The position numbers and the translations under genes are program-made. The notes under the pieces are model-generated. The model saw only the letters and a list, made by a program, of their open reading frames with translations, was not told the origin of the DNA and did no database searches. Source: Shouchella clausii (lineage in GTDB: Bacteria; Bacillota; Bacilli; Bacillales; Bacillaceae_D). Taken from it: a DNA stretch of 64,000 nt. Of the stretch, positions 1 through 64,000 are shown in pieces. The DNA lies in the NCBI RefSeq assembly GCF_001598215.1, contig NZ_BCXJ01000004.1, positions 310,001 through 374,000 on the forward strand, in the 5' to 3' direction. Within the stretch, counting starts at the first letter, position 1. The number at the start of each line of letters is the position of its first letter.

Positions 1-762
1 CGGTTTTCCGTCAAAGTAATCTTTTCCGACTACTGTTGGCGATACGTGGTTAATCGGCACCGTTAGACGCTCATCAAATACATAGCATTTGCCATCCCAC
101 AATTCCCCTTTTACTTCTGGGTCTTTTCCGTAGGTGACAATGCCGCCATCGAGTTGAGCCACATCTTCAAACCCTTCTTTTTTAAGCCAGCCTGAAAATT
201 TCTCGCAGCGGATTCCTCCTGTGCAGTAAGTAAGAATTCGTTTATTTTCAAATTGCTCTTTGTTTTGTCGAATCCAATCAGGCAACTCCCTAAAGGCCTT
301 AATGTCTGGGCGTATGGCCCCACGAAAATGGCCGACATCATACTCATAATCATTGCGGGCGTCAATGACAACCGTGTCTTCTTTCAGCATTGCTTCACGC
401 CATTCTTTTGGCGATAGATGCTTGCCTGTCAGTTCATTTGGATTAACATCGTCTTCATTCAAGCGAAGCGTTACCAGCTCTGGACGAGGACGTACATGCA
501 TTTTTTTAAATACGTGCCGCTCTTCTTCGTCGACTTTAAATACAATGCCTTCAAACAACGGGTTGGCTTTCATCGCCTCCATATAGGCATCGGTATTTTC
601 CTTCAGCCCAGATACGGTTCCATTAATGCCTTCTTTTGCTACAAGCACTCGTCCTTTTAACTGCAAGCTTTTGCAAAAAGCGAGATGCTCTTTAGCAAAT
701 CCTTCTGGATCTTCAATCGTAGTGTAATAATAATACAGTAGTACACGGTAATCTTTAGACAT
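1..762 (-). CDS. trhO: tRNA uridine(34) hydroxylase TrhO (YbfQ-type, rhodanese domain), 3'-truncated
   Basis: The reading frame is open from ATG at 762 to the window edge: 254 residues are visible and the C-terminus lies outside. An N-terminal acylphosphatase-like part is followed by a rhodanese domain with the loop [10 protein letters not shown], holding the expected catalytic Cys and Arg. The family makes 5-hydroxyuridine at tRNA position 34 using oxygen and prephenate-linked chemistry; that role is family knowledge. The start follows an AGGTGG ribosome site. The gene runs in the same direction as the ferredoxin and racE, but a terminator separates it from the ferredoxin. Confident for the family; the TrhO assignment rather than another rhodanese rests on overall sequence pattern. 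Confidence 0.88.
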
Positions 763-926
763 ATACTCTTCCACCTATCTCCTTATATTTGCAAGATACA
801 ATGTGTAGGTGTCTTACCTAGTCAGCCACATCTGTGTCTCATGTTTTGCCAACCTATATTATACAAAAATTCGCCTCTTTGTCCAGTTCCTTGCTGTTTT
901 AACATTGCAAGTGAAATGACCAAAAC

Positions 927-960
927 AAAAGCTCCCTCCAATCCCAAGGAGATGAGCTTT
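927..960 (-). terminator. Rho-independent terminator of the ferredoxin gene
   Basis: Inverted repeat AAAGCTC...GAGCTTT with inner CTCC/GGAG pairing; on the minus strand it is followed by TTTTGTTTT. It lies about 50 bp after the ferredoxin stop codon. Confidence 0.8.
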
Positions 961-1006
961 CTATCGTGGGCTACTTTGATAAATGTTGTTAGCGCGTTTC
1001 CAACTG

Positions 1007-1246
1007 TTATTCAATCCCAAAAAATTCTTCCGCTTTTTTCAAGAACTTTTGATCTTCCGGGGCCATCTCATATTCTTCCACAATTGCATCAACTGGACAT
1101 ACACCTTGGCAAGCGCCGCAATCAATGCAAATATCCGGATTAATGAAGTATTGATCTTCTCCTTCTTCAATGCAGTCGACTGGGCATACATCGACACATT
1201 CCCCAGCTTTCTCCCCGATGCAAGGGCTTAAAATGACAAATGCCAT
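1007..1246 (-). CDS. 7Fe-type ferredoxin ([3Fe-4S]/[4Fe-4S])
   Basis: A 79-residue acidic protein and low-potential electron carrier. Cysteines at 9, 17, 21, 25, 40, 43, 46 and 50 reproduce the spacing of Azotobacter-type seven-iron ferredoxins (C-x7-C-x3-CP and C-x2-C-x2-C-x3-CP), so it probably binds one 3Fe and one 4Fe cluster. This differs from the single-cluster B. subtilis Fer. The ATG follows a GGAGTG site. It sits alone between trhO and racE. The redox partner cannot be told from context; fatty-acid or menaquinone metabolism genes in the window are not adjacent. Confidence 0.9.
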   Translation of the reverse strand: MAFVILSPCIGEKAGECVDVCPVDCIEEGEDQYFINPDICIDCGACQGVCPVDAIVEEYEMAPEDQKFLKKAEEFFGIE

Positions 1247-1379
1247 GTTTTACACTCCTTTAAAAAGTCTCCTCTTTTAAGGGAACAGCAAAAAGCCGCT
1301 CTCTCCTTTTCAATCATTCTTACTGCCTGTCTCTAGCATACACCTCTGCCACATAAACATAAAGGGTTTTGCCTGAATT

Positions 1380-2210
1380 TCACTTACTTTTCATCGTTGC
1401 TTGAACGGGTAATGGCCCTTCAAGATCAATCGACGCGACTGAGTCCGTGTGGATGTTTAGCCAACTAGCCGCTAACTGCTTAAATTGATTCGCTTCTCCA
1501 GTCGTATAAAAACGATGTGCCGCCTTTACCGGATGTTTTTCGTTCATTGAATGGTAAAATAGCAAACTGCTTACTTCCCTTGCCGTCTCCTCGCCTGATG
1601 AAATCACGGTAACGCCAGGCAAACACGCTTCAATAACAGGCTTTAACAATGGGTAATGGGTACAGCCTAAAATCAACGTATCGAAGCCAGCGCCTTGAAG
1701 AGGAGCGAGCGATTCGCGTACCACCGCTTCTGCTTCAGGTCCTTTAATCGTCCCCTGTTCAACAAGCGGCACAAATAATGGACATGCCAAGCTTTCAACT
1801 GTTACGTTTTCATCAATCGAATGGAGCGCCATCGTGTAGGCATTGCTTGCAATTGTGCCTATTGTTCCAATGACAGCAACATGTCGATTTTCGCTCACTT
1901 GTATCGCGCTGATCGCCCCTGGACGGATCACGCCAACAACTGGGATGTCTAACTGGGCTCTCGCTTCTTCCAGCACAACGGCAGTTGCAGTATTGCAGGC
2001 AATCACAATCATTTTCACATCTTCATTTAAGAGTCGCCCAATCATTTGCCACGTAAATGCCCGTACTTCTTCGACAGGGCGGGGGCCATATGGGCAACGG
2101 GCGGAATCTCCTATATATACAATCGGTTCTTTTGGCAATTGACGCATAATTTCCGAGGCGACAGTCAATCCCCCTATGCCTGAATCAATAATGCCAATCG
2201 GTCTGTTCAC
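1380..2210 (-). CDS. racE: Glutamate racemase
   Basis: A 276-residue protein making D-glutamate for peptidoglycan. The N-terminal IGIIDSGIGGL motif, catalytic Cys72 in ACNTAT and Cys183 in GCTHYPLL mark the Asp/Glu racemase fold with its two-cysteine mechanism. The start is GTG at 2210, preceded by GGGAGAG. The gene lies 17 bp after the MarR-family gene and is probably cotranscribed with it, as in the B. subtilis ysmB-racE pair. RacE rather than YrpC/MurI is chosen on synteny. Confidence 0.95.
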   Translation of the reverse strand: MNRPIGIIDSGIGGLTVASEIMRQLPKEPIVYIGDSARCPYGPRPVEEVRAFTWQMIGRLLNEDVKMIVIACNTATAVVLEEARAQLDIPVVGVIRPGAISAIQVSENRHVAVIGTIGTIASNAYTMALHSIDENVTVESLACPLFVPLVEQGTIKGPEAEAVVRESLAPLQGAGFDTLILGCTHYPLLKPVIEACLPGVTVISSGEETAREVSSLLFYHSMNEKHPVKAAHRFYTTGEANQFKQLAASWLNIHTDSVASIDLEGPLPVQATMKSK

Positions 2211-2227
2211 GCGTCTTTTCTCTCCCT

Positions 2228-2692
2228 TTATGAACGCACTTCACGCTTTTCCTTCATCGTTTTCAAAAGGAAATTTAAATTTTCTTCTAAATCGTTCACT
2301 TGTTCACTTGTAAAATGCTCAAGCATTTCCGCTAAATAATGTTGCCGCTTGGCGATCACTTCACGAATGATCGTTTGGCCTCTATCCAACAAATGAATTC
2401 GTACGACGCGCCGGTCTTGTTTGTCTTTGACGCGCATCACCAATCCATTTTTCTCCATTCGGTCTACTAAGTCCGTCGTTGTGCTGCATGCCAGGTGCAT
2501 ATGATTAGAAAGTTCCCCTATGGTCATATCACCATATTCATTTAACCACTGCAGTGCAACAAATTGCGGAGTCGTTATCGGAAAATGTGCTAAAATTTCT
2601 CTGCCCTTTTGTTTCACTAAGTCAGCAATTTTACGGAGAGAGCGCTCAATCTCCTCGAATTGGTGACGATTTTTGTCATAAGGTTTTTCCAA
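2228..2692 (-). CDS. MarR-family transcriptional regulator (YsmB-like)
   Basis: About 154 residues if translation starts at TTG 2692, which has a GGAGG site 8 bp upstream. In-frame starts at 2701, 2707 and 2713 would overlap or precede that site. A winged helix-turn-helix (motifs MTIGELSNHMHLA and DRRVVRIHL) is typical of MarR. It is first gene of the marR-racE unit, downstream of a good sigma-A promoter, and is the positional equivalent of B. subtilis ysmB. The ligand and regulon are unknown; autoregulation is likely for the family but no clear operator was seen. Confidence 0.85.
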   Translation of the reverse strand: MEKPYDKNRHQFEEIERSLRKIADLVKQKGREILAHFPITTPQFVALQWLNEYGDMTIGELSNHMHLACSTTTDLVDRMEKNGLVMRVKDKQDRRVVRIHLLDRGQTIIREVIAKRQHYLAEMLEHFTSEQVNDLEENLNFLLKTMKEKREVRS

Positions 2693-2737
2693 TCGTTGCA
2701 CCTCCATTTCCAATCCAATCGTTTTCTTTATAAGACT

Positions 2738-2766
2738 ATTGTACTAACGTCAACGCCTCTTATCAA
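2738..2766 (-). promoter_or_regulatory. Sigma-A promoter of marR-racE
   Basis: On the minus strand TTGATA (2761-2766) is separated by exactly 17 bp from TACAAT (2738-2743), about 45 bp upstream of the TTG start. Confidence 0.65.
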
Positions 2767-2800
2767 CTAGATTGTTTAAATTGTCGACTAAACACATGGG

Positions 2801-2833
2801 AATAAGGACAAACGATTTCCGCTTGCCCTTATT
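2801..2833 (-). terminator. Hairpin after ptsI
   Basis: AATAAGG-x-CAA arms pair with TTTG-x-CCTTATT right after the ptsI stop codon. There is no long U-tract, so termination efficiency is uncertain. Confidence 0.5.
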
Positions 2834-2836
2834 TCC

Positions 2837-4558
2837 TTATGATTGGCTGTATTTGCTGCGAACTAATTGTTCGACTCCATCCGCCGTATCCTTTGTCAAT
2901 GCTTCTTGCGCAAATGATTCCAGTTCAGCTTTAGACAATTTGCTAATCTGGCTTCTAGCAGGAAGAATCGACGTTGCGCTCATGCTGAACTCGTCTAAGC
3001 CAAGGCCAAGCAAAAGGGGAATCGCAATTTCATCACCGGCCATTTCGCCGCACATGCCGACCCATTTTCCTTCCGCGTGAGCAGCTTGGATGACCATGTC
3101 AATTAGACGAAGTACAGCTGGGTGGTACGGCTGGTATAAATAAGAAACTCGTTCATTCATACGGTCAGCAGCCATTGTATATTGAATCAAATCATTCGTA
3201 CCAATGCTGAAGAAGTCAACTTCTTTGGCAAACTGTGGAGCCGCCACCGCAGTCGATGGAATTTCCACCATAATGCCGACTTCCATCTCATCACTGACGT
3301 CAACATTGCCCGCTTGAAGCTTGTCTTTTTCTTCATGCAAGATTTGTTTGGCTTGACGCAATTCTTCCAACGTCGCAATCATTGGAAACATGATCTTTAA
3401 ATTGCCATGTGCACTAGCGCGAAGCAAAGCGCGGAGCTGAGCGCGGAACATGTCCTGTTTTTCAAGGCAAAGGCGAATGGCCCGATGCCCTAAAAACGGG
3501 TTTAATTCGTGTGGCAAATCCAAATAAGGAAGCTCTTTGTCGCCACCGATATCGAGCGTACGGATAACGACTGGCTTTCCATCCATCCGTTCCACCACTT
3601 CTTTGTAAGCTTCGTATTGTTCTTCCTCACTCGGAAGCTCTGTCCGCCCCATATAAAGGAACTCTGTTCGATATAAGCCAATTCCTTCAGCGCCATTATT
3701 AATCACGCCGTCTAAATCTTTTGGCGTACCGATATTAGCCGCTAGCTCAACATGGTGAGTGTCTTGCGTTGTCGTCTTTTTGTTCACAAGTTTTGCCCAC
3801 TCTGCTTTTTGTGCCTCATAGTCAGCTTGCTTTTGCTCATAAGCAGCCAACTCTTCTTCGGTAGGGCTGACAATGACGTGGCCGTCAATGCCGTCAACAA
3901 TCACAAGTGCACCGTTTTCAATTTTGGCAGTAGCTTCTTTCGTCCCGACCACCGCAGGAATTTCCAAAGATCTAGACATGATCGCAGAGTGAGACGTACG
4001 ACCGCCAATGTTTGTCGCAAAACCTTTAATAACGTCAGGATTTAATTGTGCCGTATCAGATGGTGTCAAATCATGGGCAATGATAATGGTGTCTTCTTCT
4101 ATAGCGGCAAGGGAGACGACTTCGATTCCCATAAGGTGGCCTAAGACACGACGAGAGACATCGCGTATATCTGCAGCCCGCTCTTTCATATATTCATTGT
4201 CCATGTTTTCAAACGTAGCAATAAACATATTGGCGACTTCATTTAACGCATACTCCGCTGTTACTGAATCTTCATTCACTTTTGTTTTAACAGCGTCGAT
4301 CAACTCAGGATCGCTTAACACAAGCAAATGGGCAGCAAAAATTTCAGCCTTGTCCTCGCCTAATTCATTAAGCGCCTTTTCCTTAATAGCCGTCAATTCT
4401 TCACGGGAAATAGCCAGTGCTTCGTCCAGACGCTTGATCTCATCACTGGGGTTTTTGGCCTCTTTTTGTTTGATTGTAAAATCAGGCTCTTCATGCACAA
4501 AGGCTTTGGCAATTGCTACACCCGCAGATGCAGCAATGCCTTTAAGGGAATGAAGCAT
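2837..4558 (-). CDS. ptsI: Phosphotransferase system enzyme I
   Basis: A 573-residue cytoplasmic kinase that takes phosphate from PEP and passes it to HPr, energising PTS sugar uptake. The phospho-histidine is His190 in [10 protein letters not shown]; the C-terminal PEP-binding barrel carries PMNxP-like and IGTNDLIQY motifs. Length matches B. subtilis PtsI (570). It overlaps ptsH by one base (TAATG), so the two are translationally coupled. Its position between marR and gerE differs from B. subtilis, where ptsHI follow ptsG. Confidence 0.97.
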
Positions 4559-4821
4559 TATTCGCCAAGTCCCTCTTTAATTACTTCTTCAATCGCTGAA
4601 AGCGCTTCATCTGCGTCTGAACCTTCTGCTTTGATTGTTACTTCTGCGCCTTGTCCAACACCAAGAGACATGACACCCATGATGGATTTAAGATTGACTG
4701 ATTTCCCTTTGTATTCCAAAGTGATATCAGACGAGAATTGGCCAGCTTTATTAACAAGCTGCGTAGCTGGACGAGCGTGAATGCCCGTTTCTGCAGTAAT
4801 TTTAAATGTTTTTTCAGCCAT
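4558..4821 (-). CDS. ptsH: Phosphocarrier protein HPr
   Basis: An 87-residue protein. His15 in GIHARPAT is the PTS phosphoryl site; Ser46 in [11 protein letters not shown] is the regulatory site phosphorylated by HPr kinase, giving the CcpA co-repressor in Firmicutes. That role links this gene to the cre boxes at lcfA and the acetate symporter in this window. It is the first gene of ptsHI, with a leader of about 200 nt from a strong promoter. Confidence 0.98.
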
Positions 4822-5024
4822 AGTAATTCCTCTTTTCTATTAGTATTTACTCATTGGTAAAGCCCTTGTACAGCGGGTCGCCTTTGCACAAATCACGACT
4901 GATTCTTACTAAGTATAGTACCCTGCAATGACCTGCTCTAGCCAATTTATTTTTCTTTTTTGCTAAGCAATGCACTTTATTCAGCTGCAAAACCCTCATA
5001 TAAAAGAGCTTTATAAACATCGTC

Positions 5025-5053
5025 ATTATAGCATGGGGGGTAATCCCTTTCAA
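5025..5053 (-). promoter_or_regulatory. Sigma-A promoter of ptsHI
   Basis: Minus-strand TTGAAA (5048-5053), a 17-bp spacer and TATAAT (5025-5030). It would give a 5' leader of about 200 nt before ptsH. The 402-bp space between ptsH and gerE (4822-5223) holds this promoter, the leader and the gerE promoter; I see no gene in it. Confidence 0.75.
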
Positions 5054-5129
5054 CAAAAAAACAATAACCCTACCAAAAAAACGACTAAATTCGACAATAA
5101 TGAAAACGTCCTATTCGTAAATGAACGCT

Positions 5130-5158
5130 CACACCTTTTTCGTAAGCAACATATACTG
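5130..5158 (+). promoter_or_regulatory. Sigma-K-like promoter of gerE
   Basis: CACA at 5130-5133, 16 bp, then CATATACTG at 5150-5158, close to the sigma-K pattern (AC at -35, CATA-N3-TA at -10). B. subtilis gerE is transcribed by sigma-K in the mother cell. One base of the -10 differs from consensus. Confidence 0.5.
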
Positions 5159-5223
5159 TCTTGACTAAAGCCTTTCAGGTCAGCGTTGACCTGCTCTTAG
5201 CCCGGCATGAAGGAGTGAACATA

Positions 5224-5448
5224 TTGAAGGGAGCAGACTTCGGACCAAAACCTTTGCTTACGAAAAGGGAACGCGAAGTATTCGAACTACTCGTCCAAGA
5301 CCAAACAACAAAAGAAATTGCTAATCACCTTTTTATTAGTGAAAAGACCGTACGCAACCATATTTCGAACACAATGCAGAAGCTGGGAGTAAAGGGGCGC
5401 TCTCAAGCCGTTATCGAACTTATACGTCTAGGTGAATTGACCATTTGA
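5224..5448 (+). CDS. gerE: Late mother-cell transcription factor GerE
   Basis: A 74-residue LuxR-type helix-turn-helix protein that activates and represses late spore-coat genes. The sequence LLTKREREVFELL...SEKTVRNHISN is nearly identical to B. subtilis GerE. The start is TTG at 5224: it has AAGGAG at the right distance and yields exactly the family length of 74, whereas an upstream TTG at 5161 would add 21 unlikely residues. It is one of the few plus-strand genes here, divergent from ptsH and ended by a bidirectional terminator. Confidence 0.96.
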   Translation: MKGADFGPKPLLTKREREVFELLVQDQTTKEIANHLFISEKTVRNHISNTMQKLGVKGRSQAVIELIRLGELTI

Positions 5449-5474
5449 AAAAAGCCTGCTATGCAGGCTTTTTT
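5447..5474. terminator. Bidirectional terminator between gerE and the thioesterase gene
   Basis: AAAAAAGCCTGC-tat-GCAGGCTTTTTT: a perfect stem with A and T tracts on both sides, serving the two convergent genes. Confidence 0.9.
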
Positions 5475-5475
5475 G

Positions 5476-5934
5476 CTATGTAGTTTTTTTGCATGATGTT
5501 AGTTTAGCAAGCATCCCCTCAGAAAAAGGGAGCGCTTCGCCTGTCTGTTTGTCAACTTGCACCATTGTTCCTCTCCCTGTCAAACAAATATCGGTGTTTC
5601 TTTTTGCGACATAATGAATGTCCAATGAAGAACGCCCGATCTTATCTACTTTTACCCCTACATGTAACGTATCCCCGTATTTGATTTGGGCAACATAGTT
5701 ACATTGCAAATCAGCAGCAACGACAATGGCATTACTGCTACTTGCGGCCCAATCTTCCATTAAGCCGCAAGACTCAAAAAATTCAAGCCTTGCGTGTTCA
5801 AAATAAATAAAGGCAGACGTATTATTCACATGGCCAAATGCATCTGTTTCCGAAAAGCGGACTTTGATTGGAACAAAAAATGTAAATGAGTTTTCCCATG
5901 CGCTTCTTTCATTGATATAAGCAGGCACTTTCAT
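5476..5934 (-). CDS. Hotdog-fold acyl-CoA thioesterase (YsmA-like)
   Basis: A 152-residue 4HBT-superfamily protein. The motif FSETDAFGHVNNTSAF near residue 30 contains the Asp-x-x-x-His-Val-Asn typical of 4-hydroxybenzoyl-CoA thioesterase-like enzymes. Such enzymes hydrolyse acyl-CoA thioesters; the substrate here is unknown. Its place between gerE and sdhB matches B. subtilis ysmA. The ATG follows AAAGGAG. It is monocistronic. Confidence 0.85.
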   Translation of the reverse strand: MKVPAYINERSAWENSFTFFVPIKVRFSETDAFGHVNNTSAFIYFEHARLEFFESCGLMEDWAASSSNAIVVAADLQCNYVAQIKYGDTLHVGVKVDKIGRSSLDIHYVAKRNTDICLTGRGTMVQVDKQTGEALPFSEGMLAKLTSCKKTT

Positions 5935-5980
5935 CGTTATTCGCTCCTTTTTTAATTAAATCTCAGCTTAATAGAAAATG

Positions 5981-6040
5981 TTTGGCAGACGGGAATAATG
6001 GAGAGAAAGAGGCAAAATAGAATGGGGTCACGTGAGCAGC
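5981..6040 (+). repeat. Dispersed intergenic repeat, copy B (short form)
   Basis: Shares with copy A (53341-53430) the blocks TTTG-CAGACG-G, AATAGAA-GGGG and GTGAGCA-CG in the same order, with the middle shortened. Matched by eye. It lies between the thioesterase gene and sdhB. Confidence 0.55.
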
Positions 6041-6055
6041 GTTTGCCTATAGTTT

Positions 6056-6080
6056 AACGAGGCTGCTTCGCAGCCTCGTT
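6056..6080 (-). terminator. Hairpin after sdhB
   Basis: AACGAGGCTGC-ttc-GCAGCCTCGTT, an 11-bp perfect stem shortly after the sdhB stop codon. The downstream T-tract is short. Confidence 0.65.
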
Positions 6081-6086
6081 GTATCA

Positions 6087-6839
6087 TTAAATGCTTCCAA
6101 AGAAGTTTTTAAAGGACTGCAATGCCGTCGCGCGGTTTAATGCAGCAATTGATGTTGTAAGCGGGATGCCTTTCGGGCAAGCTTGCACGCAGTTTTGTGA
6201 GTTTCCGCAGTTGGCAAGACCGCCGTCTGTCATAATGGTAGCCAATCGTTCTTCTTTATTCATTTCACCAGTTGGGTGGGCATTAAAGAGGCGAACTTGA
6301 GATAGTGCCGCTGGACCAATAAATTCAGATTTTGAATTGACGTTCGGGCAAGATTCTAAGCAAACGCCGCAAGTCATACATTTAGACAGCTCATAAGCCC
6401 ATTGGCGTCTTTTTTCCGGCATGCGCGGTCCAGGACCTAAATCATACGTACCGTCAATTGGAATCCAGGCTTTTACTTTTTTCAGAGAATCAAACATTCT
6501 GCTGCGGTCGACGACAAGATCACGAACGACTGGGAATGTTCTCATTGGCTCAAGGCGAATAGGCTGTTCCAACTTATCAACGAGCGCGGTGCACGACTGT
6601 TGTGGTTTGCCATTAATAACCATTGAACAGGCGCCACACACTTCTTCCAGACAGTTCATATCCCAAGTGACAGGCGTTGTCTTTTCGCCCTTGGCATTAA
6701 CAGGGTTGCGGCGAATTTCCATTAAGCAAGAAATAACATTCAAGTTTTGCCGATAAGGAATAGCAAACTCTTCTTCATAGGAGCCGCTGTCTGGTCCATC
6801 TTGCCTTGTTACGATAAGGCGAATTGTTTTTTCACTCAT
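6087..6839 (-). CDS. sdhB: Succinate dehydrogenase iron-sulfur subunit
   Basis: A 250-residue subunit carrying electrons from the flavin to the membrane anchor. The N-terminal 2Fe-2S domain has CLEEVCGACSM and a later Cys; the C-terminal part has CMTCGVCLESCP and CGNSQNCVQACPKG for the 4Fe-4S and 3Fe-4S clusters. It is last in sdhCAB; its ATG overlaps the sdhA stop by four bases (ATGA). Confidence 0.98.
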   Translation of the reverse strand: MSEKTIRLIVTRQDGPDSGSYEEEFAIPYRQNLNVISCLMEIRRNPVNAKGEKTTPVTWDMNCLEEVCGACSMVINGKPQQSCTALVDKLEQPIRLEPMRTFPVVRDLVVDRSRMFDSLKKVKAWIPIDGTYDLGPGPRMPEKRRQWAYELSKCMTCGVCLESCPNVNSKSEFIGPAALSQVRLFNAHPTGEMNKEERLATIMTDGGLANCGNSQNCVQACPKGIPLTTSIAALNRATALQSFKNFFGSI

Positions 6840-8605
6840 TTGCTTCCAGCTCCTTGCTTTTTCTGTGAGTAGTCGCGTTTGCGTGGTTTAATCAACGATG
6901 TATCGACTTCCTCATATTCAAAGTCCGGCGCGCCGGTGCTCGGATTGTACCAAGCTTTTGTTGTTTTCAAGAACTCTTCGTCGTTTCGTTCTGGAAACTC
7001 TGGCTTGTAATGGGCGCCACGGCTTTCATTGCGATGGTAAGCGCCGAGCGTAATCACACGTGCTAGATTGAGCATTCCTCCAAGCTGGCGCGTAAATGCC
7101 GCTCCTTGGTTCGACCATTTAGCCGTATCATTGATGTTAATGTTTTGGTAACGCTCCATTAATTCTTGGATCTTTTCATCTGTTTTTAACAGCTTGTCAT
7201 TGTAACGCACAACTGTGACGTTGTCCGTCATCCACTCGCCAAGCTCTTTATGAAGGATATACGCGTTTTCCGTTCCATCCATGCGCAAAATCGCATCGAA
7301 TTCGTCTTGTTCTTTTTTCACTTGTGCTTCAAATAGCGAAGATGACAAATCCTCTGTGGCAGTGTTCAATCCGCCGATGTACTCCACTGCCTTCGGCCCG
7401 GCGACCATACCGCCATAAATCGCTGATAACAATGAGTTTGCGCCTAAGCGGTTTGCACCATGCTGAGAATAATCGCATTCTCCGGCGGCAAATAAACCAG
7501 GAATGTTTGTCATTTGATCATAGTCTACCCACATGCCGCCCATAGAGTAATGAACAGCTGGGAAGATTTTCATCGGCACTTTCCGCGGATCATCACCTGT
7601 AAACTTTTCATAGATTTCAATAATGCCGCCAAGCTTGATATCTAATTCCTTCGGATCCTTATGGGATAAATCCAAATAGACCATGTTTTCGCCATTAATG
7701 CCAAGCTTTTCGTCTACACAAACATGGAAAATTTCCCTTGTAGCAATGTCACGAGGGACAAGGTTTCCATAAGCCGGGTATTTCTCCTCAAGGAAATACC
7801 ACGGTTTCCCATCTTTGTATGTCCATACGCGTCCGCCCTCTCCACGGGCAGACTCGCTCATGAGGCGAAGCTTGTCGTCGCCTGGAATCGCAGTCGGGTG
7901 GATTTGGATAAACTCGCCGTTCGCATAGGCAACGCCTTGTTCGTACAATTTTGCTGCGGCAAAGCCAGTATTGATCATTGAGTTCGTCGATTTACCGAAA
8001 ATGATTCCTGGTCCACCAGTTGCCATAATGACGGCATCAGCTGAGAAACTGCGTATTTCAGCGGAATTCAGCTCTTGAGCTGTAATGCCACGGCACGCAC
8101 CCTCATCATCGATAACGGCTGACAAAAACTCCCAACCTTCGTATTTTGTTACAAGGCCTTGCACTTCATAACGGCGTACTTGTTCATCAAGTGCATATAA
8201 AAGCTGCTGTCCAGTCGTTGCCCCAGCAAAAGCGGTGCGATGGTGTTGTGTACCGCCAAAACGACGGAAATCAAGGAGCCCTTCAGGCGTACGGTTAAAC
8301 ATCACGCCCATGCGATCCATTAAATGAATAATCGCCGGAGCTGCTTCTGTCATTGCTTTAACAGGTGGCTGGTTCGCCAAAAAGTCGCCACCGTACACGG
8401 TATCATCAAAATGTTCGTAAGGGGAATCCCCTTCTCCTTTTGTGTTGACAGCGCCGTTTATGCCGCCTTGCGCGCATACGGAGTGGGAACGTTTTACCGG
8501 TACAATCGAAAACAAATCGACCGGTACCCCTTTTTCTGCCGCTTTAATCGTTGCCATTAGCCCGGCTAACCCGCCGCCTACTACAACAATTTTCCCTTTA
8601 CTCAT
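6836..8605 (-). CDS. sdhA: Succinate dehydrogenase flavoprotein subunit
   Basis: A 589-residue FAD enzyme of the TCA cycle and complex II. It has the dinucleotide-binding VVGGGLAGLMA, the flavinylation-site region RSHSVCAQGGINGA and the substrate-site HPTAIP. I place the start at ATG 8605, which has GGAG 8 bp upstream; the GTG at 8614 would lie inside that ribosome site. Very close to B. subtilis SdhA throughout. Confidence 0.98.
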   Translation of the reverse strand: MSKGKIVVVGGGLAGLMATIKAAEKGVPVDLFSIVPVKRSHSVCAQGGINGAVNTKGEGDSPYEHFDDTVYGGDFLANQPPVKAMTEAAPAIIHLMDRMGVMFNRTPEGLLDFRRFGGTQHHRTAFAGATTGQQLLYALDEQVRRYEVQGLVTKYEGWEFLSAVIDDEGACRGITAQELNSAEIRSFSADAVIMATGGPGIIFGKSTNSMINTGFAAAKLYEQGVAYANGEFIQIHPTAIPGDDKLRLMSESARGEGGRVWTYKDGKPWYFLEEKYPAYGNLVPRDIATREIFHVCVDEKLGINGENMVYLDLSHKDPKELDIKLGGIIEIYEKFTGDDPRKVPMKIFPAVHYSMGGMWVDYDQMTNIPGLFAAGECDYSQHGANRLGANSLLSAIYGGMVAGPKAVEYIGGLNTATEDLSSSLFEAQVKKEQDEFDAILRMDGTENAYILHKELGEWMTDNVTVVRYNDKLLKTDEKIQELMERYQNININDTAKWSNQGAAFTRQLGGMLNLARVITLGAYHRNESRGAHYKPEFPERNDEEFLKTTKAWYNPSTGAPDFEYEEVDTSLIKPRKRDYSQKKQGAGSK

Positions 8606-8643
8606 AAAGTCCACTCCCTAAAAAATTCGCTAGTTGCTGATTT

Positions 8644-9252
8644 TTATACGAAAGCAAATGCAGCGGAAACACCTACATAGGTAAGTGCTGCAAAAACGAT
8701 AATCGATACATATGTCATAATTTGTTGCGAACGAGGTGTTACAGTAATGCCCCATGATACGGCAAACGACCATAGCCCATTGGCAAAGTGGAACGTCGCA
8801 GACACGATGCCGACTATGTAAAATGCCATCATCCACGGGTTTTGCAAAATATTTGCCATCATATCGTAGTTGACTTCATGACCAAACAGCACTTGGATCC
8901 GCGTGTCCCAAACATGCCAAGAAATGAAGATTAAGAGAAAAACCCCTGTCCACCGTTGGATGCGGAACATCCAATTTCGGAATGTGCCAAAGCGGCTTGT
9001 ATTGTTTTTTGCTTGCATAGCAATGTAAATGCCATAAATCGCGTGATAAAGAATCGGAATAAAAATGATGAGCAGTTCTAACGCATAACGAAAGGGCAGA
9101 CTCTCCATAAAGTGGGCTGCCTGATTAAATGCCTCTGGTCCTCTTGTTGCAAAGTGGTTGACTATTAAATGCTGAATTAGAAAAATTCCAATTGGTATAA
9201 CTCCTAGCAATGAATGAAGCCTACGATTAAAGTACTCTCGATTCTCAGCCAT
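8644..9252 (-). CDS. sdhC: Succinate dehydrogenase cytochrome b558 subunit
   Basis: A 202-residue membrane anchor with five predicted helices that binds two b hemes and reduces menaquinone. With the start at ATG 9252 (GGAGGG, 8 bp upstream), His28, His70, His113 and His155 fall at the numbers known for the heme ligands of the B. subtilis protein, which supports this start over the longer frame to 9285. It is first gene of sdhCAB. Confidence 0.97.
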   Translation of the reverse strand: MAENREYFNRRLHSLLGVIPIGIFLIQHLIVNHFATRGPEAFNQAAHFMESLPFRYALELLIIFIPILYHAIYGIYIAMQAKNNTSRFGTFRNWMFRIQRWTGVFLLIFISWHVWDTRIQVLFGHEVNYDMMANILQNPWMMAFYIVGIVSATFHFANGLWSFAVSWGITVTPRSQQIMTYVSIIVFAALTYVGVSAAFAFV

Positions 9253-9368
9253 ACACGTTCCCTCCACGATATTTTTCCTCATCAAGACCCCTTATACAAA
9301 TTCATCGTTTTTCTCTCTCTTATAACTGTACCCCCTGATATGGATTATGAATACACTCATTGAAAACC

Positions 9369-9398
9369 TGAAACTGTGAAATCTATTTGACAGTTTCA
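9369..9398. promoter_or_regulatory. Inverted repeat upstream of sdhC
   Basis: TGAAACTGT (9369-9377), 12 bp, then ACAGTTTCA (9390-9398), a perfect 9-bp dyad about 117 bp upstream of sdhC. It could be an operator; no known regulator was matched confidently, and no clear sigma-A promoter was identified nearby. Confidence 0.4.
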
Positions 9399-9483
9399 TT
9401 TTACTCCTAGGGAAAATCCGCGTCAAGAAAACGGATTCAATTCATCCTGATTTTAAAGGGTTTTGAATGTTCTTTCTACATAA

Positions 9484-9536
9484 TCCGACAGAAATCGGCT
9501 GCTTGGCGCTAGCCGATAATGACTGATTCTGTCGGA
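9484..9536 (-). terminator. Nested hairpin overlapping the 3' end of the Ktr gene
   Basis: The left arm 9484-9500 pairs as TCCGACAGAA with TTCTGTCGGA (9527-9536) and as ATCGGCT with AGCCGAT (9511-9517), leaving a 9-nt bulge. The structure includes the last nine codons and the stop. Its position suggests termination, but the T-tract is poor. Confidence 0.5.
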
Positions 9537-10864
9537 TAGTGATAATGGCTTTTCGTTTGTTTCTTTTTAAACGAAAACAGCATAGCGACAATCCCTACCC
9601 TGCCAATAAACATTAAGCACATTAAAACGATTTGGCTTGGATAAGAAAGAGCGGCAGTCTCCCCCATCGACAGTCCGCATGTTCCAAATGCAGAAGCAAC
9701 TTCTACAATTAAAACAAGCAAACCTATACCGCTGTTTCGCTCAAAAAAAGCGATGCTGATTAAGGAAACAGCAATGAGCAGTGCTGCAACAGACAAAACG
9801 ATAAAGACCTTTTCTTGGTCGTCTTTATGGATTTGCCGCCCAAATGCATTGACACGGTTACGGCCTAAAGCGTAACCTCTGATTGTCAAAACCATCACCG
9901 CAAGCGTAGTCGTCCGTATCCCTCCGCCAACACTCGAAGGGCTCGCTCCAATAATCATTAGCCCTGACATAAAAAGCAACGTTGATTCCTCAAATTGACT
10001 AATATCTAATGTTGATAGCCCAGCACTTCGTGTTGTAGCCGATTGGAACAGAGCATGGCCAAACTGTTCAAACCAAGGCAAGCCAGCAAAAACGCCAAAC
10101 GACTCAAACAGCCAAATGCCAAGCGTGCCAATGACAAAAACAAGAAAATAAGTGGAGACGGTTAATTTTGTAAACAAACTAAAACGAAATCCTGAATGTC
10201 GGTTTAGCCAAAATTCCCTGCACTCTACAAGAACAGGAAAACCAATCGAGCCAGCAATAATTAACAGGATCATTATGAATTGGACGACTGGGTCGCCAGC
10301 AAACGGTTGAAGAGATTGTCCCGTTATATCAAAGCCGGCATTAGTGAACGCGCTCAAGGCAGCAAAAAACCCTTGCACATAAGCTTCGGTCCATGTATCG
10401 AAGTAGCGCAAGTAATAAGTACCGAGTACAAGCCCGCCAATACATTCAATTGCAAGGGCAAGCAGCAAAAGCCTCCTCATGAGCAAAACAAGGCCACTCA
10501 TATGATTTTGGACACGATTTTGGTCAGCGATAATAAGCATGCGCTGAGCCAAGTTTACTTTCTTCCCCAATACGATCCAAGTAAACGTTCCAAGTGTCAT
10601 AATCCCGATCCCACCTAGTTGAATCGCAATCGATAGCACGAATATGCCAGCTCCATTAAAGGTCTCAGCTACAGAAATTGTCGTTAGCCCCGTTACACTT
10701 ACGGCGCTGACTGCGGTAAACAAGGAATCTCGGTACGGAAGCGTTACCCCGTCTTGATGGAACCAAGGATTCATTAAGATCAGGCTAAACACAAAAATCG
10801 TCAGCAAATAAGCAACAATTATGATTTGAAATGAATTGCTTAAACGTGCATGCTTATTTTCCAT
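9509..10864 (-). CDS. Ktr/Trk-type potassium uptake channel subunit (KtrB/KtrD-like)
   Basis: A 451-residue integral membrane protein of the TrkH/KtrB superfamily, forming the K+ pore. Four filter-type repeats are visible: SVTGLTT, FTNAGFD, TRSAGLST and FGTCGLSMG. The start is ATG 10864 after GAGGTG; a GTG at 10885 is less likely. No regulatory RCK subunit (KtrA/KtrC) is adjacent, as for the unlinked ktrD of B. subtilis. It is inserted between sdhC and yslB relative to B. subtilis order. K+ (or Na+) transport of this type matters for pH and salt adaptation, which would suit an alkaliphile (inference). Confidence 0.9.
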   Translation of the reverse strand: MENKHARLSNSFQIIIVAYLLTIFVFSLILMNPWFHQDGVTLPYRDSLFTAVSAVSVTGLTTISVAETFNGAGIFVLSIAIQLGGIGIMTLGTFTWIVLGKKVNLAQRMLIIADQNRVQNHMSGLVLLMRRLLLLALAIECIGGLVLGTYYLRYFDTWTEAYVQGFFAALSAFTNAGFDITGQSLQPFAGDPVVQFIMILLIIAGSIGFPVLVECREFWLNRHSGFRFSLFTKLTVSTYFLVFVIGTLGIWLFESFGVFAGLPWFEQFGHALFQSATTRSAGLSTLDISQFEESTLLFMSGLMIIGASPSSVGGGIRTTTLAVMVLTIRGYALGRNRVNAFGRQIHKDDQEKVFIVLSVAALLIAVSLISIAFFERNSGIGLLVLIVEVASAFGTCGLSMGETAALSYPSQIVLMCLMFIGRVGIVAMLFSFKKKQTKSHYHYPTESVIIG

Positions 10865-11034
10865 GGTACACCTCTCATTTGTCACCAGTTAGTATATCAC
10901 TGTCTGACCTCCTTTACTATATCGCATAGGTTTGAAAATTTGCGAGAAAAATTGGCCAGAAGAACTACTGACAAAATCGCTAATCACAGGTAGTATAGGA
11001 ACATGGAAAGCTATCGAAAGGTTGAGGTGTGACA

Positions 11035-11457
11035 ATGAGTGGGGAAGGCAACAAGGAGCAAACAGCAGCGCAATATGGCTATGATTTAATCCGTAACGAT
11101 ATCTTACGCACGATTCTCGGGGACGAGCACGACAGATTGCTTTATTGGGTTGGCAAAAAAGTCGCGCGCGACAATCCACTTGAATCAGTCGAAGAATTAA
11201 TTTCGTTTTTCCAACGTGCAGAATGGGGGCAACTCCAGCGTCTAAAAGAAAAACGGAGCGAATATATTTTTGAGCTGACAGGAGAATGGATGGGGCGAAA
11301 AGATAGGCGCTGTTACCAGCTTGAGGCTGGCTTTTTAGCGGAAACTTTTGAAGTGTGGCATGAGGTAACGACCGCCGTTACATACACGCAAAAACGGAAC
11401 AGCACGATTTTCACGGTTCACTTTGACAGAAATGATACCGTCTATGTAGAAGATTAA
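11035..11457 (+). CDS. yslB: YslB-family protein (DUF2507)
   Basis: A 140-residue cytoplasmic protein of unknown role, recognised from the YGYDLIRNDILRTILG and LYWVGKKVAR segments and from its position between the sdh region and uvrC. ATG 11035 follows GAGGTG; GTG 11029 overlaps that site. It is convergent with uvrC and shares a terminator with it. The DUF2507/V4R-like assignment is from memory of the family. Confidence 0.8.
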   Translation: MSGEGNKEQTAAQYGYDLIRNDILRTILGDEHDRLLYWVGKKVARDNPLESVEELISFFQRAEWGQLQRLKEKRSEYIFELTGEWMGRKDRRCYQLEAGFLAETFEVWHEVTTAVTYTQKRNSTIFTVHFDRNDTVYVED

Positions 11458-11471
11458 ACATTATCACAATA

Positions 11472-11505
11472 AAAAACAAGCCGTTAAACATTCGGCTTGT
11501 TTTTG
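11472..11505. terminator. Bidirectional terminator of yslB and uvrC
   Basis: AAAAAACAAGCCG and CGGCTTGTTTTT arms around a 9-base loop. The uvrC stop codon (11484-11486) and its final codons lie inside the hairpin. Confidence 0.85.
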
Positions 11506-13268
11506 TTTAATGTGTGATGAATGGTTTCGGCCAGTTTGGCTGGCACGTGTTTGCTCAATTCCTCAACGGATGCTTCCTTGATTTTCTTTACTGAACCGAA
11601 CGCTTTTAGAAGCGCTTTTCTCCGCTTCTCTCCTACACCAGGAATATCATCAAGTGCCGATTGCAAAAACGACTTCGCCCGTGTTTGACGATGGAACGTG
11701 ATCGCAAAACGATGGACTTCATCTTGGATACGTTGCAACAAATAGAATTCATGGCTGTCACGCTGTAGAGGCACGACCACAGGAGGAGAGCCCATTAATA
11801 ATTGTGACGTCCGGTGTTTATCATCTTTAGCCAAGCCGCAGACAGGGATATTTTGGCCAAGCTCATCTTCAATCACTTCTTTAGCCGCAGCAATCTGTCC
11901 GGCGCCACCATCAATGACAATCAAATCAGGCAACGGACGTTTTTCTTTTAAAAGGCGGACGTAGCGACGGCGCACCACTTCACGCATCGATCCATAATCA
12001 TCGGGACCTTCCACCGTTTTGATTTTATATTTACGGTACTCTTTCCGCTGCGGCACACCGTTTACAAAGACAACCATAGCAGACACTGGGTCAACACCTT
12101 GAATGTTCGAATTGTCAAATGCCTCAATCCGGTAAGGCGCATTAATTCCAATTGCCTCCCCGAGACGTTCAACTGCTTTCACCGTTCTCTCTTCATCCCG
12201 TTCAATGAGCGAAAATTTCTCTTTTAAAGCAAGAGCAGCGTTTTCTTCAGCTAAATCGAGCAGCGCTTTTTTTTGGCCTCGTTTTGGTTGTGTGACACGC
12301 GTCTCAAGCAACTCTTCCAGCAATTGTTTATCGACGCTTTCAGCAACAAAAATTTCTTTTGGCTTGATATGGTTTTTTTCTAAATAAAACCGAGCTATAA
12401 ATGTTAGCAGCTCTTCGCTTGCCTCCTGGTAAAAGGGGAAAATCGACACGTCCCGTTCCATGAGGCGGCCTTGACGAATAAAGAATACTTGGACGCACAT
12501 CCATCCTTTATCATATGAAAAGCCAAATACGTCCCTGTCTGTTTTGTCAGCAAACGCCATTTTTTGCTTTTCCATTACTTTTTCCATTTGTGCAATCGTA
12601 TCCCTTAGTTCTTTAGCCCGTTCAAAATCTAGGTCTTCGGCTGCTTGCTCCATTCGTTCGCGAAGTTGGGCTTTTATGTCGCTATGACCCTTTTTCAAAA
12701 ACTTAGTGATCTCATTCACCATATTTTGGTTGGTTTCTTCACTCACTTCATATACGCAAGGAGCTAGACATTGGCCGATGTGGTAATACAAACAAACGGA
12801 GTCCGGCATTTTCCGGCATTTTCGCAATGGATACAGGCGGTCTAACAGTTTTTTCGTCTCCGTCGCAGCGCCTGCATTCGGATAAGGGCCAAAATACTTT
12901 GCCCCGTCTTTTTTCACTTTCCGCGTAATTAACAAACGGGGGTGACGCTCATTCGTGATTTTAATATACGGATACGTTTTGTCGTCTTTTAACAACACAT
13001 TGTATTTTGGGTCATGCCTTTTAATAAGTGTAAGCTCTAAAATCAATGCTTCGATGTTACTGGAGGTGACGATGTATTCAAAATCGCATATTTCTCCAAC
13101 AAGGCGTTGTGTTTTGCTATCATGGCTTCCAGTAAAGTAGGAGCGAACTCTGTTTTTTAACACTTTTGCCTTACCGACATAAATAATCGTCCCTTGGCGG
13201 TCTTTCATCAAATAGCAACCAGGCTTGTCAGGCAATAGAGCCAACTTATTGGTAATGGTTTCGTTCAA
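11484..13268 (-). CDS. uvrC: Excinuclease ABC subunit C
   Basis: A 594-residue nuclease that makes both incisions in nucleotide excision repair. An N-terminal GIY-YIG domain ([10 protein letters not shown]...IIYVGKAK, residues 15-90), a UVR helix pair near 200-235, an RNase H-like domain ([20 protein letters not shown]) and C-terminal helix-hairpin-helix ([11 protein letters not shown]) are all seen. It starts at TTG 13268 after AGGAGG. It lies downstream of trxA but behind its terminator. Confidence 0.98.
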
Positions 13269-13288
13269 TCGTTCCTCCTCCTGTAAAA

Positions 13289-13316
13289 AGTCCGCCTTTT
13301 TTAAAAAAGGCGGACT
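13289..13316 (-). terminator. Terminator of trxA
   Basis: AGTCCGCCTTTTTT pairs perfectly with AAAAAAGGCGGACT immediately after the trxA stop codon. Confidence 0.85.
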
Positions 13317-13323
13317 GCTTGGA

Positions 13324-13638
13324 TTACAGTTGTTTATTCAACAGCTCTTCCAAAGCTTCTTTCGGTTGGAAGCCGACCGCTTTGTCAACCACTTCGCCGT
13401 CTTTTAGGACAAGCAGCGTTGGAATGCTCATAACTCCAAATTTTCCAGCGGTTTCTTGGTTTTCGTCGACATCCACTTTCACGATTTTCGCCTTATCACC
13501 AAGATCGCCGTCAAGCTCTTCTAATACTGGAGCGATCATTTTGCATGGTCCACACCAAGGAGCCCAAAAATCTACAAGAACGAGGCCTTCCTTTGTTTCC
13601 TCCGTGAAGTTTTGGTCAGTCGCATTGACAATTGCCAT
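13324..13638 (-). CDS. trxA: Thioredoxin
   Basis: A 104-residue general dithiol reductant with the WCGPCK active site (Cys29, Cys32) and the cis-Pro SIPTLLV loop. The ATG follows AAAGGGG. An extended -10 (TGG-TATACT, 13673-13678 on the minus strand) lies about 35 bp upstream. It is flanked by uvrC and etfA as in B. subtilis. Confidence 0.98.
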
Positions 13639-13762
13639 TTGCCAAATCCCCTTTCATTGATAACATATTTACAGTATACCATTCCGTAAGCCTGTAAGAA
13701 AATCTGCTGCTTCTCTGGAATAGATTACCCACTGTCGACTAATCATAAACGATTTTTTCCAA

Positions 13763-13826
13763 AATAGAAAGCCACTTGCTCACGCAAGCAGCATAAGGCG
13801 AAAGACTAGCTTTCTAGTCGACTTTT
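13763..13826 (-). terminator. Tandem hairpins after etfA
   Basis: Reading on the minus strand: GACTAG-aaag-CTAGTC followed by TTT (13804-13826), then GCTGCTTGC-gtga-GCAAGTGGC followed by TTTCTATTTT (13763-13795). Either could terminate the fad-etf transcript. The same stretch resembles the dispersed repeat (see copy E). Confidence 0.6.
13776..13815 (+). repeat. Possible degenerate dispersed repeat, copy E
   Basis: CAAAATAGAA and TCACG-AAGCAGC match copy B, and CATAAG-GCGAA-GAC matches copy D. The resemblance is patchy and may be chance. Confidence 0.3.
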
Positions 13827-13866
13827 TGCCGCCATTGTTGCCACACACTGGCGCAAGTAGCTATTG

Positions 13867-14844
13867 TTATTTAGAGACAAGCACGGCTTTTAATTCTTCT
13901 GTAAGGAGTGGCACAATTTCAAACAAATCGCCGACAATACCGTAATCAGCAACTTCAAAAATAGGGGCTTCTGGGTCTTTGTTAATGGCAACAATCACTT
14001 TCGAGTTGGACATCCCTGCTAAATGCTGGATCGCTCCCGAAAGGCCGACGGCAATGTATAAATCCGGTGTAACGACTTTGCCTGTCTGGCCGATTTGCAA
14101 GGAGTAATCACAATACTCGGCGTCACATGCCCCACGGGAAGCACCAACTGCCCCGCCAAGAAGGTCAGCAAGCTCTTGTAGTGGCTTAAAGCCATCTGCA
14201 CTTTTCACACCCCTGCCGCCAGCTACAATAATATTGGCCTCAGACAAATCGACGCCGCCTGTCGCTTTTTTGACCACATCCTTCACAATTGTGCGCAAAT
14301 CATGGATGTCGACGGATTGTGTTTCAACTTCACCAGAAGCGCTTTCCTCTTTAGCTAAAGCAGCGATGTTATTCGGCCGGATTGTCACGATGTAAGGCCC
14401 TTCGTCAGCAGCTTTGCGCTTTTCAAATGCCTTCCCCGAGTAAATCGGACGTGTAAACACTGGTGTACCGTCTGCCTCGATAGCAACAACATCAGAAAAG
14501 AGCGCTGCATCCAGTTTAACAGCCAGGCGCGGTGACAGGTCTTTACCGACTGAAGTGTGGCCAAGAACGACCACGTCTGGATTTTCTTTGTCAAACACTT
14601 GCAAATACGCTTGCTTGTATGCGTCTGTTGTGTAATTCGCTAGCTCAGGATGTTCCACGACAATCACTCGGTCTGCTCCGTATTGAAATAACTGTTCGCC
14701 AAGACCTGCGATCGCTTCCCCAGCAAGAATGGCTGTCACTTCGCCGCCATCAGCAAGCTCCTTTGCAGCAGCAATGGCTTCAAATGACACATTCCGTAAT
14801 TCATTGTTTTTCGCTTCTGCCAAGACGATTGTTTTTTTAGCCAT
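13867..14844 (-). CDS. etfA: Electron transfer flavoprotein alpha subunit
   Basis: A 325-residue partner of EtfB; the heterodimer takes electrons from acyl-CoA dehydrogenases. The C-terminal FAD domain shows [22 protein letters not shown] and [20 protein letters not shown]. It is last in fadR-fadB-etfB-etfA, 13 bp after etfB. The ATG follows GGGGGAGAGG. Confidence 0.97.
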
Positions 14845-14857
14845 ATTCCTCTCCCCC

Positions 14858-15628
14858 TTAAAGCACTTTTGCTTCTATTTTCAACAGCGATACGAGCTCT
14901 TTCACTTGCTGCGATGGCTCCCCTTCTAGCTTTTTGCCTGCTTGCTTTTCAGGCGGCAAATAGACATCGACTACCGTTGTTTTTGCCGCTACCTCTTCCT
15001 CGTCTACATCTAAATCGTCTAAATCAAGCACTTCAAGTGGCTTTTTCTTCGCTTTCATAATTCCTGGAAGCGACGGGTACCGAGGGTCGTTTAAGCCTTG
15101 TTGGGCAGTGACAAGCAGCGGCAGCTCCACTTCAAGCTTTTCTTCGTCCCCTTCGACATCGCGAACAATATGAGCGGTTTGCCCTTCAATAGAAATCCCG
15201 GTAATCGTTGTCACTTGGGCGATGCCAAGCAATTCCGCAAGCCGTGGTCCAACCTGTCCTGAACCGCCGTCAACGGCTACATTGCCAGCCAGTATAATAT
15301 CGACTTCTTTGTCCTTAAAGTAGGCATACAATAGTGCTGCAGTTGTTGCGGGATCGCTCTCTTCCAGCTCTTCTCTATCAATCAAAACAGCTTTGTCTGC
15401 TCCCATTGCCAGCGCTGTCCGAAGTTGCTTTTCTGCATCTTCTTCTCCAACTGTGACGACTGTAACCTCTCCGCCATGCGCTTCTTTAAGCACAAGTGCT
15501 TCTTCGACAGCATACTCATCATACGGGTTAATAATAAACTCGGCGCCATCTTCTTGGACTTTGCCGTTTTGAATGGTAATGGCTTCCTCTGTATCAAATG
15601 TTCTTTTCAACACAACGAAAATATTCAT
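14858..15628 (-). CDS. etfB: Electron transfer flavoprotein beta subunit
   Basis: A 256-residue ETF domain protein binding AMP. It has NPYDEYAVEEAL near residue 36, LAGNVAVDGGSGQVGPRLAELL and the typical beta-subunit DLDDLDVD tail. The ATG follows AGGAGG. It lies between fadB and etfA in the beta-oxidation operon. Confidence 0.97.
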   Translation of the reverse strand: MNIFVVLKRTFDTEEAITIQNGKVQEDGAEFIINPYDEYAVEEALVLKEAHGGEVTVVTVGEEDAEKQLRTALAMGADKAVLIDREELEESDPATTAALLYAYFKDKEVDIILAGNVAVDGGSGQVGPRLAELLGIAQVTTITGISIEGQTAHIVRDVEGDEEKLEVELPLLVTAQQGLNDPRYPSLPGIMKAKKKPLEVLDLDDLDVDEEEVAAKTTVVDVYLPPEKQAGKKLEGEPSQQVKELVSLLKIEAKVL

Positions 15629-15655
15629 GGGAATTCCTCCTATAACTCGTAGTGA

Positions 15656-16426
15656 CTATTTGCCGCGAAAAACAGGTTTGCGCTTTTCAATAAAAGCATT
15701 GACGCCTTCTATGCGATCCTCTTTCTGATAGACTTCGGAAAAATATGCGATCTCCTTTTCTAAGCCTTCGTCCAGAGCGCCTTCGCTCGTTTTAGTTAGC
15801 TCTAGTACGCACTTGACCGTTAACGGGCTCTTAGCAGCAATCGTCCTTGCCATCGCCCTTGCTTCTTCCAACAGACGATCTTCATCGCATACTTTATTCA
15901 CAAGTCCAACGTTAAGCGCCTCTTCGGCCGTAATAGGAGCGCTTGTCAGCATCATTTCCAACGCTTTCGGCTGGCCAACAAGCCGCGGCAATCTTTGTGT
16001 CCCACCGAAGCCTGGAATCAACCCGAGGTTGAGTTCTGGCAAGCCGAGCTTTGTTCCTCCTGCCGCCAGACGAATATGGCAAGCCATTGCTAGTTCAAGG
16101 CCGCCGCCGAGCGCGGCGCCATGGATAGCAGCGATAACGGGCTTTGGAGATGCCTCAATTTTGTTGAACGTATCTTGCCCTTTTTTGCCTAGTTGGGCAA
16201 ACTCCTCGCTGTCGCTCACCTCTGTAAATTCTTTGATATCCGCCCCTGCCGCAAAAAAACGGCCTTCCCCGTAAATGATTGCCACTTTAATCGCATCATC
16301 TTTGTATACGTTTTCAAAAACCTCGCTCAGCTCTTCTATTACAGACCGTGCAAGCGCATTGGCAGGGGGCCGCCTTAGCGCGATCTCCGCGATGCCGTCT
16401 GTGACGTTCCATGTGATGTTTTCCAC
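15656..16426 (-). CDS. fadB: Enoyl-CoA hydratase (FadB/YsiB-type)
   Basis: A 256-residue crotonase-fold enzyme hydrating trans-2-enoyl-CoA in fatty-acid degradation. Oxyanion-hole segments FFAAGADIKEF and AIHGAALGGGLELA and the catalytic-loop LIPGFGGTQRLPRLVG are present. It starts at GTG 16426 after AAGGAGG. It sits in the FadR-controlled unit between fadR and etfB. This is the single-domain Bacillus enzyme, not the multifunctional E. coli FadB. Confidence 0.93.
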   Translation of the reverse strand: MENITWNVTDGIAEIALRRPPANALARSVIEELSEVFENVYKDDAIKVAIIYGEGRFFAAGADIKEFTEVSDSEEFAQLGKKGQDTFNKIEASPKPVIAAIHGAALGGGLELAMACHIRLAAGGTKLGLPELNLGLIPGFGGTQRLPRLVGQPKALEMMLTSAPITAEEALNVGLVNKVCDEDRLLEEARAMARTIAAKSPLTVKCVLELTKTSEGALDEGLEKEIAYFSEVYQKEDRIEGVNAFIEKRKPVFRGK

Positions 16427-16539
16427 TGGTAGTCCTCCTTTACTGTAAACCTATGAAAAGGGCAGATACCCTTTTTAAAGCAATCAAATCAATCCGTTCT
16501 CACTATCGGGTCGTCGCTGTCACTATAGTGATCAAACGT

Positions 16540-17127
16540 TCACTTCCCTTGCAGCCCATGGAACAGTAGGCGATGGACGTTTTCAGCTTGTTTCTTCAGC
16601 GGAAACTTGCCTTCTGCCATGACCCAATTGGAGACGACTTCATCCATAACGCCAAATACCATTTGTCTTGCTAAAAGCGGATCCAGTTCAGAATGAAGGC
16701 AGCCTTCTGTTTTTCCTTCTGCTATTAATTCATCTAAAAGCGTCAAATATCCTTTTAAAACTTGATTGATTCGTTGGCGTAATTCCGACTTTGATTGGCG
16801 CAATTCAAGCTGTGTCACCACAGCAAGATCGTAATTGTCTTCTAGCTGTGAGAAGTGAGACTCAACTAAAATGCGGAACTTTGCTTCTGTTGAGTGTTCC
16901 TTCGCCAATCTTCTCCTGCTTTTTTCGACAAAAGCGCCTAGCTTCTTTTCAAATAATGAAACGAGCAAGTCTTCCTTGTTTTTAAAATACAAATAGATCG
17001 TTCCATCGGCAACGCCCGCTTCTTTCGCTATTTTTGATACTTGCGCTTGATGGAAACCGTGCTTGGCGATCACTATAACCGCTGCATCAATGATTCGGTC
17101 ATACTTTTGACCTCTCTTTTTACTCAA
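16540..17127 (-). CDS. fadR: TetR-family fatty-acid degradation repressor FadR (YsiA-type)
   Basis: A 195-residue repressor that in Bacillus releases DNA on binding long-chain acyl-CoA. The N-terminal helix-turn-helix VSKIAKEAGVADGTIYLYFKNKEDLL is diagnostic. I choose TTG 17127 (AAGGAG 9 bp upstream), giving the family length of about 194; the frame to 17169 would run through the operator. It heads a unit with fadB, etfB and etfA and is preceded by its own promoter and palindrome, so autoregulation is expected. Confidence 0.95.
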   Translation of the reverse strand: MSKKRGQKYDRIIDAAVIVIAKHGFHQAQVSKIAKEAGVADGTIYLYFKNKEDLLVSLFEKKLGAFVEKSRRRLAKEHSTEAKFRILVESHFSQLEDNYDLAVVTQLELRQSKSELRQRINQVLKGYLTLLDELIAEGKTEGCLHSELDPLLARQMVFGVMDEVVSNWVMAEGKFPLKKQAENVHRLLFHGLQGK

Positions 17128-17148
17128 AAACCATCTCTCCTTAACTCC

Positions 17149-17178
17149 ATAACATGAATGAATATTCATTCATGTTAT
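17149..17178. promoter_or_regulatory. FadR operator (30-bp perfect palindrome)
   Basis: Half-site ATAACATGAATGAAT followed by its exact complement. The core TGAATGAATATTCATTCA differs from the published B. subtilis FadR consensus as I remember it at one base. It covers the expected start of the fadR transcript. Confidence 0.9.
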
Positions 17179-17180
17179 CT

Positions 17181-17209
17181 AGTATAGTACGGGAAAGGGC
17201 AATTGTCAA
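17181..17209 (-). promoter_or_regulatory. Sigma-A promoter of fadR-fadB-etfB-etfA
   Basis: Minus-strand TTGACA (17204-17209), 17 bp, TATACT (17181-17186). The predicted start lies inside the FadR palindrome, a classical repression layout. Confidence 0.9.
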
Positions 17210-17228
17210 ACGATAACGGCGGCTTAAA

Positions 17229-17264
17229 AAGGTTTCTCTACATGGCAGCATGTAAAGAAACCTT
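17229..17264 (-). terminator. Terminator of lcfA
   Basis: AAGGTTTC and CATGTA-type arms pair over 16 positions with a GCTGC-like loop, followed on the minus strand by TTTTT. It separates lcfA from the fadR unit. Confidence 0.9.
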
Positions 17265-17268
17265 CCCT

Positions 17269-18969
17269 TTATGCTTCTTGCTGCGCTTGTTCTTCCTTGC
17301 GTGCTTGTTCTTCACTAATGAGCACCCGTTTTAAAATTTTCCCTGTCAGCGTTGTCGGCAGTTCATCCCTAAATTCATACAGCCGTGGAATTTTATAAGC
17401 GGCCAGTTTTTGGCGACAGTATGCTTCCATCTCTTTTTCTGATACCGTTTCTCCTTCTCTTAACACAATAAATGCTTTCACCGTCTCCCCTCGATACTCG
17501 TCAGGAACACCGATTACTGCTGCTTGGACAACAGCTTCATGTTCAAACAACACTTCCTCTACTTCACGGGGATAAATGTTAAAGCCGCCAGCAATAATGA
17601 TTTCTTTTTTCCGATCAACGATATACACATACCCCTCTTCATCCATACGAGCCATATCCCCTGTTTTTAGCCACTCGTCATGAAACGTTTGCGCCGTTTC
17701 TTCAGGCCGCATCCAGTACCCTTTCATGACTTGTGGGCCGCGGACAAACAGTTCACCAACCTCGCCGATTTCTGCTTCCCCGTCTTTTTCAAGTGAATAC
17801 ACCATCACATCTGTGTCAGGCCAAGGAATGCCGACACTGCCTGTTTTCCGCTTTTCCCAGATCGGGTTGGCACAGACAACTGGTGACGTTTCTGTTAATC
17901 CATATCCTTCTACAATTCTGCCCTTCGTTTGCGCTTCGAACTTTTGTTGTACTTCAAGGGGTAATGCGGAAGCACCGCTTATGCACGCTTTGATCGAAGT
18001 CAAATCGTATTGATGAATATGTTCATTGTTTACAAGGGCTACATACATCGTCGGCGCTCCAGGGAAAAGTGTAATTCGCTGCTTTTCAATCGTTCTTAAT
18101 ACTTCTTCTGGTTTGAACTTCGGCAAAAGCACCATCGTAGCTGCCGTTTTAACTGCTAAATTCATCACTGTCGTCATCCCATACACATGGAAAAACGGCA
18201 TGACGCCAAGCACCCGTTCACTTCCCTCTTCTGTTTTGTAAAGCCAAGCGTCACATTGCTCCGCGTTGACAACCAAATTCCGATGTGTGAGCATCACGCC
18301 TTTGGCAAGCCCTGTTGTCCCTCCAGTATATTGGAGCAACGCCAAATCTTCTGCGTTTATCTCAACTTCAGGCTCCAACGCTTCCCCCTCTTTTACCAGC
18401 CGAGCAAACGGCAATATCCGCTCCGAATACGTCACTTTCACTTTTGGAATGCCTTGCCTCTTTTGCACAAGGGGAAAGAGCATGTTTTTTGGGAAAGGCA
18501 GGTATTCGGCGATGCTCGTGACAATCACCAATTCAAGTGACGTACGCTCAATTACCTTTTCGACTTTAGGCAGGACCGAGTCCAGGCACAAAATGACTTT
18601 TGCCCTAGCGTCAGCTAGCTGGTGCTCCAATTCCCTTTCGACATAGAGTGGGTTCGTTTGGACGACGACGCCCCCTACCATGAGCACCGCATAGTAACCA
18701 ATCACCGATTGCGGACTATTGGCGAGCATAATCGCCACACGGTCGCCTTTTTTCACGCCCAGTTTTTGCAGTCTATTCGCAAACCGGAGCGTTTGGTCAT
18801 ACAATTCCTCGTAGCTTAGTGTTTTTCCTAAGAAGTGGATTGCCTCGTGTTGCGGAAACCTGTTAGCTGATTGCTTGAAAAAATGCTGCAACGGCACATC
18901 CTCGTAGTCCAAAAAGGGGCGGACTTGTTTCGGATAATGCTGAAACCACCTTTTTTCATCGCTCGCCAT
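17269..18969 (-). CDS. lcfA: Long-chain fatty-acid-CoA ligase
   Basis: A 566-residue adenylate-forming enzyme that activates fatty acids for beta-oxidation. It shows the P-loop-like YTGGTTGLAKGVMLTH, the GYGLTETSPVV motif, the hinge region YIVDRKKEIIIAGGFNIYP and the C-terminal Lys in TLTGKILKR. ATG 18969 follows GGAGGAG; the longer frame to 19014 has no ribosome site. Its own promoter contains a cre box. The gene is separately terminated from fadR, unlike the B. subtilis lcfA-fadR-fadB-etfBA operon as I recall it. Confidence 0.95.
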   Translation of the reverse strand: MASDEKRWFQHYPKQVRPFLDYEDVPLQHFFKQSANRFPQHEAIHFLGKTLSYEELYDQTLRFANRLQKLGVKKGDRVAIMLANSPQSVIGYYAVLMVGGVVVQTNPLYVERELEHQLADARAKVILCLDSVLPKVEKVIERTSLELVIVTSIAEYLPFPKNMLFPLVQKRQGIPKVKVTYSERILPFARLVKEGEALEPEVEINAEDLALLQYTGGTTGLAKGVMLTHRNLVVNAEQCDAWLYKTEEGSERVLGVMPFFHVYGMTTVMNLAVKTAATMVLLPKFKPEEVLRTIEKQRITLFPGAPTMYVALVNNEHIHQYDLTSIKACISGASALPLEVQQKFEAQTKGRIVEGYGLTETSPVVCANPIWEKRKTGSVGIPWPDTDVMVYSLEKDGEAEIGEVGELFVRGPQVMKGYWMRPEETAQTFHDEWLKTGDMARMDEEGYVYIVDRKKEIIIAGGFNIYPREVEEVLFEHEAVVQAAVIGVPDEYRGETVKAFIVLREGETVSEKEMEAYCRQKLAAYKIPRLYEFRDELPTTLTGKILKRVLISEEQARKEEQAQQEA

Positions 18970-19019
18970 GGTTCTCCTCCTTATAAGGCCCCTTTCGCAA
19001 GAAATTCTCCTCATCTATC

Positions 19020-19049
19020 ATTGTATTGTAATCGCTTACATCATTTCAA
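19020..19049 (-). promoter_or_regulatory. Promoter of lcfA
   Basis: Minus-strand TTGAAA (19044-19049), 18 bp, TACAAT (19020-19025). The spacer contains a complete cre box. Confidence 0.7.
19027..19040. promoter_or_regulatory. CcpA cre box in the lcfA promoter
   Basis: TGTAATCGCTTACA fits every position of the cre consensus TGWAANCGNTNWCA. It lies within the promoter spacer, so CcpA with HPr-Ser46-P should block transcription when sugars are plentiful. The FadR regulon of B. subtilis is known to be catabolite repressed. Confidence 0.85.
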
Positions 19050-19107
19050 ATGTTTTTTTCTTTTTTTGTACATTTATTGCAAGCCAGCATTGCTCTCGAA
19101 TGGCAAA

Positions 19108-19135
19108 AGCGCCTCCCCCGGCAAGAGGGAAACGC
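19108..19135 (-). terminator. Terminator after yshE and the 27-aa ORF
   Basis: On the minus strand AGCGTTTCCC pairs with GGGAGGCGCT (two G-U pairs), followed by TTTTG. It ends the mutS2-yshE transcript before the lcfA promoter. Confidence 0.85.
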
Positions 19136-19144
19136 TCCTTATTA

Positions 19145-19228
19145 CTATGCGTATAAAATTAAGAACACAATTCCAGCAATGGCAAATAACCCACAACTAA
19201 TGTATAAAATTCGTATCAACCGTTCCAT
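19145..19228 (-). CDS. Candidate 27-residue single-pass membrane peptide
   Basis: An ORF too short for routine gene calling: ATG 19228 to TAG 19145. It begins with the basic stretch MERLIRILY, followed by about 18 hydrophobic residues ending FLILYA. It sits 18 bp after the yshE stop and just before the terminator of that unit, so it would be transcribed with yshE. A GTGAG just upstream is a weak ribosome site. I do not recognise the peptide. Location and amphipathic design favour a real small protein, but conservation would have to decide. Confidence 0.45.
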   Translation of the reverse strand: MERLIRILYISCGLFAIAGIVFLILYA

Positions 19229-19246
19229 GCACTCACAACCTATTCT

Positions 19247-19657
19247 CTAAGCGGTTATACTTGCACTAATGACAAATGAAAGGCCAACAGACAGCAGCAG
19301 CGACAGCAGACCAACTGCGCGGTTGTCGTTTTTGATTTCCTCGTCGACTTTAAAACCTGGTGTCAGAAATTCAAAAATAAAGTAGCTAAATAACAATAAC
19401 GCAAACCCAAAAATTCCCCACATCAGCATGACCAATAACCCATCGGAATGCTGGATCGTCGCGGCAAAAATGTTCGCTGTCCCGACAATTTTTCCGCCCG
19501 TAGCCATTGCAACGGCAACATTGCCTCCCTTGATTTCTTCCCAGTTATTATAGCTAGTCACTGTTTCAAAAATGGCAAGAAAGACGACAAGCATTAAGAT
19601 CGTTACACTGTAATTTGCTACGGTTTGAACCCATTCATTTTGAAGGAGTACGTCCAT
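19247..19657 (-). CDS. yshE: DUF350 membrane protein (YshE-like)
   Basis: A 136-residue protein with four predicted transmembrane segments (about 15-35, 55-75, 80-100 and 112-134); function unknown. The internal repeat-like IFE...YNNWEEI and FEFLTPGFKVDEEI segments are typical of DUF350. It starts 13 bp after mutS2, with AAGGAG, and is cotranscribed with polX-mutS2. Confidence 0.88.
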   Translation of the reverse strand: MDVLLQNEWVQTVANYSVTILMLVVFLAIFETVTSYNNWEEIKGGNVAVAMATGGKIVGTANIFAATIQHSDGLLVMLMWGIFGFALLLFSYFIFEFLTPGFKVDEEIKNDNRAVGLLSLLLSVGLSFVISASITA

Positions 19658-19670
19658 GTCTAGCTCCTTT

Positions 19671-22034
19671 CTATTTAAGCTCGATTACTGTATTGCCAAG
19701 CCCGCCTTCATTCATGCCGCCGTCACGGGCAGATTTAACACGGGGATGGTTGGCAACGAACTGTTTAACACCTTTGCGCAAGGCGCCAGTCCCTTTTCCA
19801 TGAATGATCGAGACTTGATGGTAACCAGCAAGCAATGCATCATCAATGTATTTTTCAACTCGGCGCATCGCGTCTTCATACCGTTCCCCACGTAGGTCGA
19901 GCTCCGCTTTGACATGTGCATCATTTCCACGAATCGTCGTAATTGCCTTTTCTGGCTGGCGCCGCTCCTGCTCAAGCAATTGGATATCATCAATAGGGAC
20001 GGCCATTTTCATAATGCCGAGCTGTACTTGGTACTCATTATCGCCTATTTTTTTCACGACTGTGCCTTTCTGGTTAAAACTTAACACTTTGACTTCGTCG
20101 CCTGGCTCTGGCAAACGTTTCGCCTTTTCTGCTTGTTTTTTTACTTGCTTGCGCTTTTTGGAGACAAGTTTTGGCGCTGCTTCCTCCAGTTGTTTTCGCG
20201 CTTCAATGAGTTGGTGCTCTTTTACAGCTACACCTTGCTTTTGCAAATCGCGCAACTCGGAAATGATCAATTCCGCTTTTTCTTGTGCGGCTGCGACCAC
20301 TTTTTCCGCCTTCTGTTCGGCTTTCTGCAAAGCAGCCTCTTTCATTTCTTCAAAAGAAGCCATCTGTTTTTCCAAGTCTCGTTTTAATGCTTCCGCTTCA
20401 CGGCGGACAGCCTCCGCTCGACTCCATTCGCTTTGTGCTGATTTTTGACTATCTTCCAGGGAAGCGATCATTTTTTCTACTTGAGACGCATCACTGTCAA
20501 TTTGCAGTTTAGCCTGGTCGATAATACGCTCGTCTAGCCCGAGGCGCCTTGAAATCGCAAACGCATTGCTGCGTCCAGGAACGCCGACAAGCAAGCGATA
20601 CGTTGGCCGCAGCGTCTCGACATTGAATTCAACACTCGCATTTAATGCGCCTTCGCGGTTATAGGCATAGCCTTTCAACTTGCTATAGTGGGTAGTCGCC
20701 ACAGCAAGCGCTCCCCGTTTGTAGACATGGTCTAATATTGAAATCGCTAATGCCGCCCCTTCGGTTGGGTCTGTGCCTGCTCCTAGCTCATCAAACAAAA
20801 TAAGGCTATTTTCATTCATTTCATTTAAAATCGAGACAATGTTTTTCATATGAGACGAAAAGGTGCTCAAGCTTTGTTCTATTGACTGCTCGTCGCCAAT
20901 GTCTGCAAAAATATGTTCAAAAACGGCAAGCTCCGTTTCTTCAGCAGCAGGGACAAATAGACCAGATTGGGCCATTAAGGTCAGCAATCCAATCGTTTTC
21001 AGCGTGACCGTCTTACCACCTGTATTTGGTCCAGTGATCACTAGTGAACGAATCTGGTCGCCGATCGCCACATCGCTCGGGACGACTTCGCCTGGAGGCA
21101 AAAGCGGGTGACGCGCTTGCCGCAAATCCAAATACCCACGATCATTTAACGTTGGCTTAACTGCCTTAACGGCTTTGGCATAATAAGCTTTTGCACAGAT
21201 AAAATCAAGTTGTGCCAGCTTATCTACATTAAGGAGCAGCTGCTCGCTTTCCTCCGCCACTTTTGCCGACAGTTCTCTTAAAATCCGTTCCATTTCCCGC
21301 TTTTCTTTTGCTTTTGCTTCTGTTAATTGGTTATTTAACGTCACAATCGCTGCCGGTTCGATAAACAGCGTCGCCCCAGAGGATGACTGGTCATGGACGA
21401 TGCCGCCAAATGTCCCCCTGTATTCTTGTTTAACAGGGAGCACATAACGGTCACTACGGATGGTCACAATGGCATCAGACAACATTTTCCGTGTATTGGA
21501 CGAACGCGTTAACTGGTCAAGCTTGGACTTGATCCCTGATTCATAGCTGCGGATTTGATGGCGCACTGTCCGTAAACTCGTGCTGGCTGAGTCAAGGACG
21601 TAGCCGTTATCATCAATGCATTGTTTAATGGCTTTTTCAATTGGTGAAAGGGGCTCAATTTGCTCCACATGCCCTGCTAAAATCGGCACTTCGATATGAC
21701 CGTCTTCGATGATCGTTTCGATAAACTGCTTCACCCTTTTTCCACCATATAATGTCGAAGCAATTTCAATCAATTCAGTTGCTGACAACACCCCGCCAAT
21801 CGCTGCACGCTTAATATGGGGGCGGATATCTGAAATGCCTCCGAGAGGGACATGTCCCTTTAACCGCAGAACATTTGCTGCTTCAGCTGTTTCATCTTGG
21901 AGATGGCGCACTTCTTCTAAAGACGTAGAAGGTACAAGCTCGTTGACTTTCTGCCTACCAAGGGAAGAAGCAACATGTTCAAGCAGTTGCTGTTTCATTT
22001 TGTTGTATTCTAAAACGCGCTGCACACGTTCCAT
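19671..22034 (-). CDS. mutS2: MutS2 ATPase/endonuclease with Smr domain
   Basis: A 787-residue protein. The MutS core ATPase carries Walker A GPNTGGKT (near 335) and Walker B LILFDELGAGTDPTEG (near 410); a long charged coiled coil spans about 515-620, and a C-terminal Smr domain (LDLRGERYEDAM, IIHGKGTGALR) ends the protein. Known roles are suppression of homologous recombination and, more recently, rescue of collided ribosomes; it is not a mismatch repair enzyme. It lies between polX and yshE, as in B. subtilis mutSB. Confidence 0.97.
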   Translation of the reverse strand: MERVQRVLEYNKMKQQLLEHVASSLGRQKVNELVPSTSLEEVRHLQDETAEAANVLRLKGHVPLGGISDIRPHIKRAAIGGVLSATELIEIASTLYGGKRVKQFIETIIEDGHIEVPILAGHVEQIEPLSPIEKAIKQCIDDNGYVLDSASTSLRTVRHQIRSYESGIKSKLDQLTRSSNTRKMLSDAIVTIRSDRYVLPVKQEYRGTFGGIVHDQSSSGATLFIEPAAIVTLNNQLTEAKAKEKREMERILRELSAKVAEESEQLLLNVDKLAQLDFICAKAYYAKAVKAVKPTLNDRGYLDLRQARHPLLPPGEVVPSDVAIGDQIRSLVITGPNTGGKTVTLKTIGLLTLMAQSGLFVPAAEETELAVFEHIFADIGDEQSIEQSLSTFSSHMKNIVSILNEMNENSLILFDELGAGTDPTEGAALAISILDHVYKRGALAVATTHYSKLKGYAYNREGALNASVEFNVETLRPTYRLLVGVPGRSNAFAISRRLGLDERIIDQAKLQIDSDASQVEKMIASLEDSQKSAQSEWSRAEAVRREAEALKRDLEKQMASFEEMKEAALQKAEQKAEKVVAAAQEKAELIISELRDLQKQGVAVKEHQLIEARKQLEEAAPKLVSKKRKQVKKQAEKAKRLPEPGDEVKVLSFNQKGTVVKKIGDNEYQVQLGIMKMAVPIDDIQLLEQERRQPEKAITTIRGNDAHVKAELDLRGERYEDAMRRVEKYIDDALLAGYHQVSIIHGKGTGALRKGVKQFVANHPRVKSARDGGMNEGGLGNTVIELK

Positions 22035-22057
22035 TGTGCAACCTCCTTTATTGAAAG

Positions 22058-23773
22058 CTAATGCCTGCGTTTAAGCCATTGCTGCAATTTTTCCAACGGC
22101 CAAGTATTCAATACTTGGTCAGGACACAACATCGCTTTTCTTGCATGAGCATAGCCATATTCAACATTTGCAAGTGTACCGATTCGATGTGCGTCTGAAT
22201 TGATGGCAATCAGCACGCCTGTTTCTGCTGCTAACTTTAACCATGTCACTTCCAAATCAAGACGCCTCGGACTTGCATTCAATTCAAGTGCGCAACCAGC
22301 TTCACTCGCCCATTGAATAAGTGTTGGCACATGTACGGCATAGCCTTTGCGCTTGCCAATAAGGCGACCTGTTGGATGAGCAACTAGGTCAACATGGGGG
22401 TTGAAAATCGCTGTTTGCAATCGTTCCATCAGTTTCTCCTCACTTTGCGAAAATGCAGAATGGATCGAGGCGATTACAAAGTCGATTTCACTTAACAGCT
22501 CGTCTGGATAATCAAGCTCCCCATTAGGGAGAATATCCATCTCAATTCCTGTTAATATCGTCATTCCGTTATTTTGTTGATTGTACTCCCTGATGTACTC
22601 ATGTTGTTGTTTTAAGCGTTCAATCGATAAGCCGTTGGCTACTTTTAGAAAGCGGGAATGATCGGTAATGGCAATATGGGTATAACCACGCTTCTTTGCT
22701 GCTTCTGCCATTTCTTCAAGCGAATGGGCGCCATCACTCCACGTCGTATGCATATGCAAATCCGCTTTCGCATCGATTAGAGAAACCTCTTCTGCCGTCT
22801 CGCGATAGCGTTCTAGTTCGCTGCCATCTTCTCTGGCCTCCGGTGAAATATAAGGCAAGCCAAAGTGGGAAAAAAAGGCTCGCTCATCGGGAAATGTTTT
22901 AATTGCGCCTGTCTCCACCGTTTCAATTCCATATTCATTGATTTTTTCGCCACGTTTCTTGGCGAGTTGCCGCATACGGACGTTGTGGTCTTTGGAGCCA
23001 GTAAAATGGTGCAGCGCTGTTGCAAAAGCTTCATCGGGAACAAGGCGAAAATCAACCGAAATCGTATGTTCTTCAAGGTCAAGTTCAACAGATACTTTGC
23101 CGTTTCCTTTCGCAATAATGTTGGCAATCCCTTCTAGCCGCAAAATTTGTTCTTTAACCGAAGAAGGGTTATCAGTCGCAATGATATAGTCCAAGTCTTT
23201 GACCGTTTCCCTCATTCTACGTAAACTGCCTGCTCGAGAAAAACGTAACACATCGCGAAAGCCAGCAATCTGTTGTTCAAGTTGCTCGGAAAACGGCAGC
23301 ACGTCGGCAACAGGGAGCCGTTCTGGTCGTACGTTCCAAACGGCAAGCGCTTCAATAATGTTGTCTTCTGATTTTTTGCCAAACCCTGCAAGCCCGCGAA
23401 TTTGACCAGCTTTAGCTGCCTGAAGCAAGCTTTCTCCATCAGTAATGCCAAGTTCTCGGTAAAGCTTGCCGACCTTTTTGCCACCAAGTCCAGGAATCGT
23501 AAGAAGCGGCAATAACCCAGCCGGCAATTGTTGTGCCAATTCATTCAGCAACGATGACGCTCCTGTTTCCTTAAATTCCTGGATGACATCGGCCGTTGCT
23601 TGGCCGATTCCATTGATCGCTTTTAGGTCATCCATTTCCGCTAACGTGCGGCCGTCTTGTTCCAATGCCTGGGCTGCTCTCCGGTAAGCAGCTATTTTAA
23701 AAGGGTTTTCCCCTTTTATTTCCATGTAAGTCGCGATAGTTTCTAACACTTGGATCGCTTGTTTTTTGTCCAT
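22058..23773 (-). CDS. polX: DNA polymerase X with PHP domain
   Basis: A 571-residue repair polymerase. Helix-hairpin-helix segments near residues 50-130 (AINGIGQATADV, TIPGLGGKKVGKL), the Pol X palm with the Asp pair in VKDLDYII, and a C-terminal PHP phosphoesterase with DLHMHTTWSDG, TDHSRFL and NSDAHRIG are seen. Bacterial PolX combines gap filling with 3'-5' exonuclease and AP-endonuclease activity. ATG 23773 follows AAGGAGAGG. It starts a unit with mutS2 and yshE behind the cvpA terminator. Confidence 0.95.
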   Translation of the reverse strand: MDKKQAIQVLETIATYMEIKGENPFKIAAYRRAAQALEQDGRTLAEMDDLKAINGIGQATADVIQEFKETGASSLLNELAQQLPAGLLPLLTIPGLGGKKVGKLYRELGITDGESLLQAAKAGQIRGLAGFGKKSEDNIIEALAVWNVRPERLPVADVLPFSEQLEQQIAGFRDVLRFSRAGSLRRMRETVKDLDYIIATDNPSSVKEQILRLEGIANIIAKGNGKVSVELDLEEHTISVDFRLVPDEAFATALHHFTGSKDHNVRMRQLAKKRGEKINEYGIETVETGAIKTFPDERAFFSHFGLPYISPEAREDGSELERYRETAEEVSLIDAKADLHMHTTWSDGAHSLEEMAEAAKKRGYTHIAITDHSRFLKVANGLSIERLKQQHEYIREYNQQNNGMTILTGIEMDILPNGELDYPDELLSEIDFVIASIHSAFSQSEEKLMERLQTAIFNPHVDLVAHPTGRLIGKRKGYAVHVPTLIQWASEAGCALELNASPRRLDLEVTWLKLAAETGVLIAINSDAHRIGTLANVEYGYAHARKAMLCPDQVLNTWPLEKLQQWLKRRH

Positions 23774-23895
23774 TAGCGTCCTCTCCTTCTTACTCCTTCC
23801 CTATCATACCGACTTTTGCTATTCAAACGCAAACAGCAACCGCAAAAAATCGAGTGGTTCCTGCGGAAAAACGCACCCCTAAACTAGGTGGAGCC

Positions 23896-23922
23896 AAAAA
23901 GCAGCCCGCTGTAGCGAGCTGC
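23896..23922 (-). terminator. Terminator of zapA-cvpA
   Basis: GCAGCTCGC-taca-GCGGGCTGC followed by TTTTT on the minus strand, just after the cvpA stop codon. Confidence 0.88.
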
Positions 23923-23925
23923 CAA

Positions 23926-24465
23926 TTAAAACGTTGGCCTTACCCATAAGTCATTTAACCAATCAGACAGATAAGGCGTATGGTTAATCATAAATTCTGC
24001 GACAACGGACGATTGCAATGCCGATTGCACTTCGTTTATTGGCAATGCCGTTGCTACAAAAAGCAATACAAACAGCAACAAATAAAACTCAACGAAGCCG
24101 AGCACGCCGCCAAGCAAGCGGTTGAGTGTATGCAATATCGGCAAATGGGAAACAAAATCAAGCATTGATCCAATAATGTGAAGCAAGATTTTTGTCCCAA
24201 AAAATAAAATCGCAAACGCAATCGCTGAATAATAGACACTTTCTGCATCAAAGGCTTGGATAATCATGCCGAATGCCCCATCAGCCGAAAATTCCGGATA
24301 TGGAATATAGAGGCGGATGGTACGGGCAAGGGGCTCATAGTAGTTCCAAGCAACAAATATCGCTACAAAAAAGCTAACCAGGTGGATAAACTGTAAAATA
24401 AAACCTCTACGCCGGCCAATTAAAAAGCCAACTAGAAGCAACAGCATAATAACGGCACTAACCAT
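23926..24465 (-). CDS. CvpA family membrane protein (YshB-like)
   Basis: A 179-residue protein with four to five predicted membrane helices and the LVGFLIGRRRGFILQ start typical of CvpA/colicin V production proteins; cellular role poorly defined. Its ATG is one base after the zapA stop, and its ribosome site GAAGGAG lies in the last zapA codons, so translation is coupled. It is equivalent to B. subtilis yshB. Confidence 0.88.
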   Translation of the reverse strand: MVSAVIMLLLLVGFLIGRRRGFILQFIHLVSFFVAIFVAWNYYEPLARTIRLYIPYPEFSADGAFGMIIQAFDAESVYYSAIAFAILFFGTKILLHIIGSMLDFVSHLPILHTLNRLLGGVLGFVEFYLLLFVLLFVATALPINEVQSALQSSVVAEFMINHTPYLSDWLNDLWVRPTF

Positions 24466-24466
24466 G

Positions 24467-24703
24467 TTATTCTCCTTCGTATTGGCGTTTCAATTTTAAG
24501 TATTCATCAGCAATGTTTAAAGCAGTGAGAACAGCTAGCTTTGTTGAATCCAAATAAGGATTGCGCTTCTTTAGCTCCTCCATTTTTTCATTCATGTAGG
24601 ATGCTACAGCTTTTACATGAGCTGGTTCCTCACTGCTCACCACTTTGTAAGTTTGTCCTTGTATACGGACGGTTGTCCTTTTTTTATTATTGTTCTTCTC
24701 CAC
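24467..24703 (-). CDS. zapA: Cell division protein ZapA
   Basis: A 78-residue promoter of FtsZ bundling. RTTVRIQGQTYKVV and NPYLDSTKLAVLTALNIADEYLKL match Bacillus ZapA. The start is GTG 24703 with AGGAGG 7 bp upstream; the frame to 24775 would add 24 residues with no ribosome site. It is first gene of zapA-cvpA. The rnhC gene that I expect between zapA and pheT in B. subtilis is not present. Confidence 0.93.
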   Translation of the reverse strand: MEKNNNKKRTTVRIQGQTYKVVSSEEPAHVKAVASYMNEKMEELKKRNPYLDSTKLAVLTALNIADEYLKLKRQYEGE

Positions 24704-24789
24704 GAAAGAACCTCCTAGCGCACATTGATTGTGCCCTACCCTAAAACTAATGTTCATCATACCATGCGAGAGCAAAATTGGAAACTGCT

Positions 24790-24816
24790 AAAAAGCGATT
24801 GCTAAATGCAATCGCT
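24790..24816 (-). terminator. Terminator of pheST
   Basis: AGCGATTG-catttag-CAATCGCT followed by TTTTAG on the minus strand, about 30 bp after the pheT stop codon. Confidence 0.88.
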
Positions 24817-24844
24817 CCATTGTTCTATTGCTTCCCATTCCACA

Positions 24845-27271
24845 CTATGCCCGCAATACGGCACCCGTTTGCTTTTTCACTTCTGCTACTATCCCTTCAT
24901 GGGCCGAAGACGCTTCTTCGTCCGTTAACGTCCGTTCTGCATGGCGGTAAGTCAGAGAAAAGGCGATTGACTTTTTCCCGCTTTCCAAATGCTCGCCTTC
25001 GTACACATCAAAAACAGAAACATTTTCCAATAATTCGCCGCCAGCTTCGCGGATAATTGCCATCAATTCAGCTGACGTCGTTTCTTTTGAAACAACCAGA
25101 GCCATATCGCGGGTAATCGCTGGATAGCGAGGGATCCCTTTGTAAATGAGCGTCTCTGCCTCCGCGGCAAAAAGCGCATCTACGTTTAGTTCCAACACGT
25201 ATGTTTCATTTAGATCAAGCGTTTTTTGCGTACTCGGATGGACTTGGGCTAGAAAACCAATAGACTCGCCCCTGAGCAGCACGTTGGCGGTACGACCTGG
25301 ATGGAAACCTGAGCGCACATCCGGCTTATATTCAATTTGTTCACTTAAGCCAAGCGCCTCCATTAAGCCTTCGGCAATCCCTTTTAGCACATAAAAGTCG
25401 ACTGCTTTTTTCTCGCCTTGCCATGGGTGGCTCATATAAGTCCCACTCAACAGGACAGCAAGGCGTTCCTGTTCTTTAGGCAGTTCCGTCAACGTTTCTT
25501 GCTCACTCAAAAACACTGAGCCCCGTTCATACAGGAGGACGTCATTGTTTTTCCGATTCAAATTGTACGCGCAAATATCGTATAAATGAGGAAGCAAACT
25601 TGTACGCATTGTGCTCCGTTCTTCGCTCATTGGCATGGCCACTTGGATCGGCTGAATCGTTTCCTCAGCAAACAACGCTGCTTTCTCCGAACTGGTTAAT
25701 GCATACGAAATGGCTTCAGAAAGGCCTGCACTTCTTAAATATGCCTCCATTTTCCGACGTTTTGCCTGTTCAGCGCTCCGCTTCCCTTGTGTAGTGGTAC
25801 CAACAGGTAATGTAGAAGGAAGCTGGTCGTATCCGTAAAGGCGTGCCACTTCTTCGTACAAATCCTCTGGAATCGTAATATCGCCACGGCGATGTGGAAC
25901 CGTTACATGTAGATCTGAGCCGACTTTTTCACACGGAAACTGGAGACGTCCCATTAATGCAGCAACTTCCATAATGGATAAATCTGTCCCAATGAGTTCA
26001 TTCATTTTGCTCAAATCAAGGGCAATCACTTTCTCTGAACTGACACGAGCATCAGAAATGGCGGCTCCGCTTAACACGATCCCTCCAGCTATTTCTTGGA
26101 TTAAGTAAGCAGCTCGGCGTGCTGCCTCTGAAACCCGTTCCTGATTAATGCCTTTTTCAAACCTCGCGCTAGAGTCACTGCGTAAACCGGCAAGGCGAGC
26201 TGAGCGTCTGACAACTGTCGGATGGAAGGCTGCAGCCTCTAATACTATGGTCGTTGTTGCTGCTTTTACTTCTGAATGAAGGCCGCCCATTACACCAGCA
26301 AGCGCCACTGGTTCGCGCCCATTTGTGACTACTAACTGTTCAGGCGATAGCGTCCGCTTCTCGCCATCTAGTGTCGTAAACGGCTCTTCAGCTTTTGCGC
26401 GACGCACATGGATTGATTTCGAGCCAAGGGCATGGTAGTCAAACGCATGCAATGGTTGCCCATATTCGAGAAGCACGTAGTTGGTAACATCAACGACGTT
26501 GTTGATAGGACGGATGCCTGCTGCCATTAGACGGTTTTGCAGCCATGAAGGCGATGGTCCGATTTTGACATCTTTTATCACAAGCGCTTGATAAAACGGT
26601 GTATCTTCTCCATTTTCGACGCTGACATCGATATAACCGTCAGCAGATTCGATGACTTCCTTCACTTTGGTTTTCGGCATTTTTATTGGCCGATCATAAA
26701 GGGCAGCCAACTCATAAGCAACGCCAAGCATATGCATGCAATCAGAGCGATTCGGTGTTAAATCAAGTTCCAGCACACTATCATTTAACTCGAAAAGTGC
26801 TAACGCATCTTGTCCAGGTTCAACGCTTTGTGTTTCCGGAAATACATAAATCCCGTCAACATAGCCCTTAGGTACTAGTTTGCTGTCAATGCCGAGCTCT
26901 TGCAAAGAGCAAATCATTCCTTCGGAGTGCTGTCCACGCAATTTCGCTTTTTTAATTTTGATGCCACCAGGCAAGCGCGCCCCTACTTTGGCAACGGCGA
27001 CATACTGGCCAGAGCTAACATTTGGCGCCCCGCAAACAATTTGTACATGTTCTTCCTCGCCAATATCGACTTGGCATACATTTAGCTTGTCCGCATCAGG
27101 ATGAGGTGCTACTTCAGCCACATAACCGACAACCACATTGGTTGCCCCTTTGTTCCGTTCATGAATAAAGTCAATTTCTATACCGCTCCGCGTCATTTTC
27201 TCGGCAATCTCTTGCGGGCTAATATCACCAATCTCTATATATTCTTGTAGCCATTTATATGAAACGAGCAA
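24845..27271 (-). CDS. pheT: Phenylalanyl-tRNA synthetase beta subunit
   Basis: An 808-residue subunit of the alpha2-beta2 enzyme. It has an N-terminal EMAP-like tRNA-binding domain (residues 40-155, VCGAPNV...), B3/B4 editing domain, B5 domain, catalytic-like core and a C-terminal anticodon-binding ferredoxin fold (PRYPAITRDMALVV). It follows pheS by 13 bp. Confidence 0.98.
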   Translation of the reverse strand: MLVSYKWLQEYIEIGDISPQEIAEKMTRSGIEIDFIHERNKGATNVVVGYVAEVAPHPDADKLNVCQVDIGEEEHVQIVCGAPNVSSGQYVAVAKVGARLPGGIKIKKAKLRGQHSEGMICSLQELGIDSKLVPKGYVDGIYVFPETQSVEPGQDALALFELNDSVLELDLTPNRSDCMHMLGVAYELAALYDRPIKMPKTKVKEVIESADGYIDVSVENGEDTPFYQALVIKDVKIGPSPSWLQNRLMAAGIRPINNVVDVTNYVLLEYGQPLHAFDYHALGSKSIHVRRAKAEEPFTTLDGEKRTLSPEQLVVTNGREPVALAGVMGGLHSEVKAATTTIVLEAAAFHPTVVRRSARLAGLRSDSSARFEKGINQERVSEAARRAAYLIQEIAGGIVLSGAAISDARVSSEKVIALDLSKMNELIGTDLSIMEVAALMGRLQFPCEKVGSDLHVTVPHRRGDITIPEDLYEEVARLYGYDQLPSTLPVGTTTQGKRSAEQAKRRKMEAYLRSAGLSEAISYALTSSEKAALFAEETIQPIQVAMPMSEERSTMRTSLLPHLYDICAYNLNRKNNDVLLYERGSVFLSEQETLTELPKEQERLAVLLSGTYMSHPWQGEKKAVDFYVLKGIAEGLMEALGLSEQIEYKPDVRSGFHPGRTANVLLRGESIGFLAQVHPSTQKTLDLNETYVLELNVDALFAAEAETLIYKGIPRYPAITRDMALVVSKETTSAELMAIIREAGGELLENVSVFDVYEGEHLESGKKSIAFSLTYRHAERTLTDEEASSAHEGIVAEVKKQTGAVLRA

Positions 27272-27284
27272 TGTGTCGCCCTCC

Positions 27285-28319
27285 TTAAACGTCTTTAAAT
27301 TGCATTAGAAACCGAAGATCATTTGCATAAAATTGGCGGATGTCGTCTATATCATATTTCAACATTGCCAAACGCTCCACGCCCATGCCGAAGGCAAAGC
27401 CGCTATACTCATTGGCATCAAAGCCGCTCATCTCAAGGACACGGGGGTGAACCATTCCTGCCCCAAGCACTTCAATCCAACCAGATTGTTTGCATACTCG
27501 GCAACCTTTTCCGCTACATATTCCACAAGATACATCGACTTCCACTGATGGTTCGGTAAATGGAAAGAAACTTGGGCGCAGGCGAATGGAACGGTCTTGA
27601 CCAAAAAATTGTTTCGCGAACATTTCAAGTACACCTTTCAAATCGCTCATACGCACTTTTTTATCAACATAAAGCCCTTCCACTTGCATGAATTGATGCG
27701 AGTGGGTTGCATCGTCATCATCGCGGCGAAACACTTTCCCAGGGACAACGACTTTAACTGGGCCTTTTCCTGCAAATTTTTCCATTGTCCTCGCCTGGAC
27801 TGGCGATGTTTGCGTCCGCAACAGCAAGTCCTCTGTCACATAAAACGAATCCTGCATATCTCTTGCCGGGTGGTCTTTTGGCAAATTCATTGCTTCAAAG
27901 TTGTAATAATCGGTTTCGATTTCTGGCCCTTCCCCAATCGAAAAACCAAGCCCTAAAAAGATTTCTTCGATTTCCGTGATAACCGCAGTCAATGGGTGAA
28001 TCGCGCCTTGAAGCGCTGGGCGACCTGGCAACGTCACGTCGATTGATTCTTGTTCGAGCTGCTGTTTAATCGCAACTTCTTGAAGTTTTTTACTTTTTTC
28101 ATCTAATTTGTTCTTAATTTCATCACGGACTTCATTGGCGAGGGCACCAATAATTGGGCGCTCTTCCGCTGACAATTTCCCCATGCCGCGAAGGACTTCG
28201 GTAATCGGCCCCTTTTTTCCTAAATAGGCAACGCGAATCGCTTGAATATCTTGTTCTGATTTCGCTTCCTCGGCTTTGTCCAACGCCTCATGCTTTAATG
28301 CCGTTAGCTGTTCTCGCAT
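27285..28319 (-). CDS. pheS: Phenylalanyl-tRNA synthetase alpha subunit
   Basis: A 344-residue catalytic subunit. An N-terminal coiled coil precedes the class II core with motif 2 ([14 protein letters not shown]) and motif 3 ([14 protein letters not shown]). ATG 28319 follows AGGAGG and gives exactly the B. subtilis length. The longer in-frame reading to 28544 is a translation of the T-box leader, not protein. Confidence 0.98.
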
Positions 28320-28354
28320 GGCAATGCCTCCTTGTATCCTTTCTTTCCTTTTAA

Positions 28355-28615
28355 ACAATAAAAAAAGCCTTCTACTCCCTAAAAAGGGACGAAAGCTCCG
28401 TGGTACCACCCTTCGTTTGCACTTGCTAAAAAAGTGCAACTTCATTGTCCATAACGGCTCTAAACCGGGAACATCCTTTGGAGATGCCAGCTCAAGAGTG
28501 AATTCGGCCCATCCTACCATAGAAACGCTTCCAGTCTTTGGCATTTCCTCCCTGAAAGGCGGTTTTGAGCTTACTACTCTCTATCAACGCTTTTTATCCT
28601 ATACAATTGCAATTG
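28355..28615 (-). promoter_or_regulatory. T-box riboswitch (Phe) controlling pheST
   Basis: The conserved T-box AGGGTGGTACCACGGAG lies at about 28398-28414 on the minus strand and is followed by a terminator hairpin (28360-28396) ending in seven T. Stem I carries an AGTA loop-E side and, opposite, GAA followed by TTC-A; the TTC at 28500-28502 is the likely specifier for phenylalanine. Uncharged tRNA-Phe would pair with the T-box and prevent termination. Confidence 0.93.
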
Positions 28616-28621
28616 CTTTTT

Positions 28622-28650
28622 ATTATAATCAATTGCCACACAAGCTGCAA
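28622..28650 (-). promoter_or_regulatory. Sigma-A promoter of pheST
   Basis: Minus-strand TTGCAG (28645-28650), 17 bp, TATAAT (28622-28627), just upstream of the T-box leader. The promoter begins right at the end of the preceding methyltransferase gene. Confidence 0.75.
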
Positions 28651-28652
28651 GC

Positions 28653-29393
28653 TTAACTTTTCAAGGCAAATAGCAAAATCCCAGCAGCTACAGAAACGTT
28701 TAATGATTCTGCTTTTCGATTTTGGCGGATATATAGCTTCTCAGTAGCGGCGTCCAACAAATGGCTTTGCACGCCTTCCCCTTCATTTCCCAGCAAAAGC
28801 GCAAACTGTTCTTGTGGCGGAAAGTGTTCATGGGGTGTGGCATCATGTAAAGACGTCCCGTAAACCGGAATGCCGCTTTCTTTCAGCGCCTTTATCCAGG
28901 TAGTCAAATCGCCAATATAAACGGGCAAATGAAACAACGCCCCTTGTGTTGCCCGGATCACTTTTGCATTGAATAAATCAGCACAACCACTGCCTAAAAC
29001 CACTCCTGCTGCATCAGCAGCCAATGCCGTGCGGATAATCGTGCCGACATTGCCTGGGTCCTGAACCCGGTCAAGAAGAACAAAACGCCCATTTAACCGT
29101 TCAGGGGCATTCCACTGTTTTTTTTGACATACAGCAATTATGCCTTGGGGGCTTTTTGTCTCCGATAATTCCTTCATGACGGCTTCAGAAACGCCTATGC
29201 ATTCCCCGGGAAATAAGTCTACATCGTCGGCAGTCGTTAGCACCGTTTCCACTTTCCAATCTGATTTCCACGCTTCTTCAATTAAGTGTTCCCCTTCTAT
29301 TAAAAACCGCCCTGTCTGGTCACGTCCTTTTTTGCTATGTAATTTTTTCCATGCTTTAACTCGTTCATTTTTGACTGATTCAATCCGTTTCAT
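28653..29393 (-). CDS. SpoU/TrmH-family RNA 2'-O-methyltransferase (YsgA-like)
   Basis: A 246-residue SPOUT enzyme with the substrate-binding N-domain (ERVKAWKKLHSKKGRDQTGRF) and the three SpoU motifs RVQDPGNVGTIIRTA, LLLGNEGEG and IRQNRKAESLNVSVAAGI, which form the knotted SAM site. Whether it acts on rRNA or tRNA is not known. ATG 29393 has AGGGG 9 bp upstream; TTG 29399 is too close to it. It is divergent from sspI, in the B. subtilis ysgA position. Confidence 0.9.
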   Translation of the reverse strand: MKRIESVKNERVKAWKKLHSKKGRDQTGRFLIEGEHLIEEAWKSDWKVETVLTTADDVDLFPGECIGVSEAVMKELSETKSPQGIIAVCQKKQWNAPERLNGRFVLLDRVQDPGNVGTIIRTALAADAAGVVLGSGCADLFNAKVIRATQGALFHLPVYIGDLTTWIKALKESGIPVYGTSLHDATPHEHFPPQEQFALLLGNEGEGVQSHLLDAATEKLYIRQNRKAESLNVSVAAGILLFALKS

Positions 29394-29518
29394 GACCAAT
29401 GGCCCCTTTTTATGCTGTTGTCGACGTTTACTTACAGAATAGCTTGTTTTTCATTTATAATCCACCCTGGTTCGGGAATACTACTAGTCGATTCACCATT
29501 TTAAAGGGGGTTATTTCA

Positions 29519-29728
29519 ATGAGCTTTAATTTGCGCAACGCGATTATGGCGAATATACAAGGCAGTTCCCAACAAGAAGTGGAAGCAACAATTGTCGATG
29601 CCATGGAAAGTGGCGAAGAAAAAATGTTGCCGGGACTTGGCGTGCTTTTTGAAGTCTACTGGAAACATGCAGATGAATCCCAAAAAGACGAGCTTTGTGC
29701 TGAAATTAGCAAAGGGCTTAATGAATAA
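29519..29728 (+). CDS. sspI: Small acid-soluble spore protein SspI
   Basis: A 69-residue minor spore protein. The segment [26 protein letters not shown] is nearly that of B. subtilis SspI. ATG 29519 follows AAGGGGG. It is expressed in the forespore under sigma-G in B. subtilis; I could not assign a convincing sigma-G promoter here. Confidence 0.95.
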
Positions 29729-29757
29729 GCGAGCAGGATTTTCCTGTTCGCTTTTTT
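29729..29757 (+). terminator. Terminator of sspI
   Basis: GCGAGCAGGA pairs with CCTGTTCGC, followed by TTTTTT, directly after the sspI stop codon. Confidence 0.9.
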
Positions 29758-29775
29758 CGTAATTACTTTAGCCAA

Positions 29776-29811
29776 GGACAGCAGCTTGTATAATAAACGG
29801 GCGTGCTGTCC
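29776..29811. promoter_or_regulatory. -10 element inside an 8-bp inverted repeat
   Basis: GGACAGCA (29776-29783) and TGCTGTCC (29804-29811) flank TATAAT (29789-29794) upstream of the 62-residue protein gene. The -35 is weak (TTTAGC, 16 bp away), so an activator or repressor acting on the dyad is plausible. Confidence 0.45.
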
Positions 29812-29846
29812 CATACACTAGACTATGACAGTGGAAGGAGCGGCCA

Positions 29847-30035
29847 ATGGCAATGATTTTACGTTGGGGATTTTCTCTCATTGCACTCTGCTTAATCGTC
29901 TATGGACTCTTGTTTATGTTTGCTCACCCGATTGACCAATTTGGGTTGAAAGGATTCCGCCACTTTTTGTTTTTACTCCATGTTAGCATTTTCTTATATG
30001 GGGTAGATATCGTCCGCAATGAGCTCACAAGATAA
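29847..30035 (+). CDS. Small two-helix membrane protein, unknown function
   Basis: A 62-residue hydrophobic protein with one clear transmembrane segment at about 6-26 and another at about 38-55, separated by the polar HPIDQFGLKGFRH loop. The ATG has GGAAGGAG upstream. It is convergent with the minus-strand 95-residue membrane protein gene. I do not recognise the family. Confidence 0.7.
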   Translation: MAMILRWGFSLIALCLIVYGLLFMFAHPIDQFGLKGFRHFLFLLHVSIFLYGVDIVRNELTR

Positions 30036-30055
30036 TATTTTCGAATATTCTTCAT

Positions 30056-30343
30056 TCAAGCGCTCATCCACACTACATTAAGCAAGATAACGAGTACGAG
30101 CACACTTGCGCCGATTAAGAGCCACGGTGCAAGCTTCCACTTGCCAGTTTCCCCTTTTGCAAGAGACACCAAACTAACAATCGCGCTTGCCACTAGAACA
30201 ACAACGGCAATGGTACCGACCGCGCTTGTCGTGCTAGGCGAAAGTTGCCACGCATAGCCTGTAGTTAGCAAGAGTGAAAAGGCAATAAACAACACAAGCG
30301 AAATAATGGCGAGAAAGAATGACCATTTCCCGAACTTATTCAT
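30056..30343 (-). CDS. Small membrane protein, unknown function
   Basis: A 95-residue protein with three predicted membrane helices (about 7-28, 38-60 and 72-93) and short basic ends. ATG 30343 follows GGGAGGAAC; the longer frame to 30394 overlaps the peptidase gene without a ribosome site. It starts 16 bp after the M42 peptidase stop and is probably cotranscribed with it. No family recognised. Confidence 0.72.
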   Translation of the reverse strand: MNKFGKWSFFLAIISLVLFIAFSLLLTTGYAWQLSPSTTSAVGTIAVVVLVASAIVSLVSLAKGETGKWKLAPWLLIGASVLVLVILLNVVWMSA

Positions 30344-30359
30344 TCTGTTCCTCCCGTTT

Positions 30360-31427
30360 TTAAGCAAATGTGATGTTTTTGACCATTTCCCCATCCAGCC
30401 GTTTAATCAACTCAACAAGCAGTTTCACTGTGTTGTTGTAATCATCTCGGTGAAGTAAACCTGCGTGGGTATGAATGTAGCGAGTTGCAATCGTAATCGA
30501 CAAGGCCGGAACGCCATTGGCAGTTAAATGGATGGCGCCTCCATCTGTCCCTCCTCCTGAAATGGTGTCATATTGGAAAGGAATGTTGTTTTCCTCTGCT
30601 GTTTTGACGACAAAATCCCTTAGGTTTTTATGACCAATCATCGAACCGTCGTATAAAATAATTTGCGGTCCAGCTCCAAGCGTGCCTTCGCCCTTCGTGT
30701 TCGGCGTATCTGCCCCAATGCCAACATCAATTGCGAAGCCGATGTCTGGCTGTATTGCATGTGCACTCGTTTTCGCCCCACGCAAACCGACTTCCTCTTG
30801 TATCGTTCCAACTCCGTAGACAACATTGGGGTGTTCGACGTCGTGTAATGATTTGAGTACCTCAATGGCGATGGCACAGCCGATACGATTATCCCATGCT
30901 TTTGCCATCAACAATTTCTCATTTTTCATCACTGTAAATTCGCACAAAGGCGCAATTGGGTTTCCAGGCTTGACGCCAAACTCCTGTGCTTCCTCTTTTG
31001 AGGTGGCGCCGATGTCGATAAACATGTCCTCAATCTCGACTGGTTTTTTCCGTGCTTCTGGCGACAGCACGTGGGGCGGCTTAGAGCCGATAACGCCAGG
31101 AATCGGCCCGTTGTCTGTAATGACTGTTACACGGCTGGCTAGCAAAACTTGGCCCCACCAGCCGCCGATAGTTTGGAAACGCAAAAATCCTTTTTCATCA
31201 ATGCTTTTCACCATAAACCCAATTTCATCTAAGTGGCCAGCGACCATAATTTTCGGACCATCTGCATTGCCCGTTTTTTTTGCAATCAAACTGCCCAAAT
31301 GGTCCGTTTCCACAGAATCGGCAAAAGGAGCAATATATGACTTCATGACATCCCGTGCTTCTTTTTCAAAACCGGAAACCCCGTTTGCATCAGTTAGCGC
31401 TTTTAGCATTTGCAATTGTTGATCCAA
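30360..31427 (-). CDS. ysdC: M42-family glutamyl/leucyl aminopeptidase (YsdC-like)
   Basis: A 355-residue dinuclear metallopeptidase, usually a dodecameric tetrahedral particle that trims peptides. Metal and catalytic residues appear in [28 protein letters not shown] and AIDVG, and in the C-terminal RYIHTHAG. Start TTG 31427 after GGAGTGG. It is divergent from ysdB, in the same order as B. subtilis ysdB-ysdC. Confidence 0.93.
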
Positions 31428-31525
31428 ATTGTTCCACTCCTTTTATGAATTCCTTCCCAGTATAGCGAAAACAGCAGCAGCCAACAAATTTTTAAAAGCC
31501 AAATAGAAACTTTTATTAATAAAAG

Positions 31526-31552
31526 TGAAACCTTTTTTGTTGTAGAGACGTA
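31526..31552 (+). promoter_or_regulatory. Sigma-W-type promoter of ysdB
   Basis: TGAAAC (31526-31531), 17 bp, CGTA (31549-31552), an exact match to the extracytoplasmic-function sigma-W pattern. B. subtilis ysdB belongs to the sigma-W envelope-stress regulon. Confidence 0.85.
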
Positions 31553-31591
31553 TACATTGAAAACAATTATGCAAAAAAGGGGGGTTAGCCC

Positions 31592-31993
31592 GTGCTCGTC
31601 CTAATCTTTCGGCTACTGATTGTAGCTACCATTGTTGTCATTTCCTATAGTTTAATAAAATATACATTGCAGCCCGAACGAAAGCTAAAAAAAGCCCAGA
31701 ACGCGCATCAGTTTTATTTTTTGGACGATAGCACGAATGTGCGCAAAAATTTCCAACTCACGTTTAAAGGAATTATGTTTGAAGGAGAAAAGTATTTAGA
31801 GGCGACAAAGGAATCATTTGAAGTCGTCCGCGTTTATATAAAAGCAGATACAGATAGACTCCGCGGCTTAACCTTTTCTGACTTTCATTTTATTGAAGAA
31901 GAAGTCCTCTTACGTTATCCAGAGTCGACAATTGAATGGGCATCGCCGATTAAAGAATTCATGAAACAAGCCAAACAACCTGAGGAGCGCTAG
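31592..31993 (+). CDS. ysdB: Sigma-W-regulated membrane protein YsdB
   Basis: A 133-residue protein with an N-terminal transmembrane helix (about 3-22) and a soluble domain containing QFYFLDDSTNVRKNFQLTFKGIMFEGEKY, strongly like B. subtilis YsdB. Start GTG 31592 after AAGGGGGG. Function unknown beyond envelope stress; the promoter supports that link. Confidence 0.9.
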   Translation: MLVLIFRLLIVATIVVISYSLIKYTLQPERKLKKAQNAHQFYFLDDSTNVRKNFQLTFKGIMFEGEKYLEATKESFEVVRVYIKADTDRLRGLTFSDFHFIEEEVLLRYPESTIEWASPIKEFMKQAKQPEER

Positions 31994-32007
31994 GATTAGC
32001 GCTCCTC
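31982..32007 (+). terminator. Hairpin overlapping the ysdB stop
   Basis: GAGGAGCGCT and AGCGCTCCTC, a perfect 10-bp stem that includes the last three codons of ysdB. The T-tract is short. Confidence 0.6.
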
Positions 32008-32010
32008 TTA

Positions 32011-32163
32011 CACTGTCGACACATGCTTACATACGTTGTGTTTGCGCAGTTCTTTGTGCCGAAACAAGCGTCCGTGAGCAAGAAAATCACTGCTTATGGA
32101 ACGGCCGTTCTATTCACCACTTCCCTTTCCTCGTCTAGCATGTGTGATTGATGTTGCCGACAA
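32011..32163 (-). repeat. Dispersed intergenic repeat, copy C
   Basis: On the minus strand it reads TTGTCGGCAAC, then TAGACGAGG, GAAGTGGTGAATAGAACGG, GTTC, and ends CAACGTATGTAAGC. These blocks occur in the same order as in copy A (53300-53447). It fills the convergent gap between ysdB and the acetate symporter gene. Confidence 0.65.
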
Positions 32164-32177
32164 ATTGAAGTCTGCGT

Positions 32178-33704
32178 TTATTCCGCTTTTCGATAGCCAA
32201 TATTGGCCCGCACTTTCACTTCTGCGTATTTGGCATCATCCCGCTTTTTAGACAACAACGTCCCTACCACGCCGCCGATAAAGCCAATTGGAACAGAAAT
32301 AATTGCCGGATTCGTTAATGAAATAAGCGGTTCTGCTGTAATAAATGCATCGCCTGTCGGCGATAGGACATTTGGACTGATCGCAACGAGTATCAAAGCA
32401 GAGAACAAGCCTGACAACATCGCTGTTACGGCCCCAGCAGTGTTGAATCTCTTCCAGTAAATGGTATAAACAATGACAGGCAAGTTGGCGCTTGCCGCCA
32501 CACAGAAAGCAAGGGCAACAAGAAAGGCAACATTCATATTTTGTGCAAATAGCGCCAGCACAATCGATAGCCCTGCCACTGTAACCGAGGCAATTCGCGC
32601 GGCTACAACTTGTTGCTTCTCCGTAATTTTTCCTTTTTTAATGATTTGCCCATAAACATCATGGGCAAACGCCGAAGCGCCTGAAAGCACGAGCCCTGCT
32701 ACAACCGCTAGAATCGTGGCAAAAGCGACAGCAGCGACAAAGGACATAAACAAATCACCGCCAAGACGTTCTGCTAATAATGGAGCCGCCATATTTCCAG
32801 CTGGATTGGCAGCAATAATATCGGCAGAACCGACAAATGCAGCAGCACCGAATCCAAGGAAAATCGTTAGAATATAAAAGATTCCGACAATCCAAGTTGC
32901 AGTAACAACGGAACTACGTGCTGTCTTTGCATCCTTTACGGTAAAAAAGCGCATCAGAATATGTGGCAAGCCTGCCGTTCCTAAAACGAGAGCGAGCATG
33001 AGCGAAATGGAGTCAAGTGGAGCTCTCCCTTGCATTCCAGGATGCAAAAACCCTTCTTCTTGGGAAGCGCCAACAGAGGCAAACATGTCCAAAATGTTAA
33101 AGTTAAACCGGACCAACACCATGATCGAAATCGCCGCAGTCGCGACCATTAGCAATGTAGCTTTGACAATTTGCACCCAACTTGTCGCTGTCATTCCGCC
33201 AAACAACACATAAATGGTCATCATAACGCCTACTAACAGCACAGCGTATGTATATGGAATTTGAAACAACAATTGAATGAGCGCTCCAGCTCCAACCAAC
33301 TGGGCGATCATGTAGAAGATCACAATTGTAATCGTGCTCCCAGCAGCAACACCCCGGACTTTCCTCGCATCAAAACGAGAATGGATCATGTCGGCAAGCG
33401 TATATTTCCCTAAGTTCCGGAGTGGTTCTGCAACAACAAACATCACGACCAAGTAGGCAACTAAGTAGCCAATACTGTAAAAGAACCCGTCAAAGCCAAA
33501 CAAAGCAATGGCACCGGCTATCCCTAAAAACGAGGCTGCTGACAAGTAATCGCCTGCAATCGCAAGCCCGTTTTGCCAGCCAGTCAAACCGCCTCCAGCT
33601 GTATAAAATTCGCTTGCTGTCTTTGTCCGTTTCGCCGCATAGTAAGTGATAACAAGCGTCAACAGAACGATCGCCAGAAATAGAGAAATGACCGTAATGT
33701 TCAT
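32178..33704 (-). CDS. Sodium:solute symporter, acetate permease type (ActP/YwcA-like)
   Basis: A 508-residue transporter with about 13 membrane helices of the SSS family. FYTAGGGLTGWQNGLAIAGDYLSAASFLG near residues 33-62 and the length match cation/acetate symporters. The start overlaps the preceding DUF485 gene by four bases, the usual partner arrangement. The promoter carries a cre box, consistent with uptake of a secondary carbon source such as acetate. Other small carboxylates are possible substrates. Confidence 0.85.
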   Translation of the reverse strand: MNITVISLFLAIVLLTLVITYYAAKRTKTASEFYTAGGGLTGWQNGLAIAGDYLSAASFLGIAGAIALFGFDGFFYSIGYLVAYLVVMFVVAEPLRNLGKYTLADMIHSRFDARKVRGVAAGSTITIVIFYMIAQLVGAGALIQLLFQIPYTYAVLLVGVMMTIYVLFGGMTATSWVQIVKATLLMVATAAISIMVLVRFNFNILDMFASVGASQEEGFLHPGMQGRAPLDSISLMLALVLGTAGLPHILMRFFTVKDAKTARSSVVTATWIVGIFYILTIFLGFGAAAFVGSADIIAANPAGNMAAPLLAERLGGDLFMSFVAAVAFATILAVVAGLVLSGASAFAHDVYGQIIKKGKITEKQQVVAARIASVTVAGLSIVLALFAQNMNVAFLVALAFCVAASANLPVIVYTIYWKRFNTAGAVTAMLSGLFSALILVAISPNVLSPTGDAFITAEPLISLTNPAIISVPIGFIGGVVGTLLSKKRDDAKYAEVKVRANIGYRKAE

Positions 33705-34036
33705 AAACCTGTCCCTTCTTTCCTCTCAGTATCTTGCTCGCTTACTACCTTTTCAGCAAGCTGATCAAACCGCGCTGATTTTTTTACATACAAAATGCAA
33801 AACGTCCATGTCATAATAAATTGCGCGATCGCAAGCACCCATGCCCATGTGATTTCGCCAATTACCGGCGCTTCCAAGACAGTGGTATAAACGGCGAGCA
33901 CTGGCAAGGAAAAGTAAAAGACCATAAAAAATAGAATACTAGGCACTAAAAACGCTTTTTTCTTTTTCATCAGCTCCGCAAAGGAAGCGCTTTTCGTTAT
34001 GCGCTCATACTCCGTTTCGCCTTTTTTTCGTTGCAT
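33701..34036 (-). CDS. DUF485 membrane protein, symporter partner
   Basis: A 111-residue protein with two predicted membrane helices (about 30-52 and 65-87) and the FLVPSILFFMVFYFSLP and AWVLAIAQFIMTW segments typical of DUF485/YjcH, always found next to ActP-type symporters. ATG 34036 follows AGGAGG. It is the first gene of the two-gene unit. Confidence 0.88.
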   Translation of the reverse strand: MQRKKGETEYERITKSASFAELMKKKKAFLVPSILFFMVFYFSLPVLAVYTTVLEAPVIGEITWAWVLAIAQFIMTWTFCILYVKKSARFDQLAEKVVSEQDTERKEGTGL

Positions 34037-34071
34037 ACTGTTTCCCCTCCTACGATTATCAGTATGTCATT

Positions 34072-34100
34072 ATCATATGAAAACGCTACCATATTGTCAA
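34072..34100 (-). promoter_or_regulatory. Sigma-A promoter of the DUF485-symporter operon
   Basis: Minus-strand TTGACA (34095-34100), 17 bp, TATGAT (34072-34077). Confidence 0.85.
34078..34091. promoter_or_regulatory. CcpA cre box in the symporter promoter
   Basis: TGAAAACGCTACCA matches the cre consensus at 13 of 14 positions and occupies the promoter spacer, as at lcfA. Confidence 0.75.
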
Positions 34101-34190
34101 TTACAAACTTTCTGCAAATAGACTTTACTCATAAAACAAAGTTGTTTCTAGTCAAGTTTCTAAAATAGCGAGAGCAGAGTGGCGAAACAC

Positions 34191-34220
34191 AAAAAAGCAG
34201 CCAATGTAATCGTTGGCTGC
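34191..34220 (-). terminator. Terminator of infC-rpmI-rplT
   Basis: GCAGCCAA pairs with TTGGCTGC, followed by TTTTTT on the minus strand, just after the rplT stop codon. Confidence 0.9.
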
Positions 34221-34228
34221 GTGTGTTT

Positions 34229-34588
34229 TTAGCTATTTAAGCTTTCTTTTGCTTTATCAGCAAGTTGAGCAAATGCTTTTTCATCGTTAACTGCTAGATC
34301 AGCAAGCATTTTGCGGTTAACGTTAATTTCAGCTAGCTTTAGGCCATGCATTAAACGGCTATAGGAAAGGCCATTTAAGCGCGCGGCTGCATTAATACGC
34401 GTAATCCAAAGTTTGCGGAAATCGCGTTTCTTCTGACGGCGATCACGGTATGCATATTGCAAGGATTTCATGACCTGGCCTTGTGCTGATTTAAAAAGCG
34501 TATGCTTCGAACCGTAGTATCCTTTTGCTAGTTTTAATACTTTTTTACGACGACGACGAGCGACATAACCGCCTTTTACTCTTGGCAT
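34229..34588 (-). CDS. rplT: 50S ribosomal protein L20
   Basis: A 119-residue 23S rRNA binding protein. The basic start [20 protein letters not shown] and [24 protein letters not shown] are diagnostic. In Firmicutes L20 also represses its own operon by binding the leader upstream of infC. Last gene of infC-rpmI-rplT. Confidence 0.99.
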
Positions 34589-34618
34589 CGCAAATCCCTC
34601 CTTAATCTATCCGAACAG

Positions 34619-34822
34619 TTATTTTTTCTTGTATGTGAGCATTTGATGAATGCGTTTAAAATCTCCAGTATGCACAATTGCCGCTTTGCGGAGTTTGCGC
34701 TTTTGTTTCTGTGATTTATTGCGGAACATATGGCTTGTGTAAGCATGTGAGCGCTTAAGCTTGCCAGTTCCTGTTTTCTTAAAACGCTTAGCAGCGCCGC
34801 GGTGTGTTTTCATTTTAGGCAT
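34619..34822 (-). CDS. rpmI: 50S ribosomal protein L35
   Basis: A 67-residue basic protein, [20 protein letters not shown], between infC and rplT in the conserved order. Confidence 0.98.
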
Positions 34823-34853
34823 AACGACGTCCTCCTTTAACTAATTCCTGCCC

Positions 34854-35372
34854 TTATTTCTCGGTTTTAGGTGCCATAACGAGAAACATGCTGCGGCCTT
34901 CCATTTTTGGGCGGGCCTCAATCGTTGCGATGTCCTCGCATTCTTTCGCGAGACGTTCAAGTACGTCACGCCCGATTTGTGAGTGCGTAATTGCACGACC
35001 ACGGAAACGAATGGATGCTTTCACCTTATCGCCTTTTTCTAGGAATTTACGGGCATTGCGAAGCTTTGTATTAAAGTCATTGTCTTCAATCGTCGGGCTT
35101 AAACGTACTTCTTTGATTGTAATAACTTTTTGATTTTTGCGCGCTTCTTTTTCTTTCTTTTGCTGTTCGTAGCGGTATTTCCCGTAATCCATAATCCGGC
35201 AAACAGGCGGTTTTGCATTTGGCGCCACACAGACAAGGTCAAGATTTACTCTTTGTGCCATTTCCAGTGCTTCATGCTTTGACTTGACGCCAATTTGGTC
35301 GCCGTTGGCGCCAACCAGACGTACCTCACGAGCCCGAATCCCTTCATTGACCAACATGTCCTTGCTAATAAT
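34854..35372 (-). CDS. infC: Translation initiation factor IF-3
   Basis: A 172-residue factor that checks start-codon pairing. The start is the non-canonical ATT at 35372, placed after GGAGGTG, giving an N-terminus IISKD that aligns with B. subtilis IF-3; the first ATG (35357) is too far downstream. AUU starts of infC allow IF-3 to repress itself. The [21 protein letters not shown] linker and [11 protein letters not shown] domain are clear. First gene of the L20 operon. Confidence 0.97.
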
Positions 35373-35555
35373 GAGCCACCTCCAGTGGATTTTGTGATGC
35401 AGCTAAAGCAATTTACGCGTCTAAACGTGAAAAAAGTGTGGACGCACGGCACCCACACTTAATCAGCATTTTAACAAACTGACGGTTTCTAACCTGGCAA
35501 CCAATGTCGTACAGGTGAGAAGCGGGCGCTTCTTCTTGCTTTATTAACTAACACA
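35373..35555 (-). promoter_or_regulatory. L20-type leader of infC-rpmI-rplT
   Basis: An untranslated leader of roughly 180 nt with a terminator hairpin AAGTGTGG (35453-35460 side) / CCACACTT followed by TTTTTT (35430-35460). It matches the position and layout of the L20-controlled attenuator of B. subtilis; the competing antiterminator was not drawn in detail. Confidence 0.8.
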
Positions 35556-35561
35556 AGACGT

Positions 35562-35590
35562 ATCTTACCATGGTGAATTGTCCCTGTCAA
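35562..35590 (-). promoter_or_regulatory. Sigma-A promoter of infC-rpmI-rplT
   Basis: Minus-strand TTGACA (35585-35590), 17 bp, TAAGAT (35562-35567). Confidence 0.88.
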
Positions 35591-35616
35591 TGCACGTTGC
35601 TAAATTTCGCCTGCCT

Positions 35617-36810
35617 TTATTCATATCGTAGTGATTCAACTGGATCTAACTTCGCCGCTTTATTGGCTGGCAATATGCCAAACAGCATGCCGACCCCAAG
35701 AGAGAAAGCAGTCGCAATTAAGACAACCGTTCCAGACAAAACGACGTCCATATCAAATGCGTTGCCGATTAGCTGTACGAGCAGCGCCCCGAACAAAATG
35801 CCTGCTGCCCCACCAAGCACGGTCAACACAATCGATTCAATTAAAAATTGGAACAGGATTTGTCCTCTGGTGGCCCCCATTGACTTGCGGATGCCGATTT
35901 CTCTCGTTCGTTCTGTCACTGAAACAAGCATAATATTCATGACGCCAATTCCCCCGACAAGAAGCGAAATGCCAGCGATGCCACCGATGATTACCGTCAT
36001 GACACGGGTAATTGTTGAGTCTGTTTCCAAAAATTCGCTCATATCATAGCTTTTGTAGGCGTCAAATGTGCTATGGTTTTCATTTAAAATCGCAGCTGCA
36101 TCCGCTACAGCCATTTCAACGTCTTCTACTGTTTCCGCCTTAATATGGATGGAGTCAAACCCATCACGGAAGAAAATTTGTTTCCACGTTTCATAGGAAA
36201 GCAACAATTGTTCCCTTTCAAAGTTAATAATGCTGTCAGACGGTGCTAATACGCCGACAATTTCAATCGGATAAGCGCCAACTTTTACCGTTTGCCCGAC
36301 AGCAGACTCGTAAGGAAACAGTTGTTCAGCCAGCACAGATGTAATGACGGCTTTCCTCGTCCCCGTTAAATAGTCAACTGGATGAAGTAGATTCCCTTCT
36401 AAGGCTTCATAGTCGTAAAGATCCATATAGTGCATGTTGATTCCGTTAACTTCCGTTTCAACCTGTTCATCGCCCGCCAAAATCGTCGTGTGTTCGGCAC
36501 TAGAAGCGACAACTGACTGAACAGAAGGCAACGCTTGAATGTCTGCTACGTCTTGTTCCGAGTACTGCCAAAAGGCGTAAATGTTCGGATTTTCCTGTTC
36601 ATCGATTTCCGATGGCTCGAAATAAATCTCCCGAATGTTTTCCACGCCTACGATTTGTGCTTTCAACTTTTGTTCAGCACCTTGCCCAATGGCCACAACC
36701 ATGATGACAGCAGCAACACCGATAATAATGCCAAGCGTTGTTAAAAGCGCCCTCAATTTTTGCGCAGCAATCGAATGAAACGCCATTTTGATGTTTTCAA
36801 TGATGTTCAC
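35617..36810 (-). CDS. yknZ: MacB-type ABC transporter permease YknZ
   Basis: A 397-residue permease with one N-terminal helix (about 20-42), a large extracytoplasmic MacB_PCD domain and three C-terminal helices ending in the FtsX domain (SVTERTREIGIRKSMGATRGQIL). GTG 36810 gives the exact B. subtilis YknZ length; the frame to 36876 would overlap yknY. With YknWXY it exports or neutralises the SdpC toxin in B. subtilis. Confidence 0.93.
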   Translation of the reverse strand: MNIIENIKMAFHSIAAQKLRALLTTLGIIIGVAAVIMVVAIGQGAEQKLKAQIVGVENIREIYFEPSEIDEQENPNIYAFWQYSEQDVADIQALPSVQSVVASSAEHTTILAGDEQVETEVNGINMHYMDLYDYEALEGNLLHPVDYLTGTRKAVITSVLAEQLFPYESAVGQTVKVGAYPIEIVGVLAPSDSIINFEREQLLLSYETWKQIFFRDGFDSIHIKAETVEDVEMAVADAAAILNENHSTFDAYKSYDMSEFLETDSTITRVMTVIIGGIAGISLLVGGIGVMNIMLVSVTERTREIGIRKSMGATRGQILFQFLIESIVLTVLGGAAGILFGALLVQLIGNAFDMDVVLSGTVVLIATAFSLGVGMLFGILPANKAAKLDPVESLRYE

Positions 36811-36844
36811 AGGCCTCGTTCCTTTCCGGAAAACAAGCAGCTTG

Positions 36845-37519
36845 TCAGGAAGCTGTTGCCTCCTGGATTTTCCCATCCTTTACAAAAACAGTCCGGTCTG
36901 TTTTTTCCGCAATTTCCGTTTCATGAGTAATAATTGAAATGGTTACCCCTTCTTCATTTAAACCACGGAGCAATTCCATAATCGATTCGCTCGTTTTCGA
37001 ATCGAGAGCGCCAGTCGGCTCGTCCGCCAATATAATCGACGGATTGTTGACTAGCGCCCGGGCGATGGCGACTCGTTGTTTCTGACCGCCTGAAAGGGAA
37101 GCAGGCTTGTATGTAGCACGGTCACCAAGGCCAACTTTTTTCAATGCCTCATATGCCCGCTCTTTTCGCTCATTTTTTTTGATGCCGGCATACACCATTG
37201 GCAATTCGACGTTTTTCCATGCCGAAAGCCGGGGCAATAAATGAAATTGCTGGAACACAAACCCGATTTTTTCGTTGCGGATCTTGGCAAGTTCTTTTTC
37301 GCTTAGTGTGCCAATCATCTGGCCATCAAGCAAATACTCGCCTGTTGTCGGCTTGTCAAGACATCCAATGATATTCATTAGCGTCGATTTCCCAGAACCA
37401 GATGGGCCCATGATTGACATAAAACTTTCTTGTTCAATCGTTAAATCGATGGGAGCTAGCACTTGCGACCAAGCTTGCCCAACGCGGAACGATTTAGTCA
37501 CCTGTTTGAGCACAATCAT
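36845..37519 (-). CDS. yknY: ABC transporter ATPase YknY
   Basis: A 224-residue MacB/LolD-type ATPase with Walker A GPSGSGKST, Q-loop FVFQQFHLLPRL, signature LSGGQKQR and Walker B IILADEPTGALD. Its ATG overlaps the yknX stop by four bases. Confidence 0.96.
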   Translation of the reverse strand: MIVLKQVTKSFRVGQAWSQVLAPIDLTIEQESFMSIMGPSGSGKSTLMNIIGCLDKPTTGEYLLDGQMIGTLSEKELAKIRNEKIGFVFQQFHLLPRLSAWKNVELPMVYAGIKKNERKERAYEALKKVGLGDRATYKPASLSGGQKQRVAIARALVNNPSIILADEPTGALDSKTSESIMELLRGLNEEGVTISIITHETEIAEKTDRTVFVKDGKIQEATAS

Positions 37520-38853
37520 ACATCATCGTCCTCTTCAATAATCTCGACGCCTTCAATCACTTCGCCTTCTTCCCCGTCAGCTGGCGCTTCTAACGGTTCT
37601 TCTCCTTCTTCAAACTGTTCGTCGACCCCGTCAAGCCCTTCTTCAAAGTCGCCATCTTCGTAAACGGCAGGCGTGACAGCCATGCCATCATGCACTTCTC
37701 CCATGTAATCGAGAATGACCTCATCTGCTTCTGTCACGCCCTCTAAAATCTCGATTGAATATTCAGTTGCAATTCCAATTTCCACATCCCTACGTACAGC
37801 GTTACCGTCTTCATAAACGTAAACAAACGAGGAAAACTCATCGTATTGGATCGCTTCCATAGGCAAAGCGAGCCCTTCATGTTCCATTGTTATAATTTCA
37901 GCATAAACTTGGTAACCTGGCCGGAGCTTGTCCGTATCACCTTCGGTCATTTTAATCGTAACGGGGTATTGGGAGCTCGACGAATCTCCGTACCATTCAT
38001 CGCTTTCAGTCGGGAAATAAGAGACATCGACTACTTCTCCTTCCCAAAAACCATCTTCTACTGTATCAGATGTAATCATAACAGGATGGCCAGGCTCGAC
38101 TTCTAGGGATTGCTGCTCGGAAATGTTGCCTGTAATCGTAAATTGGCTCGTGTCGGCCACTTCAAGCAACGCATTTGTCGTACTTTCACCGAGGCCTTCA
38201 TTGCTTTCCTCTGCCGTATCGTTTCTCTTAATGACCGTTCCTGCAATTTTGCTTTTCACGGTCAATTGTTCTTTTTGCTCTTTAATGCTTTCTAATTGGT
38301 TCTGTAGCCGCGTCAATCCGAACGCTTCTTCTTTTTTCTGTGCGGCAAGCTCGGCCAACTCAGCGTCAAGCTCAGCAACCGTCACGACCGGTTCAATTTC
38401 CGTTTTTTCACCTGTCTCCTCGTCCGTCACATAGGTCGGTTTGACATCAGGCCCATTTTTACGCTTCTTCACATCCTCTTCTTGCTTCGCAAGTTCCGCA
38501 ATCATCGCATTGGCTTTTTCAATTTGCAGCTCAACGTCCTGTTGCTCAAAATCAAGCTCAGATGTGTCATATTGGACGAGCGGCGTCCCTTCTTCAACTT
38601 CATCGCCGACATCGACCAATATTTCAAACCCGCTATGCTCAGCCATTTCTGTCACTAACTGGCGATCGACTAACTCTAACTTCCCTGGAACCATCACGGT
38701 GGAGTCCATTACTTCATTCATCGGTGTAACCAAATCGACCGTGTATCCTGTCATTCCGCCCCCTGTTTCACGGGCATTAGAAAGTCCAAAATAAGTAAAC
38801 GTGGCAATAGATACAACAACCACTCCACCAATGATTGCTTTTTTCATACTCAA
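37516..38853 (-). CDS. yknX: Membrane fusion protein YknX with acidic tail
   Basis: A 445-residue HlyD/MacA-type adaptor: one N-terminal membrane helix, two lipoyl halves, a coiled-coil hairpin (about 115-200) and a beta-barrel domain. It is longer than B. subtilis YknX (about 377): the hairpin contains an extra charged, Lys- and Glu-rich stretch, and the last 45 residues are very rich in Glu and Asp (ending EEDDDV). Start TTG 38853 overlaps the yknW stop (TTGA). The acidic extension would face the outside and fits an alkaliphile's surface chemistry (inference). Confidence 0.9.
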   Translation of the reverse strand: MSMKKAIIGGVVVVSIATFTYFGLSNARETGGGMTGYTVDLVTPMNEVMDSTVMVPGKLELVDRQLVTEMAEHSGFEILVDVGDEVEEGTPLVQYDTSELDFEQQDVELQIEKANAMIAELAKQEEDVKKRKNGPDVKPTYVTDEETGEKTEIEPVVTVAELDAELAELAAQKKEEAFGLTRLQNQLESIKEQKEQLTVKSKIAGTVIKRNDTAEESNEGLGESTTNALLEVADTSQFTITGNISEQQSLEVEPGHPVMITSDTVEDGFWEGEVVDVSYFPTESDEWYGDSSSSQYPVTIKMTEGDTDKLRPGYQVYAEIITMEHEGLALPMEAIQYDEFSSFVYVYEDGNAVRRDVEIGIATEYSIEILEGVTEADEVILDYMGEVHDGMAVTPAVYEDGDFEEGLDGVDEQFEEGEEPLEAPADGEEGEVIEGVEIIEEDDDV

Positions 38854-39602
38854 CGCAGAAGCCCCCCTATTAAATTGACAATAAACACCAATGCAAATAT
38901 GCCCACCCCAATCGCAATTGCTGGGAATTTTTTAAAGTTGGCTGTCTTCATAAGCCCCAGCGAAATAAAAGCAATAAATGCAAGCGTAGAGATTTCCAAG
39001 CTTTGTAACAGAGGATAGAATGGGTGTGTTTCATTAACAAACACCGATGGCGCGGTATAAATATAGCCGTACGTTCCGTTTGCTGCATTGACAATCATCA
39101 AATACAGAAAGCCGATGGCGCTTACGAGCGTGGCAAAAACAGTCATTGAATAGATTGCCTTATAGGGCGTCTGGTTGTTTTGCATTTTCGAAATCGCAAA
39201 CAAGATAAGCGCAAGCAAAGGCGGTCCGGCCGCATAAGCAACTAGCATAATCATTCCAATTATAATGCCTGAAACGAGGCCATCTATGTTAAAGCTAGCA
39301 AACAACGGCGCCTCTTCTTCATACATGGCATCCTCCATGTAGATTTCTTCCATCATCATCCCATCCATGTCGCCGTCATAGGCAACCGCATCTAAGTCAA
39401 TTAGCCCTCCTTGTCCAGTAAAAACGGGAAAAAGCAGGCCAAGCAAGACGAGGCAGAGGATGATAAACATCGGAAAGCCGACGGACGGTTCCACTTTCAT
39501 GCGCACAAACTGTTTACTTGGGTTAAAAAGAAAGGCGAAAATATTGGGCTTTTTTGAAAAAGCGAACTCTTCAGGCTGGTGTGCCTCCTTGAATTGTTCC
39601 AT
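38850..39602 (-). CDS. yknW: Yip1-domain membrane protein YknW
   Basis: A 250-residue protein with five predicted membrane helices after a cytosolic start (FNPSKQFVRMKVEPSVGFPM is typical of the Yip1 domain) and a Met/Asp/Glu-rich extracytoplasmic loop near 75-100. YknW helps assemble the YknXYZ exporter in B. subtilis. First gene of yknWXYZ; AAGGAG precedes the ATG. The sigma-W promoter known from B. subtilis was not seen. Confidence 0.88.
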   Translation of the reverse strand: MEQFKEAHQPEEFAFSKKPNIFAFLFNPSKQFVRMKVEPSVGFPMFIILCLVLLGLLFPVFTGQGGLIDLDAVAYDGDMDGMMMEEIYMEDAMYEEEAPLFASFNIDGLVSGIIIGMIMLVAYAAGPPLLALILFAISKMQNNQTPYKAIYSMTVFATLVSAIGFLYLMIVNAANGTYGYIYTAPSVFVNETHPFYPLLQSLEISTLAFIAFISLGLMKTANFKKFPAIAIGVGIFALVFIVNLIGGLLR

Positions 39603-39787
39603 CTCTCGTTCTCCTTCGATAACTAGAAATTCGGTACATATCTATTTTTCTATTATACTGCTAAATACTAGAAAAACCAGGCACTTTATAAAAACTTTAG
39701 AATTTTTTGTTGGATCGCCTCACCGTTCTCAGAACACGTTTGATCGCTATTTTCGAGAGCGTGTGCTCTAAAACGAACAACTCACGG

Positions 39788-39820
39788 TCAAAAGACGCCC
39801 GGCTCTCTTTAGCCGCGCGC
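39788..39820 (-). terminator. Terminator of the PBP4-type carboxypeptidase gene
   Basis: CGCGCGGCT pairs with AGCCGGGCG (one mismatch), followed by TCTTTT on the minus strand. Confidence 0.65.
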
Positions 39821-39832
39821 CCTTCGTATCCA

Positions 39833-41302
39833 TTAGGGTGATTCGCCAAGAATCGCCAACACGATCTCATCTTCAATATGTCGAATCGTTTGGCTCTCGC
39901 CAATGAAATTATTCACCATAATCGTAAACAAATAGCTATTGCCATCATTTGTCCTTGCATAGCCAGTTAAGCTTGATACCCCTGTAAGAGAGCCTGTTTT
40001 TGCTCTCACTTCCCCTTCTATCCCACCTAAACGATTCCGCATCGTTCCGCCAACAAGCCGGTCTTTTTCTCCAGCAACTGGTAGCCCATTGTAAAAATCA
40101 GCAAACCAATGCTGCTGCTGAGCGTGATAGAGCACGCTCGTTAAATCATTTGCCGCAACGAGGGTCTTATGGGACATGCCTGAGCCATCGCGCAGCAAAA
40201 AAGGACCGCTTGCTCCAAGCTGCTCGGTGCTTTCTGCGACAAAAGGCAACCCCGCATCCCAGCTCCCCTCTCCTTCTTTTACATAACCGATTTCTTTTAC
40301 AAGCACTTCTCCATGTCCATTATTGCTAAGCTTTAAAAAGGGCACAAGCAGTTCACGTAAAGGCATCGACTCTCGTTCAGCTTGTTTCACTGCGTTTTTA
40401 GGCACGTACCCTATTGTCTCCTCCGCCTTTTTTATATCGATCCCCGCATTGTTAAGAGCCTGCTTAAATACAGCAGTTGTATATTGAGCCGGCTCCCATA
40501 CGGCTACCCAACTTCTTGTCGCGTTTGCACCAATGGGCACATTGCCGGTGATGCGGATGTCCGCTTTGCCGTGTTCTCTTTCTATGTTTAACGATTTCTG
40601 TTCGCCGGCTGCTACTGTCAATGCCTCATTCATAATAGGCACTGCTTTAACGTCAGGCTGCGTCGTGACAATTGCTCTTTGGCCTGCTTTTTTTGCCGGG
40701 GTCACTTCAACCAAAATGGTTCCTGCATCATAGTCGTCTGTCGGAGAAAGAGTCAATGCTGACACTTGCGCCCCTGTATAAAACGATTCATCCGACCAAT
40801 TCAAATCTTGGGATAGCCGTACGTCGTCATAGCGTGATTCATCGGCGATTATATCGCCATTTATTTTTTTGATGCCTTTGTCGCGTAGCTCCTGTGCAAG
40901 CTCATTTAATTCTGCTTCCATGAGCGTAGGGTCGCCACCCCCTTTTATGTATACATTTCCATGGAGAATGCGTTTGCTTATTTTGCCGTCTGTAAACACG
41001 GTCGTTTTGAACGTATGGTCACTGCCTAGCTCCGTTAAAGCAGCAACAGCAGTTAACACTTTCATCGAAGAGGCTGGATGGAGCAGCATGTTCCCATTGT
41101 GTTCAAACAACAGTTCATTGGTAGCGCCGTCCCGGACACTCACGGCAACAGATGCGCCAGCCAAACGTTCATGTTCCAATATCGCAGCGATTTCCTCTGC
41201 GAACTGTGGCGTTTTTTCTTTTGCCTGGAATGAGGTTGTAAGAGGAAATACAAGCAAGACCACAACAATCGCCAACAATGCTAAACGCCCATTCTTCTTC
41301 AC
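39833..41302 (-). CDS. D-Ala-D-Ala carboxypeptidase/endopeptidase, PBP4 type (S13, DacC-like)
   Basis: A 489-residue low-molecular-mass penicillin-binding protein with an N-terminal signal peptide (hydrophobic 7-24). Active-site motifs are S78-S-M-K81 (SxxK), SNN in FLKLSNNGHGE and KTG in RAKTGSLTG. A long insertion domain between the first two motifs is typical of peptidase family S13. It trims or cleaves peptidoglycan peptides. Start GTG 41302 after AGGAGGGG. Not part of the B. subtilis thrS-infC region, so this is an inserted gene. Confidence 0.92.
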   Translation of the reverse strand: MKKNGRLALLAIVVVLLVFPLTTSFQAKEKTPQFAEEIAAILEHERLAGASVAVSVRDGATNELLFEHNGNMLLHPASSMKVLTAVAALTELGSDHTFKTTVFTDGKISKRILHGNVYIKGGGDPTLMEAELNELAQELRDKGIKKINGDIIADESRYDDVRLSQDLNWSDESFYTGAQVSALTLSPTDDYDAGTILVEVTPAKKAGQRAIVTTQPDVKAVPIMNEALTVAAGEQKSLNIEREHGKADIRITGNVPIGANATRSWVAVWEPAQYTTAVFKQALNNAGIDIKKAEETIGYVPKNAVKQAERESMPLRELLVPFLKLSNNGHGEVLVKEIGYVKEGEGSWDAGLPFVAESTEQLGASGPFLLRDGSGMSHKTLVAANDLTSVLYHAQQQHWFADFYNGLPVAGEKDRLVGGTMRNRLGGIEGEVRAKTGSLTGVSSLTGYARTNDGNSYLFTIMVNNFIGESQTIRHIEDEIVLAILGESP

Positions 41303-41362
41303 TGGCTTCCCCTCCTTTAGAGATGCTACGTTCAGTTTATTCCACTCTCTACAAAATAAACC

Positions 41363-41398
41363 TAAAAAAGAAGCTGCCCTCTATAAAAGGAACAACTT
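41363..41398 (-). terminator. Terminator of the aldo/keto reductase gene
   Basis: GAAGTTG pairs with CAGCTTC, followed by TTTTTT on the minus strand. Confidence 0.7.
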
Positions 41399-41412
41399 CT
41401 ACATACCAATCA

Positions 41413-42339
41413 TTATTTTTGTAAATCGAGCCAAGCAACTTCGTCAGCAGTTAATGTCAATGCTGCCCCTTTTGCGCAAGACTGCATTTCTTGTTGATTT
41501 TGCGGTCCAATGATCGCAGCGGTAGGGAAAGGCTGGTTTAAGACATAGGCTAAAGCGACTTCAATCGTCGTTGCCCCTTTTTGTTTTCCTAACGCTTCTG
41601 CCCGGTCATAGCGCTGCCAATTGTCGTCATTGTAAAACACACGAACCAAATCCTCATTGCTCCGGTCGTCTCGAGAAAAGCGGCCGGTAAAAAATCCACG
41701 TGCTTGGGAGGACCACGAGAACACAGGCAGCTTCGTTTCCCCGTGCCATTCAATTGCTGTGTGGTCAAGGCTAATACAGCCAGGCCAGTAAGGCTGTTGG
41801 GCTTTGGCAAGACTTAAATTGGGGCTGGAGAAAGAAAAACCAACAAGCCCATGTTTTTCAGCATATTCGTTTGCTTCGGCCAGCCGCTCTAACGACCAAT
41901 TTGAACCACCAAACGCGCCTATCCGCCCTGCTTCTTTATGTTCATTAAGCCATTCTAAAATGGCGCCGACTGGCACTGTTGGATCATCTCGGTGAAGGGC
42001 ATACAATTCAACTGCATCTGTTTGCAAACGGTCTAAGCTAATTTTTAATTGTTCGGCAATGTCGTGTTTATTAATGGTATGTCCCTTTTCATTCGGGTGG
42101 CCCCCTTTGGTTAAAACATTCATTCGCGACCGGTTGCCAACGTCAAGCCAGTTCCCAATAGCGGCCTCACTTTTGCCGCCATTGTAAATAAATGCTGTAT
42201 CAATTGTATTGCCACCTATCGAAACATACTGCTCAAGAATGTTGTTAACCGACTCCTGATGATCTGGAGAAAAATAGTCACTGCCCATTATGAGGGCAGA
42301 TACAGGCTTCACTATGCCTTCGAAAGGGATTGCTTTCAT
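41413..42339 (-). CDS. Aldo/keto reductase
   Basis: A 308-residue TIM-barrel oxidoreductase. The catalytic tetrad is partly visible: GGNTIDTAFIYNGGKSE (Asp, Tyr), LTKGGHP (Lys) and ALHRDDP (His). ATG 42339 has GGAG 8 bp upstream; GTG 42345 would overlap the previous stop. It forms a two-gene unit with the Gfo/Idh gene; the pair suggests sugar or cyclitol metabolism but the substrate is unknown. Confidence 0.88.
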   Translation of the reverse strand: MKAIPFEGIVKPVSALIMGSDYFSPDHQESVNNILEQYVSIGGNTIDTAFIYNGGKSEAAIGNWLDVGNRSRMNVLTKGGHPNEKGHTINKHDIAEQLKISLDRLQTDAVELYALHRDDPTVPVGAILEWLNEHKEAGRIGAFGGSNWSLERLAEANEYAEKHGLVGFSFSSPNLSLAKAQQPYWPGCISLDHTAIEWHGETKLPVFSWSSQARGFFTGRFSRDDRSNEDLVRVFYNDDNWQRYDRAEALGKQKGATTIEVALAYVLNQPFPTAAIIGPQNQQEMQSCAKGAALTLTADEVAWLDLQK

Positions 42340-42341
42340 TG

Positions 42342-43340
42342 TCACCGCTCCACTTCTATTCGTTTTCGTTCAAGTTGTGACTTCAAGCATGCGTCTAGCA
42401 CTTTCATGTTTAAAACAGCATCTTCTGCTGAAAAAGGCAACGGCTTTTCGTTGCGGACCGTTGCGGCAAACGCATCTGCCTGCAAAGCATAGTGATCCAC
42501 TGCATTGCCGCTGAAGTGAGTGTGGCCATCATTCGTATACAAATCATATCCATTTGCTTCATTTGTAAAAGCGGTTGGAATGGTGATCCTGCCTTTTGTG
42601 CCAATAATTTCGGCTTCATCACGAAATGCTGCCCACATTCCACAATCAAATGTCAGGTAGCGGCCATTCGAAAATTCGACTAACCCTGCTGCTACCATAT
42701 CGACTTGGTCATGGGAATCAGGCATAAAGCTATGCACCGTCACTGCTTCCGGTTCCTCGCCAAAGACCAACCGCGCTAATGAGAGTGGATAGACGCCGAC
42801 GTCATAAAGGCCGCCACCACCATATGCTCGTTTCATACGGAAATTGTCGAAAGCGCTTGCATTATTGAACGTAAATACAGCACGAATGCCGCGAATTTCG
42901 CCAATGTCGCCATTATCGATATGGGCTAATATGTGTTTGTACCGTGCTTGATAACGGTACATAAAAGCTTCAGCGAGGACTACACGATGCTGCTTGCATG
43001 CCCTGCTCATTTCCTGGGCTTCCTCTGCATGTAAAGCAATCGGCTTTTCGCACAGGACATGCTTTCCGGCTTCGGCAGCTTTTATGACCCACTCCTTATG
43101 CAAGTGGTTCGGCAACGGAATGTAAACGGCTTCAATTTCCTCGTCTGCCAATAACTCTTCATAAGAGCCATACGCTGTTTTAATGCCATGCTCAGCCGCA
43201 AATGCCTGCGCTTTTTCAAGTGAACGGCTCGCTATTGCTACCACTTCGCCGCTTTCGGATGCAGCGATTCCAGGGATAAATGCTCGTTTTGCAATTGAAG
43301 CTGTCCCCAAAATGCCCCATTTCAAAGCTTCTGTATGCAA
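42342..43340 (-). CDS. Gfo/Idh/MocA-family oxidoreductase
   Basis: A 332-residue NAD(P)-dependent dehydrogenase with a Rossmann start (WGILGTASIAKRAFIPG), the EKP motif (HVLCEKPIALH) that supplies a catalytic Lys, and a C-terminal substrate domain with GGGGLYDVGVYPL. Start TTG 43340 with GGAGG 9 bp upstream. Resembles trans-1,2-dihydrobenzene-1,2-diol or sugar dehydrogenases; no specific substrate can be named. Confidence 0.88.
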   Translation of the reverse strand: MHTEALKWGILGTASIAKRAFIPGIAASESGEVVAIASRSLEKAQAFAAEHGIKTAYGSYEELLADEEIEAVYIPLPNHLHKEWVIKAAEAGKHVLCEKPIALHAEEAQEMSRACKQHRVVLAEAFMYRYQARYKHILAHIDNGDIGEIRGIRAVFTFNNASAFDNFRMKRAYGGGGLYDVGVYPLSLARLVFGEEPEAVTVHSFMPDSHDQVDMVAAGLVEFSNGRYLTFDCGMWAAFRDEAEIIGTKGRITIPTAFTNEANGYDLYTNDGHTHFSGNAVDHYALQADAFAATVRNEKPLPFSAEDAVLNMKVLDACLKSQLERKRIEVER

Positions 43341-43436
43341 ACTGCCATTCCTCCATTTCGTACAAATCTAAAAATTCTCCACTAGCTTAGCATAAATTCA
43401 TAAGCATGTGCGCCTTTCAAAGCAATGTAACCAAAT

Positions 43437-43479
43437 TGAAATAAACGTTCCAGCCACGGTTTGACGTAGCTGGAACGTT
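43437..43479 (-). terminator. Terminator of thrS
   Basis: AACGTTCCAGC pairs perfectly with GCTGGAACGTT, followed by TTATTTC on the minus strand. Confidence 0.8.
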
Positions 43480-43489
43480 GATGTAGCCT

Positions 43490-45421
43490 TTATTTTCTCG
43501 CTTCTTTGGCAATCTCGTCGACAAAGGCAGAGAGCGGTTGCGAAGAAGAGGCTTGCTCCCCATACTTGCGGACATTAACCGCTTCAGCAGCCACTTCCTT
43601 GTCGCCAAGAACGAGCATATAAGGGATTTTTTGGATTTGTGCTTCACGGATTTTATAGCCAAGCTTTTCGTCGCGGTCGTCGATCTCGACACGGACACCT
43701 GCTTGTTGCAGTTGTTCAATGACACGTTTAGCGTAATCCAGATGGACTTCATTAGATACAGGAATCACTTGCACTTGGACAGGCGCAAGCCATGTTGGCA
43801 GCGCGCCTTTATACTCTTCCAACAAGAAAGCAACGAATCGTTCCATCGTTGAGACAACGCCGCGGTGAACGACAACCGGACGGTGCAGCTTTCCGTCTTC
43901 GCCGACATAGGTTAAATCAAAGCGTTCTGGAAGGAGAAAATCAAGCTGTACAGTCGAAAGCGTCTCTTCTTTGCCAAGGGCCGTCTTCACTTGCACATCC
44001 AATTTTGGCCCGTAAAAAGCGGCTTCACCAATTGCTTCATAGTATGGCGATCCTAATGTATCCATTGCTTCTTTTAGCATCGCTTGCGCTTTGTTCCACA
44101 TGTCATCGTCATCAAAATATTTTTCCTTGTCTTCCGGGTCACGGTACGACAGCCGAAATTTATAATCTTTCAAGCCAAAATCCTTGTACACTTCTTGGAT
44201 AAGACGTACAACGCGAACGAATTCATCTTTAATTTGATCAGGGCGGCAGAAAATGTGGGCATCGTTTAACGTCATTCCACGAACGCGCTGGAGCCCAGAA
44301 ACAGCGCCTGACATTTCGTAACGGTGCATCATGCCGAGTTCAGCAATTCGCAACGGCAATTGCCGGTAACTGCGCATATCTTGCTTATAAACCATCATAT
44401 GATGGGGACAATTCATCGGCCGCAACACAAGCGTTTCATTATCCATTTCCATCGGCGGGAACATATCGTCTTGGTAATGGTCCCAGTGCCCAGATGTTTT
44501 ATAGAGCTCAGAGGAACCAAGGATCGGTGTATAAACATGCTGATAGCCGAGGCGCTCCTCTTTATCAACAATGTAGCGCTCAATGATACGGCGGATCGTT
44601 GCTCCTTTTGGCAGCCATAAAGGCAACCCTTGTCCTACTTTAGGTGAAAGCGCAAAGATACCAAGTTCCTTGCCAAGCTTGCGGTGATCCCGTTCTTTTG
44701 CTTCTTCGAGCAAACGCAAATGTTCGTTTAGTTCATCTTTGTTAAAGAATGCCGTTCCGTAAATACGCTGCAACATTTTGTTTTTCGCGTCGCCGCGCCA
44801 GTAAGCTCCTGCGGTGGACAGTAACTTAAACTCCTTGATTTTATTCGTCGATGGCACATGGACGCCACGACACAAATCAAAAAATTCACCTTGTTTGTAA
44901 ATCGTAACTGTTTCTTCCTCCGGAATGGCTTCGATCAACTCTAGTTTATAAGGGTCATTTATTTCTTTAAAGCGAGCAATCGCTTCCTCACGGCTCACTT
45001 CTTCGCGTATGATCTCTAAATTTTCACCAATGATTTTTTTCATTTCCTTTTCGATCCGTGGCAAGTCTTCTGCCGTGATCGATTCGTCGGCATCGATGTC
45101 ATAGTAAAAGCCGTCCTCAATGACGGGCCCTACACCCAACTTAACACCTGGAAACAATCGCTTGACTGCTTGGGCAAGCACATGGGCTGTACTGTGCCTC
45201 ATGATGTCTAATCCTTCGTCTGATCCTGTGACGACAATTTCGATGTTTCCATCTTCAGGGAGTGGCGTTTTCAAATCATACAATGTCCCGTTTAGTTTTC
45301 CAGCCAATGCTTTTTTCTTTAATCCTGGGCTAATAGAAGCAGCAATCGCTTCAGTCGTCGTTCCAATTGGAAATGATTTTACTGTTCCATCAGGAAACGT
45401 AAACGTACGTTTGTCCGTCAT
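43490..45421 (-). CDS. thrS: Threonyl-tRNA synthetase
   Basis: A 643-residue class II enzyme: TGS domain (1-62), editing domain with the [11 protein letters not shown] and SAD-like elements, catalytic core (motif 2 near [19 protein letters not shown], with zinc ligand in MNCPHHM) and C-terminal anticodon-binding domain. The ATG follows AAAGGAAG. Controlled by a T-box leader. Confidence 0.98.
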
Positions 45422-45439
45422 ACTTGATCTTCCTTTCGC

Positions 45440-45675
45440 ATTAAAATAAAAAACACTCGCCCCTTAGTCGAAGGGACGAGTGTGGCTTCGTGGTTCCACC
45501 CTACTTACATGCTCTACATACAGATAACGGCTGCGGGCCGGCGCTGGATACTGTTATTCCCCAGGGCAGTTCAAAGGTGGTCACAATCGAGTCGCGTTTA
45601 GGGGTCCCAGCCAATGCCCCATTCTCTAAAAAACGCCTTACTTGAATGCGGTGTCCTTATCATCACTTTTCATAC
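45440..45675 (-). promoter_or_regulatory. T-box riboswitch (Thr) controlling thrS
   Basis: The T-box GTAGGGTGGAACCACGAAG lies at 45486-45504 on the minus strand, followed by a terminator with CACTCG/CGAGTG and CCCTT/AAGGG stems and six T (45450-45484). An ACC at 45579-45581, in TGTGACCACC, is the best specifier candidate and codes for threonine. Confidence 0.92.
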
Positions 45676-45679
45676 AGCC

Positions 45680-45709
45680 ATTATACAAAAACCAAAGCCC
45701 AAAAAGCAA
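45680..45709 (-). promoter_or_regulatory. Promoter of thrS
   Basis: Minus-strand TTGCTT (45704-45709), 18 bp, TATAAT (45680-45685), just upstream of the T-box leader. Confidence 0.65.
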
Positions 45710-45729
45710 GCTTGTTCGCTGTATTTGTT

Positions 45730-46578
45730 CTAATGGCGGTCTTGCAAAGGGAAAATCGTCAGCCGCTCTTGGAAGATCGCTTGGATCGTTAAAATGACGC
45801 CATGGTCCGGTTCATCTGTAAATACATGGACATGCCCTGGAGCCATGCTGACGAGTGGGCTAATGACCATTTCAGAAAAATCAAGGCCTGTTTCAAATAC
45901 AAGTTCTTGCTTTAAATAATAGGCCATTTCTTCAGCAGTCAACTCCCGGAAATGTTCATCATAAAACGTAAACATGTCCCCATGGACGAGATAAACCATT
46001 GGCAATCGTGCAGGTGTGTTACGGATATAATGGCGCAAATTTTCAACCATGGCCTGGTAATCTTGTTCCATTAAATATTCGTCAATGGCAAGCTCGATAC
46101 AATCAATTAACATTTCTCCGTATTCTTTTAGCCGGAATGTCAGAAATGGTTCGTAATAAAATGTCGTATCCGGGTTGAGGTGTGAGGCGAAGGCGTCATA
46201 TAGAAATGCACGTCTATCAAAATGCGGCTTAACAGATGGGATATCATTCCGATCCCCTTGAAGAATGGCTTGGGCAATAGCGACGATTTGCTGCTTTTCC
46301 TCCTCGTCGGTAAAATAAAAAAGGTTTTCAGCAATGTCCATTAACCATTCATCTTCCTTTGTTTCTATGACATATTCCGCAAAGATCGAGGCCAAAAAAG
46401 GATGGAACGACTCATAAAAATCGACGTCTTTGTTTTCATAACGGACTGTGATCGTCGCTTCACTGTTTTTTTCCACTGCCCCGCCAAAACCATATGGCTC
46501 ATAGGTTGCCATATAGCCCCTCAATTCATCAAACAGGCGCGAGCAGTTGCCGCGCTCTTCAAAATGAATGGCAATCAC
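45730..46578 (-). CDS. ytxC: Sporulation-associated protein YtxC
   Basis: A 282-residue protein matching the length and position (next to thrS) of B. subtilis YtxC. Acidic, no membrane helix; segments such as FLTFRLKEYGEMLIDCIELAIDEYLMEQDYQAM are typical. Molecular function is unknown. Start GTG 46578 after GGGGAG. No clear ytxB homologue is next to it. Confidence 0.85.
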   Translation of the reverse strand: MIAIHFEERGNCSRLFDELRGYMATYEPYGFGGAVEKNSEATITVRYENKDVDFYESFHPFLASIFAEYVIETKEDEWLMDIAENLFYFTDEEEKQQIVAIAQAILQGDRNDIPSVKPHFDRRAFLYDAFASHLNPDTTFYYEPFLTFRLKEYGEMLIDCIELAIDEYLMEQDYQAMVENLRHYIRNTPARLPMVYLVHGDMFTFYDEHFRELTAEEMAYYLKQELVFETGLDFSEMVISPLVSMAPGHVHVFTDEPDHGVILTIQAIFQERLTIFPLQDRH

Positions 46579-46684
46579 GCATGACTCCCCCTAACATATC
46601 AAAACCTTACCTAAAGCTCACTAGAAGCCAGACAGGCTTACTATCAATTTATGTTGGTGGCTCAAAAACATGCTAATTGCATAG

Positions 46685-46711
46685 AAAAAAGCTCCGGAGT
46701 CGCTCCGGAGC
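46685..46711 (-). terminator. Terminator of mqnC
   Basis: GCTCCGGAG-cga-CTCCGGAGC followed by TTTTTT on the minus strand. Confidence 0.93.
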
Positions 46712-46718
46712 AAACGGG

Positions 46719-47831
46719 TCAATTTTGCATGATAAAGTCTTTCTCAACGTTTTCATTTTCTGAAAACGTCCGTAATATCTCATATTTTGTGTTACGTTGG
46801 GCTGGTATTTTTCCCGCTTCACGAATCAATTTAAGCGTCAAGTTTGAATTGACTTTGTGTGTCGTATTTGCAGCAGAGACTACATTTTCTTCCATCATTG
46901 TGCTACCAAAATCGTTACAGCCAAAATGAAGCGATTTTTTGCCGACTTCAGGCCCCATTGTCACCCAGGAAGATTGGAAATTGGCGATATTATCTAGGAA
47001 AATCCTTGAAATCGCTACGTTTTTCAAATAATCTTCTGGCGTCAATTTTTTCAGCCTTCTCAACCCTGTATTTTCCGGTTGTAGCAGCCAGGAAATGAAA
47101 GCCGTAAAGCATTGTGTCTCGTCTTGGGCATCACGAACGCGCTGCAAATGCAAGGCCCGTTCTTCAAACGATTCACCAAAGCCAATGACCATTGTTGCCG
47201 TACCAAACATGCCGACTTTTTTCGCTGTCTTCATCGCATCAAGCCACTGATCGGCCGTTACTTTTAAGCGGCTGACGCGCATCCGTGTCTCTTCAGTCAA
47301 AATTTCAGCGCCTCCGCCTGGCATACTGTCAAGACCCGCTTTATGGAGTTCCCGAAGTACGTCTTCAATCGACATGTCCATTACTTCAGCGATTTTCCAA
47401 ATTTCCGCAGGGGAAAAGGAGTGCATCCAAATATCTGGAAAGCGTTCTTTAATGCCTTTTAGCAAGTTTGTATAATAATCAAGCTTTAAATTAGGGTTGG
47501 TTCCGCCCTGCATTAATATTTCTGTTCCGCCAACATCTTGTGTTTCCTTGATTTTTTGAAAAATGACTTCGTCATCAAGAACGTAGCCATCTTTATGGTT
47601 AGGCGGTCTGTAAAAGGCGCAAAACGAACAATATGTATCGCAAAAGTTCGTGTAGTTTACATTGCGACCGATCACAAATGTCGTTATTGGCTCAGGGTGC
47701 CATTTTTTCATAATCGTATCAGCTGCTTTGCCAAGTTTATCGAGATCGTCGCTCTCGTAAAGCTTAACGGCATCGGCCATCGAAATGCGCTCGCCGTTTA
47801 CTGCCCGTTCTAATATGGCATCTATGCTCAT
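46719..47831 (-). CDS. mqnC: Cyclic dehypoxanthinyl futalosine synthase (radical SAM)
   Basis: A 370-residue radical SAM enzyme with the cluster motif CDTYCSFC near residue 64 and LMQGGTNP, SFSPAEI and MPGGGAEIL further on. It cyclises dehypoxanthine futalosine in the alternative (futalosine) route to menaquinone; B. halodurans MqnC is the studied relative. ATG 47831 is preceded by a G-rich site; the frame to 47909 has none. It is inserted between ytxC and dnaI relative to B. subtilis, which uses the classical men pathway. Menaquinone would be the acceptor for the SdhCAB encoded here. Confidence 0.93.
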   Translation of the reverse strand: MSIDAILERAVNGERISMADAVKLYESDDLDKLGKAADTIMKKWHPEPITTFVIGRNVNYTNFCDTYCSFCAFYRPPNHKDGYVLDDEVIFQKIKETQDVGGTEILMQGGTNPNLKLDYYTNLLKGIKERFPDIWMHSFSPAEIWKIAEVMDMSIEDVLRELHKAGLDSMPGGGAEILTEETRMRVSRLKVTADQWLDAMKTAKKVGMFGTATMVIGFGESFEERALHLQRVRDAQDETQCFTAFISWLLQPENTGLRRLKKLTPEDYLKNVAISRIFLDNIANFQSSWVTMGPEVGKKSLHFGCNDFGSTMMEENVVSAANTTHKVNSNLTLKLIREAGKIPAQRNTKYEILRTFSENENVEKDFIMQN

Positions 47832-47926
47832 TGTTGTACCCCCAAGCACAAGTAATCTAGTATTCTTTATACATCGTACCATAGTTATCCTTAAACATCC
47901 AATGAGCAAGCCCTGCTCTCAAACCT

Positions 47927-48033
47927 CACATACGTCGTCGTTCGCCTAGCTTATGACCCCTGACTATCCGCATTTCCGCTCGCCTGACAAGCATCCTCTC
48001 CCCGCCTGAGCGATGTTGTCGAAAAATCGACAA
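47927..48033 (-). repeat. Dispersed intergenic repeat, copy D
   Basis: On the minus strand: the hairpin TTGTCGA-ttt-TCGACAA, then CTTGTCAGGCGAG, ATGCGGATAG, GGGGTCAT and GCGAACGACGACGTATGTGAG. All blocks occur in the order seen in copy A. It fills the gap between dnaI and mqnC. Confidence 0.68.
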
Positions 48034-48036
48034 TAT

Positions 48037-48062
48037 AAAAACCGGCGCTACATACCGCGCCG
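48037..48062 (-). terminator. Terminator overlapping the dnaI stop
   Basis: CGGCGC pairs with GCGCCG, followed by GTTTTTA on the minus strand. The last codons and stop of dnaI lie inside the hairpin. Confidence 0.75.
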
Positions 48063-48977
48063 ATTTTGTCCGCCAACTTCTACGAATGTGGTAAAATGCT
48101 TGATCCTTTCCATAATCCGTTTTGCTTTTAGCCGTTCGATCCCGCCTTTTTCCGAATAGGCAAGCTGCTCTTCTAACTCATCGTAATCGTAATTTGAAGT
48201 AAACAACGTTGGCAGTTTCTCAGCCATTCTGTACTGAAGAATTGGGCCTAAAACTTCGTCACGGGTCCAAGCGGTTGTTGTCTCTGCTCCAATGTCATCT
48301 AGCATCAGTACAGGGGCTTTTCGGACAGCTTCCAGCTTTTCTTGAAAGGATCCATCGCCAATGGCTTGCTTCATTTCCCTAAAGAAGTCAGGTGTATAGA
48401 TCAAATAGGATTGGATGTTTTTTGCTTTTAATTCATTTGCAATAGCCCCTAACAAATACGTCTTTCCTACACCAAATTTTCCGTATAAGTATAGGCCCTT
48501 GCCCTTTTCTCCTGGATTAGCTGATAAAGCAAATTCAAGCCCTTCACTTAGCGCCTCTGCCCGTTCCTCATTTTGTTCCATATCGTCAAACGTAGCTTTA
48601 AGGATATCTTTAGGAATATAAAGCGACTGGATTAGCTCTAGTTTCGCTTGTTCTGCCTCTTGCTCCCGTTTCAGTTGGCATCGGCTATAAGAAATCTCAA
48701 TGCTGCCTCTCTCTGTATAAAGCAACGGTTGAAATCCTTTCATCATATTCGGGCAATGGTCTAACCCGGGGCACGTTTGGCAGTTCCCTCGTTCCTTTTT
48801 AAACTCGTATAGTTTGCTAAGGGCACGGTCGATCATCGAGCGGGTTACGTCAGGATGCTCTTGCAAAAAGGCTTGTACAATCGCGCTATCTAGCAGCTCC
48901 TGCCTTTGGCGCTCAATCCGCTTTTGCAGGCGCCCATCCTGGTCAAAAGCTTTTAGCGCCTGTTCTATTGATTCCAT
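48048..48977 (-). CDS. dnaI: Primosomal protein DnaI (helicase loader ATPase)
   Basis: A 309-residue AAA+ protein that loads the DnaC replicative helicase. The N-terminal helicase-binding domain has Cys residues in CQTCPGLDHCPNM (zinc site); the ATPase has Walker A GKFGVGKTYLL near 168 and Walker B VLMLDDIGAE. It overlaps dnaB by 13 bases. Confidence 0.97.
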   Translation of the reverse strand: MESIEQALKAFDQDGRLQKRIERQRQELLDSAIVQAFLQEHPDVTRSMIDRALSKLYEFKKERGNCQTCPGLDHCPNMMKGFQPLLYTERGSIEISYSRCQLKREQEAEQAKLELIQSLYIPKDILKATFDDMEQNEERAEALSEGLEFALSANPGEKGKGLYLYGKFGVGKTYLLGAIANELKAKNIQSYLIYTPDFFREMKQAIGDGSFQEKLEAVRKAPVLMLDDIGAETTTAWTRDEVLGPILQYRMAEKLPTLFTSNYDYDELEEQLAYSEKGGIERLKAKRIMERIKHFTTFVEVGGQNRRGM

Positions 48978-50407
48978 TCGCTCTCATCCTTTTTTTCCCT
49001 TAGTCGTTTTCGTTCCTCCATTAATGCAGCAATCCGTTTTTTTGACTCTGTTTGAGTTACGCTTGTTTTTGATTCAGTCGCTTCACCCACAGCGCTAGCT
49101 TGTTTGCCTTCTTGACTAATCCCCTTTTCTTGCTCAGCCATTAGCCACTTCGGTAGTTTGTCTTGGCGCGCGTTTCGCTTATACGTTTGCCGCGGCGATG
49201 CATTGGCCTGTTTTTGTTTGTCTTCCTTCACAAGCCCCATAGCGCCTGGCACCGTTTTTACTTTTTTTCGCTTCCAATGGCCAGCAATTTTCAACATAAA
49301 GGCGCGGGAAAGCTTCATATCATGTTGGAATAGGACATAATCAATCAGTACGTTCGCCACACCTGGATGCAATTTATAATCAACGATGAGTTCTTCAATC
49401 AAGCGGGCATCGGCTGGAGAAACCACTGCCCCTTCTTGGCGCATTTCCAAGAGTGTCATTGGCGGTGTTTGCTCGTAAAATTGGATGGACCGTTCCTCTT
49501 CTGTTTGCGGCTCTTTCGTCATCGTTCGCGCCGTCTGCGGCTGTGTTTTTAAACCAAGCGCAGGCGGTTTTGTGCCATTTTCAAGGCGGTACCACTCTTT
49601 GATCGTTTTTCGTAAATCGTCTTCATCCAACATGTCGCCTCGAGAAGCTTGCTCAACTAAATTCGCCATTGTTAACGGCTCAACTTGGTAAACAAAAGCG
49701 AGTTTTTTGATCAAGTCAATCAATCGATCAGTCAACACTTCTGGCGGGACAATAAAGCTAGACAACGCTTGTTTCATTAATTCAATGTCAAAATCATCAA
49801 AGTGAAGACCGTTGCTGTCCTTGCCGATCAGCGCCTCCCCATTTGCTCCTTTCAATGCGCCGTCTTGTTCGTTCATTAACGCCGGCTGCATCTCCGAGTG
49901 AGTTAAAGAGGTAAACACACTGGAAAAGGATTCGGTCACTTCTTCAAACTCGCTACTGTCCAACACGGGCAGTGCAAAGCGTTCCCTTACCGCCCGGTAT
50001 CCTTGTTTGCCTAGCCTGTTATACAAAAAAACGCTAAGAACATCGTCTCGAAAAAAACGATGTGGTTTCATTGGCGGCTGTAATTCATACATAAAAAAGC
50101 GGACGTCGTCTGTTTTTTTTCGGTATGTCCTGAGCAAATCAATCGCTTCTAGTTTTTTCCGCGCTTCAAGCAGCTTAGGCAAACTCAAGTCAAGGAGGAC
50201 GCTAAGTTGATGGTGAGTATGGATATCGCCTTGGTACTTTCCCGAAGGAAGCTGCGATTTCAAACTATTGTACAGGCCAACTGCTTCTGTGCCAATCAAA
50301 GGCTGATACAAAAGGGTAAGTACATGGCTGTCCATGTCTGTGATAAAATCGGCCAGCCGCACTGTGTACTGGTCTACAGGAAGAACTTCTTTCCAATGCC
50401 AAGGCAT
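48965..50407 (-). CDS. dnaB: Replication initiation and membrane attachment protein DnaB
   Basis: A 480-residue primosome protein acting with DnaD and DnaI at oriC and stalled forks (not the replicative helicase). Winged-helix DnaB_2/DnaD-like domains lie near 20-150 and 320-420; between them and at the C-terminus are low-complexity, Gln/Lys/Glu-rich linkers, ending in a charged coiled coil. Synteny dnaB-dnaI is as in B. subtilis. Confidence 0.94.
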   Translation of the reverse strand: MPWHWKEVLPVDQYTVRLADFITDMDSHVLTLLYQPLIGTEAVGLYNSLKSQLPSGKYQGDIHTHHQLSVLLDLSLPKLLEARKKLEAIDLLRTYRKKTDDVRFFMYELQPPMKPHRFFRDDVLSVFLYNRLGKQGYRAVRERFALPVLDSSEFEEVTESFSSVFTSLTHSEMQPALMNEQDGALKGANGEALIGKDSNGLHFDDFDIELMKQALSSFIVPPEVLTDRLIDLIKKLAFVYQVEPLTMANLVEQASRGDMLDEDDLRKTIKEWYRLENGTKPPALGLKTQPQTARTMTKEPQTEEERSIQFYEQTPPMTLLEMRQEGAVVSPADARLIEELIVDYKLHPGVANVLIDYVLFQHDMKLSRAFMLKIAGHWKRKKVKTVPGAMGLVKEDKQKQANASPRQTYKRNARQDKLPKWLMAEQEKGISQEGKQASAVGEATESKTSVTQTESKKRIAALMEERKRLREKKDESEWNQ

Positions 50408-50427
50408 GGCCCTTATCCCCTTTCGCT

Positions 50428-50463
50428 AAAAAAGAGCTTAAAACGCCCATGCGTTTATAGCTC
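50428..50463 (-). terminator. Terminator between nrdR and dnaB
   Basis: GAGCT...AGCTC with inner AACGC/GCGTT pairing, followed by TTTTTT on the minus strand, within 5 bp of the nrdR stop codon. Confidence 0.75.
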
Positions 50464-50466
50464 CTT

Positions 50467-50922
50467 TTAATTTTTATTCATTAACTCAGTCAATTCTTTT
50501 ATAAATACATTGATGTCTTTAAACTGTCTGTATACAGAAGCAAAACGAACGTAAGCAACATCGTCGACTTTCGCTAGCCGTTCCATGACGAGTTCGCCCA
50601 CATCCTGGCTTCGCACTTCTTGTTTCCCTTCATTGCGAAGCGTGCGCTCCACGTCCAATACCATTTCTTCAAGCGTTTCAAGGGGAACGGGGCGTTTCTC
50701 ACAGGCACGCACAAGGCCGCGTAGCATTTTATCGCTGCTAAATTCCTCCCGCATACCGTCTTTTTTAATAATGAGAAGAGGCCGTTCTTCCACTGTCTCA
50801 TAAGTGGTAAAACGCTGTAAACATTTTTCGCACTCCCGCCTCCGTTTGATCGAGCGGCTTTCATCACTTGGCCTGGAATCGAGCACTCTTGTTCCGTTAT
50901 GCTGACATTTGGGACAGCGCAT
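50467..50922 (-). CDS. nrdR: Transcriptional repressor NrdR
   Basis: A 151-residue zinc-ribbon plus ATP-cone repressor of ribonucleotide reductase genes that senses dATP/ATP. Zinc ligands are in MRCPKC and CEKC; the ATP-cone begins near residue 49 ([13 protein letters not shown]). ATG 50922 gives the normal N-terminus; the frame to 50937 adds four residues before it. Confidence 0.97.
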
Positions 50923-51016
50923 TGCAATCATCTCCATCTGTGCCCAAAGGACGTGAATACCAAAATGAAATTGGTTTCTTCTATCATATAAAAAAAGGGC
51001 GCCTGTGGCAAGCCTC

Positions 51017-51418
51017 TTACAGCAGCTCGTGGCCTAGCGCTGAACCGACATACGTTAATTGCTCGTCAAGTTTCTTGTAAAGAGCTAAAATGAATTTCCG
51101 GCTGTAGCCAAAATCGCTTGGAAGCACTGTTTCTGTTGCACATGAAAAATCGACCGCAGTCCGATACGGTTTTACTGTAATAATAGAAACCACTAACAGC
51201 AGTTTTTTTCCTGATTTCGTTTGCGCAACAATTTCACCCCTGTCATCTTCGCTCCGCTTAATCGTCAATCCCTGTTGTGTAAGCACCTGTTCAATGGTGC
51301 GCATGGCCTTGTCTTTCGTTGTTTTATAATAGCGTGTTTGCAACTCTTTCACTGGGTGCTCTTCCCCGGTTTCAGTGCGTGTGCTGAAAATACGGTTCAT
51401 TGTTTCACGAAAACCCAT
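51017..51418 (-). CDS. Conserved protein of unknown function between nrdR and speD
   Basis: A 133-residue soluble protein. ATG 51418 has GGGGAGAG upstream; the frame to 51544 would run through the speD terminator. It starts [16 protein letters not shown], then an alpha/beta part with [35 protein letters not shown] and [14 protein letters not shown] do not recognise a named domain. The position could correspond to the B. subtilis ytcF locus, but I cannot confirm homology. Confidence 0.75.
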
Positions 51419-51488
51419 CCTGCTCTCTCCCCCTGTGTAAACGTTGCCCTTATCATACCATAAATCGCGAAAGCGCATCCATTTATAG

Positions 51489-51526
51489 CAAAAAGAAACC
51501 GCCAGCAGTATGCTCGGCGGTTTCTC
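51489..51526 (-). terminator. Terminator of speD
   Basis: AGAAACCGCC pairs perfectly with GGCGGTTTCT, followed by TTTTTG on the minus strand, right after the speD stop codon. Confidence 0.9.
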
Positions 51527-51530
51527 CAAT

Positions 51531-51920
51531 TTATTTAACAGCACTGTGGCTTAATCGTTTTTCAGGCTTAATTGGTCCCATTCCTCGTGGCAATTCAAGC
51601 ACTTCGCTTGTTGTTGCACCCAATTCTCTTGCAATAAACTCAGCAGCAACATTTGGGTCAATAACTGGACCACATGTATAAACGTCTATGCTCGCATAGC
51701 CATGTTCCGGGAAACTGTGAATCGTTAAATGCGACTCAGAAATGATCACGACTCCACTCACCCCTTGTGGGGCAAACTTATGAAACGCTACTTCCCTCAC
51801 TTCTGCTCCGGCTCTTAAAGCTGCATTTACAAATACTTGTTCAATAAATTCCATGTTGTTTAGCTTGTTTATGTCACAACCCCAAAGCTCAGAAATGACA
51901 TGACGTCCCATTGTATCCAT
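51531..51920 (-). CDS. speD: S-adenosylmethionine decarboxylase proenzyme
   Basis: A 129-residue class 1B proenzyme that self-cleaves at the Glu-Ser bond in [15 protein letters not shown] to form its pyruvoyl group and supplies decarboxylated SAM for spermidine. [15 protein letters not shown] is the conserved start, so I use ATG 51920 rather than the longer frame to 51968. It is upstream of the unknown gene and downstream of gapB, each with its own terminator. Confidence 0.97.
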
Positions 51921-52000
51921 ATGAACTTCCCCCTTTTCGGTAATTCGCCATGCAGCAAAAGCATGCATGTAGGATCGTCTTCGTACAGGGGGGAAAGTTA

Positions 52001-52017
52001 GTCCTAAGAGGTCCTAA
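52001..52017. repeat. Tandem GTCCTAA repeat upstream of speD
   Basis: GTCCTAA at 52001-52007 and again at 52011-52017, exactly one helical turn apart, 80-100 bp upstream of speD. A possible activator or repressor site; nothing known was matched. Confidence 0.35.
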
Positions 52018-52030
52018 CCCATGCTGCAAG

Positions 52031-52068
52031 AAAAACGAATCCCGTTTTTAAACGAACTCACGGGATTC
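52031..52068 (-). terminator. Terminator of gapB
   Basis: GAATCCCGT pairs with ACGGGATTC, followed by GTTTTTC on the minus strand. Confidence 0.85.
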
Positions 52069-52126
52069 AGTATACTTGGTTTACACCACGATTGCAACTG
52101 GATTTCTAAACAATTTTACATCGTTC

Positions 52127-53161
52127 TTAGGATGCAGAATGGATTTCTTCTTTCACGGACATCTGCGCTGCGACATGATTCATTAAATCAACCACTCTGC
52201 AAGAATAGCCCCATTCATTGTCATACCAAGCAAGGACTTTTGCCTGACGATTGTTTAAAACTATCGTTGATTGACCATCTACAACCGCCGATTGTTCCTC
52301 GCCATTAAAGTCGATTGAAACGAGTGGTTCATCTGTAATCCCTAAGAAGCCTTTAAGCGTCCCTCGTGAAGCTTCCCAAAAGGCATTGTTAATTGCTTCT
52401 GCAGTTGTTTCTGTTTTTAAATTCACAACTAAATCAACTAACGAAACATTTGGCGTTGGCACACGAAGCGCCATTCCTGTTAGTTTGCCTTCCAAATTCG
52501 GCAACACTTTCGAGATTGCCTTAGCCGCTCCAGTCGATGTCGGGATGATGGACTGTCCACATGCCCGAGCTCGCCGCAAATCTTTATGAGGGTTGTCAAT
52601 GTTTTTCTGGTCATTCGTATAAGAATGCACCGTTGTCATCATTCCTGATTCAATTCCAAACCTTTCGTCGAGGACTTTCGCAACTGGGGCTAGGCAATTG
52701 GTTGTGCATGAGGCATTCGAGAGAATGTGATCTTCCTGTGGATTGTAGTCGCTTTCATTTACACCGACGACAATCGTTGCATCCTCTCCCTTTGCCGGAG
52801 CGGTAATGATCACTTTTTTCGCCCCTGCTTGCAAATGAGCACCAGCCGCTTCTTTTGTTTTAAATTTGCCGGTTGCTTCAATGACAATATCAATCCCCAA
52901 CTGTTCCCAAGGCAAATGCCGTGGATCCCGTTCAGCAAGCAATTCAATCTTTTTTCCATTTACGAATAACTGCCCATCTTTCGCATAGACATCGGCCATG
53001 AATGGCCCATGAATGGAATCGTATTTGATTAAATGAGCTAATGTGTCTGCTGGGTAAGAAGCATTGATCGCAGTAATATCAACTTTCCCTTCTAGAAAAG
53101 CTTTTCGAAACACCATTCGACCGATTCGTCCAAACCCGTTGATCGCCATTTTCACATTCAT
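52127..53161 (-). CDS. gapB: NADP-dependent glyceraldehyde-3-phosphate dehydrogenase (gluconeogenic)
   Basis: A 344-residue enzyme. The Rossmann start INGFGRIGR, catalytic Cys in SNASCTTNCLAP, HSYTNDQ and the C-terminal WYDNEWGYSCR are standard GAPDH. The N-terminal INASYPADTLAHLIKYDSIHG and the location next to speD identify the GapB type, which works with NADP(H) in gluconeogenesis and is repressed by CcpN on sugars in B. subtilis. No CcpN site was identified. Confidence 0.95.
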   Translation of the reverse strand: MNVKMAINGFGRIGRMVFRKAFLEGKVDITAINASYPADTLAHLIKYDSIHGPFMADVYAKDGQLFVNGKKIELLAERDPRHLPWEQLGIDIVIEATGKFKTKEAAGAHLQAGAKKVIITAPAKGEDATIVVGVNESDYNPQEDHILSNASCTTNCLAPVAKVLDERFGIESGMMTTVHSYTNDQKNIDNPHKDLRRARACGQSIIPTSTGAAKAISKVLPNLEGKLTGMALRVPTPNVSLVDLVVNLKTETTAEAINNAFWEASRGTLKGFLGITDEPLVSIDFNGEEQSAVVDGQSTIVLNNRQAKVLAWYDNEWGYSCRVVDLMNHVAAQMSVKEEIHSAS

Positions 53162-53264
53162 AAAGTCCAGCCCCTTCAGGTTATTATGTTACCCTTTTTA
53201 TCAATATTATATGAAATAGTATAACATAAATAAACCAAAAACGTGAACCAATTTAAATTTAGGC

Positions 53265-53297
53265 ACAAAAAAGACCGCCTATTCGTAGGCGGTCTTA
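53265..53297 (-). terminator. Distal terminator hairpin of coaE
   Basis: GACCGCCTA-ttcg-TAGGCGGTC with a six-base T-tract on the minus strand. It is a near-perfect copy of the hairpin at 53448-53472, which lies at the coaE stop codon. Confidence 0.85.
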
Positions 53298-53299
53298 AG

Positions 53300-53447
53300 T
53301 TGTTGACAGAGTCGACAACTGTGCAGACTGAAAGAAAGCGTTTGTCAGACGAGGCGCGAAACCGAGTGAAGATGCGAATAGAACGGGGGTTCATGCGCGT
53401 ATGAACGAGGTGAGCAACGACGTATGCGAGCGCTTGTCTTCAGTCGT
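53300..53447 (+). repeat. Dispersed intergenic repeat, copy A (reference copy)
   Basis: About 148 bp of structured sequence. It starts with the dyad GTTGACAGAGTCGACAAC, then GACTGAA (53325 region) which is complementary to TTCAGTC near 53440, and between them the core 53341-53430: TTTGTCAGACGAGG, GTGAAGATGCGAATAGAACGG, the hairpin GTTCAT-gcgcgt-ATGAAC and GTGAGCAACGACGTATGCGAG. The whole is bracketed by the two 25-bp coaE hairpin copies. No ORF of interest. Confidence 0.7.
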
Positions 53448-53472
53448 GACCGCCTATTCGTGGGCGGTCTTA
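53448..53472 (-). repeat. Proximal 25-bp hairpin copy at the coaE stop
   Basis: GACCGCCTATTCGTGGGCGG and the following TCTTA repeat the sequence at 53273-53297 with one mismatch in 25. The coaE stop codon TAG (53454-53456) lies inside it. It lacks a T-tract, so the distal copy is the working terminator. Confidence 0.85.
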
Positions 53473-54047
53473 GCCAACGCATTGTCTACTTGTCGATAGG
53501 TGTTTTCCTTCGATCCATTATTGTCTATCAACACGTCGGCCTGTGCTTTTTTAGCTGTTAATGGCATTTGCGCAGCAATTCGTTGTTTTGCCTCTGTTTC
53601 TGTTAAGCCGTCTCGCTCAATCAAACGCTGAAGCTGAGTCGCTTCGTCTACATAAACGAGCCAAACTTGGTTGACCATATGAAACAAGTTGCTTTCGTAT
53701 AACAAGGGAATATCGAGAACAACTCGAGTGTAGCCCCTTTGTTCGTACAGATCGGCCTGTTTTTTCATCAATTGGCGTACAGCTGGATGAACGATTTGAT
53801 TCAACTGCATCCTTTTTTGTTCATCGCCAAAAATGATCGCCCCTAACTGTTTTCGATCTAACTTGCCGTCAGCCTGGAGGACGTTTTGGCCAAATGTCGC
53901 GACGATTTGGGCAAGCGCCGGCTCGCCAGGCTCTACAACCTGACGTGCAAGTTTATCTGCATCAACAACCGGAATGCCTCGTTTCTCCAAATAGGACGCC
54001 ACAAGCGATTTCCCGCTGGCAATCCCGCCAGTTAACCCAACTCTCAT
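53454..54047 (-). CDS. coaE: Dephospho-CoA kinase
   Basis: A 197-residue P-loop kinase for the last step of CoA synthesis. Walker A GGIASGKS at residue 7, DADKLARQVVEPG, and the lid/base region HPAVRQLM are clear. It is last in polA-mutM-ytaF-coaE, 15 bp after ytaF. Confidence 0.95.
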   Translation of the reverse strand: MRVGLTGGIASGKSLVASYLEKRGIPVVDADKLARQVVEPGEPALAQIVATFGQNVLQADGKLDRKQLGAIIFGDEQKRMQLNQIVHPAVRQLMKKQADLYEQRGYTRVVLDIPLLYESNLFHMVNQVWLVYVDEATQLQRLIERDGLTETEAKQRIAAQMPLTAKKAQADVLIDNNGSKENTYRQVDNALAKTAHE

Positions 54048-54062
54048 AAATACATGCTCCTC

Positions 54063-54686
54063 CTACAATTTCATCACGCCGATAATGAGCAGCAAGCAAC
54101 CTGGAATGAATGCCATTTTCTGTACCCACTTCAACCGTGCTGTCCGGTAGCCAAACGTCATTCCTAGTGTGACAAACAATGCGCTTAAAACAGCCGTACA
54201 TGTAGCAAGGCCAAGAGGGGAAAGGCCCATTAACGCAGCGCCAATCCCAGCGCCAAAGGCATCAAGTGATAGAGCGAGGCCAAGTAAAAGGGCTTCTTTT
54301 CCCGTCACTGTCCCAGAGCGGTCGATGTCGGCGCTTTCCGGTTCTCGTAAAATATGAATGACAAACCCAAATAAGCGAATCGTAAAATCCATTTTCGTCT
54401 GTTTAACACTCGGTTTCCGCTCTTTTTTCGGCCGATACGCTGCATAAACAGCCCAACAGCCAAGACCTATTAAAATGATGGCTCCGAGCAATTCGGCCAC
54501 ATCAGGCGACAACCACATTGAAAAGGTTGAACCAACTGACATAGCGATTAAAATAGAAACACCTGAACAAGCTGCAATAAATAAAAGCGATATGAGTGGT
54601 ATTTTGATACGACGAGTGCCATAGGCAAACCCGACACCAAAACTGTCAAGGCTAACTGCCGCGGCTAACATAACCAATGTTGCCAA
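54063..54686 (-). CDS. ytaF: Sporulation membrane protein YtaF (MntP-like fold)
   Basis: A 207-residue protein with six predicted membrane helices and the repeated LDSFGVGFAYG and LDAFGAGIGAAL signatures of the MntP/YtaF family. Start TTG 54686 with AGGAGG 8 bp upstream; the frame to 54719 overlaps that site. B. subtilis YtaF affects sporulation; transport of a divalent cation is suggested only by the fold. Confidence 0.88.
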   Translation of the reverse strand: MATLVMLAAAVSLDSFGVGFAYGTRRIKIPLISLLFIAACSGVSILIAMSVGSTFSMWLSPDVAELLGAIILIGLGCWAVYAAYRPKKERKPSVKQTKMDFTIRLFGFVIHILREPESADIDRSGTVTGKEALLLGLALSLDAFGAGIGAALMGLSPLGLATCTAVLSALFVTLGMTFGYRTARLKWVQKMAFIPGCLLLIIGVMKL

Positions 54687-54747
54687 TAGAAGCCCCTCCT
54701 GTCTAATGTTCGTTGCCATTAGTATATGGAGAGGACTTTGTCATTGT

Positions 54748-55578
54748 TCACCGCCGTGGTTGGCAATTTGGGCAATAGTGGGTTCCCCGTCCGCCAACGA
54801 CTGTCTTTTCAATCGCTGTATCGCAATGATGGCACGGTTGTTGCTTACGGCCATAAACATGGAGCTGTTGTTGGAACATGCCGATTTCCCCTTGGCCGTT
54901 TACATACGATTTTATCGAGCTGCCTCCTGCCTCAATCGCTTCTTTGAGCGTTCTTTTAATTTCCTTATGAAGGTTGTGATACTCTTCCTTCGACAGTGAC
55001 GAGGCCGTCCGTTCAGGATGGATGCCTGCGCGAAAGAGCGCTTCATCAACATAAATATTGCCGAGCCCAACGACTGTTTTCTGGTCAAGCAATGCTGTTT
55101 TAATTGCTCTTGTTGTTTTTGCATATGCTTGTTCCAGCAATTCGACTGTAAACTGTTCGGAAAAAGGTTCAACGCCTAACTGGGCAAGGGGCATGGCAAC
55201 GTGTTCGGCCCCTTTAGCGAACAAATGCATCGTACCAAATTTGCGCACATCCGCATAACGAAGTTCAGACCCATCTGTAAACGAAAACACAACATGCGTA
55301 TGCTTCGTTTTTTCATCGGTTGGTTGATACAAACCATAGCGTCCTTCCATCCGCAAATGGGAGACAAGCACATAGTCGTTCAGCACAAACAGCAAAAACT
55401 TGCCTCTGCGCCCGATGTCTTCGATGGTTTGTCCCTTTAATAGCTGTATAAAACGTTCTACATCATCTGGTTCCTTAATCATTTTCGGCCAGCCGACGTT
55501 CACGTCAGCAATGGTCTTGTTCTTAACCAACTGTAAGAGTGTTCGGCGTACCGTTTCCACTTCCGGTAATTCTGGCAT
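54748..55578 (-). CDS. mutM: Formamidopyrimidine-DNA glycosylase
   Basis: A 276-residue base-excision enzyme removing 8-oxoguanine. The N-terminal catalytic PELPEVETVRR (Pro2, Glu3), H2TH region (TVVGLGNIYVDEALFRAGIHP) and zinc finger CHHC...CPNC are all present. Eleven bases after polA, as in B. subtilis. Confidence 0.98.
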   Translation of the reverse strand: MPELPEVETVRRTLLQLVKNKTIADVNVGWPKMIKEPDDVERFIQLLKGQTIEDIGRRGKFLLFVLNDYVLVSHLRMEGRYGLYQPTDEKTKHTHVVFSFTDGSELRYADVRKFGTMHLFAKGAEHVAMPLAQLGVEPFSEQFTVELLEQAYAKTTRAIKTALLDQKTVVGLGNIYVDEALFRAGIHPERTASSLSKEEYHNLHKEIKRTLKEAIEAGGSSIKSYVNGQGEIGMFQQQLHVYGRKQQPCHHCDTAIEKTVVGGRGTHYCPNCQPRR

Positions 55579-55589
55579 TTCTCTTCTCC

Positions 55590-58223
55590 TTATTTCGCGT
55601 CAAACCATGAATTTCCGCTAGAGACTTCCACTTGTAAAGGCACATCAAGCTCAAGCGCCTGTTCCATTACTTCTGTGACAAGCTTTTTTAACGGTTCCAC
55701 ATCGTCAGGCGCCACTTCGAAGATCAGTTCGTCGTGAACTTGGAGCAACATGTTTGCTTTAAGCCCTGTTTCCTCTAATGCTTCACTCATTTGCACCATC
55801 GCCCGTTTAATAATGTCAGCTGCGGTACCTTGGATCGGTGTGTTCATTGCTGTCCGTTCTGCAAAACTACGCTGGTTGAAATTGCGGCTTTTCAGTTCAG
55901 GCAAATAACGCCTTCTCGCAAGCAATGTTTGGACATACCCCTTCTGCTTTGCTTCTTTCACAACGTTCTCCATATAAGCTTTTACTTGTGGATAACTTGC
56001 TAAATAGCGGTCAATAAAGTCTTTCGCTTCTTTTCGCGTAATTCCTAAGCTTTGTGAGAGCCCATAATCGCTTATGCCGTAGACAATCCCAAAATTGACG
56101 GCCTTCGCGCTCCTTCTCATCAAATCTGTTACATCTTCACGTTTTACATGGAAAACATCCATTGCCGTTTTTGTATGGATGTCCATCCCAGTTAAAAACG
56201 CCTCCTTCATTCGTTCATCGCCAGAAATATGGGCAAGGACGCGCAGCTCAATTTGCGAGTAGTCAGCTGCAACCATTTTCCAGCCTTCCTTCGAAGCGAC
56301 GAATGCTTTGCGGATTTTTCTCCCTTCCTCTAGACGGATAGGAATGTTTTGCAAATTCGGGTCTGTCGAAGAAAGGCGTCCCGTTTGCGTTAAGGCCTGG
56401 TTAAAACGGGTATGGACTTTCCCTGTTTCCTTGTCGATTACTTTAAGCAACCCTTCGATGTATGTCGAATAAAGTTTGCCAAGTTGCCGGTAAAGAAGGA
56501 GATGTTCAATAATTGGATGTGCGCCTGCAAGCTTTTCCAATACATCAGCACTTGTCGAATAGCCTGTTTTTGTTTTTTTCACAGGTGGCAACCCTAATTT
56601 TTCAAACAGGATAACGCCAAGCTGTTTCGGTGAATTGATATTAAATGGTTCTCCAGCTTCTTTATGGATAGCGCCTTCTAGAGTGTTTAGGCGGTCCGAT
56701 AAATCTTTACCCATTTCCTCGAGTTGTTCTCGGTCGACACGGACACCTTCTTTTTCCATACGGCCAAGTACAACAGACAAAGGCATTTCCAACTTCTGGA
56801 GCAATTCAAGCTGCTCGTTTTGCGCCAGTTCCTCTTCTAATGTGCTTTTTAACGTAAACATTGCATTCGCTTTACGGCAAAGATGTTCGGCAAGGGCGGT
56901 CTCTTCGGGGAGAGAGCGCTTGGCACCTTTGCCGTATACAGCTTCATCTTCAGCCACGCCACCTGTCCCTTTACGGGTAGCAATATCGCTAATTTCATGG
57001 GATGAAAGCGATGGATCGAGCAAATAGGAAGCCATTTGTAAATCAAAATCAACGCCATTTAAGTCAACCCCGTGCCAGGCTAAAGCGACGACAGCACGCT
57101 TTGCGCCAAATAGCCATTTCTTTTTTTCTTGCGAACGGGCAAATGCCCTAAACGCGTCTGACTTCACCGCTTGCTCAGTCGGGAAATAAAAGCAGCCTTT
57201 TGCGTTCGCCACCGCAATCCCGGCAATTTCGGCTTGATGGTAGTTTTCCGCTAACACTTCGACGACTAAAGCTGACGGGCTAGAGAAATGTTCAGGTAGC
57301 GGTTCTTCAACGATGTCAAAATCCAGTTCCGTCAGTTGCTGCGGAGCACTTTCTTCATCACCGTTGCCGTCAATGCGGCCAAGCAACGAATGAAAGGACA
57401 GCTCTTTAAACGCTTCTTTGACTTGTTTATACTCATATCCGCCATACTCGAACGAATCAAGCGTTTCGGCAAGTGGCACGTCAAGGGCAATTGTGGCGAG
57501 TTTTTTGCTAAGCAGAGCTTGGTCTTTATTCTCTTGGAGCCGTTCTTTCAGCTTCTTCCCAGAGATCGCATCAATTGAATCAAGCACCGTTTCTACGTCT
57601 TGGAATTCGGCAAGCAATTTTAGCGCTGTTTTCTCCCCTACGCCGGGAACACCCGGAATGTTATCAGACGAATCGCCCATTAACCCTTTTAAATCAATAA
57701 TTTGTTTCGGCTCAAGTCCGTAGCGTTCAGCCACTTTTTCGCGATTATAGCGATCCACTTCAGAAATACCTTTTCTCGTCAACACGACTTCAACACGGTC
57801 ATCAACCAATTGTAGCAAATCTTTATCACCTGTAATGACGACAACGTCAAAGCCTTCTTTTGCTGCATTCGTTGCCGCCGTGCCGATAATGTCGTCTGCT
57901 TCGTATTCGTCTACTTCATAGCGCTTAATCGAAAACGCATCTAGCACTTGGTGAATCATTGGAATTTGCCCAGATAACTCGGATGGCGTTTTCTGCCTCG
58001 TGCCTTTATAAGCGGCATACGTCTGATGGCGGAACGTCGATTTTCCTGCATCAAAGGCGACGAGCATATGGCTCGGTTTTTCGTCTTCGAGAACCTTCAG
58101 CAACATAGTCGTAAAGCCATAGACAGCATTTGTATATTCGCCTTTTTCATTATTTAAAAGCGGCAACGCAAAAAATGCACGGTAAGCAATGCTGTTGCCG
58201 TCAATAAGCACTAATTTTTTCAA
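55590..58223 (-). CDS. polA: DNA polymerase I
   Basis: An 877-residue repair and Okazaki-fragment polymerase. The N-terminal 5'-3' exonuclease (LVLIDGNSIAYRAFFALPLL, GVGEKTALKLL), a degenerate 3'-5' exonuclease domain as in other Bacillus, and the polymerase motifs DYSQIELRVLAHIS, RRSAKAVNFGIVYG and VHDELIFE are seen. Start TTG 58223 with AAAGGGG upstream, aligning with family N-termini; frames to 58253 or 58295 lack a ribosome site. First gene of polA-mutM-ytaF-coaE. Confidence 0.97.
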   Translation of the reverse strand: MKKLVLIDGNSIAYRAFFALPLLNNEKGEYTNAVYGFTTMLLKVLEDEKPSHMLVAFDAGKSTFRHQTYAAYKGTRQKTPSELSGQIPMIHQVLDAFSIKRYEVDEYEADDIIGTAATNAAKEGFDVVVITGDKDLLQLVDDRVEVVLTRKGISEVDRYNREKVAERYGLEPKQIIDLKGLMGDSSDNIPGVPGVGEKTALKLLAEFQDVETVLDSIDAISGKKLKERLQENKDQALLSKKLATIALDVPLAETLDSFEYGGYEYKQVKEAFKELSFHSLLGRIDGNGDEESAPQQLTELDFDIVEEPLPEHFSSPSALVVEVLAENYHQAEIAGIAVANAKGCFYFPTEQAVKSDAFRAFARSQEKKKWLFGAKRAVVALAWHGVDLNGVDFDLQMASYLLDPSLSSHEISDIATRKGTGGVAEDEAVYGKGAKRSLPEETALAEHLCRKANAMFTLKSTLEEELAQNEQLELLQKLEMPLSVVLGRMEKEGVRVDREQLEEMGKDLSDRLNTLEGAIHKEAGEPFNINSPKQLGVILFEKLGLPPVKKTKTGYSTSADVLEKLAGAHPIIEHLLLYRQLGKLYSTYIEGLLKVIDKETGKVHTRFNQALTQTGRLSSTDPNLQNIPIRLEEGRKIRKAFVASKEGWKMVAADYSQIELRVLAHISGDERMKEAFLTGMDIHTKTAMDVFHVKREDVTDLMRRSAKAVNFGIVYGISDYGLSQSLGITRKEAKDFIDRYLASYPQVKAYMENVVKEAKQKGYVQTLLARRRYLPELKSRNFNQRSFAERTAMNTPIQGTAADIIKRAMVQMSEALEETGLKANMLLQVHDELIFEVAPDDVEPLKKLVTEVMEQALELDVPLQVEVSSGNSWFDAK

Positions 58224-58269
58224 GCAGAAGAGCCCCTTTCTCGATCTATACATGTAATCACATTGTACC

Positions 58270-58325
58270 ATAGTCACTGGAAAAGAAAAAAGCATATGCG
58301 AACGAACGTACGCAGGGAGGCAGGA
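58270..58325 (+). repeat. Possible partial dispersed repeat, copy F
   Basis: ATAGTCA-x2-GG, AAGC and GCGAACGA-ACGTACG match the second half of copy D in order. It lies between phoR and polA, just upstream of the polA start region. Degenerate, matched by eye only. Confidence 0.4.
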
Positions 58326-58389
58326 AGAATTGCTGATGAATCGAGGCTAGTTGCTACAAGAGTTACCAGTACACGTGTTTTGCCAACCA

Positions 58390-58420
58390 AAAAGAAGGCA
58401 AGAGTAAAACTCTTGCCTTT
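58390..58420 (-). terminator. Terminator of phoPR
   Basis: AAAGGCAAGAG pairs with CTCTTGCCTT, followed by CTTTTTGG on the minus strand, about 100 bp after the phoR stop codon. Confidence 0.82.
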
Positions 58421-58524
58421 AAAAAGGGCTGATCGGAAGAGGGATACCGATCTCATTACTGACCGTTCTCCCTTAGTGTAAGCGTGCCCCATTAAGCCTT
58501 GATGAACATTGTGTAAAGTTTTTG

Positions 58525-60297
58525 TTAAAGTGTTCTTGGCTGTTTTTTGGGGAATGTCAGGGAAAACTCGGTTCCTTTGCCCTCTTCGCTCTGCACTTCT
58601 ATTTTTGCATGATGCGCTTCAGCCAAATGCTTGACAATTGCAAGGCCTAATCCCGTCCCTCCCGAATTGCGGCTTCTCGCCCGGTCAACTCGGTAAAAGC
58701 GTTCAAAAATGCGCAATGTTTCTTTTGGATCAATGCCAATCCCTGTATCTTGTACTTTCAGAACAACAGAGTCGCTTTGTTCTTCGAGTGCGACCGTTAC
58801 ATGGCCGCCTGATGGTGTATAGGCGATCGCATTGGAGACAAGGTTCAAAACGACTTGCTTCAGCCGCTGCCAATCCCCTTCAATGACGGAGCTACCTTGT
58901 TCTTTTATATGCAAGTGCATGCCTTTTTCTTCGGCTTTGCCCCGAACTAGTTCAAACACATCTTCAGTGATGTCTTTCAGCGACATGTCTTCCAAATCGA
59001 GCTTAAACTGTGCATTCTCAATTTTCGACAGCTCCAACAAATCGACGATCAGCATTTGCAGTCGGTCGCTTTCTTTCCATATGATTTCCGTAAACTGTTT
59101 AGAAAGCACGGGATCGTCTACGGCCCCGTCCAGGAGTGTTTCTGCAAAACCTTTAATCGATGTAACAGGCGTTTTTAACTCATGGGAAACGTTGGCAACA
59201 AAGTCTTTCCGAACTTGCTCTAGCTTTTTCTGTTCGGTAATGTCATGCATGACAAGCGTCACACCTCTGAGCCTGCCTGAATCTGCCATCACCGGCGCAC
59301 CGTATACATCATAAACACGAGTTGAAAAGTGCTTCGTCCATTCTACTAGGCTGCGCTGTTTCTTCTCCGTCATATAAACCAATTGCACAAACTGGATAAG
59401 GGGTTGGCTCGGAAATACGTGGTAGTACGGTTTTGAAAGCCAATCACTGCTATCGACTTCAAAAATTTGCTCCGTCGTTTGGTTGAGCAACACCACATCT
59501 CCACGAACATTCATAAACAATAGCGCACTCCCCATATGGTCAATGAGCGCAGCCATTCGGTCTTGCTGTGCCTGGTGGCGTCTCGATAGTTGCTCCAAGT
59601 TATACGCTAGCGCATTAATGGAACGGCCTAACAGCCCAAGTTCTTTATGGTGATCTTCATACGTCCTAGTCTGATAATCACCCTCGGCTAGGCGAATAGC
59701 CGCTTTTGTCGCTTGGTCAATTGGATGGATAATTTGTTTGGTGATGCGAGTAATTAAAAACAAAATAAAAATTAATGCCCCTAAAAAGCTAACACCAATA
59801 ACTGTCCATACCGTCCGATTCATTTGGTTCAACGGCTCTACAGACACACCGACACGGACATAGCCAAGCATCTCCCTGCCTTCTTCCAAAGGAAGGGCGT
59901 AATAAAGCAATTCTTGGCCAATCGTTTCACTAAAGCGCAGTTCCAGTTCATCAGTGAGGCGAGCACGCTGAATTTCTGGGCGATCAAGATGATTTTCCAT
60001 TTTTTGCGGATCCGCCCATGAATCGCCAATGACGTTCCCTTCAGCATCAATGATTGTTAAGCGTGCATCGATTTCCGCACCAATTTCTTCCGCAATTTGT
60101 TGAGCTTGCGCGCCACTTGGATAGCCATCGTGCATGACTGCCCAAACGGCCAATGCTGCTTCATTTTTGATCCGCTCTGAAACAAAGTCAACATAGCGCT
60201 CGTTTGACCAGGAACCAAGCGTTAATCCTAATACTAGGAGAACAAGCGTGATGACGAGCATGATGCTGAAAATAAAACGGTTGCGAAGTTTATTCAT
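58525..60297 (-). CDS. phoR: Phosphate-responsive sensor histidine kinase PhoR
   Basis: A 590-residue membrane kinase: helix 1 at about 8-30, an extracytoplasmic sensor domain to about 160, helix 2 at 165-185, HAMP (IHPIDQATKAAIRLAEGDYQ), a PAS domain (about 245-345), HisKA with the phospho-acceptor His in NVSHELKTPVTS, and HATPase (NLVSNAIAYTPSGG, DTGIGI, GGTGLGLAIVKHL). It overlaps phoP by 8 bases. Controls the Pho regulon in B. subtilis. Confidence 0.94.
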   Translation of the reverse strand: MNKLRNRFIFSIMLVITLVLLVLGLTLGSWSNERYVDFVSERIKNEAALAVWAVMHDGYPSGAQAQQIAEEIGAEIDARLTIIDAEGNVIGDSWADPQKMENHLDRPEIQRARLTDELELRFSETIGQELLYYALPLEEGREMLGYVRVGVSVEPLNQMNRTVWTVIGVSFLGALIFILFLITRITKQIIHPIDQATKAAIRLAEGDYQTRTYEDHHKELGLLGRSINALAYNLEQLSRRHQAQQDRMAALIDHMGSALLFMNVRGDVVLLNQTTEQIFEVDSSDWLSKPYYHVFPSQPLIQFVQLVYMTEKKQRSLVEWTKHFSTRVYDVYGAPVMADSGRLRGVTLVMHDITEQKKLEQVRKDFVANVSHELKTPVTSIKGFAETLLDGAVDDPVLSKQFTEIIWKESDRLQMLIVDLLELSKIENAQFKLDLEDMSLKDITEDVFELVRGKAEEKGMHLHIKEQGSSVIEGDWQRLKQVVLNLVSNAIAYTPSGGHVTVALEEQSDSVVLKVQDTGIGIDPKETLRIFERFYRVDRARSRNSGGTGLGLAIVKHLAEAHHAKIEVQSEEGKGTEFSLTFPKKQPRTL

Positions 60298-61012
60298 TCT
60301 TTGCCGGTTCCTCTAGCTTATAGCCAAGGCCGCGAATCGTTTTAATATAGACTGGTTTTTTAGAATTAGGCTCAATCTTGTCACGGAGGTGGCTAATATG
60401 CACGTCCACAATTCGCGTATCGCCAACAAATTCATAGTTCCATACAGCGTTCAGAAGCTGGTCTCTTGTAAGCACCCGCCCTTTATGGTCTGCCAAATAA
60501 ACAAGCAGTTCAAACTCTTTTGGCGTTAATGTGAGCAGTTCTTTTTTGACGTAAACTTCGTAGTTTTGCGGATAAATCGTCAAATCCGCAATTTGAATGC
60601 TTTTGCCTTTTCCCTGTTCATTCTTTGCCGCGGCTCCGCCTGTTTGTTCAATTCGACGAAGGATTGCCCGTACGCGCGCGGTCACTTCCCGTGGGGAGAA
60701 CGGCTTTGTCATGTAATCGTCAGCCCCAAGTTCTAAGCCAAGAACTTTATCAAACTCATCATCTTTGGCGGTAAGCATGAGAATCGGCACAAAAATTTGT
60801 TCTTGTCTTAGCTGCCGACATACATCCATGCCATCCATGCCAGGGAGCATAAGGTCCAGGATAATGAGGTCAAAATCTGCTTCTTTTGCTCGGTCAAAAC
60901 CCGCTTGGCCATCCAATTTGGTTTCGACTTCAAAACCCGCTTGCTCTAAATTGTATTGCAAGAGCGTCGAGATGGACGGTTCGTCATCAACTACGAGTAT
61001 CCGCTTTGCCAT
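60290..61012 (-). CDS. phoP: Response regulator PhoP
   Basis: A 240-residue OmpR-family regulator: receiver with acidic pocket, Asp53 phosphorylation site in LIILDLMLPG and Lys in LTAKDD; winged-helix DNA-binding domain with TPKEFELLVYLADHKGRVLTRDQLL. First gene of phoPR. Here an Lrp-type gene separates it from mdh, whereas mdh-phoP-phoR are adjacent in B. subtilis. Confidence 0.95.
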   Translation of the reverse strand: MAKRILVVDDEPSISTLLQYNLEQAGFEVETKLDGQAGFDRAKEADFDLIILDLMLPGMDGMDVCRQLRQEQIFVPILMLTAKDDEFDKVLGLELGADDYMTKPFSPREVTARVRAILRRIEQTGGAAAKNEQGKGKSIQIADLTIYPQNYEVYVKKELLTLTPKEFELLVYLADHKGRVLTRDQLLNAVWNYEFVGDTRIVDVHISHLRDKIEPNSKKPVYIKTIRGLGYKLEEPAKNE

Positions 61013-61084
61013 AGGTGCTTCCTACACTCCTAACTTTTTGATTTGAACGGTCTCTCTCTTTATAATGCTAGTATAGCAAACTTT

Positions 61085-61534
61085 TTACTCATATCCCTCT
61101 TCATCAGGCAAAATAATCCGATATGGCACCGGGGAATTTAAAACCGTAGACGTATTGATCGTTCCATACGGAATAAGACGGTCAATTAATTTCCTCATAC
61201 TGCCTACATCTGATACGGCTGCTTTAATAAAGTAGCTCACTTCACCTGTTACTCGGTGGCATTCAATAATGTCATGCTCCTGTTGTACCATCTCTTCAAA
61301 TTCCACTACAGGTACTTTTAAACCACTGACTTGGATCAGCAACAGTATATCTTTTCCAATTTTTTTCAGCGAGACGCGTGTGGTGAAATTTTCAATAATG
61401 CCTTTCTCTTGAAGCCGCAACAGCCTTTCCGACATGCTGGGACGGCTTAACGACAATTCTTTTGATAATTCACTGATTGTCATTCGCGCATTCTCCTGCA
61501 ACAGTTTCAGAATATCGCGATCCATTTTATCCAT
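61085..61534 (-). CDS. Lrp/AsnC-family transcriptional regulator
   Basis: A 149-residue regulator: N-terminal helix-turn-helix (ILKLLQENARMTISELSKELSLSRPSMSERL) and C-terminal ligand-binding RAM domain. ATG 61534 has AGGTGA upstream; the TTG at 61552 is part of an earlier reading. The target amino acid is unknown. A dyad in its own promoter region suggests autoregulation. Confidence 0.9.
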   Translation of the reverse strand: MDKMDRDILKLLQENARMTISELSKELSLSRPSMSERLLRLQEKGIIENFTTRVSLKKIGKDILLLIQVSGLKVPVVEFEEMVQQEHDIIECHRVTGEVSYFIKAAVSDVGSMRKLIDRLIPYGTINTSTVLNSPVPYRIILPDEEGYE

Positions 61535-61562
61535 TTCAGTCACCTTTTTCAAATTGAATCAA

Positions 61563-61597
61563 AATGAATAGTAAACACTTCATTCATTAAACCACAA
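61563..61597 (-). promoter_or_regulatory. Promoter and dyad of the Lrp/AsnC gene
   Basis: Minus-strand TTGTGG (61592-61597), 18 bp, TACTAT (61568-61573). AATGAAT (61563-61569) and ATTCATT (61582-61588) form a perfect 7-bp dyad over the spacer and -10. Confidence 0.5.
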
Positions 61598-62074
61598 ATC
61601 ACAACATCCTTCTAGTTGGTAAGCAAAACTCTTTAAATGTCTTATCCAATAATGGCCCGATCGAAGATGATGGGATGACAACGATGCATGACGTGAAAAA
61701 GAGCAGCCCACATAAATAAGCATGCTCGATAACGATTTTTATTGGTTTTGGGCGTGGCTACCAACCGACCGTGTTTAGCCTATAGCCGACGTACAGATCG
61801 ACACGAATACCAGCTAATTTATGGATGGGAATTTTGCATAGGTGCCCGTTTCAAGCAGACTGTACGGAAACGAAAGACTACCCTCCAAGCGGTTCTCCCC
61901 GTCTACAAGGAAATCAAAACCAAAGAAAGAGCAAAACGACATAGTGAAAAAGGATCTATACGAGACGATCATCGACGAAAAAACGGTCGATCAAGAAAAT
62001 GGGAGTAGAGCTTAAGTCAAATCTCTACTCCCATTCTTCAATTTAAAGGCTCTTGGAACAGCCTCTGCTTCCTA
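61598..62074. other. Gene-poor region between the Lrp/AsnC gene and mdh
   Basis: About 480 bp without a recognised gene. The plus strand has a 57-codon frame from GTG 61842 to TAA 62015, with a charged Lys/Glu/Asp-rich C-terminal half (IVKKDLYETIIDEKTVDQENG) that reads protein-like, but no good ribosome site. An overlapping 88-codon frame (61742-62008) is basic and looks random. Could be the remnant of a lost gene. Confidence 0.3.
61998..62036 (-). terminator. Terminator of mdh
   Basis: AATGGGAGTAGAG pairs over 13 bp with CTCTACTCCCATT, followed by TTC on the minus strand, about 40 bp after the mdh stop. Confidence 0.85.
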
Positions 62075-63019
62075 TTACTCCGCTGGCAATGCTGCCATTA
62101 CATTGCGAACGGATTGCACGGATTTGTCCAGTTGTGCTTTTTCTTCTTCTGTCAAGTCGAGCTCAATGACTTTCTCAATGCCGTCACCGCCAAGAATGGT
62201 CGGTACGCCCAAGTACAGGTCATGTTGACCATACTCGCCCTCGAGGTAGGCAATCGTTGGGATAATGCGTTTTTTGTCTTTTAAAATCGCTTCAACCATT
62301 TGCGTAAGCGATGCAGCTGGCGCATAATAGGCGCTGCCATTACCTAGCAAGCTAACGATTTCGCCGCCGCCTTTACGCGTACGTTCGACAATTTCTTCAA
62401 TCCGTTCTGAGGAGATCAGTTTTGTTAGCGGCACTCCGCCCGCTGCTGAATAACGGATAAGAGGAACCATATCATCTCCATGGCCGCCTAAGACAAAACC
62501 AGTAACATCCTCAACAGATACGTTTAGTTCTTGGGCAACAAACGTACGGAAACGTGCTGTGTCAAGAACGCCAGACTGGCCGATGACACGGTTTTTCGGA
62601 AAGCCAGATTCTTTATAAACTGTATAAGTCATCGCATCAGCCGGGTTGGTCAAAACGATAATATAGCTGTTAGGCGAATACTTAACAACTTCTTTTGTGA
62701 CAGACTTCATGATTTTTGCATTTGTGGCTACAAGATCATCACGGCTCATTCCCGGTTTGCGTGCAATACCAGCCGTAATGACAACGACATCCGAATCTTT
62801 CGTATCTTCGTAGCTAGAGGTACCGATGACCGTTGAATCGACGCCTTGGACAGGTGTAGACTCAAGCATATCAAGGGCCTTTCCTTTCGTAGGACCTTCC
62901 ATGTTTGGAATATCCACTAAAACAACATCCCCTAGCTCTTTTTGGGCAACCATAAGCGCAGTGGTAGCTCCTGTAAAGCCACCGCCGATTACAGAAATTT
63001 TTCTTCGTTTAATTGCCAT
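62075..63019 (-). CDS. mdh: Malate dehydrogenase
   Basis: A 314-residue NAD-dependent TCA enzyme of the lactate-dehydrogenase-like type. Rossmann [14 protein letters not shown], the mobile-loop [16 protein letters not shown] with substrate arginines, and the active-site His in [11 protein letters not shown] are present. ATG 63019 has GGAG 8 bp upstream; GTG 63028 overlaps it. It follows icd by about 50 bp, as in the citZ-icd-mdh operon. Confidence 0.98.
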
Positions 63020-63069
63020 GCCAAACACTCCTCAACATGTGTAGTCAATCTGCCTATCACGAAATAGAT

Positions 63070-64000
63070 TTATAGATTTTTGATCAATTCGTCTGCAAAT
63101 CCTGAGCAAGACACTTCCGTTGCGCCATCCATCAAACGAGCAAAATCATAGGTGACAACTTTGCTGGCAATCGTTTTGTCCATTGACGCCATAATCAAAT
63201 CTGCTGCTTCTGTCCAACCAAGGTGACGCAAAAGCAGTTCTCCTGACAACAGGACGGAGGAAGGGTTGACTTTGTCGAGTCCTGCGTATTTTGGCGCTGT
63301 GCCATGTGTCGCTTCAAAAATGGCATGACCTGTATCATAGTTGATGTTTGCCCCTGGAGCAATGCCAATTCCGCCTACTTGGGCAGCAAGAGCATCAGAA
63401 ATATAATCGCCGTTTAAGTTCATTGTCGCAACCACATCAAACTCTTTCGGGCGAGTCAAAATTTGCTGCAAGAAAATGTCCGCAATGGCATCTTTCACAA
63501 TGATTTTGCCAGCAGCTTCTGCTTCGCTTTGCGCTTTATCGGCAGCTTCGCGGCCACTTTCTTCAACAATTTTATCGTACTCAGCCCATGTAAATACTTT
63601 ATCGCCGAACTCACGCTCAGCTAGTTCGTAACCCCAGTTTTTAAACGCGCCTTCGGTAAATTTCATAATGTTGCCTTTATGGACAAGCGTGATGCTCTTG
63701 CGTCCTTCATCAAGTGCGTATTGGATGGCCGAACGGACTAGGCGCTCTGTTCCTTCCTTCGATACAGGTTTTACACCGATTCCAGAAGTTTCAGGGAAAC
63801 GAATATTGGTTGCGCCAAGCTCATCTTGCAAAAAGGCAATAAGCTTTTTCACTTCGTCAGAGCCTTCTTTAAATTCAATCCCTGCATAAATATCTTCTGT
63901 ATTTTCCCGGAAGATGACCATATCCGTATCCTCAGGACGTTTCACTGGAGATGGCACTCCTGTAAAATAGCGGACTGGACGGAGACACGTGAACAAATCA
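63070..64000 (-). CDS. icd: NADP-dependent isocitrate dehydrogenase, 5'-truncated
   Basis: The C-terminal 309 residues are visible; the N-terminus lies beyond the window. [59 protein letters not shown] and [21 protein letters not shown] are signature segments of the NADP enzyme. It supplies 2-oxoglutarate in the TCA cycle, upstream of mdh in the same unit. Confidence 0.97.

Follow-up and report, generated by a model that had tools for sequence, protein, structure and literature searches.

What is the structured element that fills the gap between coaE and gapB in Shouchella clausii, and how did it come to be there? In the 64,000-nucleotide stretch of DNA analysed here (the window), a preliminary description had marked this gap as holding the reference copy of a dispersed intergenic repeat, which it could match to no repeat that it could name and which it proposed to be either a non-autonomous mobile element or a structured RNA.

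To establish how widely the repeat is dispersed, the host genome was searched with blastn, which returned 47 matching pieces at 41 sites (E ≤ 1e-3), and with a covariance model, which gave 102 matches at E ≤ 1e-3; the latter count comes from the scoring of 150 of 1478 first-look candidates, and the true number may be higher. Copies were thus far from few, they aligned better than expected by chance, and the sequence is a dispersed repeat as proposed. Within the window, only 53298-53447 is intact. The claim that three other gaps of the window hold copies, in both orientations, proved correct, though all three are decayed and weak, as judged by covariance models R1 (built from 46 full-length copies) and R2 and by blastn with 65 query copies:

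5933..6057, + strand: decayed copy, E 0.059 (R1) and 0.034 (R2), best blastn E 5e-5 among the matches listed; a hairpin follows, by sight
32008..32178, − strand: decayed copy, E 0.64 (R1) and 0.054 (R2), best blastn E 6e-4 among the matches listed
47908..48037, − strand: decayed copy, E 0.11 (R1), unlisted by R2 at E ≤ 1, best blastn E 2.5e-8 among the matches listed

A fourth R1 match in the window (50530-50607, E 0.96) was taken as chance. Another intact copy lies ∼240 bases upstream of the window start (C4:310001), at C4:309608-309760 of the host genome (G000).

Outside the host, an exact 20-mer of the repeat hit 45 stretches of named genomes: Shouchella tritolerans accounted for 32 and S. 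rhizosphaerae for 11, and the remaining two, in unrelated MAGs, were taken as chance. Host loci were mostly 98-100% identical to the aligned S. tritolerans loci, with a few at 95-97%. Among 60 genomes including the host, blastn found matches in seven, i.e. the host, three genomes of the same genus (G005, G008 and G010; 14 scored copies each) and, more weakly, G009, G015 and G056. When 299 genomes of the order were searched with R1 at E ≤ 1e-5, a ∼125-nt hairpin core was detected in 38, the host among them, representing 21 of 116 genera, and blastn of plasmid and phage collections with the window element and the L296 version revealed no copy.

At the coaE-gapB locus itself, the core blocks were found in the sequence as claimed, and so were the TCGACAA dyad and the GACTGAA/TTCAGTC pair. 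The element placed at 53300-53447 is likewise real, with slightly displaced boundaries: its true span is 53298-53447 (150 bp). Absent from the preliminary description were its link to IS1182 and its flanks, at 53273-53297 and 53448-53472, where the same terminator hairpin of 25 bp is present on either side. The features of the locus are as follows (gene names from the preliminary description, genes from the list of open reading frames):

52127..53161, − strand: gapB
53273..53297: left target copy, a stem-loop of 25 bp (GACCGCCTATTCGTAGGCGGTCTTA) with an A-tract before it (− strand terminator); repeated directly at 53448-53472, with identity at 24 of 25 positions
53298..53447, + strand: mobile element, 150 bp (family consensus ∼154 bp); covariance model match 53296-53449, 158.9 bits
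53298..53320, + strand: left end, a small hairpin (AGTTGTTGACAGAGTCGACAACT) with the left terminal repeat inside (family consensus GAGGTTGTCGACAAAGTCGATAACC)
53324..53447, + strand: core, a single long imperfect hairpin opening with CAGACTG and closing with CAGTCG, apical GTTCAT/ATGAAC; R2 match 53324-53449
53428..53447, + strand: right end, its reverse complement corresponding to the family right terminal repeat CAGACTGTAGACAAACGC
53448..53472: right target stem-loop copy, which also codes the last codons and the stop of coaE (KTAHE-stop)
53454..54047, − strand: coaE, its stop within the duplicated hairpin

The direct repeat reads GACCGCCTATTCGT(A/G)GGCGGTCTTA. Because the right copy holds the end of coaE with its stop, while the left copy adjoins the A-tract, which when read on the − strand forms the T-tract of the terminator, the insertion spared both the coaE frame and a complete terminator. 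RNA folding of 53326-53449 gave −47.2 kcal/mol (z −4.60).

The same arrangement was seen in aligned copies from other sites, in which the sequence left of the element recurred on its right, differed from site to site and constituted a terminator-like stem-loop. We located 112 copies in four genomes (59 in the host, 20 each in G005 and G010, 13 in S. rhizosphaerae); 38 had no recognisable end and were left out, and the 74 with both ends recognised formed a full-length set, in which the element mostly measured 152-156 bp. The flanking direct repeat exceeded the maximum of 1456 mispaired flank controls in 53 of these 74 copies and the 99th percentile in 64, with 10 showing no direct repeat above that percentile; these counts are not all independent, as some insertions are common to species (L012/L202, L023/L209, L031/L215, L015/L055). 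The 53 repeats were 20-34 bp long, and all but one (52/53) can form a hairpin of six or more pairs; 36 are followed by a T-rich stretch and 32 have an A-rich one before them. Their length follows that of the hairpin because they end at the hairpin base. As for other genera, 16 of 40 copies from 27 genomes scored above all 1556 mispaired controls, and 22 lay above and 18 below the 99th percentile.

Orthologous sites offered a direct comparison with the state before insertion. The host insertion at C2:650899-651053 corresponds to a single hairpin in G060, a genome of the same species whose flanks are 99.5 and 99.7% identical; G010 also has a single hairpin here and G008 is filled, a mixed pattern that could stem from separate insertion events, precise loss or gene flow. 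At C1:794501-794655, G060 shares the host insertion, while G008 and G010 are empty with one hairpin. The coaE-gapB site is filled in G060 and G008, carries an internally deleted copy in G010, and consists of one terminator without the element in G005 and G009. The stem-loop thus occurs once in empty and twice in filled sites. We consider it extremely unlikely that the flanking hairpins are repeats carried by the element, or products of terminator recombination, instead of target duplications: although some copies have one flanking hairpin only, the hairpins are site-specific, mispaired controls do not match, and empty sites with one copy contradict this explanation.

Several variant arrangements were noted among the copies. 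One subfamily of ∼178-193 bp has an enlarged apical part (GGTTTTCTTGCGCATGAAACGACAGTTTC and variants; L034, L036, L039, L041, L043, L046, L047 and L097). Tandem core copies were found in G111 (C38:2979-3519, period near 130 bp) and at L038, where, at a guess, the element may have inserted into its own hairpin. At L031 and L215, the apparent right end of another copy precedes the left hairpin copy (by sight), which seems to be a nested insertion in which one terminator was hit twice. Copies L098 and L103 are truncated where the element and the duplicated terminator share GAGTGCAGC or similar (by sight); this looks like deletion by short homology.

Which enzyme could make such insertions? On seeing the hairpin duplication we considered a group IIC intron, and Rfam shows no intron at the element. 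REP elements and Cas1-type insertion were considered as well; to our knowledge, whole-hairpin duplication is not expected of REP or REPIN sequences, and the terminal repeats pointed to IS1182 instead. Specifically, one IS1182-family subgroup has CAGnnTGTnGACAAA as its terminal repeat, and the ends of the element conform to it. Inward, the sequence of the right end is CAGACTGTAGACAAA; the left end is CAGTGTGTAGACAAA in the G056 version and departs from CAG in Shouchella (GAGGTTGTCGACAAA). Counts of the pattern CAGNNTGTNGACAAA were 46 in the host and 20 in G056, as compared with 0 and 1 for the reversed control. In a search of five genomes with Pfam DDE_Tnp_1_6, G010 proved to contain elements of 1536-1537 bp with ends CAGACCGTAGACAAA (or CAGAGCGTAGACAAA) and CAGCCTGTCGACAAA; their transposase scored 482.6 bits as an NCBIfam IS1182 equivalog, above the cut-off of 270. 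By sight, the G010 IS also has hairpins just within both ends.

Four of the five G010 elements lie between identical hairpins of 21-28 bp, and the one copy examined in G056 has a hairpin repeat of 34 bp. In G045 (5/6) and G289 (2/2) the repeated hairpins measured 21-26 bp; hairpin repeats were also found in two of six cases in G211, where the script boundaries are unreliable. Five plasmid relatives (from Sutcliffiella, two Peribacillus and Exiguobacterium, and ISEfa7 of Enterococcus) have the same end type; two show the whole-hairpin repeat and the other three have unlike, hairpin-like flanks (by sight). Taken together, of the 25 IS1182 copies whose ends are of the CAG type or near it, 16 showed whole-hairpin duplication and nine did not. 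The CAGnnTGTnGACAAA subgroup (ISEfa7 included, by plasmid annotation) hence resembles our element in terminal repeats, hairpin target and whole-hairpin duplication, though the ISEfa7 copy itself has unlike flanks; it differs in being ∼1.5 kb long, in encoding a transposase, and in the ∼125-nt core, which was not found inside any IS of the 23 IS1182-bearing loci scanned. That scan gave one 70-bp core piece beside or at an IS edge and two matches at E 0.23 and 0.25, and the match between element and IS ends spans only ∼15-20 bp. In G047, IS1182 copies with GGGACAAAA-type ends (L311-L316) had no direct repeat in six of six cases, perhaps reflecting a hairpin-replacing mode as in IS1272.

The draft assemblies of the host and G060 yielded no intact transposase of the CAGnnTGTnGACAAA-ended type: P0001 matched at amino acids 477-516, past the IS end, and by one weak piece with stops in G060, and IS1182 matches stayed below the cut-off (best 2.5e-13 and 9.9e-12). 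Nor was a longer element combining a transposase with the Shouchella left end seen among the regions of the host that were read; this end matched 46 sites at ≤ 3 mismatches, and the 20 of them that lay in regions not yet covered, read over 190 bases from the end, proved to be variant, decayed or truncated copies or to match by chance. Though neither genome shows an intact transposase, the two differ at one insertion. Likewise, carriers and non-carriers were not clearly separated by the presence of IS1182 above the cut-off (8 of 22 versus 5 of 23 genomes; non-carriers being genomes without a match in the 60-genome blastn, 20 of the 23 also lacking an R1 match in the order-wide search), so that partners would come and go, or the element would use several.

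Its ∼154 bp, lack of a transposase gene, 102 dispersed matches, terminal inverted repeats related to an autonomous element, and target duplication with empty sites place the element among the MITEs. It is not an IS of the IS1182 family, being too short for a DDE transposase, which sits in the separate ∼1.5-kb elements; nor is it a case of IS1272-type stem-loop replacement, as the hairpin is doubled, not removed. For the first of the two proposals, a non-autonomous mobile element, good support comes from target duplications, empty sites, terminal repeats and relatives that encode a transposase and share the ends and the target. The second is not its opposite: mobile element and structured RNA are not mutually exclusive here. 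We are highly confident in reading the element as a MITE that transposases of the CAGnnTGTnGACAAA-ended IS1182 subgroup would mobilise in trans, with a core that is probably a folded one-strand molecule.

Passages of two papers describe IS1272, a member of the IS1182 family, as targeting stem-loops and terminators without sequence preference, and as deleting or replacing the hairpin, in part or completely, with the target left unduplicated (PMC4923244; PMC5678879). The hairpin target is thus a likeness, whereas IS1272 removes the hairpin that our element doubles. One of these passages also draws, as hypothetical pathway b for IS1272, a joining at the 5′ feet of the stem-loop that may duplicate it whole (PMC5678879), and the anatomy of the element fits this pathway as given there. 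The element inserts at terminator-like stem-loops and leaves one complete hairpin copy on either side, probably through cruciform extrusion of the target and a joining chemistry of this kind. With both copies complete, and hence a complete terminator kept on both outer sides, each insertion would be nearly harmless and would place the element in the 3′ untranslated part of the neighbouring transcript. Less certainly, the ∼125-nt core may be kept as a one-strand folded molecule, most likely RNA, that aids movement or tolerance. No preferred orientation to neighbouring genes was shown by the 55 copies scored (+ only, 15; − only, 7; convergent, 27; divergent, 6), 19 of the 74 being omitted for short frames.

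Cross-genus covariation and one-strand folding lend indirect support to a structured RNA. In alignment A2 (38 sequences across genera, some genomes giving at least two rows), 29 pairs had 97.3% of their cells paired, and 15 pairs had changed on both sides, a number reached by none of 500 shuffles (mean 9.6), which as controls leave shared ancestry in. The covariation score was 0.328 compared with 0.140 in shuffles, and both paired cells and covariation collapsed once partners were slid. Within Shouchella, double changes affected 9 of 40 pairs (4.8 in shuffles; 2/500 as many), and further pair types were no commoner than in shuffles (191/500). As to the strand, wobble cells outnumbered A.C cells on the + strand, on which the structure itself was predicted (95 versus 11 in A2, 172 versus 13 in A1). 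Less biased tests pointed the same way: single-sequence folding was stronger on the + strand in 38/38 and 46/46 sequences. Relative to shuffles, z was −6.2 on the + and −4.6 on the − strand in A2 (lower on + in 36/38); for A1, of whose 46 rows 12 were used, the values were −5.5 and −3.3. The alignment energies were −21.9 and −8.1 in A2, and −29.4 and −8.2 in A1. Such a preference for one strand would most simply be accounted for by RNA.

Alternatively, though we regard this as rather unlikely, the transposase may read a hairpin of single-stranded DNA, as in IS200/IS605, and the bias would stem from that. G.T is a well tolerated mismatch in DNA, and one-strand folding is for that reason no proof of RNA; the hairpins inside the ends of the G010 IS would suit this explanation too. 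However, RNA folding explains the wobble pairs at least equally well, and a two-sided duplication means that both target strands are cut, unlike in IS200/IS605.

Rfam 15 has no family above gathering at the element, and 17 loci including other genera gave two matches, both below gathering, which were taken as chance. Our search of open-licence papers also found no description of the element. Elsewhere in the window, Rfam recognised a T-box leader (28382-28596, − strand; RF00230, 100.2 bits) and a ribosomal protein L20 leader (35424-35543, − strand; RF00558, 80.9 bits). Collectively, the covariation, strand bias, cross-genus recurrence and lack of an Rfam family suggest selection on an RNA, whose function would be putative.

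On which copies would this selection act? Comparing copies at different sites, 198 pairs were broken where 420 were expected (60 comparisons). Same-site orthologues gave 3 broken versus 2.6 expected in a small set (four pairs, six differences), and 9 versus 14.9 in a larger set, with 3 of 400 simulations as low; the latter comprised 11 of 13 comparisons, one internally deleted and one enlarged copy being omitted and one locus being used twice. Resident copies diverged by 2.9%, compared with 4.0% for flanks that include coding sequence, and were lower in 7 of 13. We read this as selection acting mainly on copies that still move, with constraint afterwards weak at most. It also bears on whether the element is a host RNA regulator or processing signal of 3′ untranslated regions that spread by duplication, its mobility being incidental. 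Covariation, one-strand folding and the larger orthologue set would agree with such a role; nevertheless we deem it improbable, given the precise target duplications and polymorphic empty sites, the near flank-like divergence of resident copies, the smaller set without constraint, and the occurrence of truncated or internally deleted copies. Returning to the MITE with a folded core, we tentatively entertain the possibility that it is an order-wide mobile structured RNA, whose ∼125-nt core is transcribed and in which the RNA, not only the DNA ends, is selected, to guide or assemble the borrowed IS1182 transposase or to shield the host message.

Generally, MITEs have little in common beyond their ends, and an internal fold kept over 21 genera is unusual for one. 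Among known repeats of related bacteria, bcr1 of the Bacillus cereus group is intergenic, mobile and structured, and duplicates 5 bp (TTTAT). It resembles our element in size class and is set apart, by description, by this TTTAT duplication as opposed to hairpins of 20-34 bp. In a table of PMC2267715, bcr1 is given as 147 or 167 bp, and Bhal-1 of Bacillus halodurans as a stem-loop repeat family of 74 bp and 36 copies. Bhal-1, compared by description only, is like our element a family of stem-loop repeats and could be part of the same family. Pneumococcal BOX, RUP and SPRITE and other bacterial MITEs are likewise short, intergenic, structured repeats; they differ in that the passages of PMC10969869 used here do not describe whole-terminator duplication, and IS1182 is not mentioned in its main text. 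The parts are known and their combination is new: a MITE of the IS1182 kind, an unusual mode of duplication and a conserved core.

These insertions provide natural evidence for the duplication of a whole stem-loop, which had been drawn only as a possibility for IS1272, and indicate that one transposase family can have two opposite outcomes, a hairpin doubled or a hairpin lost. The preference for such targets explains how a parasite can multiply and yet leave genes whole, as at coaE, whose stop lies inside the hairpin and which is still intact. The core is a candidate RNA family absent from Rfam 15, and this putative RNA is what would lift the element well above the ordinary; if true, it would allow a passenger that lacks a transposase to persist in at least 21 genera. 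The system allows a direct test, in a harmless genus, of structure-guided transposition.
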